Both the position numbers and the translations under genes were made by a program. This document shows positions 1 to 64,000 of a DNA stretch of 64,000 nt, piece by piece. The notes under the pieces are model-generated. The model ran no database searches and had not been told where the DNA came from. It worked only from the letters and a program-made list of their open reading frames with translations. The first letter of the stretch is position 1. Every line of letters begins with the position of its first letter. Origin of the DNA: Nocardia asteroides. GTDB lineage: Bacteria; Actinomycetota; Actinomycetes; Mycobacteriales; Mycobacteriaceae. The stretch is taken from positions 1,798,001 through 1,862,000 of the forward strand of contig NZ_LR134352.1 of assembly GCF_900637185.1 (NCBI RefSeq), in the 5' to 3' direction.

Positions 1-860
1 GCTGAACGGCTGATCGGCGCGGCGACGCGGTTGCTCCATGCCTGTGCGGCCGCTTGCGCCAACTCGGTGCAAGAAGCGAATCGTTGATTCGGGTCTTTCG
101 CCAGGGCGCGTTGGAGGACGCGGTCGAGTTCGGGCGGCAGTCCTGGACGTCGTTCGGAAACGCGGGGTGGGGGCGCGGTCAGGTGCGAGCCGATCACCAC
201 GGCCGGATTCGTGGCGGCGAACGGGGTCGTACCGGTGAGGAGCGCGAACAGCGTGCAGGCCAGCGAATATTGGTCGCTGCGGTGGTCGAGCATGCGGCCG
301 GAGAGTTGTTCGGGAGACGCGTAGGCCAGCGTGGCGGTGAAGGTGCCGGTTTGGGTGAGGCCGTTCACGTCGTTGCGGAGCCGGGCGATGCCGAAGTCCG
401 CCAGCAGCACCCGCTCGGGAAGATGCGGATCAGGGCGGGACACCAGGATATTGGCCGGCTTCACATCGCGATGCAGGACGCCGCGACCGTGCGCGAAGTC
501 CAGTGCCGCGGCGATCTCGGTGATGATGCGGATCGCTCGTGCGGGCTCGACCATTCCGATGGTTCCGGCGTCGGAGCCGGGCACGTACTGCATGGCGATC
601 CACAGATTCGGCCCTTCGACACCGCGATCCTGCACGGCCACGATATTCGGGTGATCGAGTTGCGCCACGAGATCGGCTTCGCGTTCGAAACGCAGCCGAA
701 TTTCATTGTCGCCCAGTAGGTCCGCATTGAGCACCTTGAGCGCTACCTGGCGCGGCAGTCGCGGATGCCGGGCGAGGTACACGGTGCCCATTCCGCCTCG
801 GCCCAGAATTCGTTCTATCCCATACCCGGCGAAGGTTTCCGAGATCCCCCTGGTGTCCAC
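1..860 (-). CDS. Ser/Thr protein kinase (PknB-like), cut off at the window edge
   Basis: Hanks-type Ser/Thr kinase with a cytoplasmic catalytic domain that phosphorylates protein substrates. The C-terminal part lies outside the window, so a membrane segment or sensor domain cannot be judged. Read from the GTG at 860: glycine loop GRGGMG (residues 20-25), ATP-binding lysine K42 in VALK, catalytic loop HRDVKPAN, DFG, then SPEQL and SDQYSL in the activation segment. All key catalytic residues are present. The start lies 9 bases after the stop of the upstream hydrolase-like gene on the same strand, so the two are probably co-transcribed. The identity among the Pkn paralogues cannot be fixed without the C-terminal half. 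Confidence 0.9.
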   Translation of the reverse strand, partial: MDTRGISETFAGYGIERILGRGGMGTVYLARHPRLPRQVALKVLNADLLGDNEIRLRFEREADLVAQLDHPNIVAVQDRGVEGPNLWIAMQYVPGSDAGTIGMVEPARAIRIITEIAAALDFAHGRGVLHRDVKPANILVSRPDPHLPERVLLADFGIARLRNDVNGLTQTGTFTATLAYASPEQLSGRMLDHRSDQYSLACTLFALLTGTTPFAATNPAVVIGSHLTAPPPRVSERRPGLPPELDRVLQRALAKDPNQRFASCTELAQAAAQAWSNRVAAPISRS

Positions 861-869
861 GGTTTCGCG

Positions 870-1727
870 TTATCGGCGGATGAGTTTGGCGACGGTGCCG
901 AGGGAGAGTTTGGGGGATTCCTCTTCGACTACGGCGTTCGGGTCGATGAGGGTGGTGTGGGGGAGGGCGGCTTCGGGGTCGGCGAAGGGGGCGTAGGTCT
1001 TGTCGCCGAGGAGGGTGGCGAGGAGGTAGCCGGTGAGGAGGGCTCGGGTGGCCTTCTCGGTTTTGTGTTCGTAGCGGCCCGCGCCGAGGGCGGCGAAGAG
1101 GCGGCGGCCTTCGACGATGCCGTTGTGGGAGGCGCCGTCGATGGTGCGCAGGATGGAGGGGCCCGCCCAGGCGGCGGCGAGGGCGCGGGCGTTGGAGTTG
1201 ACCGAGTCGATATCGGCGGCGCCGGCCAGGATCAGGCCGGGCGTGTCGAGGTCGGGGGCGATGTTCTCCGCGGTGGGGGCGGTGGGCGAGGGGAACAGCG
1301 CGGCGACGGCGGCGACCCGGCGCTGGGCGGCGGCGATGACGGCGGCGCCGGCGCCCATGCCGTGGCCGGCGAGGGCGATGCGGTCGGGGTGCACGCTGAT
1401 GGTGCCGTCACCGAGACGGACCTTGCCGACGATGTCGAGCGTGGTGAGCAGGTCGGTGGCCAGGTCCAGGTGCGACGGGATCGGGCCGCGTTCGGTGTCG
1501 GGCGCGGCGACCACGAAACCCCACGAGGCGACGTGCTCGAGCAGGCTCTTGTAGTTGTCGGCGCTGGTCAGCCAGCCGTGCGCGAACGCGACAGCGGGCA
1601 GGCCGAGCCCGGATTCGGGCGTGAACACCACGCCCGGCTGGCCCGCGATGCCCAGATTTCCGCGCAACACCCGGTGGGGACCACGCGTGGACAGGGTGCT
1701 GAGGAGCGACTTCACCGACACCGACAC
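870..1727 (-). CDS. alpha/beta-hydrolase (dienelactone hydrolase-like) protein without the nucleophilic serine
   Basis: A 285-residue alpha/beta-hydrolase fold protein resembling the dienelactone hydrolase / cutinase-like group. FAHGW gives an oxyanion-type HG turn near residue 50, the nucleophile elbow follows IALAG near residue 120, an aspartate lies in GAADIDS, and a histidine in GASHNG. The elbow reads GHGMGAG where an active enzyme would read GHSMGG, so the catalytic serine is glycine. Asp and His look conserved. It may be a binding or structural paralogue rather than an esterase. It starts with GTG at 1727, diverges from glmS, and runs 9 bases into the kinase gene downstream. No signal peptide is seen. 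Confidence 0.75.
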   Translation of the reverse strand: MSVSVKSLLSTLSTRGPHRVLRGNLGIAGQPGVVFTPESGLGLPAVAFAHGWLTSADNYKSLLEHVASWGFVVAAPDTERGPIPSHLDLATDLLTTLDIVGKVRLGDGTISVHPDRIALAGHGMGAGAAVIAAAQRRVAAVAALFPSPTAPTAENIAPDLDTPGLILAGAADIDSVNSNARALAAAWAGPSILRTIDGASHNGIVEGRRLFAALGAGRYEHKTEKATRALLTGYLLATLLGDKTYAPFADPEAALPHTTLIDPNAVVEEESPKLSLGTVAKLIRR

Positions 1728-1847
1728 GGGGAGAAGAGTATCCGATCACCCCGCGCGCGGAAGAGCCCCAGGTGGGGAACTCGGTCCGGCCCGCACGGCC
1801 GACACCGGCACGGCGAGAACCGGGGTGTATCGCTAGGCTGGACCACC

Positions 1848-3728
1848 ATGTGCGGAATCGTGGGCTACGTCGGGTACCGGGACGCGCTCGGCATTGTCGT
1901 CGACGCGTTGCGACGCATGGAGTATCGCGGATACGACTCCGCGGGCGTCGCGATCCTCGACGGAAACGGGTCGATCGCGATCGAACGCAAGGCAGGAAAG
2001 CTGGCCAATCTGGAGGCCGAGCTGGCCGAGGCCGGTGCCGAGCGGTTCGCGGGCACGAGTGGCATGGGCCACACCCGGTGGGCGACGCACGGCGCGCCGA
2101 CCGACCGCAACGCACACCCGCATCGCGACGCCTCCGGCAAGCTGGCCGTGGTCCACAACGGGATCATCGAGAACTTCGCGCCGCTGCGCCGGGAGCTGGA
2201 GAACGCCGGGGTGGAGCTGCTCAGCGACACCGACACCGAGGTCGCGGTGCATCTGGTGGCCCGCGCCTACGCCGAAGGGCCCACCGCGGGCGACTTCACC
2301 GCGAGCGCGCTGGCCGTGCTGCGCCGCCTCGAGGGCGCGTTCACACTGGTGTTCACCCATGCCGACCACCCGGGCACGATCGTCGCGGCGCGGCAGTCGA
2401 CGCCGCTGGTCGTCGGCGTCGGCCAGGGCGAGATGTTCATCGCCTCCGATGTCACCGCGTTCATCGAGCACACCCGCGAGGCGGTCGAGCTCGGGCAGAA
2501 CCAGGCCGTGGTGATCACCGCCGACAGCTATGTCGTCACCGACTTCGACGGCAACACCGAGGGTGTGGTCAGCAGGCCGTTCACCATCGACTGGGACCTC
2601 GCCGCCGCCGAGAAGGGCGGCCACGACTACTTCATGCTCAAGGAGATCGAGGAGCAGCCGACCGCCGTCGCCGACACCCTGATCGGGCATTTCGTCGTCG
2701 ACGAGAACGGCGGCCGGATCGTCCTGGACGAACAGCGCCTCGCCGACCAGGAACTGCGCGAGTTCGACAAGGTGTTCGTCGTGGCGTGTGGCAGCTCCTA
2801 CCACGCGGGCCTGCTGGCCAAGTACGCGATCGAGCACTGGACCCGGGTGCCGGTGGAGGTGGAGCTGGCCAGCGAGTTCCGCTACCGCGACCCGGTGCTG
2901 GACCGGTCGACGCTGGTGGTGGCCATCTCGCAGTCCGGCGAGACCGCCGACACGCTCGAAGCGGTGCGCCACGCCAAGGAGCAGAAGGCGCGCGTGCTCG
3001 CGATCTGCAACACCAACGGCGCGCAGATCCCGCGCGAGTCCGACGCGGTGATCTACACCAGGACCGGCCCGGAGATCGGCGTCGCCTCGACCAAGGCGTT
3101 CCTCGCCCAGGTGGCGGCCAACTACCTGGTCGGCCTGGCGCTGGCGCAGGCGCGCGGCGTGAAGTACCCCGACGAGGTGGCGCGCGAGTTCGCCGAGCTC
3201 GAGGCCATGCCGAAGCTGATCGCGCGGGTGCTGGAGACCGGTTCGCAGGTGCGGGCCATCGCGCGCGAGCTCGCGCACGTGCCGACGGTGCTGTTCCTGG
3301 GCCGCCACGTGGGCTACCCGGTGGCGCTGGAGGGCGCGCTCAAGCTCAAGGAACTGGCGTACATGCACGCCGAGGGCTTCGCGGCCGGGGAGCTCAAGCA
3401 CGGCCCGATCGCGCTGATCGAGGACGGGCTGCCGGTGATCGTGGTGATGCCGTCGCCGAAGGGCCGACCGGTGCTGCACTCGAAGCTGCTCAGCAATATC
3501 CGCGAGATCCAGGCGCGCGGCGCGCGCACGATCGTGATCGCGGAGGAGGGCGACGACACCGTGCGCCCGTTCGCCGACGACCTGATCGAGATCCCGGCGG
3601 CGCCGACGCTCTACCAGCCGCTGCTGTCGACGGTGCCGTTGCAGATCTTCGCCGCCGAGGTGGCGCAGGCCCGCGGCTACGACGTGGACAAGCCGCGCAA
3701 CCTGGCCAAGTCGGTCACGGTCGAATAG
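1848..3728 (+). CDS. glmS: glutamine--fructose-6-phosphate aminotransferase (isomerizing)
   Basis: GlmS makes glucosamine-6-phosphate from fructose-6-phosphate and glutamine, the first step toward UDP-GlcNAc for peptidoglycan and mycothiol. The protein has 626 residues, the usual length. It begins MCGIVGY, so Cys2 becomes the N-terminal nucleophile of the glutaminase domain (residues about 2-235). Two SIS sugar-isomerase domains follow, with CGSSYHAG and SQSGETADT, and the family C-terminus DKPRNLAKSVTVE is present. The ATG at 1848 is fixed by the need for Cys at position 2, although the frame is open far upstream. No glmS ribozyme-like leader was noticed in the short upstream gap. Confidence 0.97.
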   Translation: MCGIVGYVGYRDALGIVVDALRRMEYRGYDSAGVAILDGNGSIAIERKAGKLANLEAELAEAGAERFAGTSGMGHTRWATHGAPTDRNAHPHRDASGKLAVVHNGIIENFAPLRRELENAGVELLSDTDTEVAVHLVARAYAEGPTAGDFTASALAVLRRLEGAFTLVFTHADHPGTIVAARQSTPLVVGVGQGEMFIASDVTAFIEHTREAVELGQNQAVVITADSYVVTDFDGNTEGVVSRPFTIDWDLAAAEKGGHDYFMLKEIEEQPTAVADTLIGHFVVDENGGRIVLDEQRLADQELREFDKVFVVACGSSYHAGLLAKYAIEHWTRVPVEVELASEFRYRDPVLDRSTLVVAISQSGETADTLEAVRHAKEQKARVLAICNTNGAQIPRESDAVIYTRTGPEIGVASTKAFLAQVAANYLVGLALAQARGVKYPDEVAREFAELEAMPKLIARVLETGSQVRAIARELAHVPTVLFLGRHVGYPVALEGALKLKELAYMHAEGFAAGELKHGPIALIEDGLPVIVVMPSPKGRPVLHSKLLSNIREIQARGARTIVIAEEGDDTVRPFADDLIEIPAAPTLYQPLLSTVPLQIFAAEVAQARGYDVDKPRNLAKSVTVE

Positions 3729-3764
3729 GGCCTGGTCGGCCGGCCCGGTGGCCGGCCGACGCGC

Positions 3765-4190
3765 TCACTGGACCGTGATGGTGCCGCGCATGTCGGGGTG
3801 CAGGCTGCACAGGTAGCGGTAGGTGCCGGGCTGGGTGAAGGTGTAGGACCACTCGCCCTTGTCGATGATGGGGCTGTTGATGCCCATCGCCTTGTCGCCG
3901 ATGCCCTGCACGTTGTGCGGGGCCTTGTCGGAGAACTTCCAGGTGACGGTCTCGCCGACCTTGACGGTGGCGTCGGCGGGCGCGTACTTCATGCCGGTGA
4001 CCTCGACGGTGAGGTTGGTCGGCTTGTGCTCGGTCGGCGTGGTCGTGGTGGAGACCGGACGCGGCTTGCGGGTGGTGGTGGAGGCGGCGCTGCCCGAGTC
4101 GCCGGAACAGCCGGCGACCAGCAGGGTGGCGGCCACGACGAATCCGGCGACAACCCGGGTGGATGCGGCGCGGTGACGAACCATCGACAT
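3765..4190 (-). CDS. cupredoxin-domain (plastocyanin-like) lipoprotein
   Basis: A secreted, lipid-anchored blue-copper-type protein of 141 residues. The signal peptide has the lipobox LLVAGC (Cys near residue 28), then a Ser/Thr/Lys/Pro-rich linker (TTTTPTEHKPT), then one cupredoxin domain. Type 1 copper ligands are visible: His in APHNVQ, and Cys, His and Met in YLCSLHPDMRG. This suggests extracytoplasmic electron transfer or copper handling. The partner is unknown. ATG 4190 is used; ATG 4184 in MSM is an alternative. It diverges from nnr with a 69-base gap and converges on glmS. Confidence 0.85.
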   Translation of the reverse strand: MSMVRHRAASTRVVAGFVVAATLLVAGCSGDSGSAASTTTRKPRPVSTTTTPTEHKPTNLTVEVTGMKYAPADATVKVGETVTWKFSDKAPHNVQGIGDKAMGINSPIIDKGEWSYTFTQPGTYRYLCSLHPDMRGTITVQ

Positions 4191-4259
4191 GGTTGTGGAG
4201 CGTAGTCTGCGAACGATCGCGGACCTGTCGTGGGCCGCGCGGGCGGCCGGGAGGCGACG

Positions 4260-5699
4260 ATGACGGATCGGCGTGGCTACTTCACCGCCGACCAGGTGCG
4301 CGCGGCCGAGGCCGAACTGTTCACCCGGGTGCCCGCCGGGATGCCGATGCGGCGGGCCGCGCACGGCCTGGCCACGGTGGTGGCGGGCGAATTGCGTTCC
4401 GGGACGGGCGGTGTCGCCGGGCGGACGGTGGGTCTGCTGGTCGGCTCGGGGGACAACGGTGGCGACGCGCTGTGGGCCGGATCGATGCTGGCGCGGCGGG
4501 GCGTCGCGGTGCGGGCGGTGTTGCTGAATCCCGAACGCGCGCACCGGGAAGGGCTCGCGGCCTTGCGCGGCGCGGGTGGCCGGGTGGTGGAGCGGCTCGG
4601 CGCGGTGGATCTGGCGATCGACGGCATCGTGGGGATCTCGGGACGTGGGCCGTTGCGTCCGGCGGCGGCGGAACTGGTTGCCGCGCTGGATGTTCCGATC
4701 ATCGCCGCCGATCTGCCCAGTGGTGTCGATCCGGATACCGGTGCGATCGACGGGCCCGCGGTGCGCGCGGAGGTGACGGTCGCGTTCGGCGCGTACAAGC
4801 CGGTGCACGCGCTCGCGCAGCCGAACTGCGGGCGAATCGTGCTGGTGCCGATCGGTTTACAGCTGCCCGAACCCGATCTCGCGCAGCTCGATCCGGCGGC
4901 GGTCGGGGCGGGCTGGCCGGTGCCGGGAGCCGCGGACGACAAGTACAGCCAGGGCGTGGTCGGGATCTGCGCGGGCAGCGCGAAGTATCCCGGCGCCGGG
5001 GTGTTGAGTACCGGCGCGGCGGTGGCGGCGACCTCGGGTCTGGTCCGCTATGTCGGCGAGGACGCCGAGGTGCTGGCGAAGTTCCCCGAAGTGGTCGCCA
5101 GTCACACGATCTCCGGGGCGGGCCGGGTCCAGGCGTGGGTGTTCGGACCGGGGGCGGGCACGGACGCGGCCGCGCGGGACCGGCTGGCGCAGGTGCTGGC
5201 CACCGAGCTGCCCGTCCTCGTCGACGCCGACGGGCTCACGCTGCTCGCCGCCGAACCCGATCTGGTCCGTGGTCGCACCGCGCCGACCGTCCTCACCCCG
5301 CACGCCGGGGAGTTCGCCCGGCTCACCGGCTCGTCGCCCGAGCCGGATCGGGTGGCGGCGGTCCGGGCGCTCGCCGCGGACTGGGGGGTGACGGTGCTGC
5401 TGAAAGGTCGCGCGACGATCGTCGCCGCGCCGGGAGAACCGACGCTGGTGAACGACGCGGGCGGCTCCTGGGCCGCGACCGCGGGCGCGGGCGACGTCCT
5501 GTCCGGCATCCTCGGGTCGCTGCTCGCGGCCGGTCGCCCGCCCGCCTGGTCGGCCGCCGCCGCCGCCCGCGTCCACGCCCTCGCCGCCAACCTGGCCGCC
5601 TACGCCGGGCAACCCGCCGCGGCCCCGATCTCGGCCACGCCGCTGCTCGACCACATCCGGCCCGCGGTCCGGGTGCTCCGGGAGCTCGCGTCGAGCTGA
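4260..5699 (+). CDS. nnr: bifunctional NAD(P)HX epimerase / ADP-dependent NAD(P)HX dehydratase
   Basis: A metabolite-repair enzyme that restores damaged, hydrated NADH and NADPH. It has 479 residues. The N-terminal YjeF_N epimerase domain covers about residues 1-215 (SGDNGGDALWAG, ADLPSGVDPDTG). The C-terminal ribokinase-like dehydratase domain covers about 225-475, with TPHAGEFARL and the GAGD motif in ATAGAGDVLSG. The start at ATG 4260 is preceded by GGGAGGCGACG. It opens a tightly spaced run (nnr, alr, hydrolase, tsaE, tsaB, rimI, tsaD). The same nnr-alr neighbourhood is known in mycobacteria. Confidence 0.93.
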   Translation: MTDRRGYFTADQVRAAEAELFTRVPAGMPMRRAAHGLATVVAGELRSGTGGVAGRTVGLLVGSGDNGGDALWAGSMLARRGVAVRAVLLNPERAHREGLAALRGAGGRVVERLGAVDLAIDGIVGISGRGPLRPAAAELVAALDVPIIAADLPSGVDPDTGAIDGPAVRAEVTVAFGAYKPVHALAQPNCGRIVLVPIGLQLPEPDLAQLDPAAVGAGWPVPGAADDKYSQGVVGICAGSAKYPGAGVLSTGAAVAATSGLVRYVGEDAEVLAKFPEVVASHTISGAGRVQAWVFGPGAGTDAAARDRLAQVLATELPVLVDADGLTLLAAEPDLVRGRTAPTVLTPHAGEFARLTGSSPEPDRVAAVRALAADWGVTVLLKGRATIVAAPGEPTLVNDAGGSWAATAGAGDVLSGILGSLLAAGRPPAWSAAAAARVHALAANLAAYAGQPAAAPISATPLLDHIRPAVRVLRELASS

Positions 5700-5758
5700 G
5701 CCGCGACATGCTCGCCCCAGCTGCGGCGGAGCGCCCGGCTCCTGGCAGGATCGACGCT

Positions 5759-6886
5759 GTGAATGCGCAAGTGGAGACGGTCATCGACTTGGATGCCATT
5801 GCCCACAACGTGCGCGTCCTGCGGGAATACGCCCAGGGCGCCGCGGTGATGGCGGTGGTCAAGGCGGATGGCTACAACCACGGCGCGGTCGAGGTCGCGC
5901 GGACGGCGCTGGCGGCGGGCGCCGCCGAGCTGGGCGTCACCACGGTCGCCGAGGCGCTGGTCCTGCGCGCGGCCGGGATCACCGCGCCGATCCTGTGCTG
6001 GCTCAACACCATCGACGCCGACTACGCCGCCGCGGTCGCGGCCGACATCGAGATCGGGGTGTCCTCGCTCGCCCAGCTGCGGGCCGTCGAGCAGGGCGCC
6101 CGTCGCGCGGGCCGCACCGCGACGATCTCACTCAAGGTCGACACCGGCCTGAACCGCAACGGGGTGTCGGTGACCGAGTATCCGCAGGTCCTGCAGGCTC
6201 TGCGCGCGCTCGTCGACGAGCAGGCCGCCCGCTTCCGGGCGATCTTCTCCCACCTCGCGCACGCCGACGAACCCGACCATCCGATGCTGGACCGGCAGCG
6301 TGAACGCTTCGTCGAGGCGATCGCCCTGGCCAAGGAGCACGGGCTCGAACCCGAGCAGGCGCACCTGGCCAACTCCGCGGCCACCCTCACCCGCCCCGAC
6401 CTGCATTTCGACCTGGTCCGGCCGGGCATCGCCGTGTACGGGCTGTCGCCGATTCCCGAGCTCGGCGACTACGGGCTGCGGCCCGCCATGACCCTGCAGG
6501 CCGAGGTCACGCTGGTGAAACGGGTCGCCGCGGGCGAGGGCGTGTCCTACGGGCATCGCTGGATCGCGCCGCGCGACACCACCGTCGCGCTGATCCCGGC
6601 CGGTTACGCCGACGGCGTATTCCGCTCGCTGAGTGGGCGTTTCGAGGTGTGGCTGGGCGGCGGCAGGCACCGTAATGTCGGGCGGGTGTGCATGGATCAG
6701 TTCATGGTCGACCTCGGCGAGAATCCGGGTGGCGTGCGCGCCGGTGACCGGGCGGTGCTGTTCGGCGGCGGCGCCGGACATCCGCACCCGCTCGACTGGG
6801 CCAGGGCCCTGGACACCATCGACTACGAGATCGTGTGCTCGCCGCGCGGGCGCGCGGTGCGCCGGTACGTGGGGACCGGCCGATGA
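5759..6886 (+). CDS. alr: alanine racemase
   Basis: PLP-dependent racemase that makes D-alanine for peptidoglycan in the cytosol. It has 375 residues. The PLP lysine is in AVVKADGYNHG near residue 35, the N-terminal TIM barrel carries KVDTGLNRNG and SHLAHADEPD, and the C-terminal beta domain carries YGHRW and RVCMDQFMVD. GTG 5759 is preferred because MNAQVETVIDLDAI matches the family N-terminus and GGCAGGA lies upstream. An in-frame ATG at 5708 would add 17 residues unlike the family. Its stop overlaps the next start in ATGA at 6883-6886, which indicates translational coupling. Confidence 0.96.
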   Translation: MNAQVETVIDLDAIAHNVRVLREYAQGAAVMAVVKADGYNHGAVEVARTALAAGAAELGVTTVAEALVLRAAGITAPILCWLNTIDADYAAAVAADIEIGVSSLAQLRAVEQGARRAGRTATISLKVDTGLNRNGVSVTEYPQVLQALRALVDEQAARFRAIFSHLAHADEPDHPMLDRQRERFVEAIALAKEHGLEPEQAHLANSAATLTRPDLHFDLVRPGIAVYGLSPIPELGDYGLRPAMTLQAEVTLVKRVAAGEGVSYGHRWIAPRDTTVALIPAGYADGVFRSLSGRFEVWLGGGRHRNVGRVCMDQFMVDLGENPGGVRAGDRAVLFGGGAGHPHPLDWARALDTIDYEIVCSPRGRAVRRYVGTGR

Positions 6887-7959
6887 CGCGCGGCACGGTG
6901 CTCCTGCGCGGCGGCCTGGCCACCGCCGGTCTGCTCGGCGCGCTCGCCGTCGCGCACACGCTGCGCCGGATCGGCGCCCGGGTGCGCTGGCCCGCCGAAC
7001 GCGACGAGTACCGCGACGAGAACTTCGCCCTCATCGACGAGGACGAGCCGGGGGAGGTGCGCGCCGACGACGGTGTGTCGCTGGCCACCCGCACCTACGG
7101 CGACGCGAGCGCCGAGGTGACCATCGTCTTCGTGCACGGCTTCTGCAACAGCATGGAGTCCTTCCACTTCCAGCGCCGCGATCTCGCCCTGCGGTACGGC
7201 GAGCGGGTGCGGATGGTCTTCTTCGACCAGCGCGGACACGGCCGCTCCGGCGTGCCCGCCACCGAGAGCTGCACCATCGGCCAGCTCGGTCACGATGTCG
7301 CGGCCGTGGTGCGCGAGTGCGCGCCGACCGGCCCGGTGGTCCTGGTCGGACATTCGCTGGGCGGGATGGCGGTGCTCGCCGCGGCGGCCCAGTTCCCCGA
7401 ACTCTTCGCGACGCGGGTGATCGGCGTCGGCCTGTTCAGCACGGCGGCCGCGGAGGTGACCGCCACCGGACTGCCGCAGCTGCTGCGTCATCCGGCGATG
7501 GAGGGTTTCCGGCTGGCGGTGCGGACCGCGCCGGCCTTCGTCCAGCTGAGCCGGACCGCGAGCAAGCAGCTGGTGACACCGATGCTGCACGTCAGCTCGT
7601 TCCACGGGCCGGTGAGCCCGACCCTGTCGCGGTTCACCACCATGATGATCGACCGCACCCCGGTCGTCACGATCGAGAAGTTCCTGAAAGCGATTGAGCT
7701 GCACGACGAGTCGGCCGCGCTGCCGGTGCTGGCCGGGCTGCCCGTGCTGATCCTGGGCGGGGCGCACGACATGGTGATCCCCTTCGCCAACTCGCGGGTG
7801 CTGGCCGAGGCGCTGCCCGGTAGCGAACTCGTGCGTCTGGGTGGGGCGGCGCACATGCCGCACCTGCAATACCCGGACGTGACGCTCGACGCACTCGACC
7901 GGCTGCTGGCGCTGGCCGGCTTCGGCGACACCCGCGGTGGGGAGGCCGTCGGTGGCTGA
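6883..7959 (+). CDS. alpha/beta hydrolase with N-terminal membrane segment
   Basis: A 358-residue alpha/beta hydrolase of unknown substrate. It has an N-terminal hydrophobic segment (GGLATAGLLGALAVAHTL, about residues 8-25), HG in FVHGFCNS, the nucleophile elbow GHSLGGMA with an intact serine, a catalytic aspartate region LGGAHDMVIP and the histidine in AAHMPHLQ. It is probably membrane-tethered or exported. It overlaps alr by 4 bases and tsaE by 8 bases, so it is translated as part of the alr-tsa operon. The position suggests a cell-envelope lipid or ester substrate, but that is inference. Confidence 0.85.
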   Translation: MTRGTVLLRGGLATAGLLGALAVAHTLRRIGARVRWPAERDEYRDENFALIDEDEPGEVRADDGVSLATRTYGDASAEVTIVFVHGFCNSMESFHFQRRDLALRYGERVRMVFFDQRGHGRSGVPATESCTIGQLGHDVAAVVRECAPTGPVVLVGHSLGGMAVLAAAAQFPELFATRVIGVGLFSTAAAEVTATGLPQLLRHPAMEGFRLAVRTAPAFVQLSRTASKQLVTPMLHVSSFHGPVSPTLSRFTTMMIDRTPVVTIEKFLKAIELHDESAALPVLAGLPVLILGGAHDMVIPFANSRVLAEALPGSELVRLGGAAHMPHLQYPDVTLDALDRLLALAGFGDTRGGEAVGG

Positions 7960-8407
7960 CGCACAGCACCGGGTCCTGGCCACGGTCGAGGACACCGAAG
8001 CCTTCGGCCGGGAACTGGCCCAGACCCTGCGCGCGGGCGACCTGGTGGTCCTCGACGGTCCGCTCGGCGCCGGGAAAACCGCGTTGACCAGGGGAATCGC
8101 TGCCGGGCTCGGTGTCGAGGGGCGGGTCAGCTCGCCGACCTTCATCATCGCGCGGGCGCACCGGGCCGGGCAGCGCGCCGACGGCACCGCGGGCGTGCCG
8201 ATGGTGCACGTCGACGCCTATCGCCTCGCGGGCGACCTCGACGAACTCGACGCGCTCGACCTCGACACCGACCTGCACCACGCCGTCGTCGTGGTCGAGT
8301 GGGGCAAGGGTGTCGTGGAGCACCTCGCCGAACGTCACCTGCGGGTGCAGCTGGCCAGGGAACCGGAATCCGATGTGCGCACGGCCAACTGGGAGTGGAT
8401 CGGATAA
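7952..8407 (+). CDS. tsaE: tRNA threonylcarbamoyladenosine biosynthesis ATPase TsaE
   Basis: The P-loop ATPase that drives turnover of the TsaBD complex in t6A37 modification of ANN-decoding tRNAs. It has 151 residues. The Walker A motif is GPLGAGKTAL, followed by SSPTFII and the HVDAYRL and VVEWG strands typical of YjeE/TsaE. GTG 7952 is chosen because GGGGAGG lies about 7 bases before it; GTG 7937 is an alternative. It overlaps the end of the hydrolase gene and is followed by tsaB, rimI and tsaD, so the complete TsaB/D/E set sits in one operon. Confidence 0.95.
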   Translation: MADAQHRVLATVEDTEAFGRELAQTLRAGDLVVLDGPLGAGKTALTRGIAAGLGVEGRVSSPTFIIARAHRAGQRADGTAGVPMVHVDAYRLAGDLDELDALDLDTDLHHAVVVVEWGKGVVEHLAERHLRVQLAREPESDVRTANWEWIG

Positions 8408-8472
8408 CGCCGGGATCGCCGGGCACCACTACGCGCCGGGCGCCGATACCACCCGGTATTGTTGAGACAATC

Positions 8473-9165
8473 ATGCTCGTACTAGCAGTCGACACCGCGA
8501 CACCCGCCGTTACAGCGGGATTGGTGCATCTGTCACCTGCCGCCGACGCGGACTCCCGGCCCGCCGTGGCGACGCTCGCTGCCCGCGTGAAGGTCGACGC
8601 GCGCGCCCACGCCGAGGTGCTCACCCCGCAGATCCTGGAATGCCTCACCGAAGCCGGTGTCCGCCGCGACGAGCTGGACGCGCTCGTCGTGGGGATCGGG
8701 CCGGGCCCGTTCACCGGGCTCCGGGTGGGGATGGCCACCGCCGCCGCCTTCGGCGACGCGCTGGGCCTGCCGGTGCACGGTGTGTGCAGCCTCGACGCCA
8801 TCGCCGTGGATGCCGCGAGCGAGCAGCGTGACGTGGGCGAGCTGCTGGTGGTCACCGACGCGCGCAGGCGCGAGGTGTACTGGGCGCGCTATCTACACGG
8901 GGTGCGTACGGCGGGTCCCGAGGTGTGCAAGCCGGGCGACGTGCCGCTGGGCGAGGCCGTGGCGATCGCCGGGTCGGCCGCGCACGTGGACTTCTTCGAT
9001 CTGCCGGTGCTGCCGAGCGAGTCGCCCTCGCCCGCCGGCCTGGTGACGGTCGCCGCCGCCGAGCTGCTGGCGGGCACCGCGCCCGAGGCCCTGGTGCCGC
9101 TGTATCTGCGCAGGCCCGACGCCGTGGAGAACAGTTTCCGCACGCTCGACCGGACCGGGGCGTGA
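8473..9165 (+). CDS. tsaB: tRNA threonylcarbamoyladenosine biosynthesis protein TsaB
   Basis: The non-catalytic actin-fold partner that dimerises with TsaD in t6A synthesis. It has 230 residues, the usual size. MLVLAVDTATPAVTAG is the ASKHA phosphate-1 strand, HAEVLTPQI follows, and the family signature GIGPGPFTGLRVG lies near residue 75. A 65-base gap separates it from tsaE. Its stop overlaps the rimI start (GTGA at 9162-9165). Confidence 0.95.
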   Translation: MLVLAVDTATPAVTAGLVHLSPAADADSRPAVATLAARVKVDARAHAEVLTPQILECLTEAGVRRDELDALVVGIGPGPFTGLRVGMATAAAFGDALGLPVHGVCSLDAIAVDAASEQRDVGELLVVTDARRREVYWARYLHGVRTAGPEVCKPGDVPLGEAVAIAGSAAHVDFFDLPVLPSESPSPAGLVTVAAAELLAGTAPEALVPLYLRRPDAVENSFRTLDRTGA

Positions 9166-9689
9166 GCGCCGTGTCCGACTACCGGATCCAGCCGATGACC
9201 GTGCACGACATCGATCGCTGCGTCGAGCTCGAGCATCTGCTGTTCCCCGAGGACGACCCGTGGCAGGCGGTGTCGTTCCGGTCCGAGCTGGCCGGGCCGC
9301 ACAACCGCTACATCACCGCCCGCGACGCCGCGGGCGTCATGGTCGGTTACGCCGGGATCGCGTTGCTCGGTGACGCCGCTCATCCCGAGGCCGAGGTGCA
9401 CACCATCGGCGTCGACCCGGACTGTCATCGCGGCGGCATCGGCACGCTGCTGCTGGAGGCACTGCTGGCGACCGCGGGCGAACGCGGCGGGCCGGTGTTC
9501 CTGGAGGTGCGCACCGACAACGCGCCCGCCATCGCGCTGTACGCCAAGCACGGCTTCCACATCATCGGGCTGCGCAAGAACTACTACCACCCGAGCGGCG
9601 CCGACGCGTACACCATGCGGCGCCCCGAACTCACCGCCGCGGCCGACGAATGGGCGGCGCGCGGCAGGCAGGACGAGGTGCTGTCGTGA
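9162..9689 (+). CDS. rimI: ribosomal protein S18 alanine N-acetyltransferase-type GNAT
   Basis: A GNAT-fold N-acetyltransferase of 175 residues. The acetyl-CoA motif lies in [16 protein letters not shown], followed by [18 protein letters not shown], the classic RimI C-terminal block. RimI acetylates the N-terminus of S18 in E. coli. Actinobacterial RimI may be broader, and this is not resolvable here. GTG 9162 overlaps the tsaB stop by 4 bases; GTG 9171 is an alternative start. Its own stop overlaps the tsaD GTG. Confidence 0.92.
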
Positions 9690-10732
9690 TCGTCATGGGC
9701 ATCGAAAGCTCGTGCGACGAAACGGGAGTCGGCATCGTCCGGCGCAACCCGGACGGATCGCTCGAACTGCTCGCCGACGAGGTGGCCTCCAGCGTCGACC
9801 AGCACGCGCGCTTCGGCGGCGTGGTGCCCGAGATCGCCTCGCGGGCGCATCTCGAGGCGATCGTGCCCGCCATGCGCCGGGCGCTGGCCGCCGCGGGGAT
9901 CAGCAAGCCCGACGCGCTGGCCGTCACCATCGGGCCCGGCCTGGCCGGTGCGCTGCTGGTGGGGGTGGCCGCGGCCAAGGCCTACGCCGCCGCCTGGGAC
10001 GTGCCGTTCTACGCGCTCAACCACCTCGGCGGGCACGTCGCGGTCGACACCCTCGAGCACGGGCCGCTGCCGCCCGCGGTGGCGCTGCTGGTCTCGGGCG
10101 GGCACACGCATCTGCTGCAGGTCACCGAGCTGGGCGCGCCGATCACCGAACTCGGCAGCACCGTCGACGACGCCGCGGGGGAGGCCTTCGACAAGGTCGC
10201 CCGGCTGCTCGGCCTCGGCTACCCGGGCGGGCCCTACCTCGACGCGGCCGCCCGCGACGGCGACCCGAACGCGATCGCGTTCCCGCGCGGCATGACCGGC
10301 CCGCGCGACGCCCGCTACGACTTCTCCTTCTCCGGCCTCAAGACGGCTGTCGCCCGCTATGTCGAGGCCGCGCAGCGGCAGGGCATCGCGCCTGAGCAGC
10401 TGCCGATCCCCGATATCGCGGCGTCCTTCCAGGAAGCCGTCGCCGACGTGCTGACCATGAAGGCCGTGCGGGCGGCGACCGACGTGGGGGTGGACACCAT
10501 CGTGCTCGGCGGCGGCGCCACCGCGAACTCGCGCATCCGCTCGCTGGCCGAAGAGCGCTGCGCGGCAGCGGGACTGACCCTGCGGGTGCCCAAGCCCCGA
10601 CTGTGTACCGACAACGGGGTGATGATCGCGGCGCTGGGCGCGCACGTGATCGCGGCGGGCGCGCAGCCCGCGGCACTGACGGTGGCGACCGATCCGGGCC
10701 TGCCGGTGTCGGTGAGCGCCCTGCACGGCTGA
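9686..10732 (+). CDS. tsaD: tRNA N6-adenosine threonylcarbamoyltransferase TsaD
   Basis: The catalytic subunit that transfers the threonylcarbamoyl group to A37 of ANN-reading tRNAs. It is an iron-binding ASKHA protein of 348 residues. It starts [11 protein letters not shown], and metal-site histidines are seen in RAHLEAI and in NHLGGHV near residue 112. LVSGGHTHL and the C-terminal [11 protein letters not shown] are present. GTG 9686 overlaps the rimI stop; ATG 9695 is an alternative start. It is the last gene of the operon, and the next gene converges from the other strand. Confidence 0.96.
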
Positions 10733-10866
10733 GGGTTCTGCCCGAACCCGGGCTGCCGAAGCGGTGTGCGTGGACCCGCGTCGGGCGCCGGCGCGTTCTT
10801 CGCGTGGGCCCGGACTCGCTGCCGGGGCGTGGCTCGGCGCCGGGCGGATTCTTCGCCGGGAACGGG

Positions 10867-12369
10867 CTAATCGATGAGCTGGAGCGGCGCTTCGCTGGGC
10901 GTCGTACTCGCCGCGGGCGGGATGGGCAGCAGGCTCTGGGCCGGGCGCTGCTGGCTCGGGGAGGTGTTGGGGGTGGACGGGCGCTGCTGGCGACCGCCCG
11001 AGGAACCGCTGTCGATCGGGCCGAGGGGGGACTCGGGGTAGGGGATCTGCGGCAGGTTCGGATCGGGGCGCAGGGTGGGCGCGGTCGACGAGGGCGGCGC
11101 GACCTGGCTCGGCGTGGTGGCCGGAGGCGTGGTGGACGGCGTTGTCGACGGGGCGGGCGTGGTGGCCTCGGTGGTGGGCGGGCTGTTGGTGACGCCGGTG
11201 CGGTCGGTGCTCTCGCTGTTCTGCGGTGTCGGTCCCTGCTGCGGGACCACCGGTAACGCGGGCTGACGCACGGTGCTGCTGGTGCCCGCGGGGGAGACGT
11301 CGGGGGTGTCGGGCGAGATCGCCTGCACGCCGTAGCCGATCACCAGGCCGACGACTACCACCGCGCCCGCCAGGGTGCCGGCCACCTTGGTGAAGGTGCC
11401 GCTCGGCGCGTCGCCCAGCGCGGCGACCTGCAGGGCCGACGGCGCCGCCGCGTCGGCCACCAGCGCCGCGCCCTTGGCGATGACGGCCTCCGGATCGGGC
11501 ACGGTGAGCACCGGCACGTCCAGGCGGTCGTGCAGCGTGTCGACGACAGCCGGGATGTTGGCGCAGCCGCCGATCACCGCGACCGCCTCCGGATACTTCG
11601 GCGCGCGGGTGAACACCGACGCGGTGAACAGCGCGATATTGCGTAAGAGCCCGCCGATGAGCTCCTCGAAATCGGACCGGGTGAGCTTGAGCGGCTGACC
11701 GGCCACATGGTCGATGGTGACCGCCGGTGCGATCGACAGGTGCTCCTTGGCCGCCCTGCCCCGGTTGGTGAGGGTACTGCGGTTGGGCCTGGTGCCGCGC
11801 CGGGCGTAGTGCAGGTCGACGAGGTGGTGGTAGATCAGCTCGTCGATGGCGTTGCCGCTGAGGGTAGGGGTGCGCTCGGTGTGCAGGACGGCGCCGTCGG
11901 CGTGGTCGACGACGGTGACGGTGAGTCCGGTGGCGCCGAGGTCGACGACGGCGACGGTGGCGTAGCGGTCGAGCAGGCCGGTGTCGCGTAAGTAGGTCAT
12001 CGCCGCCGTGCCCTCTGGCACCAGCCGCAGATCGCGGTGGTGCGCGCAGGCGGCGCGGATGGCCTGGGCCTGTTCCTTGTTCCGGTAGGCGACGGCCACG
12101 CTGGTCGGTGGACGCGAACGGGTCGACTCGGCCCTGCGGTGCGCGCCGGCGTAGCGGCCCAGCGGTTCGCCCGCCATGGCGCCCTGGGTGACGGGCAGCT
12201 GGGTGGTCATCAACTCGATCGAGGACGACACGAGATCGCCGAGGTCGGAGTGCGCCGCGTCGGCGGACACGACCCGGTAGTCGAAGTTCTGCTCACCGGC
12301 GGGACCGGTGGCGACCAGCGCTGAGCACACCACCTCGTTACCGGCGGAGATGCCGAGGGATGTTCGCAT
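10867..12369 (-). CDS. Hsp70-family ATPase-domain membrane protein with Pro/Thr-rich tail
   Basis: A 500-residue actin/Hsp70-like protein that lacks a substrate-binding domain. Residues about 1-300 resemble the DnaK nucleotide-binding domain: the phosphate-2 motif VAVVDLGATGLTV is good, and the adenosine motif is AVIGGCANIP. The phosphate-1 strand is degenerate (LGISAGNE where DnaK has GIDLGTTN). One membrane segment follows at about 323-345 (LAGAVVVVGLVIGYGVQAI), then about 155 residues rich in Pro, Thr, Ser and Gln, predicted outside the cell. The start at ATG 12369 has GGGAGGTGAAC upstream. It diverges from groES but has no CIRCE copy of its own. Function unknown. Confidence 0.8.
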   Translation of the reverse strand: MRTSLGISAGNEVVCSALVATGPAGEQNFDYRVVSADAAHSDLGDLVSSSIELMTTQLPVTQGAMAGEPLGRYAGAHRRAESTRSRPPTSVAVAYRNKEQAQAIRAACAHHRDLRLVPEGTAAMTYLRDTGLLDRYATVAVVDLGATGLTVTVVDHADGAVLHTERTPTLSGNAIDELIYHHLVDLHYARRGTRPNRSTLTNRGRAAKEHLSIAPAVTIDHVAGQPLKLTRSDFEELIGGLLRNIALFTASVFTRAPKYPEAVAVIGGCANIPAVVDTLHDRLDVPVLTVPDPEAVIAKGAALVADAAAPSALQVAALGDAPSGTFTKVAGTLAGAVVVVGLVIGYGVQAISPDTPDVSPAGTSSTVRQPALPVVPQQGPTPQNSESTDRTGVTNSPPTTEATTPAPSTTPSTTPPATTPSQVAPPSSTAPTLRPDPNLPQIPYPESPLGPIDSGSSGGRQQRPSTPNTSPSQQRPAQSLLPIPPAASTTPSEAPLQLID

Positions 12370-12731
12370 GTTCACCTCCCTTCGAGCGGATGGTTCTGTG
12401 ATGCCGACCATCTCGAACGGAACGCTATACATATCCTTTCACAGCCTGTTATGCGAACGTTACAGATTTTGGCGGGGGAAGTGAAGATCACTGGCGAGTG
12501 TGGGCGTGTCGAAATCGCGACATTGGCAGAACCCGGCCTTGAGCGCTGGCACTCTCGCGTATAGAGTGCTAGTCGGCACTGTGTAGCTGTGCTTGTGCCA
12601 GTCGACTACTGGGCTTCGGGTCCCGGCACCCGCGACGACGGGGCTGTCGCGCAGAGTCGCAAGCTGACCGAAACCCGGTCCGGGACAACAGTTCCGGACG
12701 ACCGAATTTCCCCGAAAGTGGAGGGCTCAAC
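12370..12731 (+). promoter_or_regulatory. divergent control region of the Hsp70-like gene and groES-groEL1
   Basis: A 362-base gene-free stretch. The left half is AT-richer and carries the leader of the Hsp70-like gene. The right half carries the CIRCE operator and about 160 bases of groES leader ending in the ribosome site GGAGGG at 12720-12725. A -10-like TATAGA (12560-12565) lies inside the CIRCE spacer, with TTGAGC at 12539-12544. The 15-base spacing between them is short, so this promoter is tentative. No other gene is seen here. Confidence 0.6.
12546..12572. promoter_or_regulatory. CIRCE operator (HrcA binding site)
   Basis: Inverted repeat CTGGCACTC - 9 bases - GAGTGCTAG, matching the CIRCE consensus TTAGCACTC-N9-GAGTGCTAA closely. 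It is the operator of the heat-shock repressor HrcA. It sits upstream of groES, as expected for HrcA control of groES-groEL1. hrcA itself is outside the window. Confidence 0.93.
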
Positions 12732-14725
<1,994 letters not shown>

Positions 14726-14738
14726 CGCTGAAGTCGAC

Positions 14739-14776
14739 GAAGGCCCCTGGACCGCACTGCGGTTCGGGGGCCTTTC
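14739..14776. terminator. bidirectional terminator between groEL1 and the anti-sigma gene
   Basis: Arms AAGGCCCC and GGGGCCTT, with an inner ACCGC/GCGGT stem, then CTTTCGTTT. Both flanking genes end here, so it can serve both strands. It also shows that the short anti-sigma gene does not continue into a lost C-terminal domain. Confidence 0.8.
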
Positions 14777-14785
14777 GTTTCCGCG

Positions 14786-15037
14786 CTAGCTGGCTACCGG
14801 GGGCTCTTCGGCGTCGATCGCGGCCAGCAGGCGCGCACGCAGGGAGGGGGGAGGTGGGGTCGGTGAACTCGCACCGAGTGCGGCGAGGACTTCGCGGGAG
14901 GCGCGTAGTTCTCGCAGGAACTCGGTACAGAGCACCGGGTCTTCGGTATCGATGATGGTCTGGATCGCGTGATGGTCTTCGTCGTCGATCAATCCGAGCG
15001 CGACGGTGTGCGCGAGATCGATCTGGGCTTCGTTCAT
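14786..15037 (-). CDS. short RskA-type anti-sigma factor without membrane segment
   Basis: An 83-residue protein that resembles only the cytoplasmic sigma-binding domain of the anti-SigK factor RskA: four predicted helices (IDLAHTVALGLID, HHAIQTIID, LCTEFLRELRASREVLAAL) ending in PPPPSLRARLLAAIDAEE, the block that in RskA leads to the membrane helix. Here the frame stops directly afterwards and a terminator follows, so there is no transmembrane or periplasmic domain. It starts 1 base after the sigma gene stop, which indicates coupling. It is inferred to bind the preceding sigma factor in the cytosol. It lacks an HxxxCxxC zinc motif and has one cysteine. Confidence 0.75.
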   Translation of the reverse strand: MNEAQIDLAHTVALGLIDDEDHHAIQTIIDTEDPVLCTEFLRELRASREVLAALGASSPTPPPPSLRARLLAAIDAEEPPVAS

Positions 15038-15038
15038 C

Positions 15039-15656
15039 TCACGTCACCCCCAAACTTTTCTTCAGTCGTGTCAATCCGTCCCGAATCCGGGACTTAACGG
15101 TCGGTAACCCTATGCCGAGGTGCTGAGCTACCTCCGCGTAGGTTCGCCCGCCGTAGTAGGCGAGCGAGATCGCCTCGCGTTGGGTCTCGGTCAATGTCGA
15201 GAGCCCGCGCTGGACGGCCTGCTGTTCGAGTCTGCGTTCCACCTCCTCCGTGACCTCGTCGAATTCGTTGCCGAGAACCCGTATCCCGTAGGCGACTTCG
15301 CGCTGGGTATGGGCTTGCTCGGCACGAACCCGGTCGACCGCCCGTCGGTGCGCCAACGTCATCAGCCAGGTCACCGCCGACCCCTTGGCGGGGTCGAAAC
15401 TCGTTGCGGTGCGCCAAATCTGGAGATAGACCTCTTGTGTGGTCTCCTCCGCGTACCCCGGGTCGTGGAGGACCCGCAGGATCAGGCCGAAGACGCGCGC
15501 AGACGTCCGGTCGTACAGTTCGGCAAAGGCCTGCTGGTCGGACGAACCGCATCGTTCCAGCAGTGCAGCTAGCTCGACTCCTTCGGCCGCGCGTGCGGTA
15601 ACCGCAGAATCCACGCTCGGTGGGAAGGCTTCGCTTCGGAACCCATTCTGTGTCAT
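15039..15656 (-). CDS. sigK: ECF sigma factor, SigK type
   Basis: An extracytoplasmic-function sigma factor of 205 residues. Region 2 (FAELYDRTSARVFGLIL, AEETTQEVYLQIW, AVTWLMTLAHRRAVDRVRAEQ) binds the -10 element. Region 4 (LTETQREAISLAYYGGRTYAEVAQHLGI, TVKSRIRDGLTRL) binds the -35 element. The sequence and the RskA-like partner directly behind it fit the SigK group. Another ECF group with an RskA-like anti-sigma is possible. The start is ATG 15656. whiB3 lies upstream on the same strand, about 125 bases away. Confidence 0.85.
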   Translation of the reverse strand: MTQNGFRSEAFPPSVDSAVTARAAEGVELAALLERCGSSDQQAFAELYDRTSARVFGLILRVLHDPGYAEETTQEVYLQIWRTATSFDPAKGSAVTWLMTLAHRRAVDRVRAEQAHTQREVAYGIRVLGNEFDEVTEEVERRLEQQAVQRGLSTLTETQREAISLAYYGGRTYAEVAQHLGIGLPTVKSRIRDGLTRLKKSLGVT

Positions 15657-15781
15657 CGGTCACGAATCTAGCCCGCGGCTATGACCTCCCTTCGCCCGGG
15701 GGTGCCTTGTTCGCGTGCCAGCTGTTTGCTAGAGATTCGGCACGCCACGCCGGGCGGATGGGATTTGATTTGCCGAGGTAC

Positions 15782-16075
15782 CTAGACGGCCATGCGGCGC
15801 CGGTTGCGGCGCGCGTGCATCTCGCGTTCGGTCTCCGACATCCCGCCCCAGATGCCGTAGGGCTCACTGACCTTCAGGGCGTGGGTGCGGCACTGCATCA
15901 GCACCGGGCAGGCCCGGCAGATCTCCTTGGCGCGCATCTCGCGCGCGGTGCGGGCACGGCCACGCTCGCCGTCGGGGTGGAAGAAGACGGCGGAGTCCTG
16001 GCCGCGGCACGAACCGCGCATCTGCCAATCCCAGACATCGGCGTTCGGGCCGGGGAGGTGAGTGGGCATGGGCAT
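15782..16075 (-). CDS. whiB3: redox-sensing transcription factor WhiB3
   Basis: An iron-sulfur WhiB-family regulator of 97 residues. Four cluster cysteines are seen: C in GSCRG, CxxC in ICRACP and C in MQCRTHA. The GIWGG turn and a basic C-terminus (RRNRRRMAV) for DNA contact follow. The N-terminus MPMPTHLPGPNADVWDWQ and HPDGERGRARTAREMRAKE match WhiB3 specifically, and the synteny with groEL1 and sigD agrees. In M. tuberculosis it senses redox state and controls lipid synthesis. The start at ATG 16075 has AAGGAG 7 bases before it. Confidence 0.95.
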   Translation of the reverse strand: MPMPTHLPGPNADVWDWQMRGSCRGQDSAVFFHPDGERGRARTAREMRAKEICRACPVLMQCRTHALKVSEPYGIWGGMSETEREMHARRNRRRMAV

Positions 16076-16671
16076 GGTGAACTCCTTGTGGTGCGAGCTC
16101 GTCAGCGTTGTCGAGCGACGTGGTACGGCAGGTCTTCGCGCCACCTCGCGCGGAGGTGGCCGGCTCGACGGTGCCTGACAGTGCCGTAGGTGGTCGCTGC
16201 AATTTCGCGCGGCGCCGACCCCGGCGATGAGCTACGTTAGGTGCAGGCGGGAATTTCCGTCAATAGTTCGGCGCATTGGTACCGCAAATCTGCAACGCTG
16301 AAATTTAACCTGCGCACTGTTTACAATTCACGCCCGCTCCGTCCATACTGTTCGGTTGGCTATGGAACGGTCGCTGCGCGGCGCCTGTGTCACTCGACGT
16401 TTTCCCAGGTCGCGCTGCTCGGAGGCGGGTTCGGGCCGGTGGCCCCCTCCAGCTCCGGGTGTTCCAGGTCACAACGGCATCCCGCGGGCGACTGTGTGGA
16501 GATGGCGGAAACGGGGCGCAGAGGTTAATTGCGCGAAACGCATGTGAATTCGAAACTTTGCGGTAGTGGCGGTGGCGGGCGGAGATTTACCTGATGGCAA
16601 CATCGGCCGCCGGAGGAAAAGCTGATCGGTAGCTGTTCGGCGCGGTCCGGGGCATATCACGGGAACGGGCG
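16076..16671. promoter_or_regulatory. long whiB3 upstream region without a gene
   Basis: Nearly 600 bases without a convincing ORF between the divergent whiB3 and the 16.7-kb gene. A perfect inverted repeat CCACCTC-GCGCG-GAGGTGG lies at 16141-16159, 66 bases before the whiB3 start, probably in its leader. The middle (about 16250-16350) is distinctly AT-rich for this genome (AAATTTAACC, TTTACAATTC, CATACTGTTC). It is a likely regulator-binding and promoter zone, possibly with a small RNA. Nothing more can be assigned by eye. Confidence 0.5.
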
Positions 16672-17532
16672 GTGACCGGCGGCGGCTACAGTCTCGTCGT
16701 GCAGACAACGGCTTCACCCGCGGATATCGGTTCCGAAATACTCGTTTCGACAGCTTTCGGACCCACCCCGGGGACAGCCGCTACGGAGTTGCCGGAACCC
16801 GCGACCCCCCTCGACCGCTGGTATCGGGCCGTCGCGCTGGGTGCGCAGGGCCGCTACGCCGCCGCCCGCGCCGATCTGCGCCTGCTCGCCCGCACCCGCA
16901 CCGATCCGGCGCTGCGTTCCCGCACGGAGAGTACGACCGGCTCGCTGCTGCGCCAGCTCGGTGGGCACGCGGCCGCCGCGTCGTTCGACGGCCGCGCGGC
17001 CACCCTCGCGCTCGCCGCCACCGGCGGCGCCAGGGCCGAGGCGCTGGCCGACGCGTATACCGGGCTGGCCGCCGACGCCCTCGGCACCGGCAGGCTCGCC
17101 CTGGCGCGCAGGCTGCTCGGCCGGGTGGAACCGCTGCTGAGCGCGGCTCCACCGCGATGCGCGGTCCGGTGGCACTGGGTGCGCGCCGAGACCGCGCTGG
17201 CCGGTGGTTTGGCCGAGCCGGCGCTGCGCGACGCCGAACGGGCCGTCGCGCTGGCCGGGGCGCTGCCCTCGGCGCGGCACCGGGTGAAATCGGCGCTGCT
17301 GCTCGCCGCCGCCACGGCCGCCACCGGCGACGCCGCGCGCTCGGCGGAACTGGCCGCCGCGGTCGACGCGGACTGCCGCGAACACGGCCTGCTGCCCCTG
17401 CGCTGGGCGGCCGCGATGTTGCGCTCCGGGGTCTGCGAACCGGGTCCGGCGCGGGCCGCCGCGGCCGAAGCCGCAGATCATGCCGCCCAGATCCGGGCAT
17501 GGGGCGGGGATTTCGCGCCGCCCGCGTTCTGA
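16672..17532 (+). CDS. conserved protein of the whiB3-sigD interval, helical-repeat (TPR-like)
   Basis: An alanine-rich all-helical protein of about 286 residues with TPR-like spacing (LDRWYRAVALGAQGRYAAARADL, AEALADAYTGLAADALG, ALRDAERAVAL). It holds the position of the uncharacterised Rv3415c of M. tuberculosis. No catalytic motif or signal peptide is seen. The start is uncertain: GTG 16672 gives the long form, but TACAGT just before GTG 16699 looks like a -10 element, which would fit a leaderless start there (277 residues). The function is unknown; a link to SigD or WhiB3 is only positional. Confidence 0.75.
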   Translation: MTGGGYSLVVQTTASPADIGSEILVSTAFGPTPGTAATELPEPATPLDRWYRAVALGAQGRYAAARADLRLLARTRTDPALRSRTESTTGSLLRQLGGHAAAASFDGRAATLALAATGGARAEALADAYTGLAADALGTGRLALARRLLGRVEPLLSAAPPRCAVRWHWVRAETALAGGLAEPALRDAERAVALAGALPSARHRVKSALLLAAATAATGDAARSAELAAAVDADCREHGLLPLRWAAAMLRSGVCEPGPARAAAAEAADHAAQIRAWGGDFAPPAF

Positions 17533-17689
17533 CGCGCCGCGGATGATCTTCCTGAGAGCTCGCATAGAAGCGACCAGGGCCGCTGGCGAGCGAACTGCGG
17601 GTCGCTATTGTTAGTTCCGTTCCGCCGCTTCGGTGGAAGCTCGGTCACATACGACCGCGCCACTCGTAACGCCAGGAAAATCTCTGACG

Positions 17690-18268
17690 ATGACGCATAT
17701 GGGCGAAGAGTTGGACCTCGCCGTCGCTGCGGCTGCGCAGGGCGACAGGACTGCTTTAGCTCAGGTACTGGAACTGATCCGTCCGTTGGTAGTCCGCTAC
17801 TGCCGGGCCCGGATCGGTGCCGCGGAGCGCGGGCAGCTCTCCGCGGACGACGTTGCGCAAGAGGTCTGTTTGGCTGTGATGACCGCCCTGCCCCGCTATC
17901 AGGATCAGGGTCGGCCCTTCATGGCCTTCGTGTACGGAATCGCTTCGCACAAGGTCGCCGACGCCCATCGCAACGCCGCCCGTAACAAGGCGGAGGCGAT
18001 GGCCGAAGTACCAGATGTCATATCCACCGACCAGGGACCGGAGCAGCGAGCTCTCGACTCGGAGACGAGCAGGCAGATGAACACTCTGCTGGCGACGCTC
18101 CCCGAGAAACATCGGGAAATCCTGATCCTGCGCTTGGTCATGGGTCTGTCAGCAGAAGAAACCGCGACCGCTGTGGGCAGCACGGCGGGGGCGATTCGAG
18201 TGGCCCAGCACAGGGCACTCGCAAAACTGAAGTCACAAGTGGCGAGGGCAGGTGAAATGTATGGCTAG
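17690..18268 (+). CDS. sigD: ECF RNA polymerase sigma factor SigD
   Basis: An ECF sigma factor of 192 residues. Region 2 contains VRYCRARIG, LSADDVAQEVCLAVM and FMAFVYGIASHKVADAHR. Region 4 contains LPEKHREILILRLVMGLSAEETA and AIRVAQHRALAKL. The sequence follows M. tuberculosis SigD closely, and the next gene is its cognate anti-sigma factor. SigD there is tied to the stringent and stationary response. ATG 17690 (MTHMGEELDL) is used; ATG 17699 is an alternative. The stop overlaps the rsdA start by 8 bases. Confidence 0.94.
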   Translation: MTHMGEELDLAVAAAAQGDRTALAQVLELIRPLVVRYCRARIGAAERGQLSADDVAQEVCLAVMTALPRYQDQGRPFMAFVYGIASHKVADAHRNAARNKAEAMAEVPDVISTDQGPEQRALDSETSRQMNTLLATLPEKHREILILRLVMGLSAEETATAVGSTAGAIRVAQHRALAKLKSQVARAGEMYG

Positions 18269-19373
18269 GGATGGCGAGCGCGGTCGGGGCGACCGGAAGG
18301 TTTGGCGTGGGTCGCACGACAGCGGTCCCTCAGCCGCCGAGGATGCCGGTGACTCCGGCCCGGTCGACATTGCGGCGGTGCGCAGCGACGATGCGCTGAT
18401 CGACGCGATCGCGAGCGACGGCCCGGTTCGTACCGACAGCCCCGAGGAGTTCCAGCTGGCGTCGCTGCTCGCGGATTGGCGAGCAGACCTGCTGGCCGAG
18501 CCGATGCCGGCCGGGCCTGATCTGGACACCGTGTTCGCGGCGGTCAATCAGGAGATCGGCGCGCGGCAGGTTCGAGTCGGAGCATCTTCGCGCGGACGTC
18601 TGCGGCTGGTACGCCCCATTCTCGGAGCGGCTGCGGCACTGGCCGTGGTCTTCGGCGGTATCACGGCGTTCTCCTACAGCGCCGCTCCCGGCGATCCGCT
18701 CTGGCGGGTCAAGGAAGTCGTGTTCAGTGAGCAGGCCCAGTCGACCGTCGTGCAACGTGCCGACGACGATCTGGTCGCCGCGCAGAACCTGATCGCGTCG
18801 GGCAACCCGGAGCAGGCGCGTGCCCGGCTGGAACAGGCTTCGGCCACCGCCAGCCAGGTCAACGACCAGGGCAAGCGCGACGATCTGGTCGCGCGCTGGA
18901 ACCTGCTGCGAGATCAGCTGGTGAAGGTGGCCCCGGAGATCGCCGCGCAGCTGCCGACCCCGACGCCGTCCGTGCCCGCCGAGACCAAGCCGAACTCGCC
19001 GTCGCCCGCTTCGCCGTCGGCCACCAACCCGGGCAGCACCTCGCCGGTGTCCCCGGCCGGTCCCGGCACCGGAGCCACCGACCCGTCCGAGCCGCCGGTG
19101 ATCATGCAGACGCCGGGTCCGGAGACCAAGCCGCTGGTGCCGCCGACCACCGATCCGGCCGAGCCGCCGGTCACCCCGGTGCCGACGACTCCGCCGCCGG
19201 TGACGGTCGACCCGACCACGCCGCAGACCACCATCGCCGAACCACCGCCGGTCACCGTGCCGACGGTGGTCCCGACGTCGCAGCAGACCGCACCGCCGAC
19301 ACTGCCGCCGACGCTGCAGACCCCGCCCGCCATGACGATCCTGCCCGCGCCGCCCGCGGTCCCGTCGTCCTGA
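18261..19373 (+). CDS. rsdA: anti-sigma-D factor RsdA
   Basis: A membrane anti-sigma factor of 370 residues that holds SigD. The N-terminal cytoplasmic part (about 1-110) contains the SigD-binding segment around DIAAVRSDDALIDAIASD and ADWRADLLAEPMP. One transmembrane helix is at about 118-136 (ILGAAAALAVVFGGITAF), then DPLWRVKEVVFSEQ. The last 140 residues are rich in Pro, Thr and Val and lie outside the cell. ATG 18261 overlaps sigD, with GGGCAGGTG upstream; GTG 18252 would add three residues. Release by regulated proteolysis is known for RsdA in mycobacteria. A strong terminator follows. Confidence 0.9.
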   Translation: MARDGERGRGDRKVWRGSHDSGPSAAEDAGDSGPVDIAAVRSDDALIDAIASDGPVRTDSPEEFQLASLLADWRADLLAEPMPAGPDLDTVFAAVNQEIGARQVRVGASSRGRLRLVRPILGAAAALAVVFGGITAFSYSAAPGDPLWRVKEVVFSEQAQSTVVQRADDDLVAAQNLIASGNPEQARARLEQASATASQVNDQGKRDDLVARWNLLRDQLVKVAPEIAAQLPTPTPSVPAETKPNSPSPASPSATNPGSTSPVSPAGPGTGATDPSEPPVIMQTPGPETKPLVPPTTDPAEPPVTPVPTTPPPVTVDPTTPQTTIAEPPPVTVPTVVPTSQQTAPPTLPPTLQTPPAMTILPAPPAVPSS

Positions 19374-19383
19374 GCTGCACGGA

Positions 19384-19416
19384 AAAGGCCCCGAACCACT
19401 GAGGTTCGGGGCCTTT
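19384..19416 (+). terminator. rsdA terminator
   Basis: Perfect 14-base arms AAAGGCCCCGAACC and GGTTCGGGGCCTTT with a 5-base loop, ending in a T run. It lies 11 bases after the rsdA stop and can also serve the convergent DUF5319 gene. Confidence 0.9.
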
Positions 19417-19493
19417 CTCGTTGTCTGCGGGCCGGGGTGTGCCCTCTCCCACGCATGCGTGACCAAGGTGGGAGAGCGCGTGGGCCTCGCGGC

Positions 19494-21669
<2,176 letters not shown>

Positions 21670-21670
21670 G

Positions 21671-21676
21671 TACAAT
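21671..21676 (+). promoter_or_regulatory. candidate -10 element for guaB3
   Basis: TACAAT begins one base after the guaB2 stop and is a good actinobacterial -10 hexamer in an otherwise GC-rich gap. No clear -35 is seen. It would let guaB3 be transcribed apart from guaB2. Confidence 0.35.
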
Positions 21677-21685
21677 AGATGCGTT

Positions 21686-21716
21686 TGTGCGCCGGGAGGT
21701 ACGCTCCCGGCGCACA
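21686..21716. terminator. 13-bp perfect hairpin between guaB2 and guaB3
   Basis: TGTGCGCCGGGAG - GTACG - CTCCCGGCGCACA, a perfect stem with a 5-base loop and no T run. It could be a non-canonical guaB2 terminator, an attenuator in the guaB3 leader, or an mRNA stabiliser. The sequence alone does not decide. Confidence 0.5.
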
Positions 21717-21779
21717 GCCATGCGGTCGTTACGGCCGCGACAACGCGCGCACACGCGCGCCCGGACACAGGGAGCAACT

Positions 21780-22934
21780 GTGCGTGACATGGTGGAAATC
21801 GGGATGGGCCGGGTCGCCCGGCGGACCTATGAGCTCGACGACGTCGACATCGTCCCCTCGCGGCGGACGCGCTCGTCGAAGCAGGTCTCGCTGGCCTGGC
21901 AGCTCGATGCCTACCGGTTCGAGGTCCCGGTGCTCTCGCACCCCACCGACGCGCTGGTCTCGCCCGAGTTCGCGATCGAGCTGGGTCGCCTCGGCGGCCT
22001 CGGGGTGATCAACGGCGAGGGCCTGTGGGCGCGGCACGCCGATGTGCAGGACAAGATCGACCAGCTGATCGACCTCGTCGACAAGGGGGGTTACGAGCGC
22101 GCGATCTCCCTGCTGCAGGAGTTACACGCCGCGCCGATGCAGCCCGACCTGCTGGCCGCGGCCGTCGCGCAGGTGCGCGCGGCGGGCGTGACCACCGCGG
22201 TCCGGGTCAGCCCGCAGAACGCGCGGGCGCTCACCCCGGCGCTGGTGCAGGCCGGTGTCGACCTGCTGGTCGTGCAGGGCACCATCATCTCGGCCGAGCA
22301 CGTCGGTGACGGTGAGCCGCTGAACCTCAAGACCTTCATCGCCGAGCTGGACGTGCCGGTCGTGGCCGGTGGCGTGAGCGACCACCGCACCGCGCTGCAC
22401 CTGATGCGCACCGGCGCCGCGGGCGTCATCGTGGGCTACGGCTCCTACCCGGGCGCCACCACCACCGGCGAGGTGCTCGGCATCGGCGTGCCGATGGCCA
22501 CCGCCATCGCCGACGCGGCCGCGGCCCGTCGCGACTACCTCGACGAGACCGGCGGCCGCTACGTGCATGTCATCGCCGACGGTGACGTGGCCACCTCCGG
22601 CCAGCTCGCCAAGGCCATCGCCTGCGGCGCCGACGCCGTGATGCTCGGTGTGCCGCTGTCGGTTTCGGCCGAGGCGCCCGGTCGCGGCTGGTACTGGCCC
22701 TCGGCCACCGCGCACCCCTCGGTGCCGCGCGGCTCGTTCCTGCCGGTCGACGAGTCCTGGCTGGACGGCGCCGACGGCACCGTCACCCGCCCGAGCCTCG
22801 AGCGCGTGCTCTACGGCCCGTCCGACGACCCGTTCGGCTCGCTGAACCTGGTCGGCGGCCTGCGCCGCTCGATGGCCAAGGCCGGCTACTCCGACCTCAA
22901 GGAATTCCAGAAGGTCGGGCTCAGCGTCCGCTAA
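21780..22934 (+). CDS. guaB3: IMP dehydrogenase-family protein GuaB3
   Basis: A paralogue of IMP dehydrogenase without CBS domains (384 residues), found next to guaB2 across Mycobacteriales. It has VEIGMGRVARRTYELDDVDIVPSRRTRSS, VAGGVSDHRTALHLMRTG and an FGSLNLVGGLRRSM end, but no GSICTTR-like catalytic cysteine loop. Its reaction is therefore not the standard one and is unsettled. GTG 21780 with GGGAG upstream is preferred; ATG 21789 is an alternative. Its stop overlaps the stop of the convergent hydrolase-like gene by 3 bases (CTAA), leaving no room for a terminator. Confidence 0.92.
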   Translation: MRDMVEIGMGRVARRTYELDDVDIVPSRRTRSSKQVSLAWQLDAYRFEVPVLSHPTDALVSPEFAIELGRLGGLGVINGEGLWARHADVQDKIDQLIDLVDKGGYERAISLLQELHAAPMQPDLLAAAVAQVRAAGVTTAVRVSPQNARALTPALVQAGVDLLVVQGTIISAEHVGDGEPLNLKTFIAELDVPVVAGGVSDHRTALHLMRTGAAGVIVGYGSYPGATTTGEVLGIGVPMATAIADAAAARRDYLDETGGRYVHVIADGDVATSGQLAKAIACGADAVMLGVPLSVSAEAPGRGWYWPSATAHPSVPRGSFLPVDESWLDGADGTVTRPSLERVLYGPSDDPFGSLNLVGGLRRSMAKAGYSDLKEFQKVGLSVR

Positions 22935-23731
22935 CGCACGTGCGCGAGGGAGACCCGCTCGCGCAGGAACCGCGCGATCGCCGCGTTGACCGGTTCCGGG
23001 TGGGTCATCGTGACGGCCAGACGGGCGCCATCGATCTCCAGGTAGCTGGAGGCGGTGAGCCCGTCGGCCAGCGTGCGGGCGCGATCGCCGGCGATGCCGC
23101 TGTGGGTGGCGTGGATGATCAGCGCGGGACAGGTGATCTCGCGCAACCGGTCCAGCACCGAGTCGCGGCCGAGCAGGCAGCCGACGGCCGCGTCGAGGCC
23201 GTGGTGGGCGTCGTCGACCCAGCGCCGGGTCCAGACGTCACGGTGTGAGTCGTCGTCGCCGATCAGCCAGTCCGCCAGCCGGTCCGCGGCTTCCGCGCGG
23301 GAGCCACGGTCGTGCCATTCGTCGAGGAAGCGCTGGGTCGCGGTGGACTGCTCGCGGGTGGGTCCGTGCGCCTCGGTGCTGATCAGGATGAGCGCGGCGA
23401 CCCGCTCCGGCGCCACCAGCGCGGTGCGCAACGCGGTGAAGCCGCCCTGCGCGGTGCCGCCGACGACGGCGCGTTCGGCGCCGATGGTGTCCAGCACCGT
23501 CAGCGCGTCGCGGGCCGCGGTCCAGAAGGTGAACGGCAGCCGCTGATCCTTGGTGCGGCCGTGCCCGCGCGCGTCCCACGCGACGATCCGGAATTCGGGT
23601 GCCAGCGCCGCCTGCTGCGCGGCGAACATGGTGCGGTCCATGAAGAATTCGTGGGCCAGCAACACCACCGGCCCCGTGCCACCGCTGTCCTCGTAGTAGA
23701 TGTCGGCATCGATCGCGCGGGCGAATGGCAC
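22931..23731 (-). CDS. alpha/beta-hydrolase fold protein with alanine at the nucleophile
   Basis: A 266-residue alpha/beta-hydrolase-fold protein of the perhydrolase/lactonase-like type. LAHEFFMDRTMF sits at the oxyanion region, WDARGHGRTKD follows, and there is a lid and a C-terminal strand ending in VTMTHPEPVNAAIARFL with a histidine. The elbow reads GGTAQGGF where active relatives read GTSQGGF, so the serine is replaced by alanine (codon GCG). It may be a non-hydrolytic paralogue. The start is the GTG at 23731 (VPFARAID); GTG 23737 is an alternative. It diverges from guaA and overlaps the end of guaB3. Confidence 0.75.
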   Translation of the reverse strand: MPFARAIDADIYYEDSGGTGPVVLLAHEFFMDRTMFAAQQAALAPEFRIVAWDARGHGRTKDQRLPFTFWTAARDALTVLDTIGAERAVVGGTAQGGFTALRTALVAPERVAALILISTEAHGPTREQSTATQRFLDEWHDRGSRAEAADRLADWLIGDDDSHRDVWTRRWVDDAHHGLDAAVGCLLGRDSVLDRLREITCPALIIHATHSGIAGDRARTLADGLTASSYLEIDGARLAVTMTHPEPVNAAIARFLRERVSLAHVR

Positions 23732-23835
23732 GTGCACGAGGATAGCCAGGTCGGCCCGGTATTGCGCAATGTTCTCCCAACGCGTGTGCGAGCACCGATG
23801 CCCGGTGCTTGCTCGTCGTGCGCCCTCACTAAACT

Positions 23836-25413
23836 GTGGCGGTGGCAGAAACTCAGAGACCCGTCCTCGTCGTCGACTTCGGCGCCCAATACGCCCAGCT
23901 GATCGCCCGTCGGGTGCGCGAGTCGCGGGTGTTCTCCGAGGTGATTCCACACACCATGACGGTGGAGGAGATCGCCGAGAAGCAGCCACTGGCCGTGATC
24001 CTGTCCGGCGGCCCGTCCAGCGTGTACGCCGAGGGCGCGCCGCAGCTGGACGCGCGGCTGTTCGACCTGAACGTGCCGGTCTTCGGTATCTGCTACGGCT
24101 TCCAGGCGATGGCGCAGGCGCTGGGCGGCACGGTCGCCCACACCGGCACCCGCGAGTACGGCCGCACCGAGCTCAACATCGACGGCGGTGTGCTGCACGG
24201 CGGCCTGCCGACCATCCAGCCGGTGTGGATGAGCCACGGCGACGCCGTGACCGACGCGCCCGAGGGCTTCGAGGTCACCGGCACCACCGCGGGCGCCCCC
24301 GTCGCCGCGTTCGAGGATCGGGCGCGCAAGCTGGCCGGCGTCCAGTACCACCCCGAGGTGCTGCACTCCCCGCACGGCCAGCAGGTGCTGAGCCGCTTCC
24401 TGCACGAGCTGGCAGGCATTCCGCCGCAGTGGACCCCGGCCAATATCGCCGGGGCGCTGATCGAGAGCGTGCGCGAGCAGATCGGTGACGGCCACGCGAT
24501 CTGCGGTCTGTCCGGCGGTGTCGACTCCGCCGTCGCCGCCGCGCTGGTGCAGCGCGCGATCGGGGACCGGCTCACCTGTGTGTTCGTCGACCACGGTCTG
24601 CTGCGGGCGGGCGAGCGCGAGCAGGTCCAGCAGGACTTCGTCGCCGCGACCGGCGCCAAGCTGGTGACCGTCGACGCGGTGGACAAGTTCCTCGGCGAGC
24701 TGAAGGGCGTGTCCGACCCGGAGGAGAAGCGCAAGATCATCGGCCGCGAGTTCATCCGTTCCTTCGAGGACGCGGTCGCGGGCATCGTCGCCGAGCAGGG
24801 TGGCGACGGCACGGCGCCGAAGGTCGAGTTCCTGGTGCAGGGCACCCTGTACCCCGATGTCGTCGAGTCCGGTGGCGGCACCGGCACCGCGAACATCAAG
24901 AGCCACCACAATGTCGGCGGCCTGCCCGACGACCTCGAGTTCGATCTGGTCGAGCCGCTGCGGCTGCTGTTCAAGGACGAGGTCCGCGCGGTCGGCCGCG
25001 AGCTCGGCCTGCCCGAGGAGATCGTCGCCCGGCAGCCGTTCCCCGGCCCCGGCCTGGCGATCCGCATCGTCGGCGAGGTGACCGGCGACCGGCTCGCGCT
25101 GCTGCGCCAGGCCGACGCCATCGCCCGCGAGGAACTCACCGCCGCCGACCTGGACAAGCAGATCTGGCAGTGCCCGGTGGTGCTGCTGGCCGACGTGCGT
25201 TCGGTCGGTGTGCAGGGCGACGGCCGCACCTACGGTCACCCGATCGTGCTGCGCCCGGTGTCCAGCGAGGACGCGATGACCGCGGACTGGACCCGCCTGC
25301 CCTACGACGTGCTGGAGCGCATCTCCACCCGGATCACCAACGAGGTGAAAGACGTCAACCGCGTGGTGCTCGATGTGACGAGCAAGCCGCCGGGCACCAT
25401 CGAATGGGAGTGA
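23836..25413 (+). CDS. guaA: GMP synthase (glutamine-hydrolysing)
   Basis: Converts XMP to GMP with ATP and glutamine. It has 525 residues. The N-terminal class I glutaminase has its cysteine in [11 protein letters not shown] and a His-Glu pair in YHPEVLHS. The ATP pyrophosphatase domain has the PP-loop [14 protein letters not shown]. The C-terminal dimerisation domain ends in KPPGTIEWE. The start is GTG 23836 or GTG 23842; both lack a strong ribosome site. It completes the guanine branch begun by guaB2, separated from it by a divergent gene. Confidence 0.97.
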
Positions 25414-25436
25414 GGTAGCGCGACACCGCTCCTTCC

Positions 25437-25473
25437 ACGACAATGGCCCGTCACGGTGACGGGCCATTGTCGT
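25437..25473. terminator. guaA terminator, long near-palindrome
   Basis: ACGACAATGGCCCGTCAC, one base, then its exact complement: 18-base arms. It lies 23 bases after guaA and 16 bases before the end of the convergent small membrane gene, so it probably ends both transcripts. Confidence 0.85.
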
Positions 25474-25489
25474 ATCTCGATGGGTGGGT

Positions 25490-25696
25490 TCAGCGCTTGC
25501 GGCCGGGGGCGAAGGTGAGCAGCAGGCCCACGACGATCGCCGCGATCACCACACCCCAGCCGATCGGCAGGATGCCGTTGTCGGGTGTCGGTGCGCCGAG
25601 CAGGGCCCACACGCTCAGTGCCAGGGCGATCAGGCCCGTGCAGAGCAGGGAAAAAGCCGGTCGGCGCCGGGTCTCGGTTTCGGTCTGATCAGCCAC
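25490..25696 (-). CDS. small two-helix membrane protein
   Basis: A 68-residue protein with two hydrophobic helices, SLLCTGLIALALSVWALL and GWGVVIAAIVVGLLLTF, joined by a short PTPDNGILP turn and ending in the basic GRKR. GTG 25696 lies inside the end of the PspC gene (8-base overlap, GTGGCTGA), so it is translationally coupled to that envelope-stress protein. It is probably an accessory subunit of it. No family name is recognised. Confidence 0.8.
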   Translation of the reverse strand: MADQTETETRRRPAFSLLCTGLIALALSVWALLGAPTPDNGILPIGWGVVIAAIVVGLLLTFAPGRKR

Positions 25697-27506
25697 GGGT
25701 CACCTTCACATCGCCGAGGTGCATCTTGATCTTCAGGTCGAGGATCGGGGCACCGGGGGTATTCGGGCCGGTCACGCCTTCGACGCAGGTGTCGTCGGCG
25801 ACCCGGACGTCACAGGTCGTGCGCACGGTCATGTCCTCGGGCACGAACACCCGCGCGTCACCGATGTTCACGGCCAGTTCTACGCTGCGCGATTCGGTCA
25901 GGTCCAGGCCGCGCAGATCCAGCGTTCCCGAACCGATGTCGAGCGCGTACCGCGGCTGGAGATCCTGCACGGTCGCCGGTGCCCACACCCGCTCGCCGAC
26001 GGCACCGTTGTGCTCGAAGTCGATCGGGCCGATCAGCGAGGCCAGCAGCACGAAGCCGGCCAGCGGCGCGGTGAGCACGAGCAGCCCGTACCCCCGGCGC
26101 AGGAACGCGCCGGCGATGAGCCCCAGGCCCACCACGGCCAGCGCGAAGGCGGCGATCCGTGCCGGGGTCATCCACTCCGCCCCGGACGCGGCGACCGCGC
26201 CCGCCGCGGCGGCGGCGAGGATCGCGAGCCCGATGGTGATGGGCGTGAGCCGGGAGCGCGGCCGCTTCGGCGGCGGGGGCGCGGCGACGGCGTAGCGGGG
26301 CGCGGCCTCGGGGAGTTCCCAGGCCAGCGGGGCGATGCTGAGCGGGTCGACGCCGGGCGGGATCTGGGCGCTGATCCGGGGGTAGCCCGGGGTGGGCGCG
26401 CCGGGGAAGTCCCTGGGCAGGACGGTGGTGGCGTGCGGCGGGTCGGTGTCGCGCTTGTCGAGGGCGACGGCCGGCTCGCCGTCGTCCCGGGCGTCGGTGA
26501 TCACGGCGGGTTTCGCGATCGACACCGGGGCGGGCTCTGTCGAGGTGGAGTCGACGCCGGCCGGGGCGGCCTCGCTCGAGGTGGCGTCGGTTTCGGCCGG
26601 GGCCGCCTGGTCGGTCGGGGAGGCATCGGCGTCAGCCGGCGTGGGCTGGTCGGTCGACGTGCTGTCGACATTCGACGTCGGCTCGGCTGTTGCGGAGGAA
26701 GGGGATTCGAGCGTGGTGCGGGAATCGTGTTCCGCCGGGACCGTTTCCACGGCCTCGATCTCCGCCGTCACCTCGGCGGCCGCGACCGCACCGGTGGAAT
26801 CCTTGTGCAGGACCACCGTTTCGGTCGCGTCGACGCGCAGCAGGGGAGTGGATTCCGCTCCGGCCACGCGGGTTTCCTCGCGCGGGAGCACCGTCGTCGC
26901 CGGATCGGGGACGTAGGCGTCGGGCAGTTTGGTGTAGGGCGTGTACATCCCGGTCGGGGGCACATCGGGGGTGTACGGGTAGCCGCGGACCGGGACGCCG
27001 GTCGGATATCCGGCGGCCGGGTAGCCGGTGGCGCCGAGCGGCGCCGCGCGGTAGGTGTCGAACCCGGCGGGCAGCTCCGGATGCCGGATGTAGAGCATCC
27101 ACCAGCCCGCGAGCATCAGACCCATGCTGATCACCCCGGACCCGCCGAGCCCGAGCCCGATCGGCCCCATCGCCGAGACCGCGATGGCCAGCGCCACGAT
27201 CAGCACGATCGTCTTGGTCTGCGAGTGCGTGCCGCGCGCGTGCTCGGTCAGCGCCTCGGCCGCCGACACCTCGTTCCCCGCGGAACTCAGGATCAGCCAG
27301 GCCAGCAGATACAGCACGATGCCCGCGCCACCGAAGATCGTCGACACCACGAACGCCACCCGCAACAGCACCGGGTCGACCCCGTACCGCAATCCGAACC
27401 CGGCCGCGACACCGGCGATCGGCCCCTGCCGCGGCAGCCGGACGGGCCGCGTATGCCACATCTGCTGGATCTGGTCACCGAAGCTCGTTCTGCTCATGTC
27501 CTCCAT
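25689..27506 (-). CDS. PspC-domain membrane protein with LiaF-like C-terminus
   Basis: A 605-residue membrane protein. The PspC domain (about residues 18-75) contains RLPRQGPIAGVAAGFGLRYG and the helix GGAGIVLYLLAWLIL. More membrane helices follow at about 95-140. A disordered Ser/Thr/Asp/Glu/Pro-rich segment spans about 200-380. A second membrane block lies at about 420-500. The C-terminal beta-rich domain (about 505-605, IGSGTLDLRGLDL, NIGDARVFVPEDM) resembles LiaF/DUF2154 toast-rack domains. Such proteins act with a PspC-bearing kinase and a LuxR-type regulator in envelope-stress sensing. That pair lies at 32.1-34.8 kb. ATG 27506 or 27497 is the start. Confidence 0.8.
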   Translation of the reverse strand: MEDMSRTSFGDQIQQMWHTRPVRLPRQGPIAGVAAGFGLRYGVDPVLLRVAFVVSTIFGGAGIVLYLLAWLILSSAGNEVSAAEALTEHARGTHSQTKTIVLIVALAIAVSAMGPIGLGLGGSGVISMGLMLAGWWMLYIRHPELPAGFDTYRAAPLGATGYPAAGYPTGVPVRGYPYTPDVPPTGMYTPYTKLPDAYVPDPATTVLPREETRVAGAESTPLLRVDATETVVLHKDSTGAVAAAEVTAEIEAVETVPAEHDSRTTLESPSSATAEPTSNVDSTSTDQPTPADADASPTDQAAPAETDATSSEAAPAGVDSTSTEPAPVSIAKPAVITDARDDGEPAVALDKRDTDPPHATTVLPRDFPGAPTPGYPRISAQIPPGVDPLSIAPLAWELPEAAPRYAVAAPPPPKRPRSRLTPITIGLAILAAAAAGAVAASGAEWMTPARIAAFALAVVGLGLIAGAFLRRGYGLLVLTAPLAGFVLLASLIGPIDFEHNGAVGERVWAPATVQDLQPRYALDIGSGTLDLRGLDLTESRSVELAVNIGDARVFVPEDMTVRTTCDVRVADDTCVEGVTGPNTPGAPILDLKIKMHLGDVKVTRG

Positions 27507-27569
27507 GGTGTGCCCGACCAGCTGTTTCGCACATCGGGGTGAACCCTGAGGTTTGCCCGGGTTCCCCGG

Positions 27570-28151
27570 TCAGGCGCAGGGTGGGCGATACGGGACGTGC
27601 GGCAGCTGACCGCGCCAGACGGCGTGGGTGAGCGCCCCGCCGGTGCTAGCGCAGATGCGCGCGGCGACCGCCTCGACGTCGAGATCCCACACCCCGACCT
27701 GCCCGTAGTCGGTGACCAGGACGAGATGCCGGCCGCGCGGGTGCAGGGCCACCTGCCGCCCGCCGCCGTCGGCGGGACCGATCGCGCCGCCGAGACGGCG
27801 CGGGGTGCGCGGGGAACCGATGTCCCACAAACCGGTGGTGCCGTCGGCGCCGGACAGCGCCAGGGTGTCACGGTCCGTGGTGGCCGATACGGACTGCAGC
27901 GGCCCGATCTCGGTGCGCACCGCGTCGACCAGCGGGGAGACGGTGTCGGAAGTCGAGGTGTCCCACAGGCCGAAGTGATCGAACCGGGGACCGACGAGGG
28001 TCTTGTTGTCGGACAGAAACCTCATCGGCTGGTAGACGGCGGTGACATCGATGTCGGTTTCGGTGACCAACCGGGGGTGCTGTGGGTCGTCCAACGCCCA
28101 GATCTGGCGAACGTAGAGCGGCATCCAGTCGCGTTGGTCGAGCATCGTCAC
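27570..28151 (-). pseudogene. out-of-frame C-terminal end of the nSTAND1/WD40 gene
   Basis: About 193 codons, opening with GTG at 28151, that continue the beta-propeller of the gene at 27868-31404 in another frame. Upstream of the GTG the same frame still reads like WD40 sequence (LGPPIPARIGTFIAGDLSPDGTRAHVT), which shows it is the severed tail rather than an independent gene. Blades contain HFGLWDTSTSD, GTTGLWDIGSPRTPRRLG and GQVGVWDLDVE, the same style as the main part. The switch lies at about 28226-28242 in a CG-repeat tract (one extra base, or two missing). Confidence 0.75.
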
Positions 28152-31100
28152 GTGGGCTCGGGTGCCGTCGGGACTGAGGTCGCCGGCGATGAAGGTGCCG
28201 ATGCGCGCGGGTATCGGCGGTCCCAGCGGGCGCGGCGCGGTCGGCGACGTCCCACAGCTGGGCCGATTTCTCGCCGATGTCCAGCATCCGGCCGCCTTCG
28301 ACCGGCGAACCCTGGCCGCCGGTGGTCGGCCAGCTGGTCAGCGGGCGTGGCGAGCGCGGGTCGGTGAGGTCGAAGACCCGGCGCTGGGCCGTGCTCGCGT
28401 CGTGGACGGACAGGGTGCGGCCGTCGGGACTCAGCTCGGGCGCTCGCCACTTCGGGCTGCCGGGGATATCGGCGACCCGGCGCGGGCGGCGGGCATCGGT
28501 GGTATCCCAGACGACCAGGTGGCCGCTCACCGTCAGCATGGTCATGCGGTCGCCGGCCCGGTCGAAGACCGGCACCGACGCGACACCGGAGACCGCGTCG
28601 GCCGTCGACGGCGGCAACGACCAGCTGCGGACGTGCCCGTCGTCACCGGCGCCGAACAGGATCGGCGCGCCCGGCAGGAACACCATCGATATCGGGCCGC
28701 CACGGCAGATCGCGCGCGTGGCCTGCGGGCACGCGGTCGGGGAGACCGACAGCGAGGGCCCGGTCCGCACCGGCTGCGTGGGGTCGGCGACATTCCACAG
28801 CTGGCCCGACTCGTCGGAGCCGACGGCGAGCAGGTTCCCGTCCTCCCGGAAGGCGAGCGAGCTCGTCACCTCGTTGTCGATCCGGATCGGCGCCCCGTAG
28901 GCGCGCAGGCGCAGCGGGTCGGTGACCTGCCACAGCGTGACCCGGCTGGTGGCCGCGTTGGCGTTCTCTCGCACACCGTAGGTGGCCACCGCCATCCGGG
29001 TGCCGTCCGGGCTGAAGGCGAAGTCCTGGATGCGCTCGCTGCCGATGGAGGTGATCGGCGTCCCGATCTCGCGTGCGGCGGACGGCACCCGGATGTCCCA
29101 CAGCTGGACGGTGTCGACTTGGCCCGGGGCGAAGGTCGTCGTGCTCAGCGCGAGAGTCGGGCTCGCCGGCGCGAATTCGATGCGGTGGTGATCGCCGGGC
29201 AGTGGCGTGGTGAACGCGCGCGTCGGCCGGGTCCGATCGCTGATGTCCCAGAGCGTGAAGCGCCCGGCGTCGGCCTCGGCCAGCAGCTTGCCGGTCGGGT
29301 CGACCGCGATGGAGCGTCCACGAAGGGTGTCGAAGGTGTGCAGCACGCGCGGGGATCGCGGGTCGGCGAGGTCCCAGAGCTGGATTCCGCCCGCGCCCTC
29401 CGTGACCGCGTCGGAGCCGCCGGGAACGAAGATCAGCTGGTCGGCCCGGAATCCGGGATCCACGTCGAGGCGTCGCGGCCGGGTGGGATCGTCGATGTTC
29501 CAGAAGGCGGCCTCGCCCGCGTAGTCGGACGCGGCGAGCAGGTTGTCCGAATGGCGAGCGGCGAGGCTGCGGATGCCGCGCGTGTGCGCCGGCACGGTGA
29601 CGGCGAGCGGCAGGTCCTGGCTGTTCAGCAGCTGGGTGCGGGTCGCGTCGTCGGGACGCATCCGGTACGCGGCGAGGAGCATCTGCGCCGACAGGGTCGG
29701 GTCGGTCGCGCGGGTGCGCTGCGCGGCGGCCACCAGCTCGGTGTAGTCGCGATCCGCGGTCCGCTGATCGGCCAGTCTGCCGCGATCGAACGCCACCACA
29801 CCGGTCGCCAGCAGGGCCAGGACGATCGCGGCGGCGCCGATTCGCCATCTCCTGCCCCGGCGCGCCGATCGGCCGGAGGCGGCGAGGAAGGCGCGGGCGC
29901 GGGGGCTGGCGGTGTCGCGGGTGTGGGCGGTGGCGCTGTCGAGGCGGGTGCCGCGGTAGAGGAGGGCGGAGTCGCGGGCGGTCGTCTCCCATTCGGCGGC
30001 GTCGGATTCCAGGCGCTGGCGGACCAGGTGGCCGACGCGGTCGGTGTCGATCCAGCCGCGCAGGCGGGGCCAGGCGGTGAGGACGATTTCGTGGGAGAAC
30101 TGGACCGAGTCCGCGTCCAGGGCGATGAGCCGGGCGGCGGCGAGGACCTCCAGCGCCTCGGCCGCGGCGTCGGGGTCACCGCCGCGGGTGAGCAGGTCGG
30201 CGCGGGGGACGGTGCGGCGGGTGTCGCGGGCGTCCTCGCCGACGGTGACCAGCGCGCCGAGCATTTCCTGGGCGGCGTGCTGCTGGGCGGGGGTGAGTTC
30301 GGTCCAGGCCAGTTCGGCGGTCTCGGCGACCGAGCCCGCCACCCCGCCCGCCTTGCGATACCCGGCGACGGTGAGTTTGCGGCCTTCCCGCTGCTGCCAG
30401 GTCGCGGCCATCACGTGCGAGAGCAGTGGCAGCGCGCCGGGGTCGTAGCCGTCGGCGCCGGTGTGGCCGCCGAGGCCGTGCAGTTCGGTGCGGACCAGTT
30501 CTTCCAGGCCCTGTTCGAGGGTGAGCCCGGCGGCGGCCGCGGGGCCGGTGACGGCGCGCGACACCTCGTCCATCGTCATCGGGCCGAGCAGATAGCCGTT
30601 GTGCTGCAAGCTCTCCCGCAGGACCGGGTGGTGCAGGCAGGGTTCGTAGAAGTCGGCCCGCAGGGCCAGGACGACGGTGATGGGGTCTGCGGGGCGGGTG
30701 GTCAGGGCGGCAAGGGCGGTGAGGAAGCCGGCGCGTTCGGTCTCGTCGCGGCAGAGGGTGAACAGTTCCTCGAACTGGTCGACCACCAGGACCCGCAGGT
30801 CGGCGGTGTCGACGGCGGCGAGGGCGGCCGACGGTGTCGCGCCGGGTGTCATGGTGGCCGAGGGCAGGTCCAGCGCCGGTCGCAGGCCCGCGGCCAGCAG
30901 CGACGACTTCCCCGCGCCCGACGCGCCGATCAGCACCACGATGCCGGTGCTGCCGCGAACCAGGTCGACGAAGTCGGCGGTGGCCCGCTCCCGGCCGAAG
31001 AACAGCGCGCGCTCGTCGGCGCGGAAGGCGCGCAGGCCGGGGAACGGGCAGGTGTCGCCCTCGCCCGCGGTGGCGGTCCAGGTCACCGACTCCTGCCAGA

Positions 31101-31404
31101 GGCGGCGCCATTCGTGGGGGTCGGCCAGGGCGCGCGGCAGTTCGCGCTGGGCCTTCCTGGCCAGGTCGACGAGGGTCAGAATCACCGGCAGGAGCGATTC
31201 GAAACGGGCTGGCACGTTGCGTCCGGCTTTCCAGTCGCTGATCCGCTGTGCCGACGGGGTGCCCGCCTGGGTGTTGCGCATGCGCCGCTCGGTGGCCGAG
31301 GCCACCCGGCGCAGGGTCGGATTTCCCGCCGCGGCATAGAGTTCGGCGAACCGCTGCGCGAAAAGTGCGCGTGGCGAAGAACTCTCCGGATCACTGTTGG
31401 TCAA
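27868..31404 (-). CDS. HTH-nSTAND1 NTPase with membrane helix and extracellular WD40 propeller (3' frame break)
   Basis: A large signalling NTPase. Residues about 10-85 form an XRE-like N-terminal domain (FAQRFAELYAAAGNPTLRRV, QRISDWKAGRNVP). The nSTAND1 NTPase (about 120-500) follows, with CPFPGLRAF, Walker A GASGAGKSS and Walker B VLVVDQFEELF. A transmembrane helix lies at about 520-540 with RRGRR before it, so the N-terminus should be inside. A helical linker (DPTLSAQMLLAAYRM) leads to WD40 blades (AFWNIDDPTRPRRL, IQLWDLADPRSPRVL and more). The TTG start at 31404 has GGGGG upstream. From about 28230 the frame leaves the propeller; the repaired length would be about 1277 residues. It sits between the PspC gene and its likely kinase. 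Confidence 0.8.
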   Translation of the reverse strand: MTNSDPESSSPRALFAQRFAELYAAAGNPTLRRVASATERRMRNTQAGTPSAQRISDWKAGRNVPARFESLLPVILTLVDLARKAQRELPRALADPHEWRRLWQESVTWTATAGEGDTCPFPGLRAFRADERALFFGRERATADFVDLVRGSTGIVVLIGASGAGKSSLLAAGLRPALDLPSATMTPGATPSAALAAVDTADLRVLVVDQFEELFTLCRDETERAGFLTALAALTTRPADPITVVLALRADFYEPCLHHPVLRESLQHNGYLLGPMTMDEVSRAVTGPAAAAGLTLEQGLEELVRTELHGLGGHTGADGYDPGALPLLSHVMAATWQQREGRKLTVAGYRKAGGVAGSVAETAELAWTELTPAQQHAAQEMLGALVTVGEDARDTRRTVPRADLLTRGGDPDAAAEALEVLAAARLIALDADSVQFSHEIVLTAWPRLRGWIDTDRVGHLVRQRLESDAAEWETTARDSALLYRGTRLDSATAHTRDTASPRARAFLAASGRSARRGRRWRIGAAAIVLALLATGVVAFDRGRLADQRTADRDYTELVAAAQRTRATDPTLSAQMLLAAYRMRPDDATRTQLLNSQDLPLAVTVPAHTRGIRSLAARHSDNLLAASDYAGEAAFWNIDDPTRPRRLDVDPGFRADQLIFVPGGSDAVTEGAGGIQLWDLADPRSPRVLHTFDTLRGRSIAVDPTGKLLAEADAGRFTLWDISDRTRPTRAFTTPLPGDHHRIEFAPASPTLALSTTTFAPGQVDTVQLWDIRVPSAAREIGTPITSIGSERIQDFAFSPDGTRMAVATYGVRENANAATSRVTLWQVTDPLRLRAYGAPIRIDNEVTSSLAFREDGNLLAVGSDESGQLWNVADPTQPVRTGPSLSVSPTACPQATRAICRGGPISMVFLPGAPILFGAGDDGHVRSWSLPPSTADAVSGVASVPVFDRAGDRMTMLTVSGHLVVWDTTDARRPRRVADIPGSPKWRAPELSPDGRTLSVHDASTAQRRVFDLTDPRSPRPLTSWPTTGGQGSPVEGGRMLDIGEKSAQLWDVADRAAPAGTADTRAHRHLHRRRPQSRRHPSPRDDARPTRLDAALRSPDLGVGRPTAPPVGHRNRHRCHRRLPADEVSVRQQDPRRSPVRSLRPVGHLDFRHRLPAGRRGAHRDRAAAVRIGHHGP

Positions 31405-31454
31405 GGAACCCCCCGTTCGACGAAAACGACCGTGGGGAATGACATTTGGTCCAT

Positions 31455-31481
31455 CGGGACCCGGCGCGGGGCCGGGTCCCG
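31455..31481. terminator. terminator after the small secreted protein gene
   Basis: CGGGACCCGGC - 5 bases - GCCGGGTCCCG, a perfect 11-base stem, 7 bases beyond the stop of the small secreted protein. It shows that this gene is complete at 112 residues. Confidence 0.7.
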
Positions 31482-31487
31482 ACACGG

Positions 31488-31826
31488 TCAGAGGAACATG
31501 GTGTCGCCGAAGACCGAGTTGGTCGCGCTCACCTGCGGGGTGGTCGCGGTGACCGTTGCCCACGAGTAGATGTTGAGCGGCCCGCCGGTCGCCCCGGCCG
31601 GGGCCGTCACGTACGCGGTGTTGTCGAGGAAGACCTCCCGGTTGGTCGGCATGGCGTTGAGGGCGGGCACCTGCCGGTAGGACTGGTCGGTGTGGCCCAG
31701 GGTCAGCTCGAAGCCGGCGGGGCCGTGGTAGGTGCTCTCGTGCGGGGCCATCGGGGTCGCCGCGGCGATACCGGTGGTGGTCAGCGCGAGGGCGGTGGCG
31801 CCCAGCACGGTGGTGATGATGTGCAA
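31488..31826 (-). CDS. small secreted protein, possibly a short MspA-like porin homologue
   Basis: A 112-residue exported protein. The signal peptide has an IITTVLGATALALTTTGIAAA core with cleavage near ATP/MAP. The mature part has beta-strand character: FELTLGHTDQSYRQ, NAMPTNREVFLDNTAYVTAP, GPLNIYSWATVTA. NREVFLDNTAYVTAP loosely recalls the N-terminal strands of MspA-family porins, but only the first half of that family's length is present. Its relationship is uncertain. TTG 31826 follows GGGGAGGAACG. It is complete, as a terminator follows, and it diverges from the PspC histidine kinase. Confidence 0.65.
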   Translation of the reverse strand: MHIITTVLGATALALTTTGIAAATPMAPHESTYHGPAGFELTLGHTDQSYRQVPALNAMPTNREVFLDNTAYVTAPAGATGGPLNIYSWATVTATTPQVSATNSVFGDTMFL

Positions 31827-32139
31827 CGTTCCTCCCCGAATTCCGGCCGGGTGTTCCGGCCCGACATCACGGTAGGAAGCCGGACTGTGCCCCGGCCCGC
31901 CGCCGAGCTGCGAATCGGCTGAAGATCGCAGGTGAGAATGCTGTGACGGGGTTTCCGGTCCGGTGCCGCCGGCCGCGCGCCTTGCTTCCGGCGGTACGGG
32001 ACATCTGACCTGGTAGAAGGTGATTTCCGTCCGGACCGGACAGGTCTTCGCACAGGTCGGCGGCGGATCGCGGACATCAGGGGTGACATCAGGGACTTTC
32101 CTGATGTCGGCACCCGCTCACCCGTGCCAGTATCGAAGG
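31827..32139. promoter_or_regulatory. divergent promoter region, small secreted protein / PspC kinase
   Basis: A 313-base stretch with no gene that I would defend. It contains the three GACATCAGG half-sites listed separately, and the short leader of the small secreted protein. The in-frame ATG at 32104 could lengthen the kinase by 12 residues. Confidence 0.5.
32073..32108. promoter_or_regulatory. triple GACATCAGG half-site array
   Basis: GACATCAGG occurs at 32073-32081 and 32085-32093 as direct copies 12 bases apart, and its exact complement CCTGATGTC at 32100-32108. The last two form an inverted repeat with a 6-base spacer. It lies 31 bases before the kinase start. A binding site for the downstream LuxR-type regulator (autoregulation) is a reasonable inference. 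Confidence 0.5.
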
Positions 32140-34071
32140 ATGGATCCGTCTGTTCCCGCCCGCGCCGCCCAGGGACCGGTCCCGCACGGGCACGGCGTCG
32201 CCCCGGGAAACGACGTCACGAGGCCGATCATGTCGACCGGATCCGTGCCGGCGGAGCAAGGTCGGGTCGCATCCGGCGACGGCCGGGCCGCGCCGATCCG
32301 GCAGATGCCCGTCGCGACCGGATCCGGGGCGACAGAACCGGGTCGAGGCGCACCCGTCGCCGCACCGGGCCATTCGGGCGCTGCGCCGCAGAACGGACGA
32401 GGCCCGGCCGGGCCGGGCTATCTGCCTCCCGGCACTCGGCCGAACGGCGGCTCGTCGGTCCACGGTGGAACCCCGGGGTACTACTCCGTTCCGCCCCCCG
32501 CCGGCGCGCCCCGCTACACCGGACCCGTCTACAACAGCGGACCGGGCGCCGCGATGAACCCGGGTGGACGGAGACGGCCGAAGGGTCAGCCCCGGTTCGT
32601 CGCACGGGCGCTCGGCACGGGCCAGGCCGTATACGGCACTCCGCAGCCCTACTTCCAGCAGCAGCAATACCGTTCCGCGCCGGGCCCCTACGCCGACTAC
32701 GCGCAGGGCTACGGCGTCCCGCGCGGCTACCTGCCGGGCGTGCTCCCGGTGCCCGGTCCCGAACCGGCGGGCAGCCCGGCGCCGCAGACTCCGCGACTGG
32801 TCCGGCGGACCGGTGGCCGGGTGGTCGGTGGTGTCGCGGGCGGGCTGGCCGATCATCTCGGCGTCGACGTGTTCAAGGTGCGGATGGCGTTCGTGCTGCT
32901 GTCGGCGCTGGTCGGCGCGGGCGTGGTGGCCTACGGGCTGCTGTGGATCTTCACCCCCGGCGGCGGCGACGCGGCCAAGCCCACCGGGGACGAGCGCAGG
33001 CAGGCGATCGGCCTGGCGCTGCTCGGCCTGGGTCTCGCGGTGACGGTGTCGTGGCTGTTCGAGGGGACCGCGGCGCGGGTGATCGCGCCGATCGTGGTGG
33101 TCGCGGTCGGCGCCGCGCTGGTGTGGCGGGAGTACGACGTCGCCGCGCCGGGTCCGCGGGCGCTGTTCGGGCTGCCCGCGCGGCCGTCGGTGGTCACCTG
33201 GTCGCGGATCGTGGGCGGGGCGACGTTGATCGTGGTCGGCCTCGGCGTGGTCGTGCTGGCCAGGATCGATCTGAGCTCGCTCGGCTCGGCCCTGATCGCG
33301 GTCGCGGTCACGCTGATCGGCGCGGGCCTGCTGACGGTGCCGCTGTGGCTGCGCATGGTCCGCGCGCTCAATGCCGAACGCGGCGCCCGCATCCGCAACG
33401 AGGAACGCGAGGAGATCGCCTCGCACCTGCACGATTCGGTGCTGCAGACCCTCGCGCTGATCCAGCGGCAGGCCGAGGACCCGCAGGAGGTGCTGCGCCT
33501 GGCCCGCAGCCAGGAACGCGAACTGCGCAAGTGGCTGTTCGACGACGCCACCCCCGCGCACGCCAGCCTGGCCGCCGCGCTGCGCACCATCGCGGGTGAG
33601 GTGGAGGATCAGCACGGGGTGAAGGTCACCCCGGTCACCGTCGGCGATGTCGCGATGGACCCCGGTGAGACCGGCTCGGGGCTGCCCAAGGAGCACTTCA
33701 CCGCCCTGCTCGGTGCCAGCCGGGAGGCGCTGGTGAACGCGGCCAAACATGCGGGCGTGCCCGAGATCGACCTGTTCGCCGAGACCGAACCGCATCAGGT
33801 GAGCATCTTCGTCCGCGACCGCGGCGCCGGTTTCGACGTGTCCGCGGTGCCCGCCGACCGGCGCGGTGTCGCCAAGTCGATCCGTGCCAGGGTGGAACGT
33901 CGTGGCGGCACCGCCGAGATCGACTCGACCCTCGGCCGCGGCACCGAGGTGCGCATCGTGATGCCGCGGACCGACTCCGGCAGCGTCGAGCCCGAGGCCG
34001 CCGAGGAGCAGGCGCCCGCGGAACCCGACCACGTCGACGTGCCGGAATCCCCGCCGCGGGACGACCACTGA
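32140..34071 (+). CDS. PspC-domain sensor histidine kinase
   Basis: A membrane histidine kinase of 643 residues. A Pro/Gly/Ala-rich disordered N-terminus (about 1-215) contains GPGYLPPGTRPNGG and similar. The PspC domain is at about 219-280 (RTGGRVVGGVAGGLADHLGVD, VAYGLLWIFTPGGG), with further membrane helices to about 400. The HisKA_3-type dimerisation helix carries the phospho-accepting histidine in ASHLHDSVLQTLALIQ near residue 428. A HATPase domain follows (REALVNAAKHAG, VRDRGAGFDVS, GRGTEVRIVMP). It pairs with the LuxR-type regulator 88 bases downstream, and with the PspC/LiaF-like protein at 25.7-27.5 kb forms an envelope-stress set. Confidence 0.88.
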   Translation: MDPSVPARAAQGPVPHGHGVAPGNDVTRPIMSTGSVPAEQGRVASGDGRAAPIRQMPVATGSGATEPGRGAPVAAPGHSGAAPQNGRGPAGPGYLPPGTRPNGGSSVHGGTPGYYSVPPPAGAPRYTGPVYNSGPGAAMNPGGRRRPKGQPRFVARALGTGQAVYGTPQPYFQQQQYRSAPGPYADYAQGYGVPRGYLPGVLPVPGPEPAGSPAPQTPRLVRRTGGRVVGGVAGGLADHLGVDVFKVRMAFVLLSALVGAGVVAYGLLWIFTPGGGDAAKPTGDERRQAIGLALLGLGLAVTVSWLFEGTAARVIAPIVVVAVGAALVWREYDVAAPGPRALFGLPARPSVVTWSRIVGGATLIVVGLGVVVLARIDLSSLGSALIAVAVTLIGAGLLTVPLWLRMVRALNAERGARIRNEEREEIASHLHDSVLQTLALIQRQAEDPQEVLRLARSQERELRKWLFDDATPAHASLAAALRTIAGEVEDQHGVKVTPVTVGDVAMDPGETGSGLPKEHFTALLGASREALVNAAKHAGVPEIDLFAETEPHQVSIFVRDRGAGFDVSAVPADRRGVAKSIRARVERRGGTAEIDSTLGRGTEVRIVMPRTDSGSVEPEAAEEQAPAEPDHVDVPESPPRDDH

Positions 34072-34159
34072 GCGACCGCCGCCCCCCGCCGGACTCGACG
34101 GTGGGGCGCGACTCTGTGGTACCGATGAGTGCACGCCGGTTGAACGAGGAGAGCTGTCA

Positions 34160-34801
34160 GTGAGTGTTCGGGTGTTCCTGGTCGACGATCATGCGGTGTT
34201 CCGCTCCGGCGTGCGCGCCGAGCTGAGCCGCGAGGCCGACATGGAGGTCGTCGGCGAGGCGGGCGGGGTGGCCGAGGCGGTGGCCGGGATCGACGCGGCG
34301 AAGCCGGATGTGGTGCTGCTGGACGTGCACATGCCCGACGGCGGCGGGGTCGCGGTGCTCACCGGCATCGCCGAGGGCCCGGTGTGCCTGGCGCTGAGCG
34401 TGTCCGACGCCGCCGAGGACGTGATCGCGGTGATCAGGGCGGGCGCGCGCGGGTATGTCACCAAGACCATCTCCGGTGCCGAACTGGCCGACGGCATCCG
34501 CCGGGTCGCCGGTGGTGACGCGGTGTTCAGCCCCCGGCTGGCCGGTTTCGTGCTGGACTCGTTCACCGGCCGCTCCCCGGTGCCGGAACCGCCGCTCGAT
34601 CCGGAACTGGACTCGCTCACCCCGCGCGAACTCGAGGTGCTGCGCCTGCTCGCCCGCGGCTACACCTACCGCGAGATCGCCGAAACCCTGTTCATCTCGG
34701 TGAAAACCGTGGAGACCCACGCCTCCAACGTGCTCCGCAAGACCCAGCAGTCCAACCGCAACGCGCTGACCCGCTGGGCCCACCGCCGCCGGATCGAGTG
34801 A
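34160..34801 (+). CDS. LuxR-family response regulator
   Basis: A two-domain regulator of 213 residues. The receiver has acidic residues D9/D10, the phosphorylation site D55 in VVLLDVHMPDGGG, and the switch lysine in GYVTKTISG. The LuxR/NarL-type HTH occupies about 150-210 (LTPRELEVLRLLARGYTYREIAE, ISVKTVETHASNVLRK). GTG 34160 has GAGGAGAG upstream. It is encoded with the PspC-domain kinase and should take its phosphate from it. Confidence 0.92.
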   Translation: MSVRVFLVDDHAVFRSGVRAELSREADMEVVGEAGGVAEAVAGIDAAKPDVVLLDVHMPDGGGVAVLTGIAEGPVCLALSVSDAAEDVIAVIRAGARGYVTKTISGAELADGIRRVAGGDAVFSPRLAGFVLDSFTGRSPVPEPPLDPELDSLTPRELEVLRLLARGYTYREIAETLFISVKTVETHASNVLRKTQQSNRNALTRWAHRRRIE

Positions 34802-34832
34802 GCGGTGTTTGTTGGAGCGCTGGCGCGCTCGA

Positions 34833-34879
34833 GTTCGCGGCCCCTTGTGTCCCGGCCGCGAACCGCCACTGCGTGGCGG
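34833..34879. terminator. paired hairpins between convergent regulator and kinase genes
   Basis: Two adjacent perfect stems: GTTCGCGGCC / GGCCGCGAAC (34833-34863) and CCGCCAC / GTGGCGG (34863-34879). They lie between the stops of the response regulator and the convergent Ser/Thr kinase and probably end both transcripts. There is no long T run. Confidence 0.6.
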
Positions 34880-34917
34880 ACCCTCCTCGAGGTCGGGGCG
34901 TGCGGGCTGGGATAGGT

Positions 34918-36054
34918 CTACATCACCGCGATGATGAGCGCGATCAGGATGACCAAGCCGATCAGCACACCAGCGCCGATGGCCAGCGGGGCGCCGTTGG
35001 GCAGGTTGTCCACGAAGCTGCCGGTGCGCTGCTGCTGATGCTGCGCGGGCGGGGCGGCCAGGGGAGCGCGCTGCGGGCGGGGCAGCGGGGCCGAGTGCGG
35101 GCTGCGCAGGCCGCTGGCGGAATTGCGGGCCGCCCAGGACGGGATGGTGCCGTCCTCGGTGCGCAGCGGCACGCCGAGGATGTAGGCGGCGGTGCCGGGC
35201 CCGAAGGCGGCGGTGAGGATCTCGTCGCGCGCCTGGGCCATGGTCGGGCGGCGCTGCGGGGCGGGCTCGAGCATGTGCAGCAGCGGCTGGGTGAGGATGC
35301 CGCTGCGGCTGGGCGGGATGATCCGGCCCATCGCGGCCCGGGTGACGACGTCGTTCTCGTCGTCGTCGAAACCGAACGGCGGCTGCCCCTCCAGCGCGGT
35401 GTAGAGGGTGGCGCCGAGGGAGAACACGTCGCTGGCCTCGGTGGGCCTGGCGCCGCGGGCGACCTCGGGCGGCAGGTAGGCGGGGGTGCCGGTGATGGTG
35501 CCTTCCGGATCGTCGCCGTGGGTGTCGCCCGCGCCGCGGGAGATGCCGAAGTCGCTGAGCTTGGCCTTGCCGAGATCGGGACCGCGATCGGCGACGAGGA
35601 TGTTGCCCGGCTTGATGTCGCGGTGCACGATGCCCGCGGCGTGCGCGGCGGCGAGCGCGTCGGCCACCTGCGCGCCGATCTGGGCGACCTCGACCGCGGG
35701 CAGCGTGTCGAACAGCGTCAGCGCCTTGGCCACGCTGCGCGAGGGTAAGTACTCCATGACGAGCCAGGGTTCGCCCGCCTCGATCACCACGTCGTAGACG
35801 GCGATCGCGTGCTCGTGCGACAGCTTGGCCGCCACCCGGCCCTCGTGCACGATGCTGCTGCGGATGCGCTCGGCCTCCGCCTCGCTCAGCCCGGCCGTGG
35901 AGAGCACCTGCTTGATGGCGACCTCACGGTTCAGCAGCCGGTCCGTCGCGAGCCAGACCGCGCCCATGCCACCGCCGCCCAGTTTCGACTGCAGGCGGTA
36001 ACGACCCGCGACGAGGTAGTCGGGGCCGATATGGGGGCGAGCACGTTCGGTCAC
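34918..36054 (-). CDS. Ser/Thr protein kinase with C-terminal membrane anchor
   Basis: A Hanks-type kinase of 378 residues. Glycine loop GGGGMG (26-31), K48 in VAIK, HRDIKPGN near residue 142, SDFGIS, then GTPAYLPPE and SDVFSLGATLY in the activation segment and helix F region. A Pro/Gln-rich linker (about 300-350) ends in one transmembrane helix, GAGVLIGLVILIALIIAVM, directly at the C-terminus, so there is no extracellular sensor domain. The start is GTG 36054. It diverges from imuA' across a region with a LexA box. Confidence 0.92.
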   Translation of the reverse strand: MTERARPHIGPDYLVAGRYRLQSKLGGGGMGAVWLATDRLLNREVAIKQVLSTAGLSEAEAERIRSSIVHEGRVAAKLSHEHAIAVYDVVIEAGEPWLVMEYLPSRSVAKALTLFDTLPAVEVAQIGAQVADALAAAHAAGIVHRDIKPGNILVADRGPDLGKAKLSDFGISRGAGDTHGDDPEGTITGTPAYLPPEVARGARPTEASDVFSLGATLYTALEGQPPFGFDDDENDVVTRAAMGRIIPPSRSGILTQPLLHMLEPAPQRRPTMAQARDEILTAAFGPGTAAYILGVPLRTEDGTIPSWAARNSASGLRSPHSAPLPRPQRAPLAAPPAQHQQQRTGSFVDNLPNGAPLAIGAGVLIGLVILIALIIAVM

Positions 36055-36163
36055 GGGTGCGAGGGTAGTCGAATATGCCGATGACTGGCCGGTATCACGC
36101 CGCGCGGGTATAAGGGGGCCCGCTGTGGACACGAGACGGGGGTGGGTGTCACCCTGGTCGCGA

Positions 36164-36179
36164 TCGAACGTATATTCGA
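36164..36179. promoter_or_regulatory. LexA (SOS) box upstream of imuA'-imuB
   Basis: TCGAACGTATATTCGA, one mismatch from the actinobacterial SOS box TCGAAC-N4-GTTCGA. It lies 87 bases before the imuA' start, as expected for the DNA-damage-inducible mutasome. Confidence 0.85.
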
Positions 36180-36265
36180 ATACGATCGATAGCTGAAACG
36201 GTGCTGCCGTTCCGGCGCTGGGCGGCCCCCCGCTCGCGAGTCCATCGTGGAAGTAGGTGGTGTTG

Positions 36266-37015
36266 ATGGGTTCGGATGCGTTGTCACCCGAGGTGGCGGC
36301 TCGTGCGCGCGTGGTCGACGACCTGCGCAGGCGGATCGCCGCGGTGCCGGGACGCGGCGAGTCCGCCACCACGCACACACCGCGTGAACAGCGGTTACGT
36401 CGCGATCTGCTGCCCGTGCCCGCCCCGCTCGCCGAGCTTTTGCCCGAGGGCGGACTGCCCAAGGGCGCGGTGGTGGCCTATACCGGCGCGCACTCGCTGC
36501 TGTCGGGTCTGCTCGCGGCGGTGACCGGCGAGGGCGGGCACGCCGCGGTCGTCGGGCTGCCCCGGCTGGGTTTGCTGGCGGCCGCCGAAATGGGTGCCCA
36601 GCTGTCCCGGCTGGCGGTGATCGCCGACCCCGGCCCTGATCCGGCCGAGGTGGCCGCCGTCCTGCTCGACGGCCTCGATCTGGTCGTGCTCGGGCTCGAC
36701 GGTGTGGCCGTCGCCCCCGCCCGCTGCCGGGTGCTCGCCGCCCGCGCCCGCAATCGGGGCGCGACCCTGGTCGTCGCGGGCGGGACCTGGACCAATCCGT
36801 CGCTGCGCCTGGACACCCGGGTCACCGGCTATCGCGGTCTCGACGCCGGTCGCGGTCGCCTGCGCTCGGTCTGCCTGGACGTGCGTGTCAGTGCCAAGGC
36901 GGGCCCGACACGGCAGGGCCGGATAGACCTGTGCGCCAAGGCCGGTCGCACCGAATGGCGGGCGCGCGAAGCCGAGGCCCGTGCGGTGACCGACCTCGCG
37001 GAGGCCGTGTCGTGA
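36266..37015 (+). CDS. imuA': mutasome accessory protein ImuA'
   Basis: A 249-residue RecA-fold-like accessory factor of the ImuA'-ImuB-DnaE2 translesion mutasome. It has LPEGGLPKGAVVAYTGAHSLLSGLL, where a P-loop would lie but is degenerate, and RLDTRVTGYRGLDAGRGRLRSVCLDV near the C-terminus. In mycobacteria it binds ImuB and is needed for damage-induced mutagenesis. The start is ATG 36266; GTG 36257 and GTG 36260 are also possible. imuB follows after 22 bases, and a LexA box lies upstream. Confidence 0.88.
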   Translation: MGSDALSPEVAARARVVDDLRRRIAAVPGRGESATTHTPREQRLRRDLLPVPAPLAELLPEGGLPKGAVVAYTGAHSLLSGLLAAVTGEGGHAAVVGLPRLGLLAAAEMGAQLSRLAVIADPGPDPAEVAAVLLDGLDLVVLGLDGVAVAPARCRVLAARARNRGATLVVAGGTWTNPSLRLDTRVTGYRGLDAGRGRLRSVCLDVRVSAKAGPTRQGRIDLCAKAGRTEWRAREAEARAVTDLAEAVS

Positions 37016-37037
37016 CCGGTCGGTCCCGGGAACCACG

Positions 37038-38609
37038 ATGACGCGGGCAGAGCGGGTCCTGGCGCTGCTGTGTCCCGACTGGCCCGCGGTGGCCGCCGCC
37101 GCGGGGGCGGGGGTGCCCGCGGATCGTCCGGTGGCGGTGCTGCACGGGAATCGGGTGGTGTCGTGTTCGGCGATCGCGCGGATCGAGGGCGTGCGGGTCG
37201 GGGTGACGCGCCGGGAGGCGCAGTCCAGGTGCCCCGAACTGGTTGTCGCCCAGGCTGATCCGGAGCGCGATGCCCGGCTGTTCGAACCGGTCGCCGGTGC
37301 CGTCGACGCGACGGTGCCCGGCGTCGAGGTGCTGCGCCCTGGTCTGCTGGTGCTGAGTGCGCGGGGTGCCACCAGGTTCTTCGGGTCCGAGGACGCCGCG
37401 GCCGTGCAGCTCATCGACGCCGTCGCCGTGGCGGGCGCCGAGGCGCAGATCGGCATCGCCGACGCCATGTCGACCGCGGTGCTCGCCGCGCGCCGTTCGG
37501 TGTTCGTGCCGGTGGGCGAGGGCGCGCGCTTCCTCGCGCCGCTGCCGGTGGCCGAGCTGGCCGTCGAACCCGCGCTCGCCCCGCCGGAACGTGCCGACCT
37601 GGTGGACCTGTTGCACCGCTTGGGCTTACGCCGGGTCGGCGACTTCGCCCGGCTCGCGCCCGCCGAGGTCGGTTCCCGCTTCGGCGCCGACGCGATCGAG
37701 GCCCATCGCCTGGCCCGCGCGCTCCCCGAACGCCCGCCCTCGGCGCGGCAGCTCCCGCCGGACCTGACCGTGGAGCTCGACTGCGACCCACCGATCGACC
37801 GGGTCGACGCCGCCGCGTTCGCCGGCCGCGCCCTCGCGACCCGCCTGCACACCGCCCTCACCGCCGCGGGCGCCGCCTGCACCCGCCTGGCGATCACCGC
37901 CCGTACCGAGGCGGGGGAAGAGCTGTCCCGGATCTGGCGCTGCGCCCGTCCGCTCACCCCGCCCGACACCGCCGACCGCATCCGCTGGCAGCTCGACGGC
38001 TGGCTCACCCACCGCGACCGCCCGACCGCGCCGATCGTCGCGCTGCGGCTGGAACCGGTCGAGGTGGTCGCCGCGGGCGCGCTGCAACTCGGCCTGTGGG
38101 GCGGGGAGGGCGAGCAGACCGAACGGGCCCGCCGCGCCCTGGTCCGGGTGCAGGGTCTGCTCGGGGGCGAGGCGGTGCGCGTGGGGGTGCTCAGCGGCGG
38201 GCGCGGCCCGGCCGAACGCATCACCATGATCGCCCTCGGCGACGAGCTCACCCCGGCCGCCGACCCGTCCCAGCCCTGGCCGGGCAAGCTCCCCGAACCG
38301 GCCCCCACGCTGCTGCTCCTGCACCGCCCCACCGTGCAGCTGACCGCCGCCGACGGCACCGCCGTCGAGGTCACCGACCGTGGCCTGTTCACCGCCGATC
38401 CCGCCCGCCTGCGCTGGGGCAGTCGCCAGTGGGCCCTGCTCGGCTGGGCGGGCCCCTGGCCGGTCGACGAGCGCTGGTGGGCCACCGCCGAACACCCGGC
38501 CCTCGCCGCCCGCGCCCAGGTCCAGCTCGACGCCGAACCCACCGAGATCCGCGCCGTCCTGCTCGTCTACGACGCCGCGACCTGGCACGCCGAAGGCGTC
38601 TACGAATGA
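37038..38609 (+). CDS. imuB: ImuB, Y-family polymerase-like mutasome hub
   Basis: A 523-residue Y-family DNA polymerase homologue that acts as a protein hub. The polymerase-like core is in the first 350 residues (VLALLCPDWPAVAAA, EGVRVGVTRREAQSRCPEL), but the usual catalytic acidic pair is missing, as in other ImuB proteins. The beta-clamp-binding motif LQLGLWGG lies near residue 353. The C-terminal region (about 380-520) is expected to bind ImuA' and DnaE2. It is intact here and SOS-controlled together with imuA'. Confidence 0.92.
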   Translation: MTRAERVLALLCPDWPAVAAAAGAGVPADRPVAVLHGNRVVSCSAIARIEGVRVGVTRREAQSRCPELVVAQADPERDARLFEPVAGAVDATVPGVEVLRPGLLVLSARGATRFFGSEDAAAVQLIDAVAVAGAEAQIGIADAMSTAVLAARRSVFVPVGEGARFLAPLPVAELAVEPALAPPERADLVDLLHRLGLRRVGDFARLAPAEVGSRFGADAIEAHRLARALPERPPSARQLPPDLTVELDCDPPIDRVDAAAFAGRALATRLHTALTAAGAACTRLAITARTEAGEELSRIWRCARPLTPPDTADRIRWQLDGWLTHRDRPTAPIVALRLEPVEVVAAGALQLGLWGGEGEQTERARRALVRVQGLLGGEAVRVGVLSGGRGPAERITMIALGDELTPAADPSQPWPGKLPEPAPTLLLLHRPTVQLTAADGTAVEVTDRGLFTADPARLRWGSRQWALLGWAGPWPVDERWWATAEHPALAARAQVQLDAEPTEIRAVLLVYDAATWHAEGVYE

Positions 38610-38671
38610 CCACTGCGGCATAGAACACAGGGTGCCCTTACCTATGCGACCGGAATCGGTTCTACAGTGAA

Positions 38672-39664
38672 ATGACGCCTGTTCCGGATCGGCCGGAGGG
38701 CACGGTCGTGGAAGGAGCTGTCGTGCACCCGTTCGAGGGCCTGTCGTGCTCGGCCGCCGCGACCGAGCTCTCGCTGCTCGGCACCGCGGCGCACGTCACC
38801 GGCTGGCTGTGCATCGAACATCCCGGCGCCTGGGGACGCGATGTGATCGGCGACGAGGTGCTCGGCCCGGAGATCACCGCCGAACTGGCCGCGCGCACCA
38901 CCGCGGCCGGAGTCCGGCCGACACTGATCCGCCGCCCCGGGCGCAACGAGTTCACCGGCACCCGCACCGTGCTGCTGGTCAGCTCGCGCCCCGAGGGTTC
39001 CTGGTGCGAACGGTTCGAGATCACCGACCTGCGGCAGCTCTTCGATATCGACCTGCGCCTGGTCGACGGTCCGCCGCCGGGCATCGGTGTGCGCGTGGAC
39101 GATCCGCTGGTGCTGGTGTGCGCGCACGGTAAACGCGACCAGTGCTGCGCTCGCCTCGGCCGCCCGATCGCCGCCGCGCTGTCGGCCGACCATCCCGGCC
39201 GGGTCTGGGAGGCCTCGCACACCGGCGGGCACCGCTTCGCCCCCGCCGTGGTCCTGCTGCCGTCCGGCCTCACCTACGGCCGCGTCGACCCGGCCTCGGC
39301 GGCCACCCTGCTCGCCGCCGCCGACGTGGGCGAGGTCTCGCTGACCGGCCTGCGTGGCCGCAGCTGCTACGACCCGATCGCCCAGCTCGCCGAAGTGGCC
39401 GTCCGCGAACAACTCCCGTCGCTCCCCGCCGACGCCCTAACCGTGCACCCCGACGCGACCCCCACCCACGACCCGGCCCTCGCCGGCTCGGCCGTCGTCG
39501 TCCACCGCGACGGCCGCCGCTGGCGCGTCACCGCCCGCACCGTCACCGCCGCCCCCCGCCAGGCCAGCTGCGGAACCGCCCCCAAGGCCGCGACCTATCT
39601 GGAACCGGCCACGGTGGAACAACTCCCGGCGCTCGCCGTGCTGTCCAACAGCTCGACCGCTTGA
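38672..39664 (+). CDS. sucrase/ferredoxin-like (thioredoxin-fold) protein
   Basis: A 330-residue protein of the Suc_Fer-like family, related to thioredoxin-like [2Fe-2S] ferredoxins. An N-terminal cysteine is in EGLSCSAAATE. The core metal or cluster motif CAHGKRDQCCARLG lies near residue 150, then SHTGGHRFAP. The reaction is unknown; family members are often called sucrase by old similarity without proof. ATG 38672 lies 62 bases after imuB on the same strand, so it may share SOS read-through, or start from the TACAGT 9 bases upstream. Confidence 0.85.
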   Translation: MTPVPDRPEGTVVEGAVVHPFEGLSCSAAATELSLLGTAAHVTGWLCIEHPGAWGRDVIGDEVLGPEITAELAARTTAAGVRPTLIRRPGRNEFTGTRTVLLVSSRPEGSWCERFEITDLRQLFDIDLRLVDGPPPGIGVRVDDPLVLVCAHGKRDQCCARLGRPIAAALSADHPGRVWEASHTGGHRFAPAVVLLPSGLTYGRVDPASAATLLAAADVGEVSLTGLRGRSCYDPIAQLAEVAVREQLPSLPADALTVHPDATPTHDPALAGSAVVVHRDGRRWRVTARTVTAAPRQASCGTAPKAATYLEPATVEQLPALAVLSNSSTA

Positions 39665-39683
39665 TCGCGATCGGCAACCCGGC

Positions 39684-42260
39684 TCACCGCACCCCGGGTA
39701 CCGGGATCTCCACGCGCCGCATCGTCGCGAGATCACCGATCTCGGCCAGCGCGAAGCCGTTCGACATCAGCCCGCGCAGCACGCCGCGCCCGAGATCGAG
39801 CCGCAGGGTCTCCGGATCGAGCGGACCGTCGATCGTGTCGATCAGCCGCAGCGTCGCCACGTCGTACACCTGCGCCGAGTCCCCGAACGCCAGCAGCGCG
39901 TAGTTTCCGGCCATGGTCATCCGCCCGGCCGGGCCGTGCACGAACGCTTCGTCCACCAGCGACAGATCCGGATCCAGGACCCGCAGCACACCGTCCTGGC
40001 CGGCGACCAGAATCCGTCCCCCCGACGCGACCGCGATCCTGGTCTGCGTTCCGACCGGCAGCGCGTGTTCGTAAAATCGCGGTGCGCCCGGGGCGTCGAC
40101 CGTGACCGAACCGACCCGCCCCTGCTCCGTGGCGAACACGACCGTGTCCCCCGACGGCACGACATCGGCGTCGAGCACACGATCGGCATCGGTCCCTCCG
40201 TCGAGGGAGATCCGCCGGACCGACCGCGTCCCGACCTCGAACAGGGTGACCGCCTGCTCGTGGGCGAGGACGAGATGCTTGCCGTCCGCGCCTGCGCGCA
40301 GGTCGGTGAGGGTGGCGGGGTCGACCGGCAGTACCACCTCCGCCGCGCCGTCGGCCCGGATCGCGGTGATGCCGTCGCCGGTCAGCACATACGCCACACC
40401 GTCCAGTACCGACAACGTGCTCGAGAAAACCTGTGCCGAGCTCACCCGGCCGACCTCGGCGCCGGTCCCGGCGTCCACGATCGCGCCGTCCTGCCGGATC
40501 GCCAGGTCGCGGGCCAGCGGCAGCAGCGTCACCGCGTTCTCGACCGGCCAGGAACTGGTGTGCTCGTCACCGAGCAGATAGAGCCTTCCCACCCAGGTCA
40601 GGACCGCGAGCCGGGTGCCGCCGGGATCCGCCGCGAGCGTGTAGACATCCGAGCCGTCAGGGATCTGCGGGCGTGAGCCGGTGGGCCGGACACTATCGGG
40701 CTTCGCTCCGCCGATGTAGTTGCCGAGCACCGCCGACTCGTCGGGCTGACACACCGGCGCGGACTTGCCGTTGCTCCGCTCACCGATCTCGACCACCCCC
40801 TGCACCGAACTGAACGACTTGGCGCGGAAGCCCATGGTGTAGTGGATACCGGGTCCGCCGTAGAGGATTCCGAACAGGTTGTCACCGCACCGGGTGACGG
40901 CCGCGCCGAATCGGCCGCTGTGCGGATCGACGGTGGTGATGTCGAAGGACCCGTACTCGCTGAGACGGTCCTGATCGATGCGCAGCAGATGCGCCTTCCC
41001 GTCCAAGCCGACCATGTCGACCAGCCCGCGCGCGTGGTCGACGGTGATCGCCAGCGCGGGGGTCCCCTCGAAAACTCTGGGATCCTTCGGCGAGGCCGCG
41101 CTGAAACTGCTGCGGGTGATCCCGCCGATACCGTGCAACGACGTGCCGAACCACAGATCGGTCCCGTCCCCGGTCGCGACACTGATGACGTTGGGGGTGA
41201 TCAGCCGCGGTTCCTGCGAGGCGTCGCGGCTGATCAGCCACAGCACGTCATCGGCCACAAACGCGACGGTTCCGCCGTCCGCCGCGACGACAACCGTGCC
41301 GATGACGATCCCGGCGGCGGTGTCGCGCTTGGCCTGAATTCGGCCGGTTTCGCCGTCGAGCCAGTGGATCTCGGAATTGGTGTAGGCGACGAGGGTTCGG
41401 CCGCCCGGGGCCCAGGCGGCACCCTTGTACGGCTGTTTCTCGATGTCGACCACGCGCATCCGCGCATCACGGGCCCTCGCCTGGGCGAGTGCCTCGGCGG
41501 TCGCCTGCGAGGGTTGCAGCGCGTCCGCGCGGGTCGCGAGTTCCACCGCGCGCAGGGTGTTCGGCTCGGTAGACGACTCCGAAGCCAGATTCAGTGCCAT
41601 CGACTTGTCCGCGTTGTGCTCGGCGGCGTTCCGACCGATTTCGGCGAGAATCCACGCTCCGAGGCCCGCTACCGCGAAGACCGCGAGCACCGCGGTGACG
41701 AGAACCCCAGCCCGAACGAGGTTGCGCCGCACTGTCTGATCTCGTTCGACCACCTTCCTGGCGAACTCGGCGAGTTCACCGGGCACCGAGACCTGCTGCG
41801 GCTCGGTGAATTCCAGTACCTGTCGCGCGTCGTGCGCGTGCGACCGGTTCAGCCACCGTTCGGCCCAAGAGTGCCTGGTGTCCCGCTCGCTCGCCAGTGC
41901 GGCCTGCACGAGCCGGGTGTGCACCCGGATACTCGCCCGGTTCGCGCGCAGTTCCGGGGCGAAGGCGGTGTAGGTCGCCGCGTCGGCGGGGTCGACATGC
42001 ACGACCCATTTCCCCCGCTCGCGCAGGAAGTCGTATTCCTGCCTGCAGTAGCCGGACGCGTGCCACTGGGGTGTATCGATCACCAGGACCACATCGGCGC
42101 CGGCGAACTCGGCGGCGATTACCTCCCAATGCCGCTGTCCCGGAGGCAGATTGACAGACTCGTCCCGCCATACCGTCAGCCCGTCCGCCTCGACGGCGGC
42201 CTGCACCCGTTCGGCGAACGCGGTGTCCGCGTGCGCGTACGAGATCGCGACGTCAGCCAT
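39684..42260 (-). CDS. TIR domain - membrane helix - beta-propeller protein
   Basis: An 858-residue putative receptor. The TIR domain (about 1-130) has VAISYAHADTAFAERV, LTVWRDESVNLPPG and the SGYCRQEY block, with E75 at the position of the catalytic glutamate of TIR NADases. One transmembrane helix lies at about 195-215 with RRNLVR before it, so TIR should be inside and the rest outside. A helical linker (ESSTEPNTLRAVELATRADAL) leads into about 600 residues of WD40/propeller-like strands (WLDGETGRIQAK, LRVLDPDLSLVDEAF). Its start overlaps the previous gene's stop by 1 base (TGATG). It converges on the Suc_Fer gene with a 19-base gap. Confidence 0.82.
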   Translation of the reverse strand: MADVAISYAHADTAFAERVQAAVEADGLTVWRDESVNLPPGQRHWEVIAAEFAGADVVLVIDTPQWHASGYCRQEYDFLRERGKWVVHVDPADAATYTAFAPELRANRASIRVHTRLVQAALASERDTRHSWAERWLNRSHAHDARQVLEFTEPQQVSVPGELAEFARKVVERDQTVRRNLVRAGVLVTAVLAVFAVAGLGAWILAEIGRNAAEHNADKSMALNLASESSTEPNTLRAVELATRADALQPSQATAEALAQARARDARMRVVDIEKQPYKGAAWAPGGRTLVAYTNSEIHWLDGETGRIQAKRDTAAGIVIGTVVVAADGGTVAFVADDVLWLISRDASQEPRLITPNVISVATGDGTDLWFGTSLHGIGGITRSSFSAASPKDPRVFEGTPALAITVDHARGLVDMVGLDGKAHLLRIDQDRLSEYGSFDITTVDPHSGRFGAAVTRCGDNLFGILYGGPGIHYTMGFRAKSFSSVQGVVEIGERSNGKSAPVCQPDESAVLGNYIGGAKPDSVRPTGSRPQIPDGSDVYTLAADPGGTRLAVLTWVGRLYLLGDEHTSSWPVENAVTLLPLARDLAIRQDGAIVDAGTGAEVGRVSSAQVFSSTLSVLDGVAYVLTGDGITAIRADGAAEVVLPVDPATLTDLRAGADGKHLVLAHEQAVTLFEVGTRSVRRISLDGGTDADRVLDADVVPSGDTVVFATEQGRVGSVTVDAPGAPRFYEHALPVGTQTRIAVASGGRILVAGQDGVLRVLDPDLSLVDEAFVHGPAGRMTMAGNYALLAFGDSAQVYDVATLRLIDTIDGPLDPETLRLDLGRGVLRGLMSNGFALAEIGDLATMRRVEIPVPGVR

Positions 42261-45064
42261 CAGCGGCCTCCGCTCGGCACGGCGAACCGCCGCGTCTCGG
42301 CCTCGGTCAGGGCCCTGGGCGGTGCCGCCGCTCCGGGCCGGTCGACCACGATGGCTGTCCCGTCGGTCCGCACCGCGAGGATCCGGTCGTCCTCCGGGCT
42401 GAAGGCCACGTCGGTGATCATCCGTTCCGGCAGCCGGTTGGCGACCCGCTGCCGAGTGCCGGAATCCAGGTCGACGATCGACAATCCGGTGCGTCCGAGG
42501 ACCGCGACCCGGCGCTGGTCCGCCGACAGCCGGAGGGCGAAGGGCCGCAAACCGTCGCCGACCGCGCCGATCTCGGTGCTCGCCGTGCCGGTGATACGCA
42601 GGAGCGCACCCGCGGTGGTCACACACAGGTAGTCGGTGAGCGCGGGCAGTTCACAGGCCGCCAGCTCGGTCCCGGCCGGGAGCGTCAATCGCTGCTCGGT
42701 ACCCGTGGAATCACGGGTGTAGCCGTCCGCGGTCACGACCAGCGAGGCCGGGGCTCCCGCGAACAATCCCACCGGTTTGCGCTGCTCGCGATATTCGTGA
42801 TCGACCATCGAACCGCCCGCGGGCAGGGTCGCCACGACGGAGTCGTCGGCGACGAGTACAACGCTGCCGTCGTCGGCGACCGCGCCGACCCCCTCGCCGC
42901 CCCCGGCCGTGACCCGCGGCGGGGTCGCGGTGATCTTGGCCTGTCCAGGGCCGTCGAAGTAGTGCGACTGCGGCGAATGCCCGCTGATCCAGACGGCTTT
43001 GGAGCTGACAGCGGCCAGGAACCGCCCGTTGCGGGACAGCAGCAGCTCGCTCTCCAGACTACTGAAATAGCCGGGAACGCCGGCGCAGTCCGAGCAGCGC
43101 CCGGCCTCGCGTTGCCGCCTGCGCTGCGGTGGCTCGATCTCGGCGAGCGAGTCGGCGGCGAGCACGGTCGCGTACCCGGCGCGTCCCGCGAGCACGACGT
43201 CCTGCGGGGTGGCGAACCGGATCTGGTTGCGAGCGGACAGGCGCGGCTCGGTTTCCCGGGCGCTGACCTCGTTGATTCCGGCTTTGCTCGCCCTGCTCAG
43301 ATAGGAGCGCGCGCCGGCATCCTCGGCGATGTCCCACACCCGCAGGTACCGGTCGTTGCCGAGGGTGACGAGATGGGTGCCACCCGCCGTGGCCGGCCGC
43401 ACACTGCCCGCCAGATGGGCCCGCATCGTCGCCGATTCCAGCCATTCCGCGCGATGCTCGTCGCGGGCGAAGAAGGCGAAGACACCGTCGCGCTGTCCGC
43501 TCACGACGAGCTGGTCGGCGAGAAAGGCCACGCTGGACCCGAAGAACGAGCCCAGCTCGCTGACCTCGGGCGGGTCGGCGGCGAAGTCGACGGTGGTGGC
43601 CAGCGGGTTGGTGGCGGCGACCGCCAGCGTGCCGGAGTCGTTCACCGCGACCTCCCAGGCGTCCGCGACAGCGGCGGTCCGGTCGGGCAGTTCGCGGTGC
43701 AGGTCGACCCGGATCAGCGACTCCGCGGTGCCCGCGACGACGAAGCGTCCGTTCCGGCTGATACCGGCCTCGTCGACGACCTGTCCGGACGGCGCCGTCA
43801 GCACGATCTCGGCGCCACCGTCGAGCCCCATGCTCAGCAGCCGGTCACCCCGGCCGACGAGCAGCCGATCGTTGGTGAGCCAGCCGAACAGCTGGTCGTC
43901 GCCGGTCACCCAGCTGGACTTCGCCGGAGTGCCCGAGGCGGCGTCGAAGAGCCGGAGGGTGCCCGGTGCCGCTTCGGTGGTGGCGAGCCGGGACCCGTCG
44001 GGGCTCAGAAAGCCTTTCACCTGATGGCCTTTCGTGGTCTCGACCTCGATCCGGGCGGTCTCGGCGACACCGCCGTCGCCGTCGATTCGCTGCACGTGCA
44101 CCACCGGCTGGTCGGCCTCGCTGACCGCGAACCGTTCGACATCGCGTGCCCCCGTGATCGTTTGCGGCTGGTAGTCGATCGGGACGGAGGTGTGCGGCCA
44201 GGTCTTGGCGGCGGCGCCGGCGCGCGCCTCGTTCGCCAGATCGGTCTCGGCGAGGTCGTAAGCGGTGGCCGCCAGGATCGAAGGCAGATCGGGATCGGCG
44301 TCGATGAGCGAGATCGCCGCCCGGCTCAGCCGGTCGGCGTCGGCGCGATTCGCGGCCAGATCGGCCGCCAGCTGTGCGCGACGGGCCGAGAATGCCTGCG
44401 TCACCGCGATGATCAGGACGACCGCCAGCAGCAGCGCGGCGGTCGAGACGACACCGCTCCAGAGCCGCCTGCGCTTGGTGGCGGCAACCTCGCTGGTCCG
44501 CACGTAGTCGAGGACGACGCGGCGATGCGGTGAGGACAGCGCGGTGTCGCTGTGCGCGATTGTCAGGGCCGCGGCGATATCCGGTGCGCGCAGCAATCCA
44601 GCGCTCTCGTCGCGCCACTTGATCGCCTGATCGGCCAGGCGCTGCCAGCCGACGAGGATGCCACCGCCGTGCTGGACGGTCAGTTCGATCTGCCGTGCGG
44701 CCTCGGCGGGGCCGATCTTGCGCACCAGCGTCTGGCTGAGGTCCTCGAAAACCGGTGCCGCGCCGGGCAGGAACGACACCGGGACCACGTCCTGATAGCC
44801 CGCGGTGGCCGCGGTCAACCCGGCTTCGTCGTAGTGCTCGAGGAGCGCAGGGGTGATCAGTACCGCGATCACCGGTGCCGGTTCGGCGCCGGGACGCCCG
44901 GGTAGTACGCCGGTTTCCCGGATCGCGGCGAGTAGCGGTTCGATCTCGGCCGCGTCGGAATCGTCGAACAATAGGTCGAGCCGGCGGTCTTGCCCGGTCG
45001 ATAGTGAGTGCCGGTAACGGTTTTCGGTCCCGGTCATTCGTCGAATCCAGTCGAAGCGCGACAT
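42260..45064 (-). CDS. degenerate TIR-like domain - membrane helix - beta-propeller protein
   Basis: A 934-residue partner of the preceding type. The first 130 residues have TIR-like order (RRLDLLFDDSD, then VIAVLITPALLEHYDEAGL, DVVPVSFLPG), but the ISY motif and the SxxCxxE block are missing, so NADase activity is unlikely. A membrane helix at about 205-230 is preceded by KRRR (N-terminus inside). The linker DPDLPSILAATAYDLAETD precedes a long propeller-like region with RLFDAASGTPAK, YLRVWDIAEDAG and SIVDLDSGTRQR. CSDCAG is a lone CxxC. ATG 45064 has GGAAAG upstream. It lies 75 bases behind the TIR gene upstream of it. Confidence 0.78.
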   Translation of the reverse strand: MSRFDWIRRMTGTENRYRHSLSTGQDRRLDLLFDDSDAAEIEPLLAAIRETGVLPGRPGAEPAPVIAVLITPALLEHYDEAGLTAATAGYQDVVPVSFLPGAAPVFEDLSQTLVRKIGPAEAARQIELTVQHGGGILVGWQRLADQAIKWRDESAGLLRAPDIAAALTIAHSDTALSSPHRRVVLDYVRTSEVAATKRRRLWSGVVSTAALLLAVVLIIAVTQAFSARRAQLAADLAANRADADRLSRAAISLIDADPDLPSILAATAYDLAETDLANEARAGAAAKTWPHTSVPIDYQPQTITGARDVERFAVSEADQPVVHVQRIDGDGGVAETARIEVETTKGHQVKGFLSPDGSRLATTEAAPGTLRLFDAASGTPAKSSWVTGDDQLFGWLTNDRLLVGRGDRLLSMGLDGGAEIVLTAPSGQVVDEAGISRNGRFVVAGTAESLIRVDLHRELPDRTAAVADAWEVAVNDSGTLAVAATNPLATTVDFAADPPEVSELGSFFGSSVAFLADQLVVSGQRDGVFAFFARDEHRAEWLESATMRAHLAGSVRPATAGGTHLVTLGNDRYLRVWDIAEDAGARSYLSRASKAGINEVSARETEPRLSARNQIRFATPQDVVLAGRAGYATVLAADSLAEIEPPQRRRQREAGRCSDCAGVPGYFSSLESELLLSRNGRFLAAVSSKAVWISGHSPQSHYFDGPGQAKITATPPRVTAGGGEGVGAVADDGSVVLVADDSVVATLPAGGSMVDHEYREQRKPVGLFAGAPASLVVTADGYTRDSTGTEQRLTLPAGTELAACELPALTDYLCVTTAGALLRITGTASTEIGAVGDGLRPFALRLSADQRRVAVLGRTGLSIVDLDSGTRQRVANRLPERMITDVAFSPEDDRILAVRTDGTAIVVDRPGAAAPPRALTEAETRRFAVPSGGR

Positions 45065-45139
45065 CCACGGTCTTTCCAGGCGACCAACGGTGTGTACCGA
45101 GCATCGGTATTGCGGCACAACGATGCTCGGATTTCGAGA

Positions 45140-46369
45140 CTAGCCGGTGATCGCCGAGGCCGCGCCGGAAATGTGGACAGCCGGAAAACCGAAGTTCCGG
45201 TTGGACGACGGCGAATCCGTTGAACGAGCGACCGACAGGGCGATGAGTGTCACCACGATCGCCAGCACGACCGCCGCGACCACCCCGATCCAGGGATGTT
45301 GCCGCGCGTCCCGTCCAGGGAACATGGCCGGTGGCGGACGCAAGCCACCGAATCCACCGATCGGTCGATAGCGCTTGGCCGCGTCCAGTACCTGGGAATC
45401 GGTACCGCCGGAATATCTATCCGTGGTGAAAGTGAAAGAGCCGCCGTCTTTTCCCCCACCGCGCCTCGCTTCGACCTTGAGATCGCACATGATCAAATAC
45501 CCGGACGAATTGTCCCAGCGCGGCCAGCTGTCGGCCCGCGCGTACTCCTCGCGGAGTTGTTCGCCCGCCCGCCGGGCTACCAGGAACACGTTCTTTTTCG
45601 TGGCATGGGTGCCGATACGGTCGATTTCGCTCCAGGGAAAGCGATGAACAATACCGACTTTGCGAACTTCGATGCCGCCGACGTCGATGACCAGCCGATC
45701 GTTGCTGCTGCGGAAATAGAAATGCCCGGCGATCACCGATCCGCCGAACAATACCGAAAGCAGTTCGCGTAGTTCACCGTGGACCCGGAACGCGAACCAG
45801 ACGAACAGCGGGATGGCGATGCCGGCGATCATCAGATTCAGATAGGTGCTCGCGCTCTCACCGGTGTCGGGGAAGGTGACGCCGCTGCTGACCCGGCGAT
45901 CGGGTACCGATTGGGTGATGAGTCCGTCGATGACGCGCACCAGCCGGTCGGCATCATCGTCGTAGACCTCGGATCGTATTCGGGCCGCGTGCTTTTCGTG
46001 CAGCCCGCGAATGCTCGGTGGCAATTCCTGTGGCCGTGGCATCGCGGTGTCGTCCACCAGCAGCGGCAGGACGGTCTTGCCGAGGCGCAGCGCGGTCTCG
46101 ATCTCGGTGCGCACCGGGTCGTAAGGGGCGTGCAGTCGGTTCCGGTTGTGCGGGTTGAGCCACTCCGTGGCGATGACGACGACGACCACAGCCGACTCGG
46201 CGATCGCCTGGTCGATCGCCTGCTGGAAGCCGGCGCCGCCGTCGATCGAGTCGCGATCGAAGAACGCCAGGTCGTCCGGGAGATCCTTGTCGAAGGTCGC
46301 GCGTAGCCTGCTGACGAAATGCCGGGTGTCGTCCCTGCGGTAGCTGATGAAGATCCGATAGCGCTGCAT
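45140..46369 (-). CDS. TIR domain membrane protein with PH-like domain
   Basis: A 409-residue protein that starts the cluster. The TIR domain (about 1-145) has RIFISYRRDDTRHFVSRL, FFDRDSIDGGAGFQQAI, VVVVIATEW and VRTEIETAL, with E89 as candidate catalytic glutamate, then TVLPLLVDD. Two membrane segments follow at about 180-225 (YLNLMIAGIAIPLFVWFAF, LLSVLFGGSVIAGHFYF). A PH-like beta domain follows (VIDVGGIEVRKVGIVHRFPWSEI). A last helix near 365-385 (GVVAAVVLAIVVTLIALSVA) ends the protein. ATG 46369 has GGAGG about 12 bases upstream. It is probably the first gene of a three-gene transcript. Confidence 0.82.
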   Translation of the reverse strand: MQRYRIFISYRRDDTRHFVSRLRATFDKDLPDDLAFFDRDSIDGGAGFQQAIDQAIAESAVVVVVIATEWLNPHNRNRLHAPYDPVRTEIETALRLGKTVLPLLVDDTAMPRPQELPPSIRGLHEKHAARIRSEVYDDDADRLVRVIDGLITQSVPDRRVSSGVTFPDTGESASTYLNLMIAGIAIPLFVWFAFRVHGELRELLSVLFGGSVIAGHFYFRSSNDRLVIDVGGIEVRKVGIVHRFPWSEIDRIGTHATKKNVFLVARRAGEQLREEYARADSWPRWDNSSGYLIMCDLKVEARRGGGKDGGSFTFTTDRYSGGTDSQVLDAAKRYRPIGGFGGLRPPPAMFPGRDARQHPWIGVVAAVVLAIVVTLIALSVARSTDSPSSNRNFGFPAVHISGAASAITG

Positions 46370-46489
46370 ACCTCGGCTACCTCCAGGCACCCGATCCCAC
46401 GCGGTGGTCGGGTCGACGCACGAAACGGCCGAATCCATTATCCCCCAGGCACTACCACCTGTCAGTCGTAATGCCGCGGTTCGTCCGGC

Positions 46490-47458
46490 TCACCAGTGGG
46501 TGCCGGGGACCCAGCGGGCGGCGCGGCGCAGGGCGCTGCCGGTGGCCTTGCGGGCCGCGGACTTCGGCTTCGGATCCGGTTGGGGGACCAGGACTTCCGC
46601 GGTTTCGGCCACCTCGACCGCTTCGCCCTTGGCGGCGGGGGAGTCGGGGAGGGCGCGGTAGTAGCGGTGCAGGATGCGGTCGCGGAGTTTGGGGGTGAGC
46701 AGGGCGCCGTATTCGGCGAAGGTGCCGAGCGGGACGTCGATGCGCTTGGGGCGCTCGGTGAGCGCGCGCACGATGGTGGCCGCGGCCCACTCCGGTGACT
46801 CCGACGGGCCCTGGTCGCCGCTCGGGGCGATCATCGGGGTGCGCACCAGCGGCATGTGGATGGTGGTGAAAGTGACGCCGTCGGCGAGGGTTTCGACGGC
46901 GGCGACCTCGGTGAACTTGTCCAGCGCCGCCTTGCTGGCGAGATAGGCGGAAAAGCGCGGGGTGGCGACCTGTACGCCGGCGCTGGAGATGTTGACGATG
47001 TGGCCGAAGCCGCGCTCGCGCATCTGCGGCAGCAGCGCCAGCGTCATCCGCAGCGCGCCGAAGTAGTTGACCGCCATGGTGCGTTCGAAGTCGTGCATGC
47101 GGTCGGTGGACCGGTGGATGGCGCGCCGGATGGAGCGGCCCGCGTTGTTCACCAGCATGTCGACGTGGCCGTGTTGATCGAGGATCGCCTTCACCGTCGC
47201 GTCGACGGATTCGGCGTCGGTCACGTCGCACTGATATCCGTGCGCCCGGCCGCCCGCGTCGACGATCTCGGCGACCACGCCCGCCAGTTCGTCGCCGCGG
47301 CGGGCGAGGAGGAAGACGACCGCGCCCTTGTCGGCGACCGCCAGCGCGGCGGCGCGGCCGATCCCGGACGACGCGCCCGTGATCACGACATGACTGCCGG
47401 TCAGCTCGCGCCGCCGCCGACCGCGACGACCCTGTTCACCGGGAGAAACCTGTGCCAT
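46490..47458 (-). CDS. short-chain dehydrogenase/reductase
   Basis: A 322-residue classical SDR oxidoreductase, NAD(P)-dependent. TGASSGIGRAAAL binds the cofactor, then VNNAGRS and ISSAGVQ (active-site Ser), and YLASK gives the Tyr-x3-Lys pair. It has a basic N-terminal extension (GRRGRRRRELTG) and a C-terminal tail ending in a basic segment (SALRRAARWVPGTHW). The substrate is unknown. ATG 47458 has AAAGGAG upstream. It diverges from the SOS-controlled unit across a region with a palindrome and two LexA boxes. Confidence 0.9.
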   Translation of the reverse strand: MAQVSPGEQGRRGRRRRELTGSHVVITGASSGIGRAAALAVADKGAVVFLLARRGDELAGVVAEIVDAGGRAHGYQCDVTDAESVDATVKAILDQHGHVDMLVNNAGRSIRRAIHRSTDRMHDFERTMAVNYFGALRMTLALLPQMRERGFGHIVNISSAGVQVATPRFSAYLASKAALDKFTEVAAVETLADGVTFTTIHMPLVRTPMIAPSGDQGPSESPEWAAATIVRALTERPKRIDVPLGTFAEYGALLTPKLRDRILHRYYRALPDSPAAKGEAVEVAETAEVLVPQPDPKPKSAARKATGSALRRAARWVPGTHW

Positions 47459-47486
47459 CACTGCTCCTTTGCAGCTCGTTCCCTCG

Positions 47487-47506
47487 AACTTACTCCAAAG
47501 TAAGTT
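47487..47506. promoter_or_regulatory. palindromic operator upstream of the SDR gene
   Basis: AACTTACT-CCAA-AGTAAGTT, a perfect 8-base inverted repeat 29 bases before the SDR start. Its size and placing suit a TetR- or MarR-like repressor, which is not encoded next to it. Confidence 0.6.
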
Positions 47507-47530
47507 TCGGGACCAGACCCCGGGAAAAAC

Positions 47531-47546
47531 TCGAAAATATGTTCGA
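47531..47546. promoter_or_regulatory. LexA (SOS) box 1 of the 47.6-kb gene-dnaE2 unit
   Basis: TCGAAAATATGTTCGA, one mismatch to TCGAAC-N4-GTTCGA. It lies 45 bases before the ATG at 47591 and 33 bases (centre to centre) from box 2. Confidence 0.75.
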
Positions 47547-47563
47547 ACACCTCTCGCCAATGT

Positions 47564-47579
47564 TCGAACGTATGTGCGA
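47564..47579. promoter_or_regulatory. LexA (SOS) box 2 of the 47.6-kb gene-dnaE2 unit
   Basis: TCGAACGTATGTGCGA, one mismatch to the SOS consensus. GATACT at 47578-47583 looks like the -10 element, which would place transcription start at or next to the ATG at 47591 (leaderless). LexA bound here would block that promoter directly. Confidence 0.8.
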
Positions 47580-47590
47580 TACTGGGACCC

Positions 47591-48046
47591 ATGGCGGACG
47601 ATCGGATGGCGGATATCTATGCCGCGGTGCGGCTCGGCGGTGGCGACCCGGAGGCGGCGCGCACGGCGCTGACCAGGCTCTGGGACGAGATAGGGGAAGG
47701 CGGCGACCCGTTGCATCGCTGCGTGATCGCGCATCACCTGGCGGATGTGCAGGAGCTCGCGGAGGGCGCGCTGCTCTGGGATCAGCGGGCGCTGGCCGCG
47801 GTGTTCGGGCCGGGTGTCCCGCTCGACGAGGGGCTGCGCGGATTCCTGCCCTCGCTGTATCTGAATCTGGCCGACAGTCACCGCCGCGTCGGCGATTTCG
47901 ACATGGCGCGGATGCAGCTCGCCATCGCGCGCGGGCACCTGGACGTGCTCGCCAACGACGCCTACGGCGCGGTGATCCGCTCCGGTATGGGGCATGTGGA
48001 GTCCGCGCTGGAATCGCGGTCGGTGGAGCGGTTGCCCGTGAGTTGA
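47591..48046 (+). CDS. helical-repeat (TPR-like) protein, SOS-controlled with dnaE2
   Basis: A 151-residue soluble protein of unknown function with helix-turn-helix repeat spacing like TPRs: DPEAARTALTRLWDEIG, PLHRCVIAHHLADVQE, PSLYLNLADSHRRVGDFDMARMQLAIARGHLD. No catalytic motif or signal peptide is seen. ATG 47591 is likely leaderless. Tandem LexA boxes lie directly upstream, and dnaE2 follows after 66 bases on the same strand with no terminator seen, so it is probably induced by DNA damage together with dnaE2. Confidence 0.8.
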   Translation: MADDRMADIYAAVRLGGGDPEAARTALTRLWDEIGEGGDPLHRCVIAHHLADVQELAEGALLWDQRALAAVFGPGVPLDEGLRGFLPSLYLNLADSHRRVGDFDMARMQLAIARGHLDVLANDAYGAVIRSGMGHVESALESRSVERLPVS

Positions 48047-48112
48047 GGGGTCGGGCAAACGTGGTCGAGCGGGAGGTGGACGTGATGCGGGGGTCGTGAG
48101 AGGAGTGGGCCC

Positions 48113-51100
48113 GTGGGCTGGAGCAACGGTCCGCCGACCTGGTCGGAACTGGAGCGGGTGCTCTCGGGCAAGCCGAGCCGCCGTCCCGCCGAGGAGATGC
48201 ATCCGGGCGACGGCGGCGACAGCCCGGCGTGGTCGCGCAAACGCGGTGCCTACGAAGCGGATTCGAGCGCGTCGCCGATCGGGCCGACGGTGCCCTTTGC
48301 CGAGCTGCACGCGCACTCGGCCTACAGCTTCCTCGACGGTGCCAGTCAGCCGGAGGAACTGGTGGAGGAGGCGGTACGCCTGGGGCTGGAGGCGCTCGCG
48401 CTCACCGATCACAACGGGTTCTACGGGACCGTCCGGTTCGCCGAGGCGGCCAGGGAATGGGGAATGCCAACGGTTTTCGGTGCCGAACTGTCACTGGGAA
48501 CCGATGCGGAGGCGGCGCCGGGCCGAGGGGTTGCGGTCCGGCGCCGTTCTGTTCCCCGCGGTGGCCTGCGCCACGACATCGCGGGATCGCGGCCGACAGC
48601 GACGCCGTCGGTCATGCCGGTGCCCCGGATTCGGTGCCGCGCACCGGCTCTCCCGATCCGGACGGCCCGCACCTGCTGGTGCTGGCGCGCGGTCAGGAAG
48701 GCTATCGGCGGCTCTCCAGGGAGATGGCCGCCGCGCACATGGCGGCGGGGGAGAAGGGCGTACTGCGCTACGACCTCGACACGCTCACCGCGTCGGCGGG
48801 CGGGCACTGGCACATTCTCACCGGCTGCCGGAAGGGACATCTGCGCTCCGCGCTGGAACACGACCTGCGCGAGGGAGCCACCCGGCTGCCGAAAGCCGAA
48901 GCGGCGCTGCGTGATCTGATCGAGCGCTTCGGCGCCGACCGGGTGAGCGTGGAACTCACCCACCACGGCATCGCCACCGACGACGAACGCAACGGGTATC
49001 TGCGCGCGCTCGCCGACCGGCTCGGCCTGCCGGTGGTGGCCACCACCGGCGCGCATTTCGCCGGACCCGCCCAGCGCCGCCGGGCGATGGCGCTGGCCGC
49101 GATCCGCGCCAGGAGCAGTCTCGACGAGCTGGCCGGCTGGCTCGCGCCGACCGGTGGCGCGCACCTGCGCTCCGGCGCGGAGATGTCGCGGCTGTTCGCC
49201 GACAGCCCGCACGCGGTGTCCAACGCGGTCGAGCTGGCCCGGGAATGCGCCTTCGACCTGCGTTTGATCGCCCCGAAGCTGCCGCCGTTCGAGGTGCCGC
49301 GCGGCCACGACGAGAACTCGTGGCTGCGCGAACTCGCCTATCGCGGCGCGGCCGAGCGCTACGGTCCGCGCGAGCGCAACCCGCGGGCGTACCGGCAGAT
49401 CGAGCACGAGCTCGCGGTGATCGAGAAGATGACCTTCCCCGGCTACTTCCTGGTGGTGCACGACATCGTCCGGTTCTGCCAGGACAACGACATCCTGTGC
49501 CAGGGCCGGGGTTCGGCGGCCAACTCCGCGGTCTGCTACGCCATCGGCATCACCAATGTCGACCCGGTGGGCAACAAGCTGCTGTTCGAACGGTTCCTCT
49601 CACCGGAACGCGACGGCCCGCCCGACATCGACGTCGACATCGAGTCGGACCGGCGCGAGGAGGCCATCCAGCACGTCTACGCCAAGTACGGCCGCGACTA
49701 CGCCGCGCAGGTGGCGAACGTGATCACCTATCGCGGCAAGTCCTCGGTGCGCGACGCCGCCCGGGCGCTGGGCTTCTCGCCGGGTCAGCAGGACGCCTGG
49801 AGCAAGCAGGTGAGCCGCTGGTCGGGGGTGGCGGCCGAGACCGGCACCGACATCCCGGCCCCGGTGCTCGAGCTCGCGGGCGAACTCGACGGCCTGCCCC
49901 GGCACCTGGGCATCCACTCCGGCGGCATGGTGATCTGCGACCGGCCGATCGCCGACGTGTGCCCGGTGGAATGGGCGCGCATGGCCGGGCGCAGTGTCCT
50001 GCAATGGGACAAGGACGACTGCGCCGCGGTCGGCCTGGTGAAGTTCGACCTGCTCGGCCTCGGCATGCTCTCGGCGCTGCACTACATGATCGATCTGGTG
50101 CGCGAGCACAAGGGCGAGACGGTCCGGTTGCACGCCCTCGACCTCGCCGAACCCGGTGTCTACGAGATGCTCTCGCGGGCCGATTCGATCGGGGTGTTCC
50201 AGGTGGAATCGCGCGCGCAGATGGCCACCCTGCCCCGGCTGAAGCCACGCAACTTCTACGACCTGGTGGTGGAGGTGGCGCTGATCCGGCCCGGGCCCAT
50301 CCAGGGCGGATCGGTGCACCCGTTCATCCGCAGGCGCAACAAGCTGGAGCCGGTCACCTACGACCATCCGGCACTGGAGAGTTCGCTCGAACGCACCCTC
50401 GGGGTGCCGCTGTTCCAGGAACAGCTGATGCAGATGGCCGTTGACGTCGCCGGATTCACCCCCGCCGAGGCCGACCAGCTGCGCCGCGCGATGGGCTCCA
50501 AACGCTCACCGGAGAAGATGGAACGGCTCAAGGATCGCCTCTACCAGGGCATGCGTGACCTGCACGGCATCACCGGCGAGGTCGCCGACCGCATCTACGA
50601 GAAGCTCTACGCCTTCGCCAATTTCGGTTTCCCGGAGAGTCATTCGCAGAGCTTCGCCTCGATCGTGTTCTATTCGGCCTGGTTCAAGCTGCACCATCCG
50701 GCCGCGTTCTGCGCCGGACTGCTGCGCGCCCAGCCGATGGGCTTCTACTCGCCGCAGTCGCTGGTCGCCGACGCGCGCAGGCACGGTGTGCGCGTCCACG
50801 GCCCCGACATCAACGCGAGCCTGGCCGAGGCGACCCTGGAGAACGTGGGTACCGAGATCCGGCTCGGGCTGGCCGGTGTCCGCCACATCGGCGACGATCT
50901 CGCCGACCGGATCGTCGCCGAGCGGGCCGCCGCGGGGGCGTACACCTCGATGCTCGACCTGACCGGTCGCGTGGAACTGACTGTCGCGCAAGCGGAATCG
51001 CTGGCCACGGCGGGTGCGCTGGACGCGCTGGTCGATACCGGCCCCGGCTCGGGCCATGCCGACGCGGCGGGTGAGGCCGGTCGCGGGAGCGATGTTCGCC

Positions 51101-51666
51101 GTGCCGCCGGGGCGAGGGCGGGGGTGCCCGACGTCGGCCGTGGCAGCAGTGTGCGCCGGGCCGCGCTGTGGGCGGCTGGTGCCGCGGCGGGCGAGCGTCC
51201 GCATCTGCTGCCCGGCACCGGTCCGGCGACGCTCGCTCCGTCGCTGCCCGGGATGAGCGCGCTCGAACTCGCCGCCGCCGATGTGTGGGCCAGCGGTATC
51301 TCACCCGGCAGCTACCCCACCGAATTCCTGCGCGCGCACCTGGATTCGCTCGGCGTGGTCCCGGCCGCCGACCTGCTGCTGGTCGAGGACGGCACCCGGA
51401 TCCTGGTCGCCGGCGCCGTCACCCACCGGCAGCGTCCCGCCACCGCGGCGGGCGTCACCTTCCTGAACCTGGAGGACGAGACCGGCATGGTCAATGTCGT
51501 CTGCTCGGTCGGGCTCTGGACGCGCTACCGCCGCCTGGCGCAGAGCGCGACCGCCCTGCTGATCCGGGGGCGCGTCCAGAACGCCGAGGGCGCGGCCAGC
51601 GTGCTCGCCGACCACCTCGAACACCTCGACCTCACCATCGTCGCCCGCTCCCGCGACTTCCGCTGA
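48113..51666 (+). pseudogene. dnaE2: error-prone DNA polymerase DnaE2, reading frame broken near residues 130-180
   Basis: The translesion alpha-subunit of the ImuA'-ImuB mutasome. GTG 48113 (MGWSNGPPTWSELERVLSG) with GAGGAG upstream opens the family N-terminus, then the PHP domain (FAELHAHSAYSFLDGAS, ALTDHNGFYG, FGAELSLG). The frame then changes between about 48500 and 48640. From about 48620 the second frame carries PDPDGPHLLVLARGQEGY and the rest: catalytic PDIDVDIES, FDLLGLGML, GFPESHSQSFA and the OB-fold end TFLNLEDETGMVNVV. Net change: one base missing or two extra. All catalytic motifs are intact, so either the gene is a recent pseudogene or the sequence has an indel error. Confidence 0.85.
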
Positions 51667-51743
51667 CCGCCGCGAAATCGTTGCCGGACTTCCGGGAACC
51701 GCTGCGGTATCAAGGAAGTGGGACCTGGATCGTGGGGGCCACC

Positions 51744-52730
51744 ATGACGAACTCCGAGCCGAACCGGCTCGCCGTGACCTACCGGCGCGGTGCGCGATGG
51801 GCGCTGGCGGAACTGGTGGCCTCACTACCGTCGATCGTGCTGAGCGCGGTCCTGCTGGCGGAAGTCGCCGCGCTGCTCGCGAATTGGTTCGCGGTGGTGG
51901 TCCTCGTGCTGTGGGCGGGCTCGGGTCCGGCGCTGCTGGCCTGGCGGCGGATCGCGCTGGGTGCGATGGCGCAGTGGTCGGCCGGTCATCTGCCCGACGA
52001 GAACGAACGGGTCACGGCGGCATGGGCTTCCGTGCTCGCGAGCGCCGGACTGCCCGCCGACGGCGTCTCGGTGTGGGTGATCGAATCCGCGACCGTCAAC
52101 GGCGCGGTGCACACCGGTGGGCACGTCACCGTCACCCGGCACGCGGTCGAGGTGTTCACCCGCCGCCAGCTCGAAGCGCTGCTCGCGCACGAACTCGGGC
52201 ACCGGTTGCAGGGCACCGCGACCTGGCGCTCGCTGGTCCGCTGGTACGCGCGGCCGTTCGAATGCCTGGTCCGCCTGGTGTTCGCCCCGGCCGACCTGCT
52301 CATGGGGTGGGCCGTGCCCCGGCTGTCCGCGTTCGCCGACCGGGTGCTCGCGGCGCTGCGCTACTCCTACCTCGGCCTGGTGGTCGCGACCGCCCTGCTC
52401 GCGGGTCCGGCCGTCCTGGCCTACGGCACCGCCGCCTGCCTCGGCTTCGCCGCGCTCGCCCTCCTGCTCGGCCCCTGGCCCGCGGCGCTGGCCACCACCC
52501 TGGCCGCCGCCCAGTTACTGCTGCGCCCCCAGCTGTGGCAGCACGGCGAATACCTCGCCGACCGTGTCGTCGTCGACCTCGGCTACCTCGACGACTTCCG
52601 CGTCGTCCTGCGCGTCCTCCACCACCGCGCCGAAGCCCCCGGCCCCACCGAACCCCCGACCCTCCTCGCCACCCACCCTGCCCCTCATTCCCGCCTGAGC
52701 GCCGCCGAACAGTACGCCCGCACCCGCTGA
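51744..52730 (+). CDS. M48/M56-type membrane zinc metalloprotease
   Basis: A 328-residue integral membrane peptidase. Membrane helices lie at about 25-70 (LPSIVLSAVLLAEVAALLA, VVVLVLWAGSGPALLAW), and more at about 205-260. The zinc motif HELGH is at about 148-152, and the third ligand glutamate is in HGEYLAD near residue 266. VNGAVHTGGHVTVTRH precedes the motif, as in HtpX/BlaR1-like proteases. ATG 51744 follows GGGGGCC. The 3' part is unusually rich in C at third positions. Substrate unknown. Confidence 0.85.
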   Translation: MTNSEPNRLAVTYRRGARWALAELVASLPSIVLSAVLLAEVAALLANWFAVVVLVLWAGSGPALLAWRRIALGAMAQWSAGHLPDENERVTAAWASVLASAGLPADGVSVWVIESATVNGAVHTGGHVTVTRHAVEVFTRRQLEALLAHELGHRLQGTATWRSLVRWYARPFECLVRLVFAPADLLMGWAVPRLSAFADRVLAALRYSYLGLVVATALLAGPAVLAYGTAACLGFAALALLLGPWPAALATTLAAAQLLLRPQLWQHGEYLADRVVVDLGYLDDFRVVLRVLHHRAEAPGPTEPPTLLATHPAPHSRLSAAEQYARTR

Positions 52731-52789
52731 CCCGGGGTCATGGCGCGCAGGTGGCCCCGTGGGGCGGGTCGGCGGATTACGCTGCGAGC

Positions 52790-53752
52790 ATGCGCAAGCT
52801 TGCCGTGGTGATGATCGGGGTGCTCGGGCTGGTGTTCGTGGCCGGGTGTGGGGACGACGGGGAGAGCGCGGCCGACCGTGCGTCCACGCCGATGATGTCG
52901 GGGCCGGCCCCGGCGATCGCACCCGGGTTCCGGGAGGGGGCGCCGTCGAAAGAGGGTCCGGCGCCCGCGGATTCGGCGAATCGGAAAGAGGTGATCACCG
53001 GCTCGGTGGACATCACCTCCGACGATCCGATCGGGGGCGCGGCGAGCGTCGCCGAGCAGGTGCGGGCCATGAACGGCCGGATCGACAGCCGCACCGAACA
53101 ACCCGGCTCCGAGGACCGCACGCCGCGCGCGGTGCTCACCGTGCGGGTGCCCGCGGACAAGACCGACGCCTTCATCACCGGGCTCGGCGGGATCGGCACC
53201 GTCACCGAGGTCAGCACCAACCGCGACGACGTCACCATGCAGTGGGAGGACCTCGACGCCCGCATCCGCGCCCTGCAGGCCTCGGTCGACCGCTTGCGCG
53301 CGCTCATCGCGGGCGCCACCAACACCGCCGACCTGATCGCCGCCGAGGAAGCGCTGTCGAGCAGGCAGGGCGAACTCGACAGCCTCACCGCGCAGAAGCG
53401 CTCGCTCGACGACCAGGTGGCGCTGTCCACCCTCACCATCACCCTGACCGCCGCCGACAAGCACGCCCCGGGCGACCCGGACAATTTCTGGGACGGCATC
53501 GTCGCCGGCTGGAACTCGCTGATCGACTGGCTGCAGGACGCGATCGTGTTCACCGGCAAGGCGCTGCCGTGGCTGGGCTTCGCCGCCGTGCTCGGCGGGG
53601 TGATCTGGTTGGTGCTGCGGACCGCGCTGCGCGGTCGCCGGACCTCGCCGAAAACCGTTGCGGCCGCGACCGGCTCGTCGACCGCGCGTCCCGCGAAGGA
53701 GGAACCCGCCGATGCCGACGGTCCGGGCGACGATCAAACCCAACAGCCGTAA
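52790..53752 (+). CDS. DUF4349 lipoprotein
   Basis: A 320-residue surface lipoprotein of the DUF4349 family. The signal peptide has lipobox VFVAGC (Cys near 20). A disordered linker leads to the DUF4349 core (about 65-225: GSVDITSDDPIGGAASVAEQV, RAVLTVRVPADKTDAFI, QWEDLDARIRAL). A coiled-coil hairpin is at about 155-205 (RIRALQASVDRLRALI, LSSRQGELDSLTAQKRSLDDQ). One C-terminal membrane helix lies at about 260-285. Function unknown. It overlaps the next small gene by 41 bases. Confidence 0.88.
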   Translation: MRKLAVVMIGVLGLVFVAGCGDDGESAADRASTPMMSGPAPAIAPGFREGAPSKEGPAPADSANRKEVITGSVDITSDDPIGGAASVAEQVRAMNGRIDSRTEQPGSEDRTPRAVLTVRVPADKTDAFITGLGGIGTVTEVSTNRDDVTMQWEDLDARIRALQASVDRLRALIAGATNTADLIAAEEALSSRQGELDSLTAQKRSLDDQVALSTLTITLTAADKHAPGDPDNFWDGIVAGWNSLIDWLQDAIVFTGKALPWLGFAAVLGGVIWLVLRTALRGRRTSPKTVAAATGSSTARPAKEEPADADGPGDDQTQQP

Positions 53753-53939
53753 GGGCCCGCTGGTCGAGACCGCCGAGGACGGCACGCTCACCCTCTACGT
53801 CCGCGCCCCCGCCGTCGAGGGCAAAGCCAACAAGGCCGCCATCGCACTGCTCGCCGACCACTTCGGCGTCGCCAAGTCTGCGGTGCGCCTGACCGCAGGC
53901 GCCACCTCCCGCTTCAAGCGCTTCGACATCGACGATTGA
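53712..53939 (+). CDS. DUF167 (YggU-like) protein
   Basis: A 75-residue soluble protein of the widespread DUF167/YggU family, with the conserved KPNSRKG start and EGKANKAAIALLADHFGVAKSAV core. No biochemical function is established. ATG 53712 has AAGGAGG upstream and lies inside the end of the DUF4349 gene, so translation is coupled. Confidence 0.9.
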   Translation: MPTVRATIKPNSRKGPLVETAEDGTLTLYVRAPAVEGKANKAAIALLADHFGVAKSAVRLTAGATSRFKRFDIDD

Positions 53940-53940
53940 C

Positions 53941-54348
53941 TCAGTCGATCACTTCGACCCGGCACGGCAATCCCGGTGCCTTACTCAGTCGCGCGTCGCT
54001 GGTGAGCAGCGGCACATCGAGTCGCGCCGCGAGCGCGGCATAAAGGCCGTCGTAGAACGTGATCGTGTGGCGGAGCAGCCACGCCTGCTCGCTGAGCCAG
54101 CCCTGGTGGGCATATCGCCGATCGACCATCGTCGCCAGCATCCGCAGGCCGATCGTCGCGGTCTCGGGGTCGACCAGGCCCTTGCGCTCATGGCGACGCA
54201 GCACATTGCCGACCTCCGCATCGATGAGATGCGGCGCGTGGCAGGTGCTGGTCTCGATCAACCGCCCGACGGCGATGCCGACGGCGTCCTTGCGCAGCAG
54301 CGCTGTCGAGGCGGCCGACCCGTCGAGTACGTACTCGTCACTCGCCAC
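53941..54348 (-). CDS. vapC: VapC-like PIN-domain toxin
   Basis: A PIN-domain ribonuclease of 135 residues, the toxin of a type II toxin-antitoxin pair. Acidic residues expected at the metal site are seen: D in YVLDGSAAS, E in IDAEVGNVLRR, D in TFYDGLYAALAARL and D in PLLTSDARL. The GTG start at 54348 lies inside the end of the antitoxin gene (11-base overlap), the usual order and coupling. The target RNA is unknown. Confidence 0.85.
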   Translation of the reverse strand: MASDEYVLDGSAASTALLRKDAVGIAVGRLIETSTCHAPHLIDAEVGNVLRRHERKGLVDPETATIGLRMLATMVDRRYAHQGWLSEQAWLLRHTITFYDGLYAALAARLDVPLLTSDARLSKAPGLPCRVEVID

Positions 54349-54577
54349 GGGCGTCGTCCAACGCGCTCAGGATCGACTCGCGGTCGGCGCCTGCGCTCGA
54401 ATCACGTTCCAGTGCTTCGCGAACAGCCGCCAACGCCTCTGTCTTCGACCGTCGACGAGCGGCGGCGATCAACTCCCGTCGCATGTACGCCTGCAACGAC
54501 ATGCCCTCGGCTTCGGCGCGTCGGCGGAACACCTCGGCGTCCTCGTCGGGGATGTCCCGGATCTGGATGGTAGCCAT
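54338..54577 (-). CDS. vapB: FitA/VapB-type ribbon-helix-helix antitoxin
   Basis: A 79-residue antitoxin. The N-terminal ribbon-helix-helix (MATIQIRDIPDEDAEVFRRR, AEGMSLQAYMRREL) binds DNA. The acidic C-terminus (SILSALDDARGE) should wrap the PIN toxin encoded next to it. ATG 54577 sits one base from an inverted repeat that is the likely autoregulatory operator. Confidence 0.87.
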   Translation of the reverse strand: MATIQIRDIPDEDAEVFRRRAEAEGMSLQAYMRRELIAAARRRSKTEALAAVREALERDSSAGADRESILSALDDARGE

Positions 54578-54578
54578 A

Positions 54579-54604
54579 GCGCTATTTTAGCGCTGAAATA
54601 GCGC
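54579..54604. promoter_or_regulatory. toxin-antitoxin operator
   Basis: Inverted repeat GCGCTATTT - TAGCGCTG - AAATAGCGC, one base upstream of the antitoxin start. The inner AGCGCT is itself palindromic and repeats the outer AGCGCT. It fits dimeric ribbon-helix-helix binding. Confidence 0.75.
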
Positions 54605-54610
54605 CGCTAT

Positions 54611-55093
54611 CTAGACCGCGCCGGGGAAGCCGAGTTGGCGCCAGGCCTCGTAGACCGCGACGGCGGCGGCGTTGGACAGGTTCATCGAGCGGCGGCCGGG
54701 CAGCATCGGGATGCGGACCTGGTCGGTGATCGCGGGGTCGGCCAGCACGTGCTCGGGCAGGCCGGTGGGTTCGGTGCCGAACAGCAGGGCGTCGTTGTCG
54801 CGGTAGGCGATGTCGGTGAACCGGGTGCTCGCCTGGGTGGTGAACGCGAAGACCCGGCCCGGGTCGATCGCCGTCAGCGCCGTCGCCAGATCGGGATGCA
54901 CGGTGACCACCGCGAGGTCGTGATAGTCCAGCCCCGCCCGCCGCAGCTTCGACTCCGACAGGTCGAAGCCGAGCGGCTCGATCAGATGCAGCGCGCACCC
55001 CGTCCCCGCGGCCAACCGGATCGCGTTGCCGGTGTTGGGCGGAATCACCGGCTCGTGAAAGATCAGATGCAGCACAGCCGACCACTCTGTCAT
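54611..55093 (-). CDS. trmL: tRNA (cytidine(34)-2'-O)-methyltransferase TrmL
   Basis: A SPOUT-fold methyltransferase of 160 residues that 2'-O-methylates the wobble base of certain leucine tRNAs with SAM. The N-terminus (LHLIFHEPVIPPNTGNAIRL) and the knot motifs (ALLFGTEPTGLPE, RIPMLPGRRSMNLSNAAAV) match the TrmL/YibK group. It starts at ATG 55093. It diverges from the DUF3017 gene with a 70-base gap and lies upstream of the antitoxin operator on the same strand. Confidence 0.93.
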   Translation of the reverse strand: MTEWSAVLHLIFHEPVIPPNTGNAIRLAAGTGCALHLIEPLGFDLSESKLRRAGLDYHDLAVVTVHPDLATALTAIDPGRVFAFTTQASTRFTDIAYRDNDALLFGTEPTGLPEHVLADPAITDQVRIPMLPGRRSMNLSNAAAVAVYEAWRQLGFPGAV

Positions 55094-55163
55094 GTCACCC
55101 CGGTCCGGCCCCGATCGGGCGCGGCCCGCCCGCGCCGGGGCCGCGTCTGGAACAATCGGGGCC

Positions 55164-55490
55164 GTGAACAAGGCGGAGACGACCGGCAAGCACCGGGTGG
55201 TGCGGTTGAGCGCGGGGGAGCAGTACCTGCGCAGTCACCTGCCGATGACCGTGGTGAGCGCCCTGATCCTGGTCGCTGTCGTGTTCGTGGCCTGGGATCG
55301 GTGGCGGCGTGGCGCGATCATCTTCGGCAGCGCGGCGCTGGTCGCCGCCGCGTTCCGGCTGTGCCTTCCGACGGTGCAGGTGGGCCTGCTCGCGGTCCGC
55401 AGCCGGCCGTTCGACGTGGCCACCCTGACCGCCCTCGGCAGCGCCATCGTCTTCCTCGCCGCCACCATCAACACCCTCGGGGTCAGCTGA
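55164..55490 (+). CDS. DUF3017 membrane protein
   Basis: A 108-residue protein with three predicted membrane helices (MTVVSALILVAVVFVAW, GAIIFGSAALVAAAFRL, TLTALGSAIVFLAATI) and a basic N-terminus, matching the actinobacterial DUF3017 family (M. tuberculosis Rv3355c type). Function unknown. GTG 55164 is likely leaderless or weakly led. Its stop overlaps that of the convergent nitroreductase gene by 8 bases. Confidence 0.85.
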   Translation: MNKAETTGKHRVVRLSAGEQYLRSHLPMTVVSALILVAVVFVAWDRWRRGAIIFGSAALVAAAFRLCLPTVQVGLLAVRSRPFDVATLTALGSAIVFLAATINTLGVS

Positions 55491-56130
55491 GCGCCGGGTA
55501 GCGCTCGGCGAAGACGGTCAGCTCTCGCGGCCTGCGGCCGGGGTGCGGCGGGGTGTCCGCGGCGTGGCCGACGGTGACCATGACCGCGATCGCCAGGTCG
55601 GTGTCCGCGTCGATGCCGATCGCCTGCTTCACGCGCTGCGCGTCCCAGCCGTTCATCGGCGCCGAGGCCAGGCCGAGTCCCGTGGCGGCGAGCATCACGT
55701 AGGTGGCCGCGATCATCGCGTTCTTCACCGCGTTCTCCCGTAGCAGCCCGCGTTCCCGCAGCGAGTGGTACTCGGCGCGGGCGTCGAACTGCGCCAGGAA
55801 CTGCTCGTTCCACGCCCCGCTGTTCACCGCCTGCTCGGCGATGTCGGTATTGGCCGCGGTCCAGGCCGCCGGATCGGCCACGAACACCAGAACCGCGGGC
55901 GCCTCCAGCGGCTGCGGCTGCCCGAAGGCCGCCTCCGACAGCGCTTTACGCCCTTCCATGCTGGTGACCACCACGATCGACCGGTCCTGCATGTTCCACG
56001 CGCTGGGCGCCTGGACCGTCAGATCGAGCAGTTCGGCGAGGAGTTCGGGCGCGATGGGTTCGGGCCGGTAGTGACGCACGGTGCGGCGCGTGCGGATGGC
56101 TTCGGTGACCGAGAGTGTCTGCGTTGTCAT
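55483..56130 (-). CDS. nitroreductase family protein (FMN)
   Basis: A 215-residue FMN-dependent oxidoreductase. The N-terminal FMN motif is TRRTVRHYRPEPI, then QAPSAWNMQDRSIVVV and a C-terminal AATGLGLASAPMNGWD. It reduces nitro or quinone compounds with NAD(P)H; the physiological substrate is unknown. ATG 56130 has AGGAATC upstream. The HxlR regulator gene starts 70 bases away on the other strand, a usual pairing for electrophile defence. Confidence 0.9.
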   Translation of the reverse strand: MTTQTLSVTEAIRTRRTVRHYRPEPIAPELLAELLDLTVQAPSAWNMQDRSIVVVTSMEGRKALSEAAFGQPQPLEAPAVLVFVADPAAWTAANTDIAEQAVNSGAWNEQFLAQFDARAEYHSLRERGLLRENAVKNAMIAATYVMLAATGLGLASAPMNGWDAQRVKQAIGIDADTDLAIAVMVTVGHAADTPPHPGRRPRELTVFAERYPALS

Positions 56131-56134
56131 GATT

Positions 56135-56171
56135 CCTACTATCGGAGAGTCGCTCTCTTTCGGGAAGTAGG
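56135..56171. promoter_or_regulatory. nested inverted repeats between nitroreductase and HxlR genes
   Basis: Outer repeat CCTACT (56135-56140) / AGTAGG (56166-56171) encloses a perfect GAGAG-TCG-CTCTC (56145-56157). It is the likely HxlR operator, placed to control both divergent genes. Confidence 0.55.
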
Positions 56172-56199
56172 CACCTTTTTGTGCGTTAGACTCGGCCGG

Positions 56200-56577
56200 G
56201 TGCGCACGATTCACGAAGCCACCGGACTACCCGCCGACGTCTACTCGGCCAGATGCCCCACCCGCGAGGTCCTCGACCACATCGCGGGCAAGTGGACGGT
56301 GCTGATCGTGGACGCGCTGGCCGACGGCACCCTGCGCTACACCGACCTGCGCCGGCGCATCGACGGCATCTCCCAGAAGATGCTCACCCAGACCCTGCGC
56401 GGGCTCGAGCGCGACGGATTCGTCACGCGCACGGTCTATCCCACGGTTCCGCCGCGGGTCGACTACGCCCTCACCGATCTCGGGCACAGCCTGCGCGAGC
56501 CGATCACGGCGCTGCGGGAATGGGTGGAGGTCAACATCAATCGCATCGAGCGGGCGCGGGCCGCGCAGTCGTCCTGA
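56200..56577 (+). CDS. HxlR-family transcriptional regulator
   Basis: A winged-helix regulator of 125 residues. It has a cysteine in YSARCPTREVLDHIAGKWTVLIV (the CP motif used for redox or electrophile sensing in HxlR proteins), the HxlR core LRYTDLRRRIDGISQKMLTQTLRGLERDGFV, and VDYALTDLGHSL. It starts at GTG 56200. It diverges from the nitroreductase that it probably controls. Redox sensing through the N-terminal cysteine is inference from the family. Confidence 0.88.
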   Translation: MRTIHEATGLPADVYSARCPTREVLDHIAGKWTVLIVDALADGTLRYTDLRRRIDGISQKMLTQTLRGLERDGFVTRTVYPTVPPRVDYALTDLGHSLREPITALREWVEVNINRIERARAAQSS

Positions 56578-56614
56578 CGCCGCGCACGGGGTCGTGCGCG
56601 GCGATCGGTGTGGG

Positions 56615-57577
56615 TCAGGCTGATTCGGCGATGCGGTCGCGGTGCTCCCACAGGCTGCGGCTGCCCTGGCTGCCGTACAGCTCGCGGGCGCGAGCGGGGG
56701 TGATCGTCGACGGGTCGGCCGGTGGGGTCGGGTCGGCGTGCGCGGCGAAGATGGCGCCGGTCATCGGGGCGATGTAGCGGGCCGCGGCGATCAGGAGGGT
56801 GTTGTCGCGGCGGGCGGCGGTCCACGAGACGAGCCGCGCGGGAATCCGGACGAGCGGGTCGACGACGCGCGGCACCGCGAAGCGGCCCAGCTCGCGCATC
56901 CACAGCGGCAGCGTGGGGATGGTGGCCAGGGACAGCAGCCTGCTGCCGACCGCGAAATGCCAGCCCTTGCTCGGCGGGGTCCACAGCAGGTAGTGCATGC
57001 CCTCGATCGCGCGCTCGGAGACGCACAGGGTCGGCCGGACCCGGTCGAAATAGGCGTGCACCCCGGCGCGGTCGCGCGGGATGTCCGACGGTTTGCAGGT
57101 CTGCAGCTCCGCCGCGATCGCGCACTCGGCCCAGTAGCGGTCCTCCTCGGCGGCGCTCAGCGGCCCCGGCCCGTACATCTCGTAGGCCTTGAGGACCGAA
57201 TGCCAGCCGGTGAGGTGGATCCACAGCTGGGAGTCGGGATTGTTGGCGCTGTAGCGCTTGCCGCTGATCGGTTCGATGCCGGTCATCGGCGCGTGCACCT
57301 TCATCAGGTGCTCGGCGGCCTGGATGGCGGTGCGGCCGTCACCGAGGGCGACCAGCACGAAGTAGGACAGCGTGTGGTCGAGGCGGGTGGCCGGGTTGTC
57401 GTAGATCCCCTGGGAGTCCGCGACGGCGGCGGTCAGGAACGGATCGAAGTGTTCGAGGGTGACCGCGCGCTGGAAGCCGATCAGCGCGGTGGGCGAGCCC
57501 CACACCTTCCAGCTGGGCGAGTCCGGCCCGAAGAAGCCGTAGTCGTCGCGGCGCAGGGTGGACGGGTCGAAAGCCAT
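56615..57577 (-). CDS. MpaB/DUF2236-type oxygenase-like protein
   Basis: A 320-residue protein of the DUF2236 / MpaB family, related to latex-clearing heme oxygenases. It shows NPATRLDHTLSYFVLVALGDG, LMKVHAPMTG, KRYSANNPDSQLWIHLTG and PLSAAEEDRYW, the conserved core with the histidine used for heme binding in characterised relatives. Activity and substrate are unknown. ATG 57577 has AAGGAGC upstream. It diverges from a TetR regulator that probably controls it. Confidence 0.8.
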   Translation of the reverse strand: MAFDPSTLRRDDYGFFGPDSPSWKVWGSPTALIGFQRAVTLEHFDPFLTAAVADSQGIYDNPATRLDHTLSYFVLVALGDGRTAIQAAEHLMKVHAPMTGIEPISGKRYSANNPDSQLWIHLTGWHSVLKAYEMYGPGPLSAAEEDRYWAECAIAAELQTCKPSDIPRDRAGVHAYFDRVRPTLCVSERAIEGMHYLLWTPPSKGWHFAVGSRLLSLATIPTLPLWMRELGRFAVPRVVDPLVRIPARLVSWTAARRDNTLLIAAARYIAPMTGAIFAAHADPTPPADPSTITPARARELYGSQGSRSLWEHRDRIAESA

Positions 57578-57728
57578 GCACGTGCTCCTTTGCAGTGCCG
57601 AGGCGAACCTCGAAGGTGAATACAACGCCACCGTAGCAATTACGCGAATCGAATACAACGGTTGCGTAGGATTGATGCCGGGAATCCACCGGCGGGGTAT
57701 CGTCCAGGTGACGACAGGAGGTGCGGGC
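57578..57728. promoter_or_regulatory. divergent control region, MpaB-like gene / TetR gene
   Basis: GAATACAACG occurs twice as a direct repeat (57618-57627 and 57651-57660). The second copy overlaps the inverted repeat CAACGGTTG. This is a likely TetR operator zone. AGGAGG at 57717-57722 serves the TetR start. Confidence 0.45.
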
Positions 57729-58373
57729 GTGACCGCGACGCAGGAGCAACGGCCGCGGCGCCGCTACGCCCCGCGCCTGCCGCCGCGGGAGCGGCGCGCC
57801 CAGCTGCTCGACGCCGCGTTCACCGTGCTCGGCCGGATGGAACTGCACGAGCTGAGCATGGAGGCCGTCGCCCAGGAGGCCGGCGTCGGAAAACCGGTGC
57901 TGTACACGGTGTTCAAGACCCGCGCCGAACTCGTCGAGGCGCTGCTGGAACGGGAACGCGAACGCGGGCTCGACCAGATCGCGGAAACCCTGCCCGCGGA
58001 CCTGCTCGACACCGACCCGATCGCGGCGGCCTCGGCCACGGTCGAGGCGTTCGTCGGAGTGGCGCTGGCGAACCCCACCCGCTGGCGGCTGATCCTGGCG
58101 ACGCCGTCGAGCGCGCCCGACGAATACCGCGCGGCCCTGCGCGCGGCCAGGGCCGATATCCTCGCCCGCGCCGAATCGCTGGTCCGCGTCGGGATCGCGA
58201 TGTCACCGCGCTGGGCGTCGATGGACGCGGGACTGCTGGCGAACTCCACCCTCACCGTCGCCGAGATGCTCGGCAGGCTGGCCGTCAGCGAGCCCGCGGA
58301 ATATCCGCGCGAACGGCTACAGGACTACGTGCGCTCGATCGTCACGCTGCTGGCGGGTACCGGCGGAGACTGA
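57729..58373 (+). CDS. TetR-family regulator
   Basis: A 214-residue repressor. The N-terminal HTH (about 18-62: RRAQLLDAAFTVLGRMELHE, MEAVAQEAGVGKPVLYTVF) is of TetR type, and the C-terminal ligand domain is all-helical. GTG 57729 has AGGAGG upstream. It most likely controls the divergent MpaB-like gene and itself. The ligand is unknown. Its stop lies 3 bases before the end of convergent metX, leaving no room for a terminator. Confidence 0.9.
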   Translation: MTATQEQRPRRRYAPRLPPRERRAQLLDAAFTVLGRMELHELSMEAVAQEAGVGKPVLYTVFKTRAELVEALLERERERGLDQIAETLPADLLDTDPIAAASATVEAFVGVALANPTRWRLILATPSSAPDEYRAALRAARADILARAESLVRVGIAMSPRWASMDAGLLANSTLTVAEMLGRLAVSEPAEYPRERLQDYVRSIVTLLAGTGGD

Positions 58374-58376
58374 GGT

Positions 58377-59525
58377 TCAGCGGTTCTCGCGGGCCAGCCG
58401 CATGGTCTCGGTGAGCAGCTTGGACACCGCGGCGGCCTCGGTGAGGAAGCCGTCGTGGCCGTCGCGGGAGTGCACGATCTCGAGTCCGGCGCAGCCGGGC
58501 AGATGCTCGGCCAGCTCGGCCTGGGTGTGCAGGGGGTAGAGCCGGTCGGAGTCGACACCGCCCACCACCACGGGCACCGGCGTGGAGGCCAGGGCCGCCG
58601 CGATGCCGCCGCGGCCGCGGCCGATGTCGTGCCGGTTCATGGTCTCGCTGAGCAGCACATAGGTGGCCGGGTCGAAGCGCTGCACCAGCTTCTCGGCCTG
58701 GTGCTCGAGGTAGCTCTGCACCGCGTAGCGGCCGCCGGTCCACGGATCCTCGTCGCCCTGGGGCTGATTGGTGAAGCGGTGGTCCAGCTCGCCCTCGGTG
58801 CGGTAGGTCAGGTGCGCGATCCGGCGGGCCAGGCCCATGCCGGTCATCGGCGCGCGGCCGGTGCCGTGATAGTCGCCGCCCTGCCAGTCGGGGTCGGCCG
58901 TGATGACGGCCATCTGGGTGGTCTGGGTGCCGATCTGGTCGGCGGTGGCGCGCGCGCCGACGGCGAGCACCAGCGCGGCGGACACCCGCTGCGGCTGCCC
59001 GACGATCCACTCCAGCACCCGCATGCCACCCATCGACCCGCCGACGACGGCGGCCAGCCGCTCGACCCCGATCAGGTCGAGCAGCTGCGCCTCGGCGTTC
59101 ACCTGGTCGCGGATGGTCAGGTCGGGAAAGCGCGAACCCCACGGCGCGCCGTCGGGCGCGGGCGTGGACGGCCCGGTGCTGCCCTTACAGCCGCCGAGCA
59201 CATTGGTCGCGACGACACACCATTCGTCGGTGTCGATCGGCGCGCCGGGCCCGACCATGCCCTCCCACCAGCCGGGCTGGGCGTTGTCCGCGCTCGCGAT
59301 GACATGGGAGTCACCGGTGAGCGCGTGCTCGACCAGCACCACGTTGTCGAGGGTGGGCGAGAGCTCGCCCCAGCGCTGCACCGCCAGCCGCACATCGGGG
59401 ACGACGGCGCCGTTCTCCAGCGCCACATCCCCGATGGCGACCACGCCGAGTCGCCCGTCCGGCGGTGGCAGCAGGGCCACTCCGGTCGCGGGACGGGTGA
59501 TCGGCGATTCGGTGCTCACAGTCAC
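58377..59525 (-). CDS. metXA: homoserine O-acetyltransferase
   Basis: Acetylates homoserine with acetyl-CoA, the first committed step to methionine. It has 382 residues. The alpha/beta-hydrolase fold has its catalytic serine in [14 protein letters not shown] near residue 165. The family block [15 protein letters not shown] and the catalytic histidine in [11 protein letters not shown] are present. GTG 59525 overlaps the metY stop by 4 bases (GTGA), so it is the second gene of the metYX operon under the riboswitch. Confidence 0.95.
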
Positions 59526-60838
59526 GTGTTCGCCGCCGCGAATCCGGCGCGCAGATCCGCCAGGATGTCGTCGATTCCCTCGATGCCGACGGCGAGCCGG
59601 ACCAGCCCCGGGGTGACGCCGGAGGCCAGCTGCTCCTCGGGCGTCAACTGCGAGTGCGTGGTGGACGCCGGGTGAATCACGAGAGAACGCACATCACCGA
59701 TGTTAGCGACATGGCTGTGGAGGCTGAGAGCGTCCACGAACTTCTTGCCCGCATCGACACCGCCCGCCAGTTCGAACGAGACGATCGCGCCCGCGCCCTT
59801 GGGCGCCAGCTGCTTGATCCGCGCGTGCCACGGCGAGGTCTCCAGCCCGGCGTAGTGCACCGCGTCGACGCCCGGCTGCTCGGCCACGAACTTCGCCACC
59901 GCCTCGGCGTTGGCCACGTGCCGCTCGACCCGCAGGCTCAGCGTCTCGATGCCCTGCGCGATGAGGAAGGCGTTGAACGGCGAGACCGCCGCGCCCAGGT
60001 CGCGCAGCAGCTGCACGCGGGCCTTGAGCGCGAACGCGGGCGCGCCGAGGTCGGCGAAGACCGCGCCGTGGTAGCTCGGGTCGGGCTCGGTGAAACCGGG
60101 GAAGCGGGCGTTGCCGTCGGCGTCGCGCACGGTCCAGTCGAAGGTGCCACCGTCGACGATCACACCCGCGACCGCCGCGCCGTGGCCGCCGAGGTACTTC
60201 GTCGCCGAGTGCACGACGATGTCGGCGCCGTGGGCCAGCGGCTGGATCAGGTACGGGGTCGCGACGGTGTTGTCGACGATCAGCGGGATGCCCGCGTTGT
60301 GCGCCACCTCGGCGATGCCGGGGATGTCGAACACCGCGCTGCTCGGGTTGGCGATGGTCTCGCCGTAGAAGGCCTTGGTGTTGGGCCGGATCGCGGCCTG
60401 CCACTGCGCCAGGTCGTCGGGATCCTCGACGAAGGACACCTCGATGCCGAGCTTGGGCAGCGAGTAGTGGAACAGGTTGTACGTGCCGCCGTAGAGGTGC
60501 GGGCTGGACACGATGTGGTCACCGGCGCTCGCCAGGTTCAGGATCGCGTAGGTCTCGGCGGCCTGGCCGGAGGCCAGCAGCAGCGCCGCGACGCCACCCT
60601 CGAGCGCGGCGACGCGCTGCTCGACCGCGTCCTGGGTGGGGTTCATGATCCGGGTGTAGATGTTGCCCGGCTCTGCCAGACCGAACAGCGCGGCGGCGTG
60701 ATCGGTGTCGCGGAAGGTGTAGGAGGTGGTCTGGTAGATCGGCAGTGCCCGCGCGTTGGTGGTCGCGTCGGGAGCCTGGCCCGCGTGGATCTGCTTGGTC
60801 TCGAACGACCAGTTCTCGGGCAGGGCAGAGTCGGACAT
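59522..60838 (-). CDS. metY: O-acetylhomoserine sulfhydrylase
   Basis: A PLP enzyme of 438 residues that makes homocysteine from O-acetylhomoserine and sulfide (direct sulfhydrylation). It shows [42 protein letters not shown] and the PLP lysine in [13 protein letters not shown] near residue 210. ATG 60838 has TGGAG 9 bases upstream and gives the family N-terminus; the in-frame extension to GTG 60904 is not credible. Its leader holds a polycysteine short ORF and a SAM-IV-type riboswitch, so it should respond to SAM and possibly to cysteine supply. Confidence 0.95.
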
Positions 60839-60873
60839 GTTTGTGCTCCAGGGTTGTTCGCCGGGGAATCGCG

Positions 60874-60906
60874 TCAGATGGGTTGGATCGACGGACAACA
60901 ACACAT
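60874..60906 (-). CDS. polycysteine leader peptide MCCCPSIQPI
   Basis: A ten-codon ORF: ATG TGT TGT TGT, then PSIQPI and TGA. It has a strong ribosome site, AGGAGG, 5 bases before the ATG (60912-60917), better than that of metY. Three consecutive Cys codons would make ribosomes stall when charged Cys-tRNA is scarce. Polycysteine short ORFs acting as cysteine-responsive attenuators are known in mycobacteria. It lies between the riboswitch and metY (35 bases after its stop), so it can pass on both signals. The role here is inference from position and codons. Confidence 0.7.
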   Translation of the reverse strand: MCCCPSIQPI

Positions 60907-60914
60907 GGGGGCCT

Positions 60915-61030
60915 CCTGCGGTGCGCGCTTGCCCTCGACCTTCGAGAGCCCGGTCATCACCCGGAGCACCCCACCGCAGCTGGAGGGTTGCCGACCAGCG
61001 AGCCGGGGCTTGGCGCTGGTACTCATGACC
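60915..61030 (-). ncRNA. SAM-IV-type riboswitch controlling metY-metX
   Basis: An RNA leader with the hallmark core of SAM-I/IV aptamers in the actinobacterial form: P1 arms GGTCAT (61025-61030) and ATGACC (60952-60957), GAGTACCAGCGCCAAGCCCC, CGCTGGTCGGCAACCC, GGTGGGGTGCTCCGGGTGATGACC, then a downstream CTCGA/TCGAG hairpin and GGCAAGCGCGC. CTGCGGTG in the core (60972-60979) is exactly complementary to CACCGCAG (60916-60923), which overlaps the AGGAGG of the leader peptide. SAM binding could therefore hide that ribosome site. Expected effect: less metYX when SAM is high. Confidence 0.88.
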
Positions 61031-61093
61031 TTGCCGTCATGTTAACCGGCCGTCGTGTCCGCGCGGAAACTTCCCCCGGTTTCGTCGCCTGGA

Positions 61094-61828
61094 TCACTGT
61101 CCCGTCGGTGTGCCGGGCGTCGGCGTGTCGGTGTCCGGCGGCGCACCGCAGATGCGGCGGAGCTCGTGATACGCCCGCAGGATGGCGGTCCTGGTGACCT
61201 GCGCGGCGGCCTGCGGTGTCGAGCTCAGCAGCGCGTCCTCGACGCCGACCAGCGACAGATGGCACAGCATCTGCCAGGTGCCCGCCACCAGCCGCACCGA
61301 GAAGTCCTCCGCGCCGGTCCCCATCCGCTCGGCCAGCTCGGCGCACACCGCGACGTTCTTCTTCTCCGCGTACTCGAGCGCGCGGGCGTTCACGGCCTGG
61401 CTGGTTCGCATGATCCGCTGCATCTGCAGGAACTGGCGCAGGAAGCGCACGCCGTCCGCGTCGGCCTCGGCGTCGACCACGTGCAGATAGGCGCCGCACA
61501 GCGCCCGCAGTTCGTTGCCGGTGCGCGGCTGCCGGGCCAGCGCGCTCGCCACGGAGATACCGAAGTCGTCGATGGGCGCGAGGACGATGTCCTCCTTCAT
61601 CGGGAAGTACCGGTTGACCGTGCGGGGGGAGACGTCGGCGCCGGCGGCGATCTGCTCGACCGTCGTCGCGTCGAATCCCTGGGTGTCGCACAGGCTCAGC
61701 CCGATGTCGACGATCGCGGCCCTGGTCTGCTGCTTCTTGCGTTCCCGCAGGCCAGGGGTCTGGCGGGCGGGAGGCGCGGCCGGGTCGGTCGTCCGGTCCG
61801 CGCTGATCGGAGGGGTCGAGTCCAGCAT
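61094..61828 (-). CDS. TetR-family repressor of the adjacent exporter
   Basis: A 244-residue TetR regulator. The HTH at about 32-80 contains RAAIVDIGLSLCDTQGFDATTVEQIAAGADVS (split in the middle of the helix pair) and PRTVNRYFPMKEDIV. The C-terminal domain is helical (FLRQFLQMQRIMRTSQAVNARALEY in two helices). It diverges from an MFS exporter across 125 bases. Repression relieved by an exporter substrate is the usual arrangement and is inferred here. Confidence 0.9.
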   Translation of the reverse strand: MLDSTPPISADRTTDPAAPPARQTPGLRERKKQQTRAAIVDIGLSLCDTQGFDATTVEQIAAGADVSPRTVNRYFPMKEDIVLAPIDDFGISVASALARQPRTGNELRALCGAYLHVVDAEADADGVRFLRQFLQMQRIMRTSQAVNARALEYAEKKNVAVCAELAERMGTGAEDFSVRLVAGTWQMLCHLSLVGVEDALLSSTPQAAAQVTRTAILRAYHELRRICGAPPDTDTPTPGTPTGQ

Positions 61829-61890
61829 CTGTCCAGCTTACCGTCCAGTCTGTCCACTTACGTCAAATGGCGCAGTCAGACATTTTGCTC

Positions 61891-61920
61891 TTGACGCCAA
61901 TTGTCTCACGGTGCCAGGAT
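61891..61920 (+). promoter_or_regulatory. promoter of the MFS exporter
   Basis: TTGACG (61891-61896), 18-base spacer, CAGGAT (61915-61920). The -35 is strong and the -10 is weak. The surrounding TTACGTCAAATGGCG and CTTGACGCCAATTG share a GTCAA/TTGAC inverted core, a possible TetR site. Confidence 0.45.
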
Positions 61921-61953
61921 TGTGCCGAGCCTTCGAGTGACTAGGAGTCCGCG

Positions 61954-63447
61954 GTGACCGGCACCGAGACAGACGCGAAAACAACTGAGAAACAACAGGA
62001 TTCGAGACGATGGTGGGCGCTGGCCGTGCTCGCCTCCGCGCAGCTGATGGTGATCCTCGACGCCACCGTCGTGACGATCGCGCTGCCGTTCGCCCAGAAA
62101 GACCTCGGCATCAGCGAGGGTGACAAACAGTGGGCGCTCACCGCCTACACGCTGATCTTCGGCGGTCTGCTGCTGCTCGGCGGCCGGATGGCCGACTACC
62201 TCGGGCGCAGGCGGATCTTCTTGATCGGCCTGGTCGGCTTCGCCGCCGCGTCGGCACTGGCCGGACTGGCCCAGGACGGGTTGCAGCTGTTCCTCGGCCG
62301 CGGTCTGCAGGGCGCGTTCGCCGCGCTGCTGGCACCCTCGGCGCTGTCGCTGCTGTCGGTGACGTTCACCGACGTGAAGGAGCGGGCCCGCGCGTTCGCG
62401 GTCTTCGCCGGCATCTCGGCGGGCGGTGTCGCGTTCGGATTGATCGTGGGCGGCGCGCTCACCGAGTACGTGTCGTGGCGCTGGACGCTGCTGATGAACA
62501 CTCCGGTGGCGATCGTCGCGCTGCTCGGCGCGCTGGCGGTGATCGTGCGCGACGTGCCGGTCCCGCGGGTCGGCGGGTACGACCTGCCGGGGGCCGTCAC
62601 CGTGACGCTGGGTCTGGTGTCGATCGTGTACGGATTCAGCCGGGCCGCCGAGGACGGCTGGCTCGCGGGCAGCACGCTGGGCCTGCTGGGCGTGGGTTTC
62701 GCGCTGCTGATCGCGTTCGTCGTCATCGAGGCGCGCACGGCGAATCCGCTCCTGCCGCTGCGCATTCCGGGCGAGATCAACCGGGGCGGCGCCTTGCTGG
62801 CCGCGCTGCTGATCCCGATCGCCATGTTCGCGATGTTCCTGTTCCTGAGCTTCTACTACCAGAACACGCTGGGCTATTCGCCACTGAAGGCGGGCATCGC
62901 GTTCCTGCCGTTCCCGGTGGGCATCGCGGTCTCGGCCGGTGTCACCAGCGCGCTGATGCCCAAGCTCGGGCCGCGCCCGCTCATGGTCGTCGGCGCGCTG
63001 CTCGGCACCGTCGGCCTGCTGTGGCTTGCTCAGCTCGGCTACGGCGACGGATACGCGCTGAGCGTGCTGCCCGCGCAGCTGCTCATCGCGCTCGGCATGG
63101 GGCCGCTGTTCGTCGGCATGCAGGCGGTGGCATTGCACCAGGTCGACGCCGAGGATTCCGGCGTGGCGAGCGCCCTGCTCAACGCCGCCCAGCAGGTCGG
63201 CGGGGCGGTCGGCACCGCGCTGCTGACGACGCTGTCGGTGCAGGCGGCCAAGGACTACGCGGCCGAGAACCCGGCCGTCGACCACCTGCTCGAGCGGGCC
63301 TCGATCCACAGCTACGACGTCGCGTTCTATGTCGGCGCCGGGTTCTTCCTGGTCGCCGCCGTGGTGATCGCGGTGATGATCAGGGACAAGCCGGAGAACT
63401 TGATCGAAGGCGACGAACACGCCACCCGGGTGCCGATCGCGGTCTGA
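61954..63447 (+). CDS. MFS drug exporter, DHA2 (14-helix) family
   Basis: A 497-residue proton-driven exporter with 14 predicted membrane helices. Motif C/D1-type signature LDATVVTIALP is in helix 1, and the MFS loop motif GGRMADYLGRRR is between helices 2 and 3. GRGLQGAFAALLAPSALSLL follows, and AAQQVGGAVGTALLTTL lies near the C-terminus. Substrate unknown (multidrug type). GTG 61954 has AGGAGTCC upstream. It diverges from its probable TetR repressor. Confidence 0.92.
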   Translation: MTGTETDAKTTEKQQDSRRWWALAVLASAQLMVILDATVVTIALPFAQKDLGISEGDKQWALTAYTLIFGGLLLLGGRMADYLGRRRIFLIGLVGFAAASALAGLAQDGLQLFLGRGLQGAFAALLAPSALSLLSVTFTDVKERARAFAVFAGISAGGVAFGLIVGGALTEYVSWRWTLLMNTPVAIVALLGALAVIVRDVPVPRVGGYDLPGAVTVTLGLVSIVYGFSRAAEDGWLAGSTLGLLGVGFALLIAFVVIEARTANPLLPLRIPGEINRGGALLAALLIPIAMFAMFLFLSFYYQNTLGYSPLKAGIAFLPFPVGIAVSAGVTSALMPKLGPRPLMVVGALLGTVGLLWLAQLGYGDGYALSVLPAQLLIALGMGPLFVGMQAVALHQVDAEDSGVASALLNAAQQVGGAVGTALLTTLSVQAAKDYAAENPAVDHLLERASIHSYDVAFYVGAGFFLVAAVVIAVMIRDKPENLIEGDEHATRVPIAV

Positions 63448-63456
63448 GTTCGATCA

Positions 63457-63494
63457 CCGGGCCCCGCATGCCGGTTTCGGCAGGCGGGGCCCGG
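63457..63494 (+). terminator. exporter terminator
   Basis: CCGGGCCCCGC / GCGGGGCCCGG with an inner GCCG/CGGC stem. It lies 9 bases after the exporter stop and has no T run. Confidence 0.75.
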
Positions 63495-63549
63495 GCGATC
63501 GCAAATCGTTCGCAAGTGGGCGCCAATCGGCCGCGGTCACGCTCTGTTC

Positions 63550-64000
63550 ATGACTATCGAGACCGCCGACGAGGCGAACAACACCGCGGCCGCGCCGCAT
63601 CCTGTCGACCGGGCGTCGAGCCCCGTCCCGCCGGGGAGTCGGGACCGGGGCCGCGCGGTGGTCCTCGCCGTGGGCGCGGCCCTGTGGGCGGCGGGCAACC
63701 TGATGCATCCGCTGGAACACGTCGAGTCCGCCGAGCAGGCGCCGACCTGGGCGGCCGCGCATCTCACCTTCGCCGTCGGCGCGGTGCTGATGGCCGTCGG
63801 GCTACCCGCGCTGGTCCGGGCGATCCGCAGGCCGGGCGACGCGGGGGCGGGCAGGATGCTCACCCTCGCGCACGGGTTGCTGTTCGCCGGGCTGGCGGTG
63901 GTGATCCCGATCGGGGCCTATCACGAGGTGTTCGTGAGCACCCATCTCGACCACCACGCCGCCGCCGAGATCTCCGACGCCTCGGCCGCCGTGCTCGCTC
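63550..64000 (+). CDS. membrane protein, cut off at the window edge
   Basis: The first 150 residues of a multi-pass membrane protein. A hydrophilic start (MTIETADEANNTAAAPHPVD) is followed by helices AVVLAVGAALWAAGNLM, AHLTFAVGAVLMAVGLPALV and LAHGLLFAGLAVVIPIGAY. Histidines recur near helix ends (MHPLEH, TLAHG, YHEVF, LDHHAA). No family is recognised. It continues beyond the window. Confidence 0.75.
   Translation, partial: MTIETADEANNTAAAPHPVDRASSPVPPGSRDRGRAVVLAVGAALWAAGNLMHPLEHVESAEQAPTWAAAHLTFAVGAVLMAVGLPALVRAIRRPGDAGAGRMLTLAHGLLFAGLAVVIPIGAYHEVFVSTHLDHHAAAEISDASAAVLA

Follow-up and report, generated by a model that had tools for sequence, protein, structure and literature searches.

A SAM-IV riboswitch and a polycysteine leader ORF lie in series before metY-metX in Nocardia and related actinobacteria

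Our results show that the metY-metX genes of Nocardia asteroides are preceded by a complete SAM-IV riboswitch aptamer and, directly behind it, by a short upstream ORF (uORF) whose start codon is followed by a run of cysteine codons. Within the Nocardia-Rhodococcus clade nearly all sampled members have the Cys-uORF arrangement, and some mycobacteria and uncultured actinobacteria share it. We consider it likely that SAM gates initiation on the polycysteine leader ORF, which would in turn sense the charging of Cys-tRNA and signal to metY, and one mRNA probably reads two sulfur signals by way of this leader. The parts are known; their serial arrangement, from SAM-IV to Cys leader ORF, appears to be undescribed within the literature searched.

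Methods

The metY relatives were drawn from 148 genus genomes, 141 family genomes and the best 80 of 569 named loci. The class-wide search for SAM-IV counted 81 of 148 genomes under stricter filters and 119 matches, with 4 weak ones left out. Further stretches comprised 80 from the genus and 40 from the family among the matches listed, and 80 from the class table. Of 373 loci, 287 had an aptamer by an nhmmer profile, which did not pick up 7 weak class matches listed by the covariance model. metY was found downstream of the aptamer in 206 loci; 3 without an ATG or GTG start were dropped, 185 of the remainder were distinct, and removal of 5 with gaps above 320 or below 0 nt left a final set of 180 distinct SAM-IV/metY leaders. 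Nocardia is over-represented in this set (63 of 180), and the coded genera (g10 etc.) and the named genera may overlap. The strict uORF rule called for a Shine-Dalgarno (SD) match of at least 4 nt at a spacing of 3-11, an ORF of at most 45 codons and at least two Cys within the first six codons. The control for chance consisted of 100 rounds of dinucleotide shuffling of the 180 leaders.

Results

The window, by which we mean the whole 64-kb stretch of DNA analysed, carries the following features at the metY locus:

61030 to 60920, minus strand: SAM-IV riboswitch aptamer (RF00634, 105.1 bits, full model)
60932 to 60924, minus strand: aptamer 3' tail GCAAGCGCG, containing the 3' strand of pseudoknot PK-2 (letters checked; strand position after the available part of PMC6890682)
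60917 to 60912, minus strand: AGGAGG, ribosome site of the leader ORF (from the sequence)
60906 to 60874, minus strand: leader ORF MCCCPSIQPI with its stop (from the sequence; Cys run conserved among relatives)
60903 to 60895, minus strand: three Cys codons TGT TGT TGT, codons 2-4 (Cys at these codons in most uORFs)
60863 to 60853, minus strand: CGGCGAACAAC, a candidate 3' arm of an attenuator hairpin, with complementarity to codons 5-6 and to Cys codons 3-4 (from the Nocardia comparison only; absent from the default RNAalifold result)
60849 to 60846, minus strand: GGAG, ribosome site of metY (from the sequence)
60838 to 59522, minus strand: metY, O-acetylhomoserine/O-acetylserine sulfhydrylase (NF005872, 836 bits; PF01053)
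59525 to 58377, minus strand: metX, homoserine O-acetyltransferase (NF047917, 589 bits, cut-off 475)

An earlier, sequence-only reading of this DNA had proposed a SAM-I/IV-type aptamer in the metYX leader, and the element is indeed a full SAM-IV aptamer: its score stands against a gathering score of 38, positions 1-116 of the model are complete, and it is the sole Rfam match at or above the gathering threshold in the window. The ten-codon ORF with a strong AGGAGG, which that reading had placed directly after the aptamer and before metY-metX, is borne out by the sequence and begins 13 nt behind the aptamer. It reads ATG-TGT-TGT-TGT-CCG-TCG-ATC-CAA-CCC-ATC-TGA, with ATG at 60906-60904 and TGA at 60876-60874, and 6 nt separate its AGGAGG from the aptamer tail with the 3' pseudoknot strand. 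A spacer of 35 nt, which includes GGAG, separates the uORF stop from the metY ATG at 60838. MetY matches PRK07812 (O-acetylhomoserine sulfhydrylase) with 836 bits against a cut-off of 703, and metX overlaps the end of metY by 4 nt. The leader shares with the polycysteine sORFs a series of adjacent Cys codons within a short ORF ahead of a sulfur-metabolism operon, and the pattern GGAG-N4-11-ATG-TGY-TGY-TGY has a single occurrence in the 6.98 Mb genome, which is this ORF. Its start codon is preceded by the aptamer and AGGAGG, which would point away from a leaderless ORF. A TetR-family regulator gene in the same direction (61094-61828, minus strand) ends 63 nt upstream of the aptamer, and read-through from it into the metY leader is possible. 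Consensus scans of 60800-61120 gave no intrinsic terminator and no sigma-70-type promoter match.

A uORF under the strict rule lies between aptamer and metY in 111 of the 180 leaders and in 24 of 46 groups, whereas the shuffled leaders reach 0.38 on average and never more than 3 of 180. Since shuffling gives at most 3 of 180, chance is excluded as the source of the Cys uORF, in agreement with the earlier judgement that the Cys codons of the window were unlikely by chance. The earlier reading as a whole would have fallen had close relatives lost the Cys codons while keeping the riboswitch, which they have not. The run is present in all 63 Nocardia and all 8 Rhodococcus leaders, as well as in g10 (8/8), g22 (4/4) and g16 (3/3). 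Further out it is patchy (Mycobacterium 3/21, Mycolicibacterium 2/8, Gordonia 0/4, g29 0/5). Of the 69 leaders without a strict Cys uORF, seven carry a short SD-led ORF that contains one Cys (for example MSRCR and MCRSPR). A looser rule found an ORF in 9 of the 29 strict negatives whose gap is 100 nt or more (1.94 on average and at most 6 in shuffles) and a Cys ORF in none of the 40 with a shorter gap. Among metY loci lacking the aptamer, 1 of 78 has a Cys uORF, and that ORF lies 307 nt upstream in a stretch that may stop short of an aptamer.

In a FastTree tree of 118 full-length MetY proteins, 65 of them with the ORF, the trait changes at least 7 times, against a shuffled mean of 39. The clade with Nocardia and Rhodococcus (support 91) has the ORF in 56 of 57 members, and the exception, L140, has a loose match. 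In the same tree the ORF is found in 4 of 7 members of another clade, made up mainly of uncultured actinobacteria, and the mycobacterial clade has it in 5 of 35. In mycobacterial leaders without the uORF (L085, L087, L091, L093, L108 and others) the metY start lies 46-48 nt past the aptamer; the Cys ORF is thus present in some mycobacteria and absent from related ones.

The run behaves as coding sequence. Across the 111 uORFs the frame of the ORF holds 0.564 Cys per codon and the two alternative frames 0.013 and 0.002, and Cys occupies codons 2, 3 and 4 in 106, 99 and 93 uORFs, respectively. From codon 5 on the residues are variable, uORF length within Nocardia ranges from 5 to 20 codons, and peptides such as MCCCPSIQPI, MCCCRSPFAFR, MCCPG, MCCCCCSSSR, MMCCCCRR, MCRCP, MCMCQ, MSCCRR, MHCCCTSIYT and MCCLPCCC have little in common beyond the Cys run. 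The metY frame of the window is open upstream to a GTG at 60904, and metY could in principle start there, with the Cys run being its N-terminal coding region read out of frame. This is hardly credible: metY has a start and SD of its own, and such an N-terminal extension was rejected because the frame is open into metY in just 9 of the 111 uORF leaders.

The choice of Cys codon raises another alternative. TGT makes up 90% of the 322 Cys codons in the uORFs (291, against 31 TGC), the opposite of the bias in gene-like frames of the window (18 TGT and 81 TGC, n = 99); slower wobble decoding, an unstructured start region or pairing with the metY side are possible reasons for this preference. The TGTTGTTGT run might accordingly be kept as RNA, either as an arm against the ribosome site or as an unstructured start region, rather than as Cys codons, with the aptamer alone regulating, and the pairing found in Nocardia between the run and the stretch before metY would suit such a role. 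We regard this as very unlikely, since the cysteines persist where the nucleotides differ (31 codons are TGC; the C-x-C forms MCRCP, MCMCQ and MCRCC; SC and HC forms), an in-frame SD and start codon precede the run in 63 of 63 Nocardia leaders (elsewhere the rule itself required them), and outside Nocardia there is no pairing signal.

The layout of the leaders bears on which start codon the aptamer could control. Where the gap from aptamer to metY is below 80 nt the uORF occurs in 0 of 34 leaders, which partly reflects scant room for an ORF, and at 80 nt or more it occurs in 111 of 146; the ribosome site beside the aptamer is therefore either that of metY or that of the Cys ORF. In the uORF-bearing leaders the mean SD match is 6.3 nt for the uORF (at least 4 being forced by the rule) and 4.1 nt for metY, and in the 40 uORF-less leaders with a gap below 100 nt it is 4.45 nt for metY, hardly stronger. 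For the uORF-bearing leaders this upholds the earlier statement that the site next to the aptamer belongs to the peptide and not to metY. The 3' tail of SAM-IV holds the 3' strand of PK-2, according to the available part of a cryo-EM study (PMC6890682), and in Nocardia the uORF ATG lies 21-27 nt past the start of this tail. From this geometry of aptamer and SD, we infer that SAM binding blocks the leader SD. PK-2 would pair the P3 loop with the tail as CCGCG with CGCGG in most groups outside Nocardia, while in Nocardia CUGCG or CAGCG faces a CGCG/CGCA tail, a shorter and weaker pairing. Many other genera have a hairpin of the GGGTCCG...CGGACCC type between aptamer tail and uORF. A pairing over 7 bp between ACCGCAG and the P3 loop would reach into the SD in the window; it was also considered, and most relatives have not kept it.

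The genome carries five SAM-IV aptamers, and behind two of the others (L002 and L004) the SD of the main gene itself lies at about the equivalent distance from the aptamer; the gene behind L002 is presumably rhodanese-like. Another aptamer of the same genome, L005 (G000:C1:211834-211949, minus strand), is followed by an ORF beginning MDYACRCIRLLTRAISACPDRGG..., without an NCBIfam match, and by a gene that we take to encode the substrate-binding protein of an ABC transporter. In L275, L314 and L322, and weakly in L290 and L320, SAM-IV matches are followed by Cys leader peptides of the RRHxDL type, which in the first three reach or exceed the cut-off of NCBIfam NF042934 ('putative leader peptide'); these form a second and apparently independent combination of SAM-IV and leader peptide. 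Ten SAM-IV leaders of g49, a genus of the class (L149, L151, L153, L155, L158, L159, L167, L170, L267 and L269) have a common SD-led ORF (VSKRMR, VNQRMR or VSQRMR) 44-65 nt past the aptamer, in front of a gene that reads, we assume, as a cysteine desulfurase.

How the uORF might act on metY was approached through position and pairing. In Nocardia the distance from uORF AUG to metY AUG is 61-87 nt (sd 6.7) and that from uORF stop to metY 2-53 nt (sd 9.3); because the former is steadier, the position of the Cys run seems to matter over that of termination, although insertions and deletions may just be rarer than shifts of the stop. This bears on a reading with the same two sensors and the opposite cysteine sign, in which translation of metY would depend on coupling to the leader ORF or on reinitiation behind it; SAM would block the leader ORF and hence metY, and cysteine shortage would stall ribosomes at the Cys codons, lower metY and spare sulfide for cysteine synthesis. 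The uORF ends within 10 nt of the metY start or overlaps it in 6 of 111 leaders (-4 in L065, L340 and L342; 2, 3 and 9 nt in L199, L049 and L089), and termination-reinitiation from a uORF behind a riboswitch was shown in reporters for M. tuberculosis ppe2, according to the available part of PMC11260477. The stop lies at least 30 nt from metY in 104 of 111 leaders, in 33 of those at least 60 nt, and in Nocardia it shifts over 2-53 nt while the Cys run holds its distance, which may in part reflect the rarity of insertions and deletions. On this balance we think coupling doubtful, with a clearly smaller share of our confidence than a signal from the Cys codons themselves.

A hairpin between Cys codons and metY start would be one means of such a signal, and the sequence comparison is suggestive in Nocardia and gives no support elsewhere. 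Between the Cys arm and the sequence ahead of metY, the duplex has -12.54 kcal/mol in native Nocardia leaders against -10.82 in dinucleotide shuffles, with 0 of 100 as low; in the MCCCR subgroup of Nocardia 6 of 100 shuffles are as low, and outside Nocardia the duplex is no better than in shuffles (29 of 100 as low). In an alignment of 31 Nocardia leaders with ten-residue ORFs, the CGGCGAACAAC-type stretch pairs with codons 5-6 and Cys codons 3-4, and codon 2 adds four pairs with the end of the metY SD. This structure pairs in 92.4% of cells, against 34-57% in slid controls; none of 500 shuffles reaches its covariation score of 0.126 and 2 of 500 reach its 7 two-sided cells, in a test that favours the structure because it was derived from a fold of the same sequences. 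Two of the five measures do not stand out, its 3 two-sided pairs being matched by 106 of 500 shuffles and its 9 further pair types by 337 of 500, and default RNAalifold predicts no pair in this alignment. Under RIBOSUM scoring, the real alignments of five groups fold better than nearly all of their column-shuffled versions (0 to 2 of 60 as good), but part of these folds is a trivial pairing between the two start codons. Upstream regions of metY fit the Cys arm better in ORF-bearing than in ORF-less leaders (p 1e-5), an effect due to Nocardia (p 0.48 without it, 0.88 at group level). When a stalled ribosome was masked, the metY ribosome site was no freer than in shuffled leaders (0.083 against 0.056-0.092), and the stretch from uORF to metY showed no extra structure in the 111 leaders (mean z -0.05 against shuffles). 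Positions 60800-60935 of the window are less stably folded than 198 of 200 shuffles.

Discussion

The comparison supports the aptamer, the coding Cys run, their association and an alternative layout with metY at the gated position, and from there we infer the gating of the uORF by SAM, the response to cysteine with its sign, and the hairpin. In the reading that we prefer, the leader would be an RNA controller with two inputs, its riboswitch acting on a sensor ORF rather than on the enzyme gene. With SAM bound, the folded aptamer, its tail 6 nt before AGGAGG, would exclude ribosomes from the leader ORF. When SAM is low, ribosomes would load at the strong leader site and immediately reach Cys codons 2-4, where their dwell would be a readout of Cys-tRNA charging, and occupancy of these codons would decide the translation of metY, which in Nocardia starts 61-87 nt downstream behind a shorter ribosome site. 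A ribosome halted at the Cys codons could prevent their pairing with the metY start region, so that MetY-MetX would rise when SAM and cysteine are both short. By analogy with the mycobacterial polycysteine ORFs, activation upon cysteine shortage is more likely than the opposite sign. Ribosomes stalled on those ORFs reportedly free the ribosome site of the next gene, as is said of the work of Canestrari et al. from 2020. The more specific version, a nested, riboswitch-gated attenuator in which SAM decides whether the cysteine sensor is read and a ribosome on the Cys codons beside the pseudoknot could hold the riboswitch open, has in our view about even chances.

If this reading is true, one leader RNA joins SAM and cysteine, the two ends of sulfur metabolism, at an enzyme through which sulfide is committed to homocysteine. 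Since some relatives in nature have the uORF behind this aptamer and others lack it, what either sensor contributes can be tested directly. There is a caution for annotation as well: when a SAM-IV riboswitch is credited to the closest annotated gene, the ORF most likely under its control can be overlooked.

The earlier suggestion that a Cys ORF combined with a SAM riboswitch had not been described agrees with our literature search, which found no description of SAM-IV with a Cys leader ORF among the matches listed and no paper joining SAM-IV with polycysteine; the matches listed for SAM-IV riboswitch with uORF were, by title, all on SARS-CoV-2 RNA. A SAM-IV riboswitch has been placed before metY of M. 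avium (MAV_4315), and the available part of that paper mentions no uORF (PMC3774663). With known SAM-IV riboswitches (RF00634) our leader shares the full-length aptamer match and differs in that the first gateable start is that of a leader ORF, not of an enzyme gene. The polycysteine leaderless ORFs of mycobacteria are cited in the accessible portions of PMC9094748 and, as a case of translation attenuation, of PMC13236596. Those sORFs, with which the leader peptides Ms5788A and Ms4527A of NCBIfam belong, are likewise short, carry successive Cys codons and precede sulfur genes, whereas the Nocardia ORF is SD-led, lies behind a riboswitch and has its Cys codons directly after the start codon. 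In Streptomyces lividans, the leader peptide before metNIQ, labelled methionine-dependent in Table 4 of PMC8079986, ends in ...RCMCRRMCAF with three Cys; going by that excerpt, cysteine could be what it senses.

In 2005 Seliverstov et al. (PMC1262725) predicted Cys leader ORFs for actinobacterial cys operons; the available text of that study reports no conserved RNA structure at methionine operons. As far as that text goes, the cys-operon leaders resemble ours in being predicted Cys leader ORFs without an obvious terminator, but they precede cys and cbs operons and have the Cys run near the stop codon. The B12 riboswitches and the Mbox of M. tuberculosis likewise act on a uORF that affects the next gene, and differ in that no amino-acid-sensing run of codons is described there, within the available parts of PMC11260477 and PMC12810186. 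Going by the portion of PMC6460261 at hand, a further counterpart in design is the mgtA leader of Salmonella with MgtL, which also unites an ion-sensing RNA and a leader ORF rich in codons for one amino acid; that system, however, reads Mg2+ and proline and works by transcription attenuation, and its ORF is apparently part of the riboswitch pairing, whereas in Nocardia the ORF stands behind the riboswitch.
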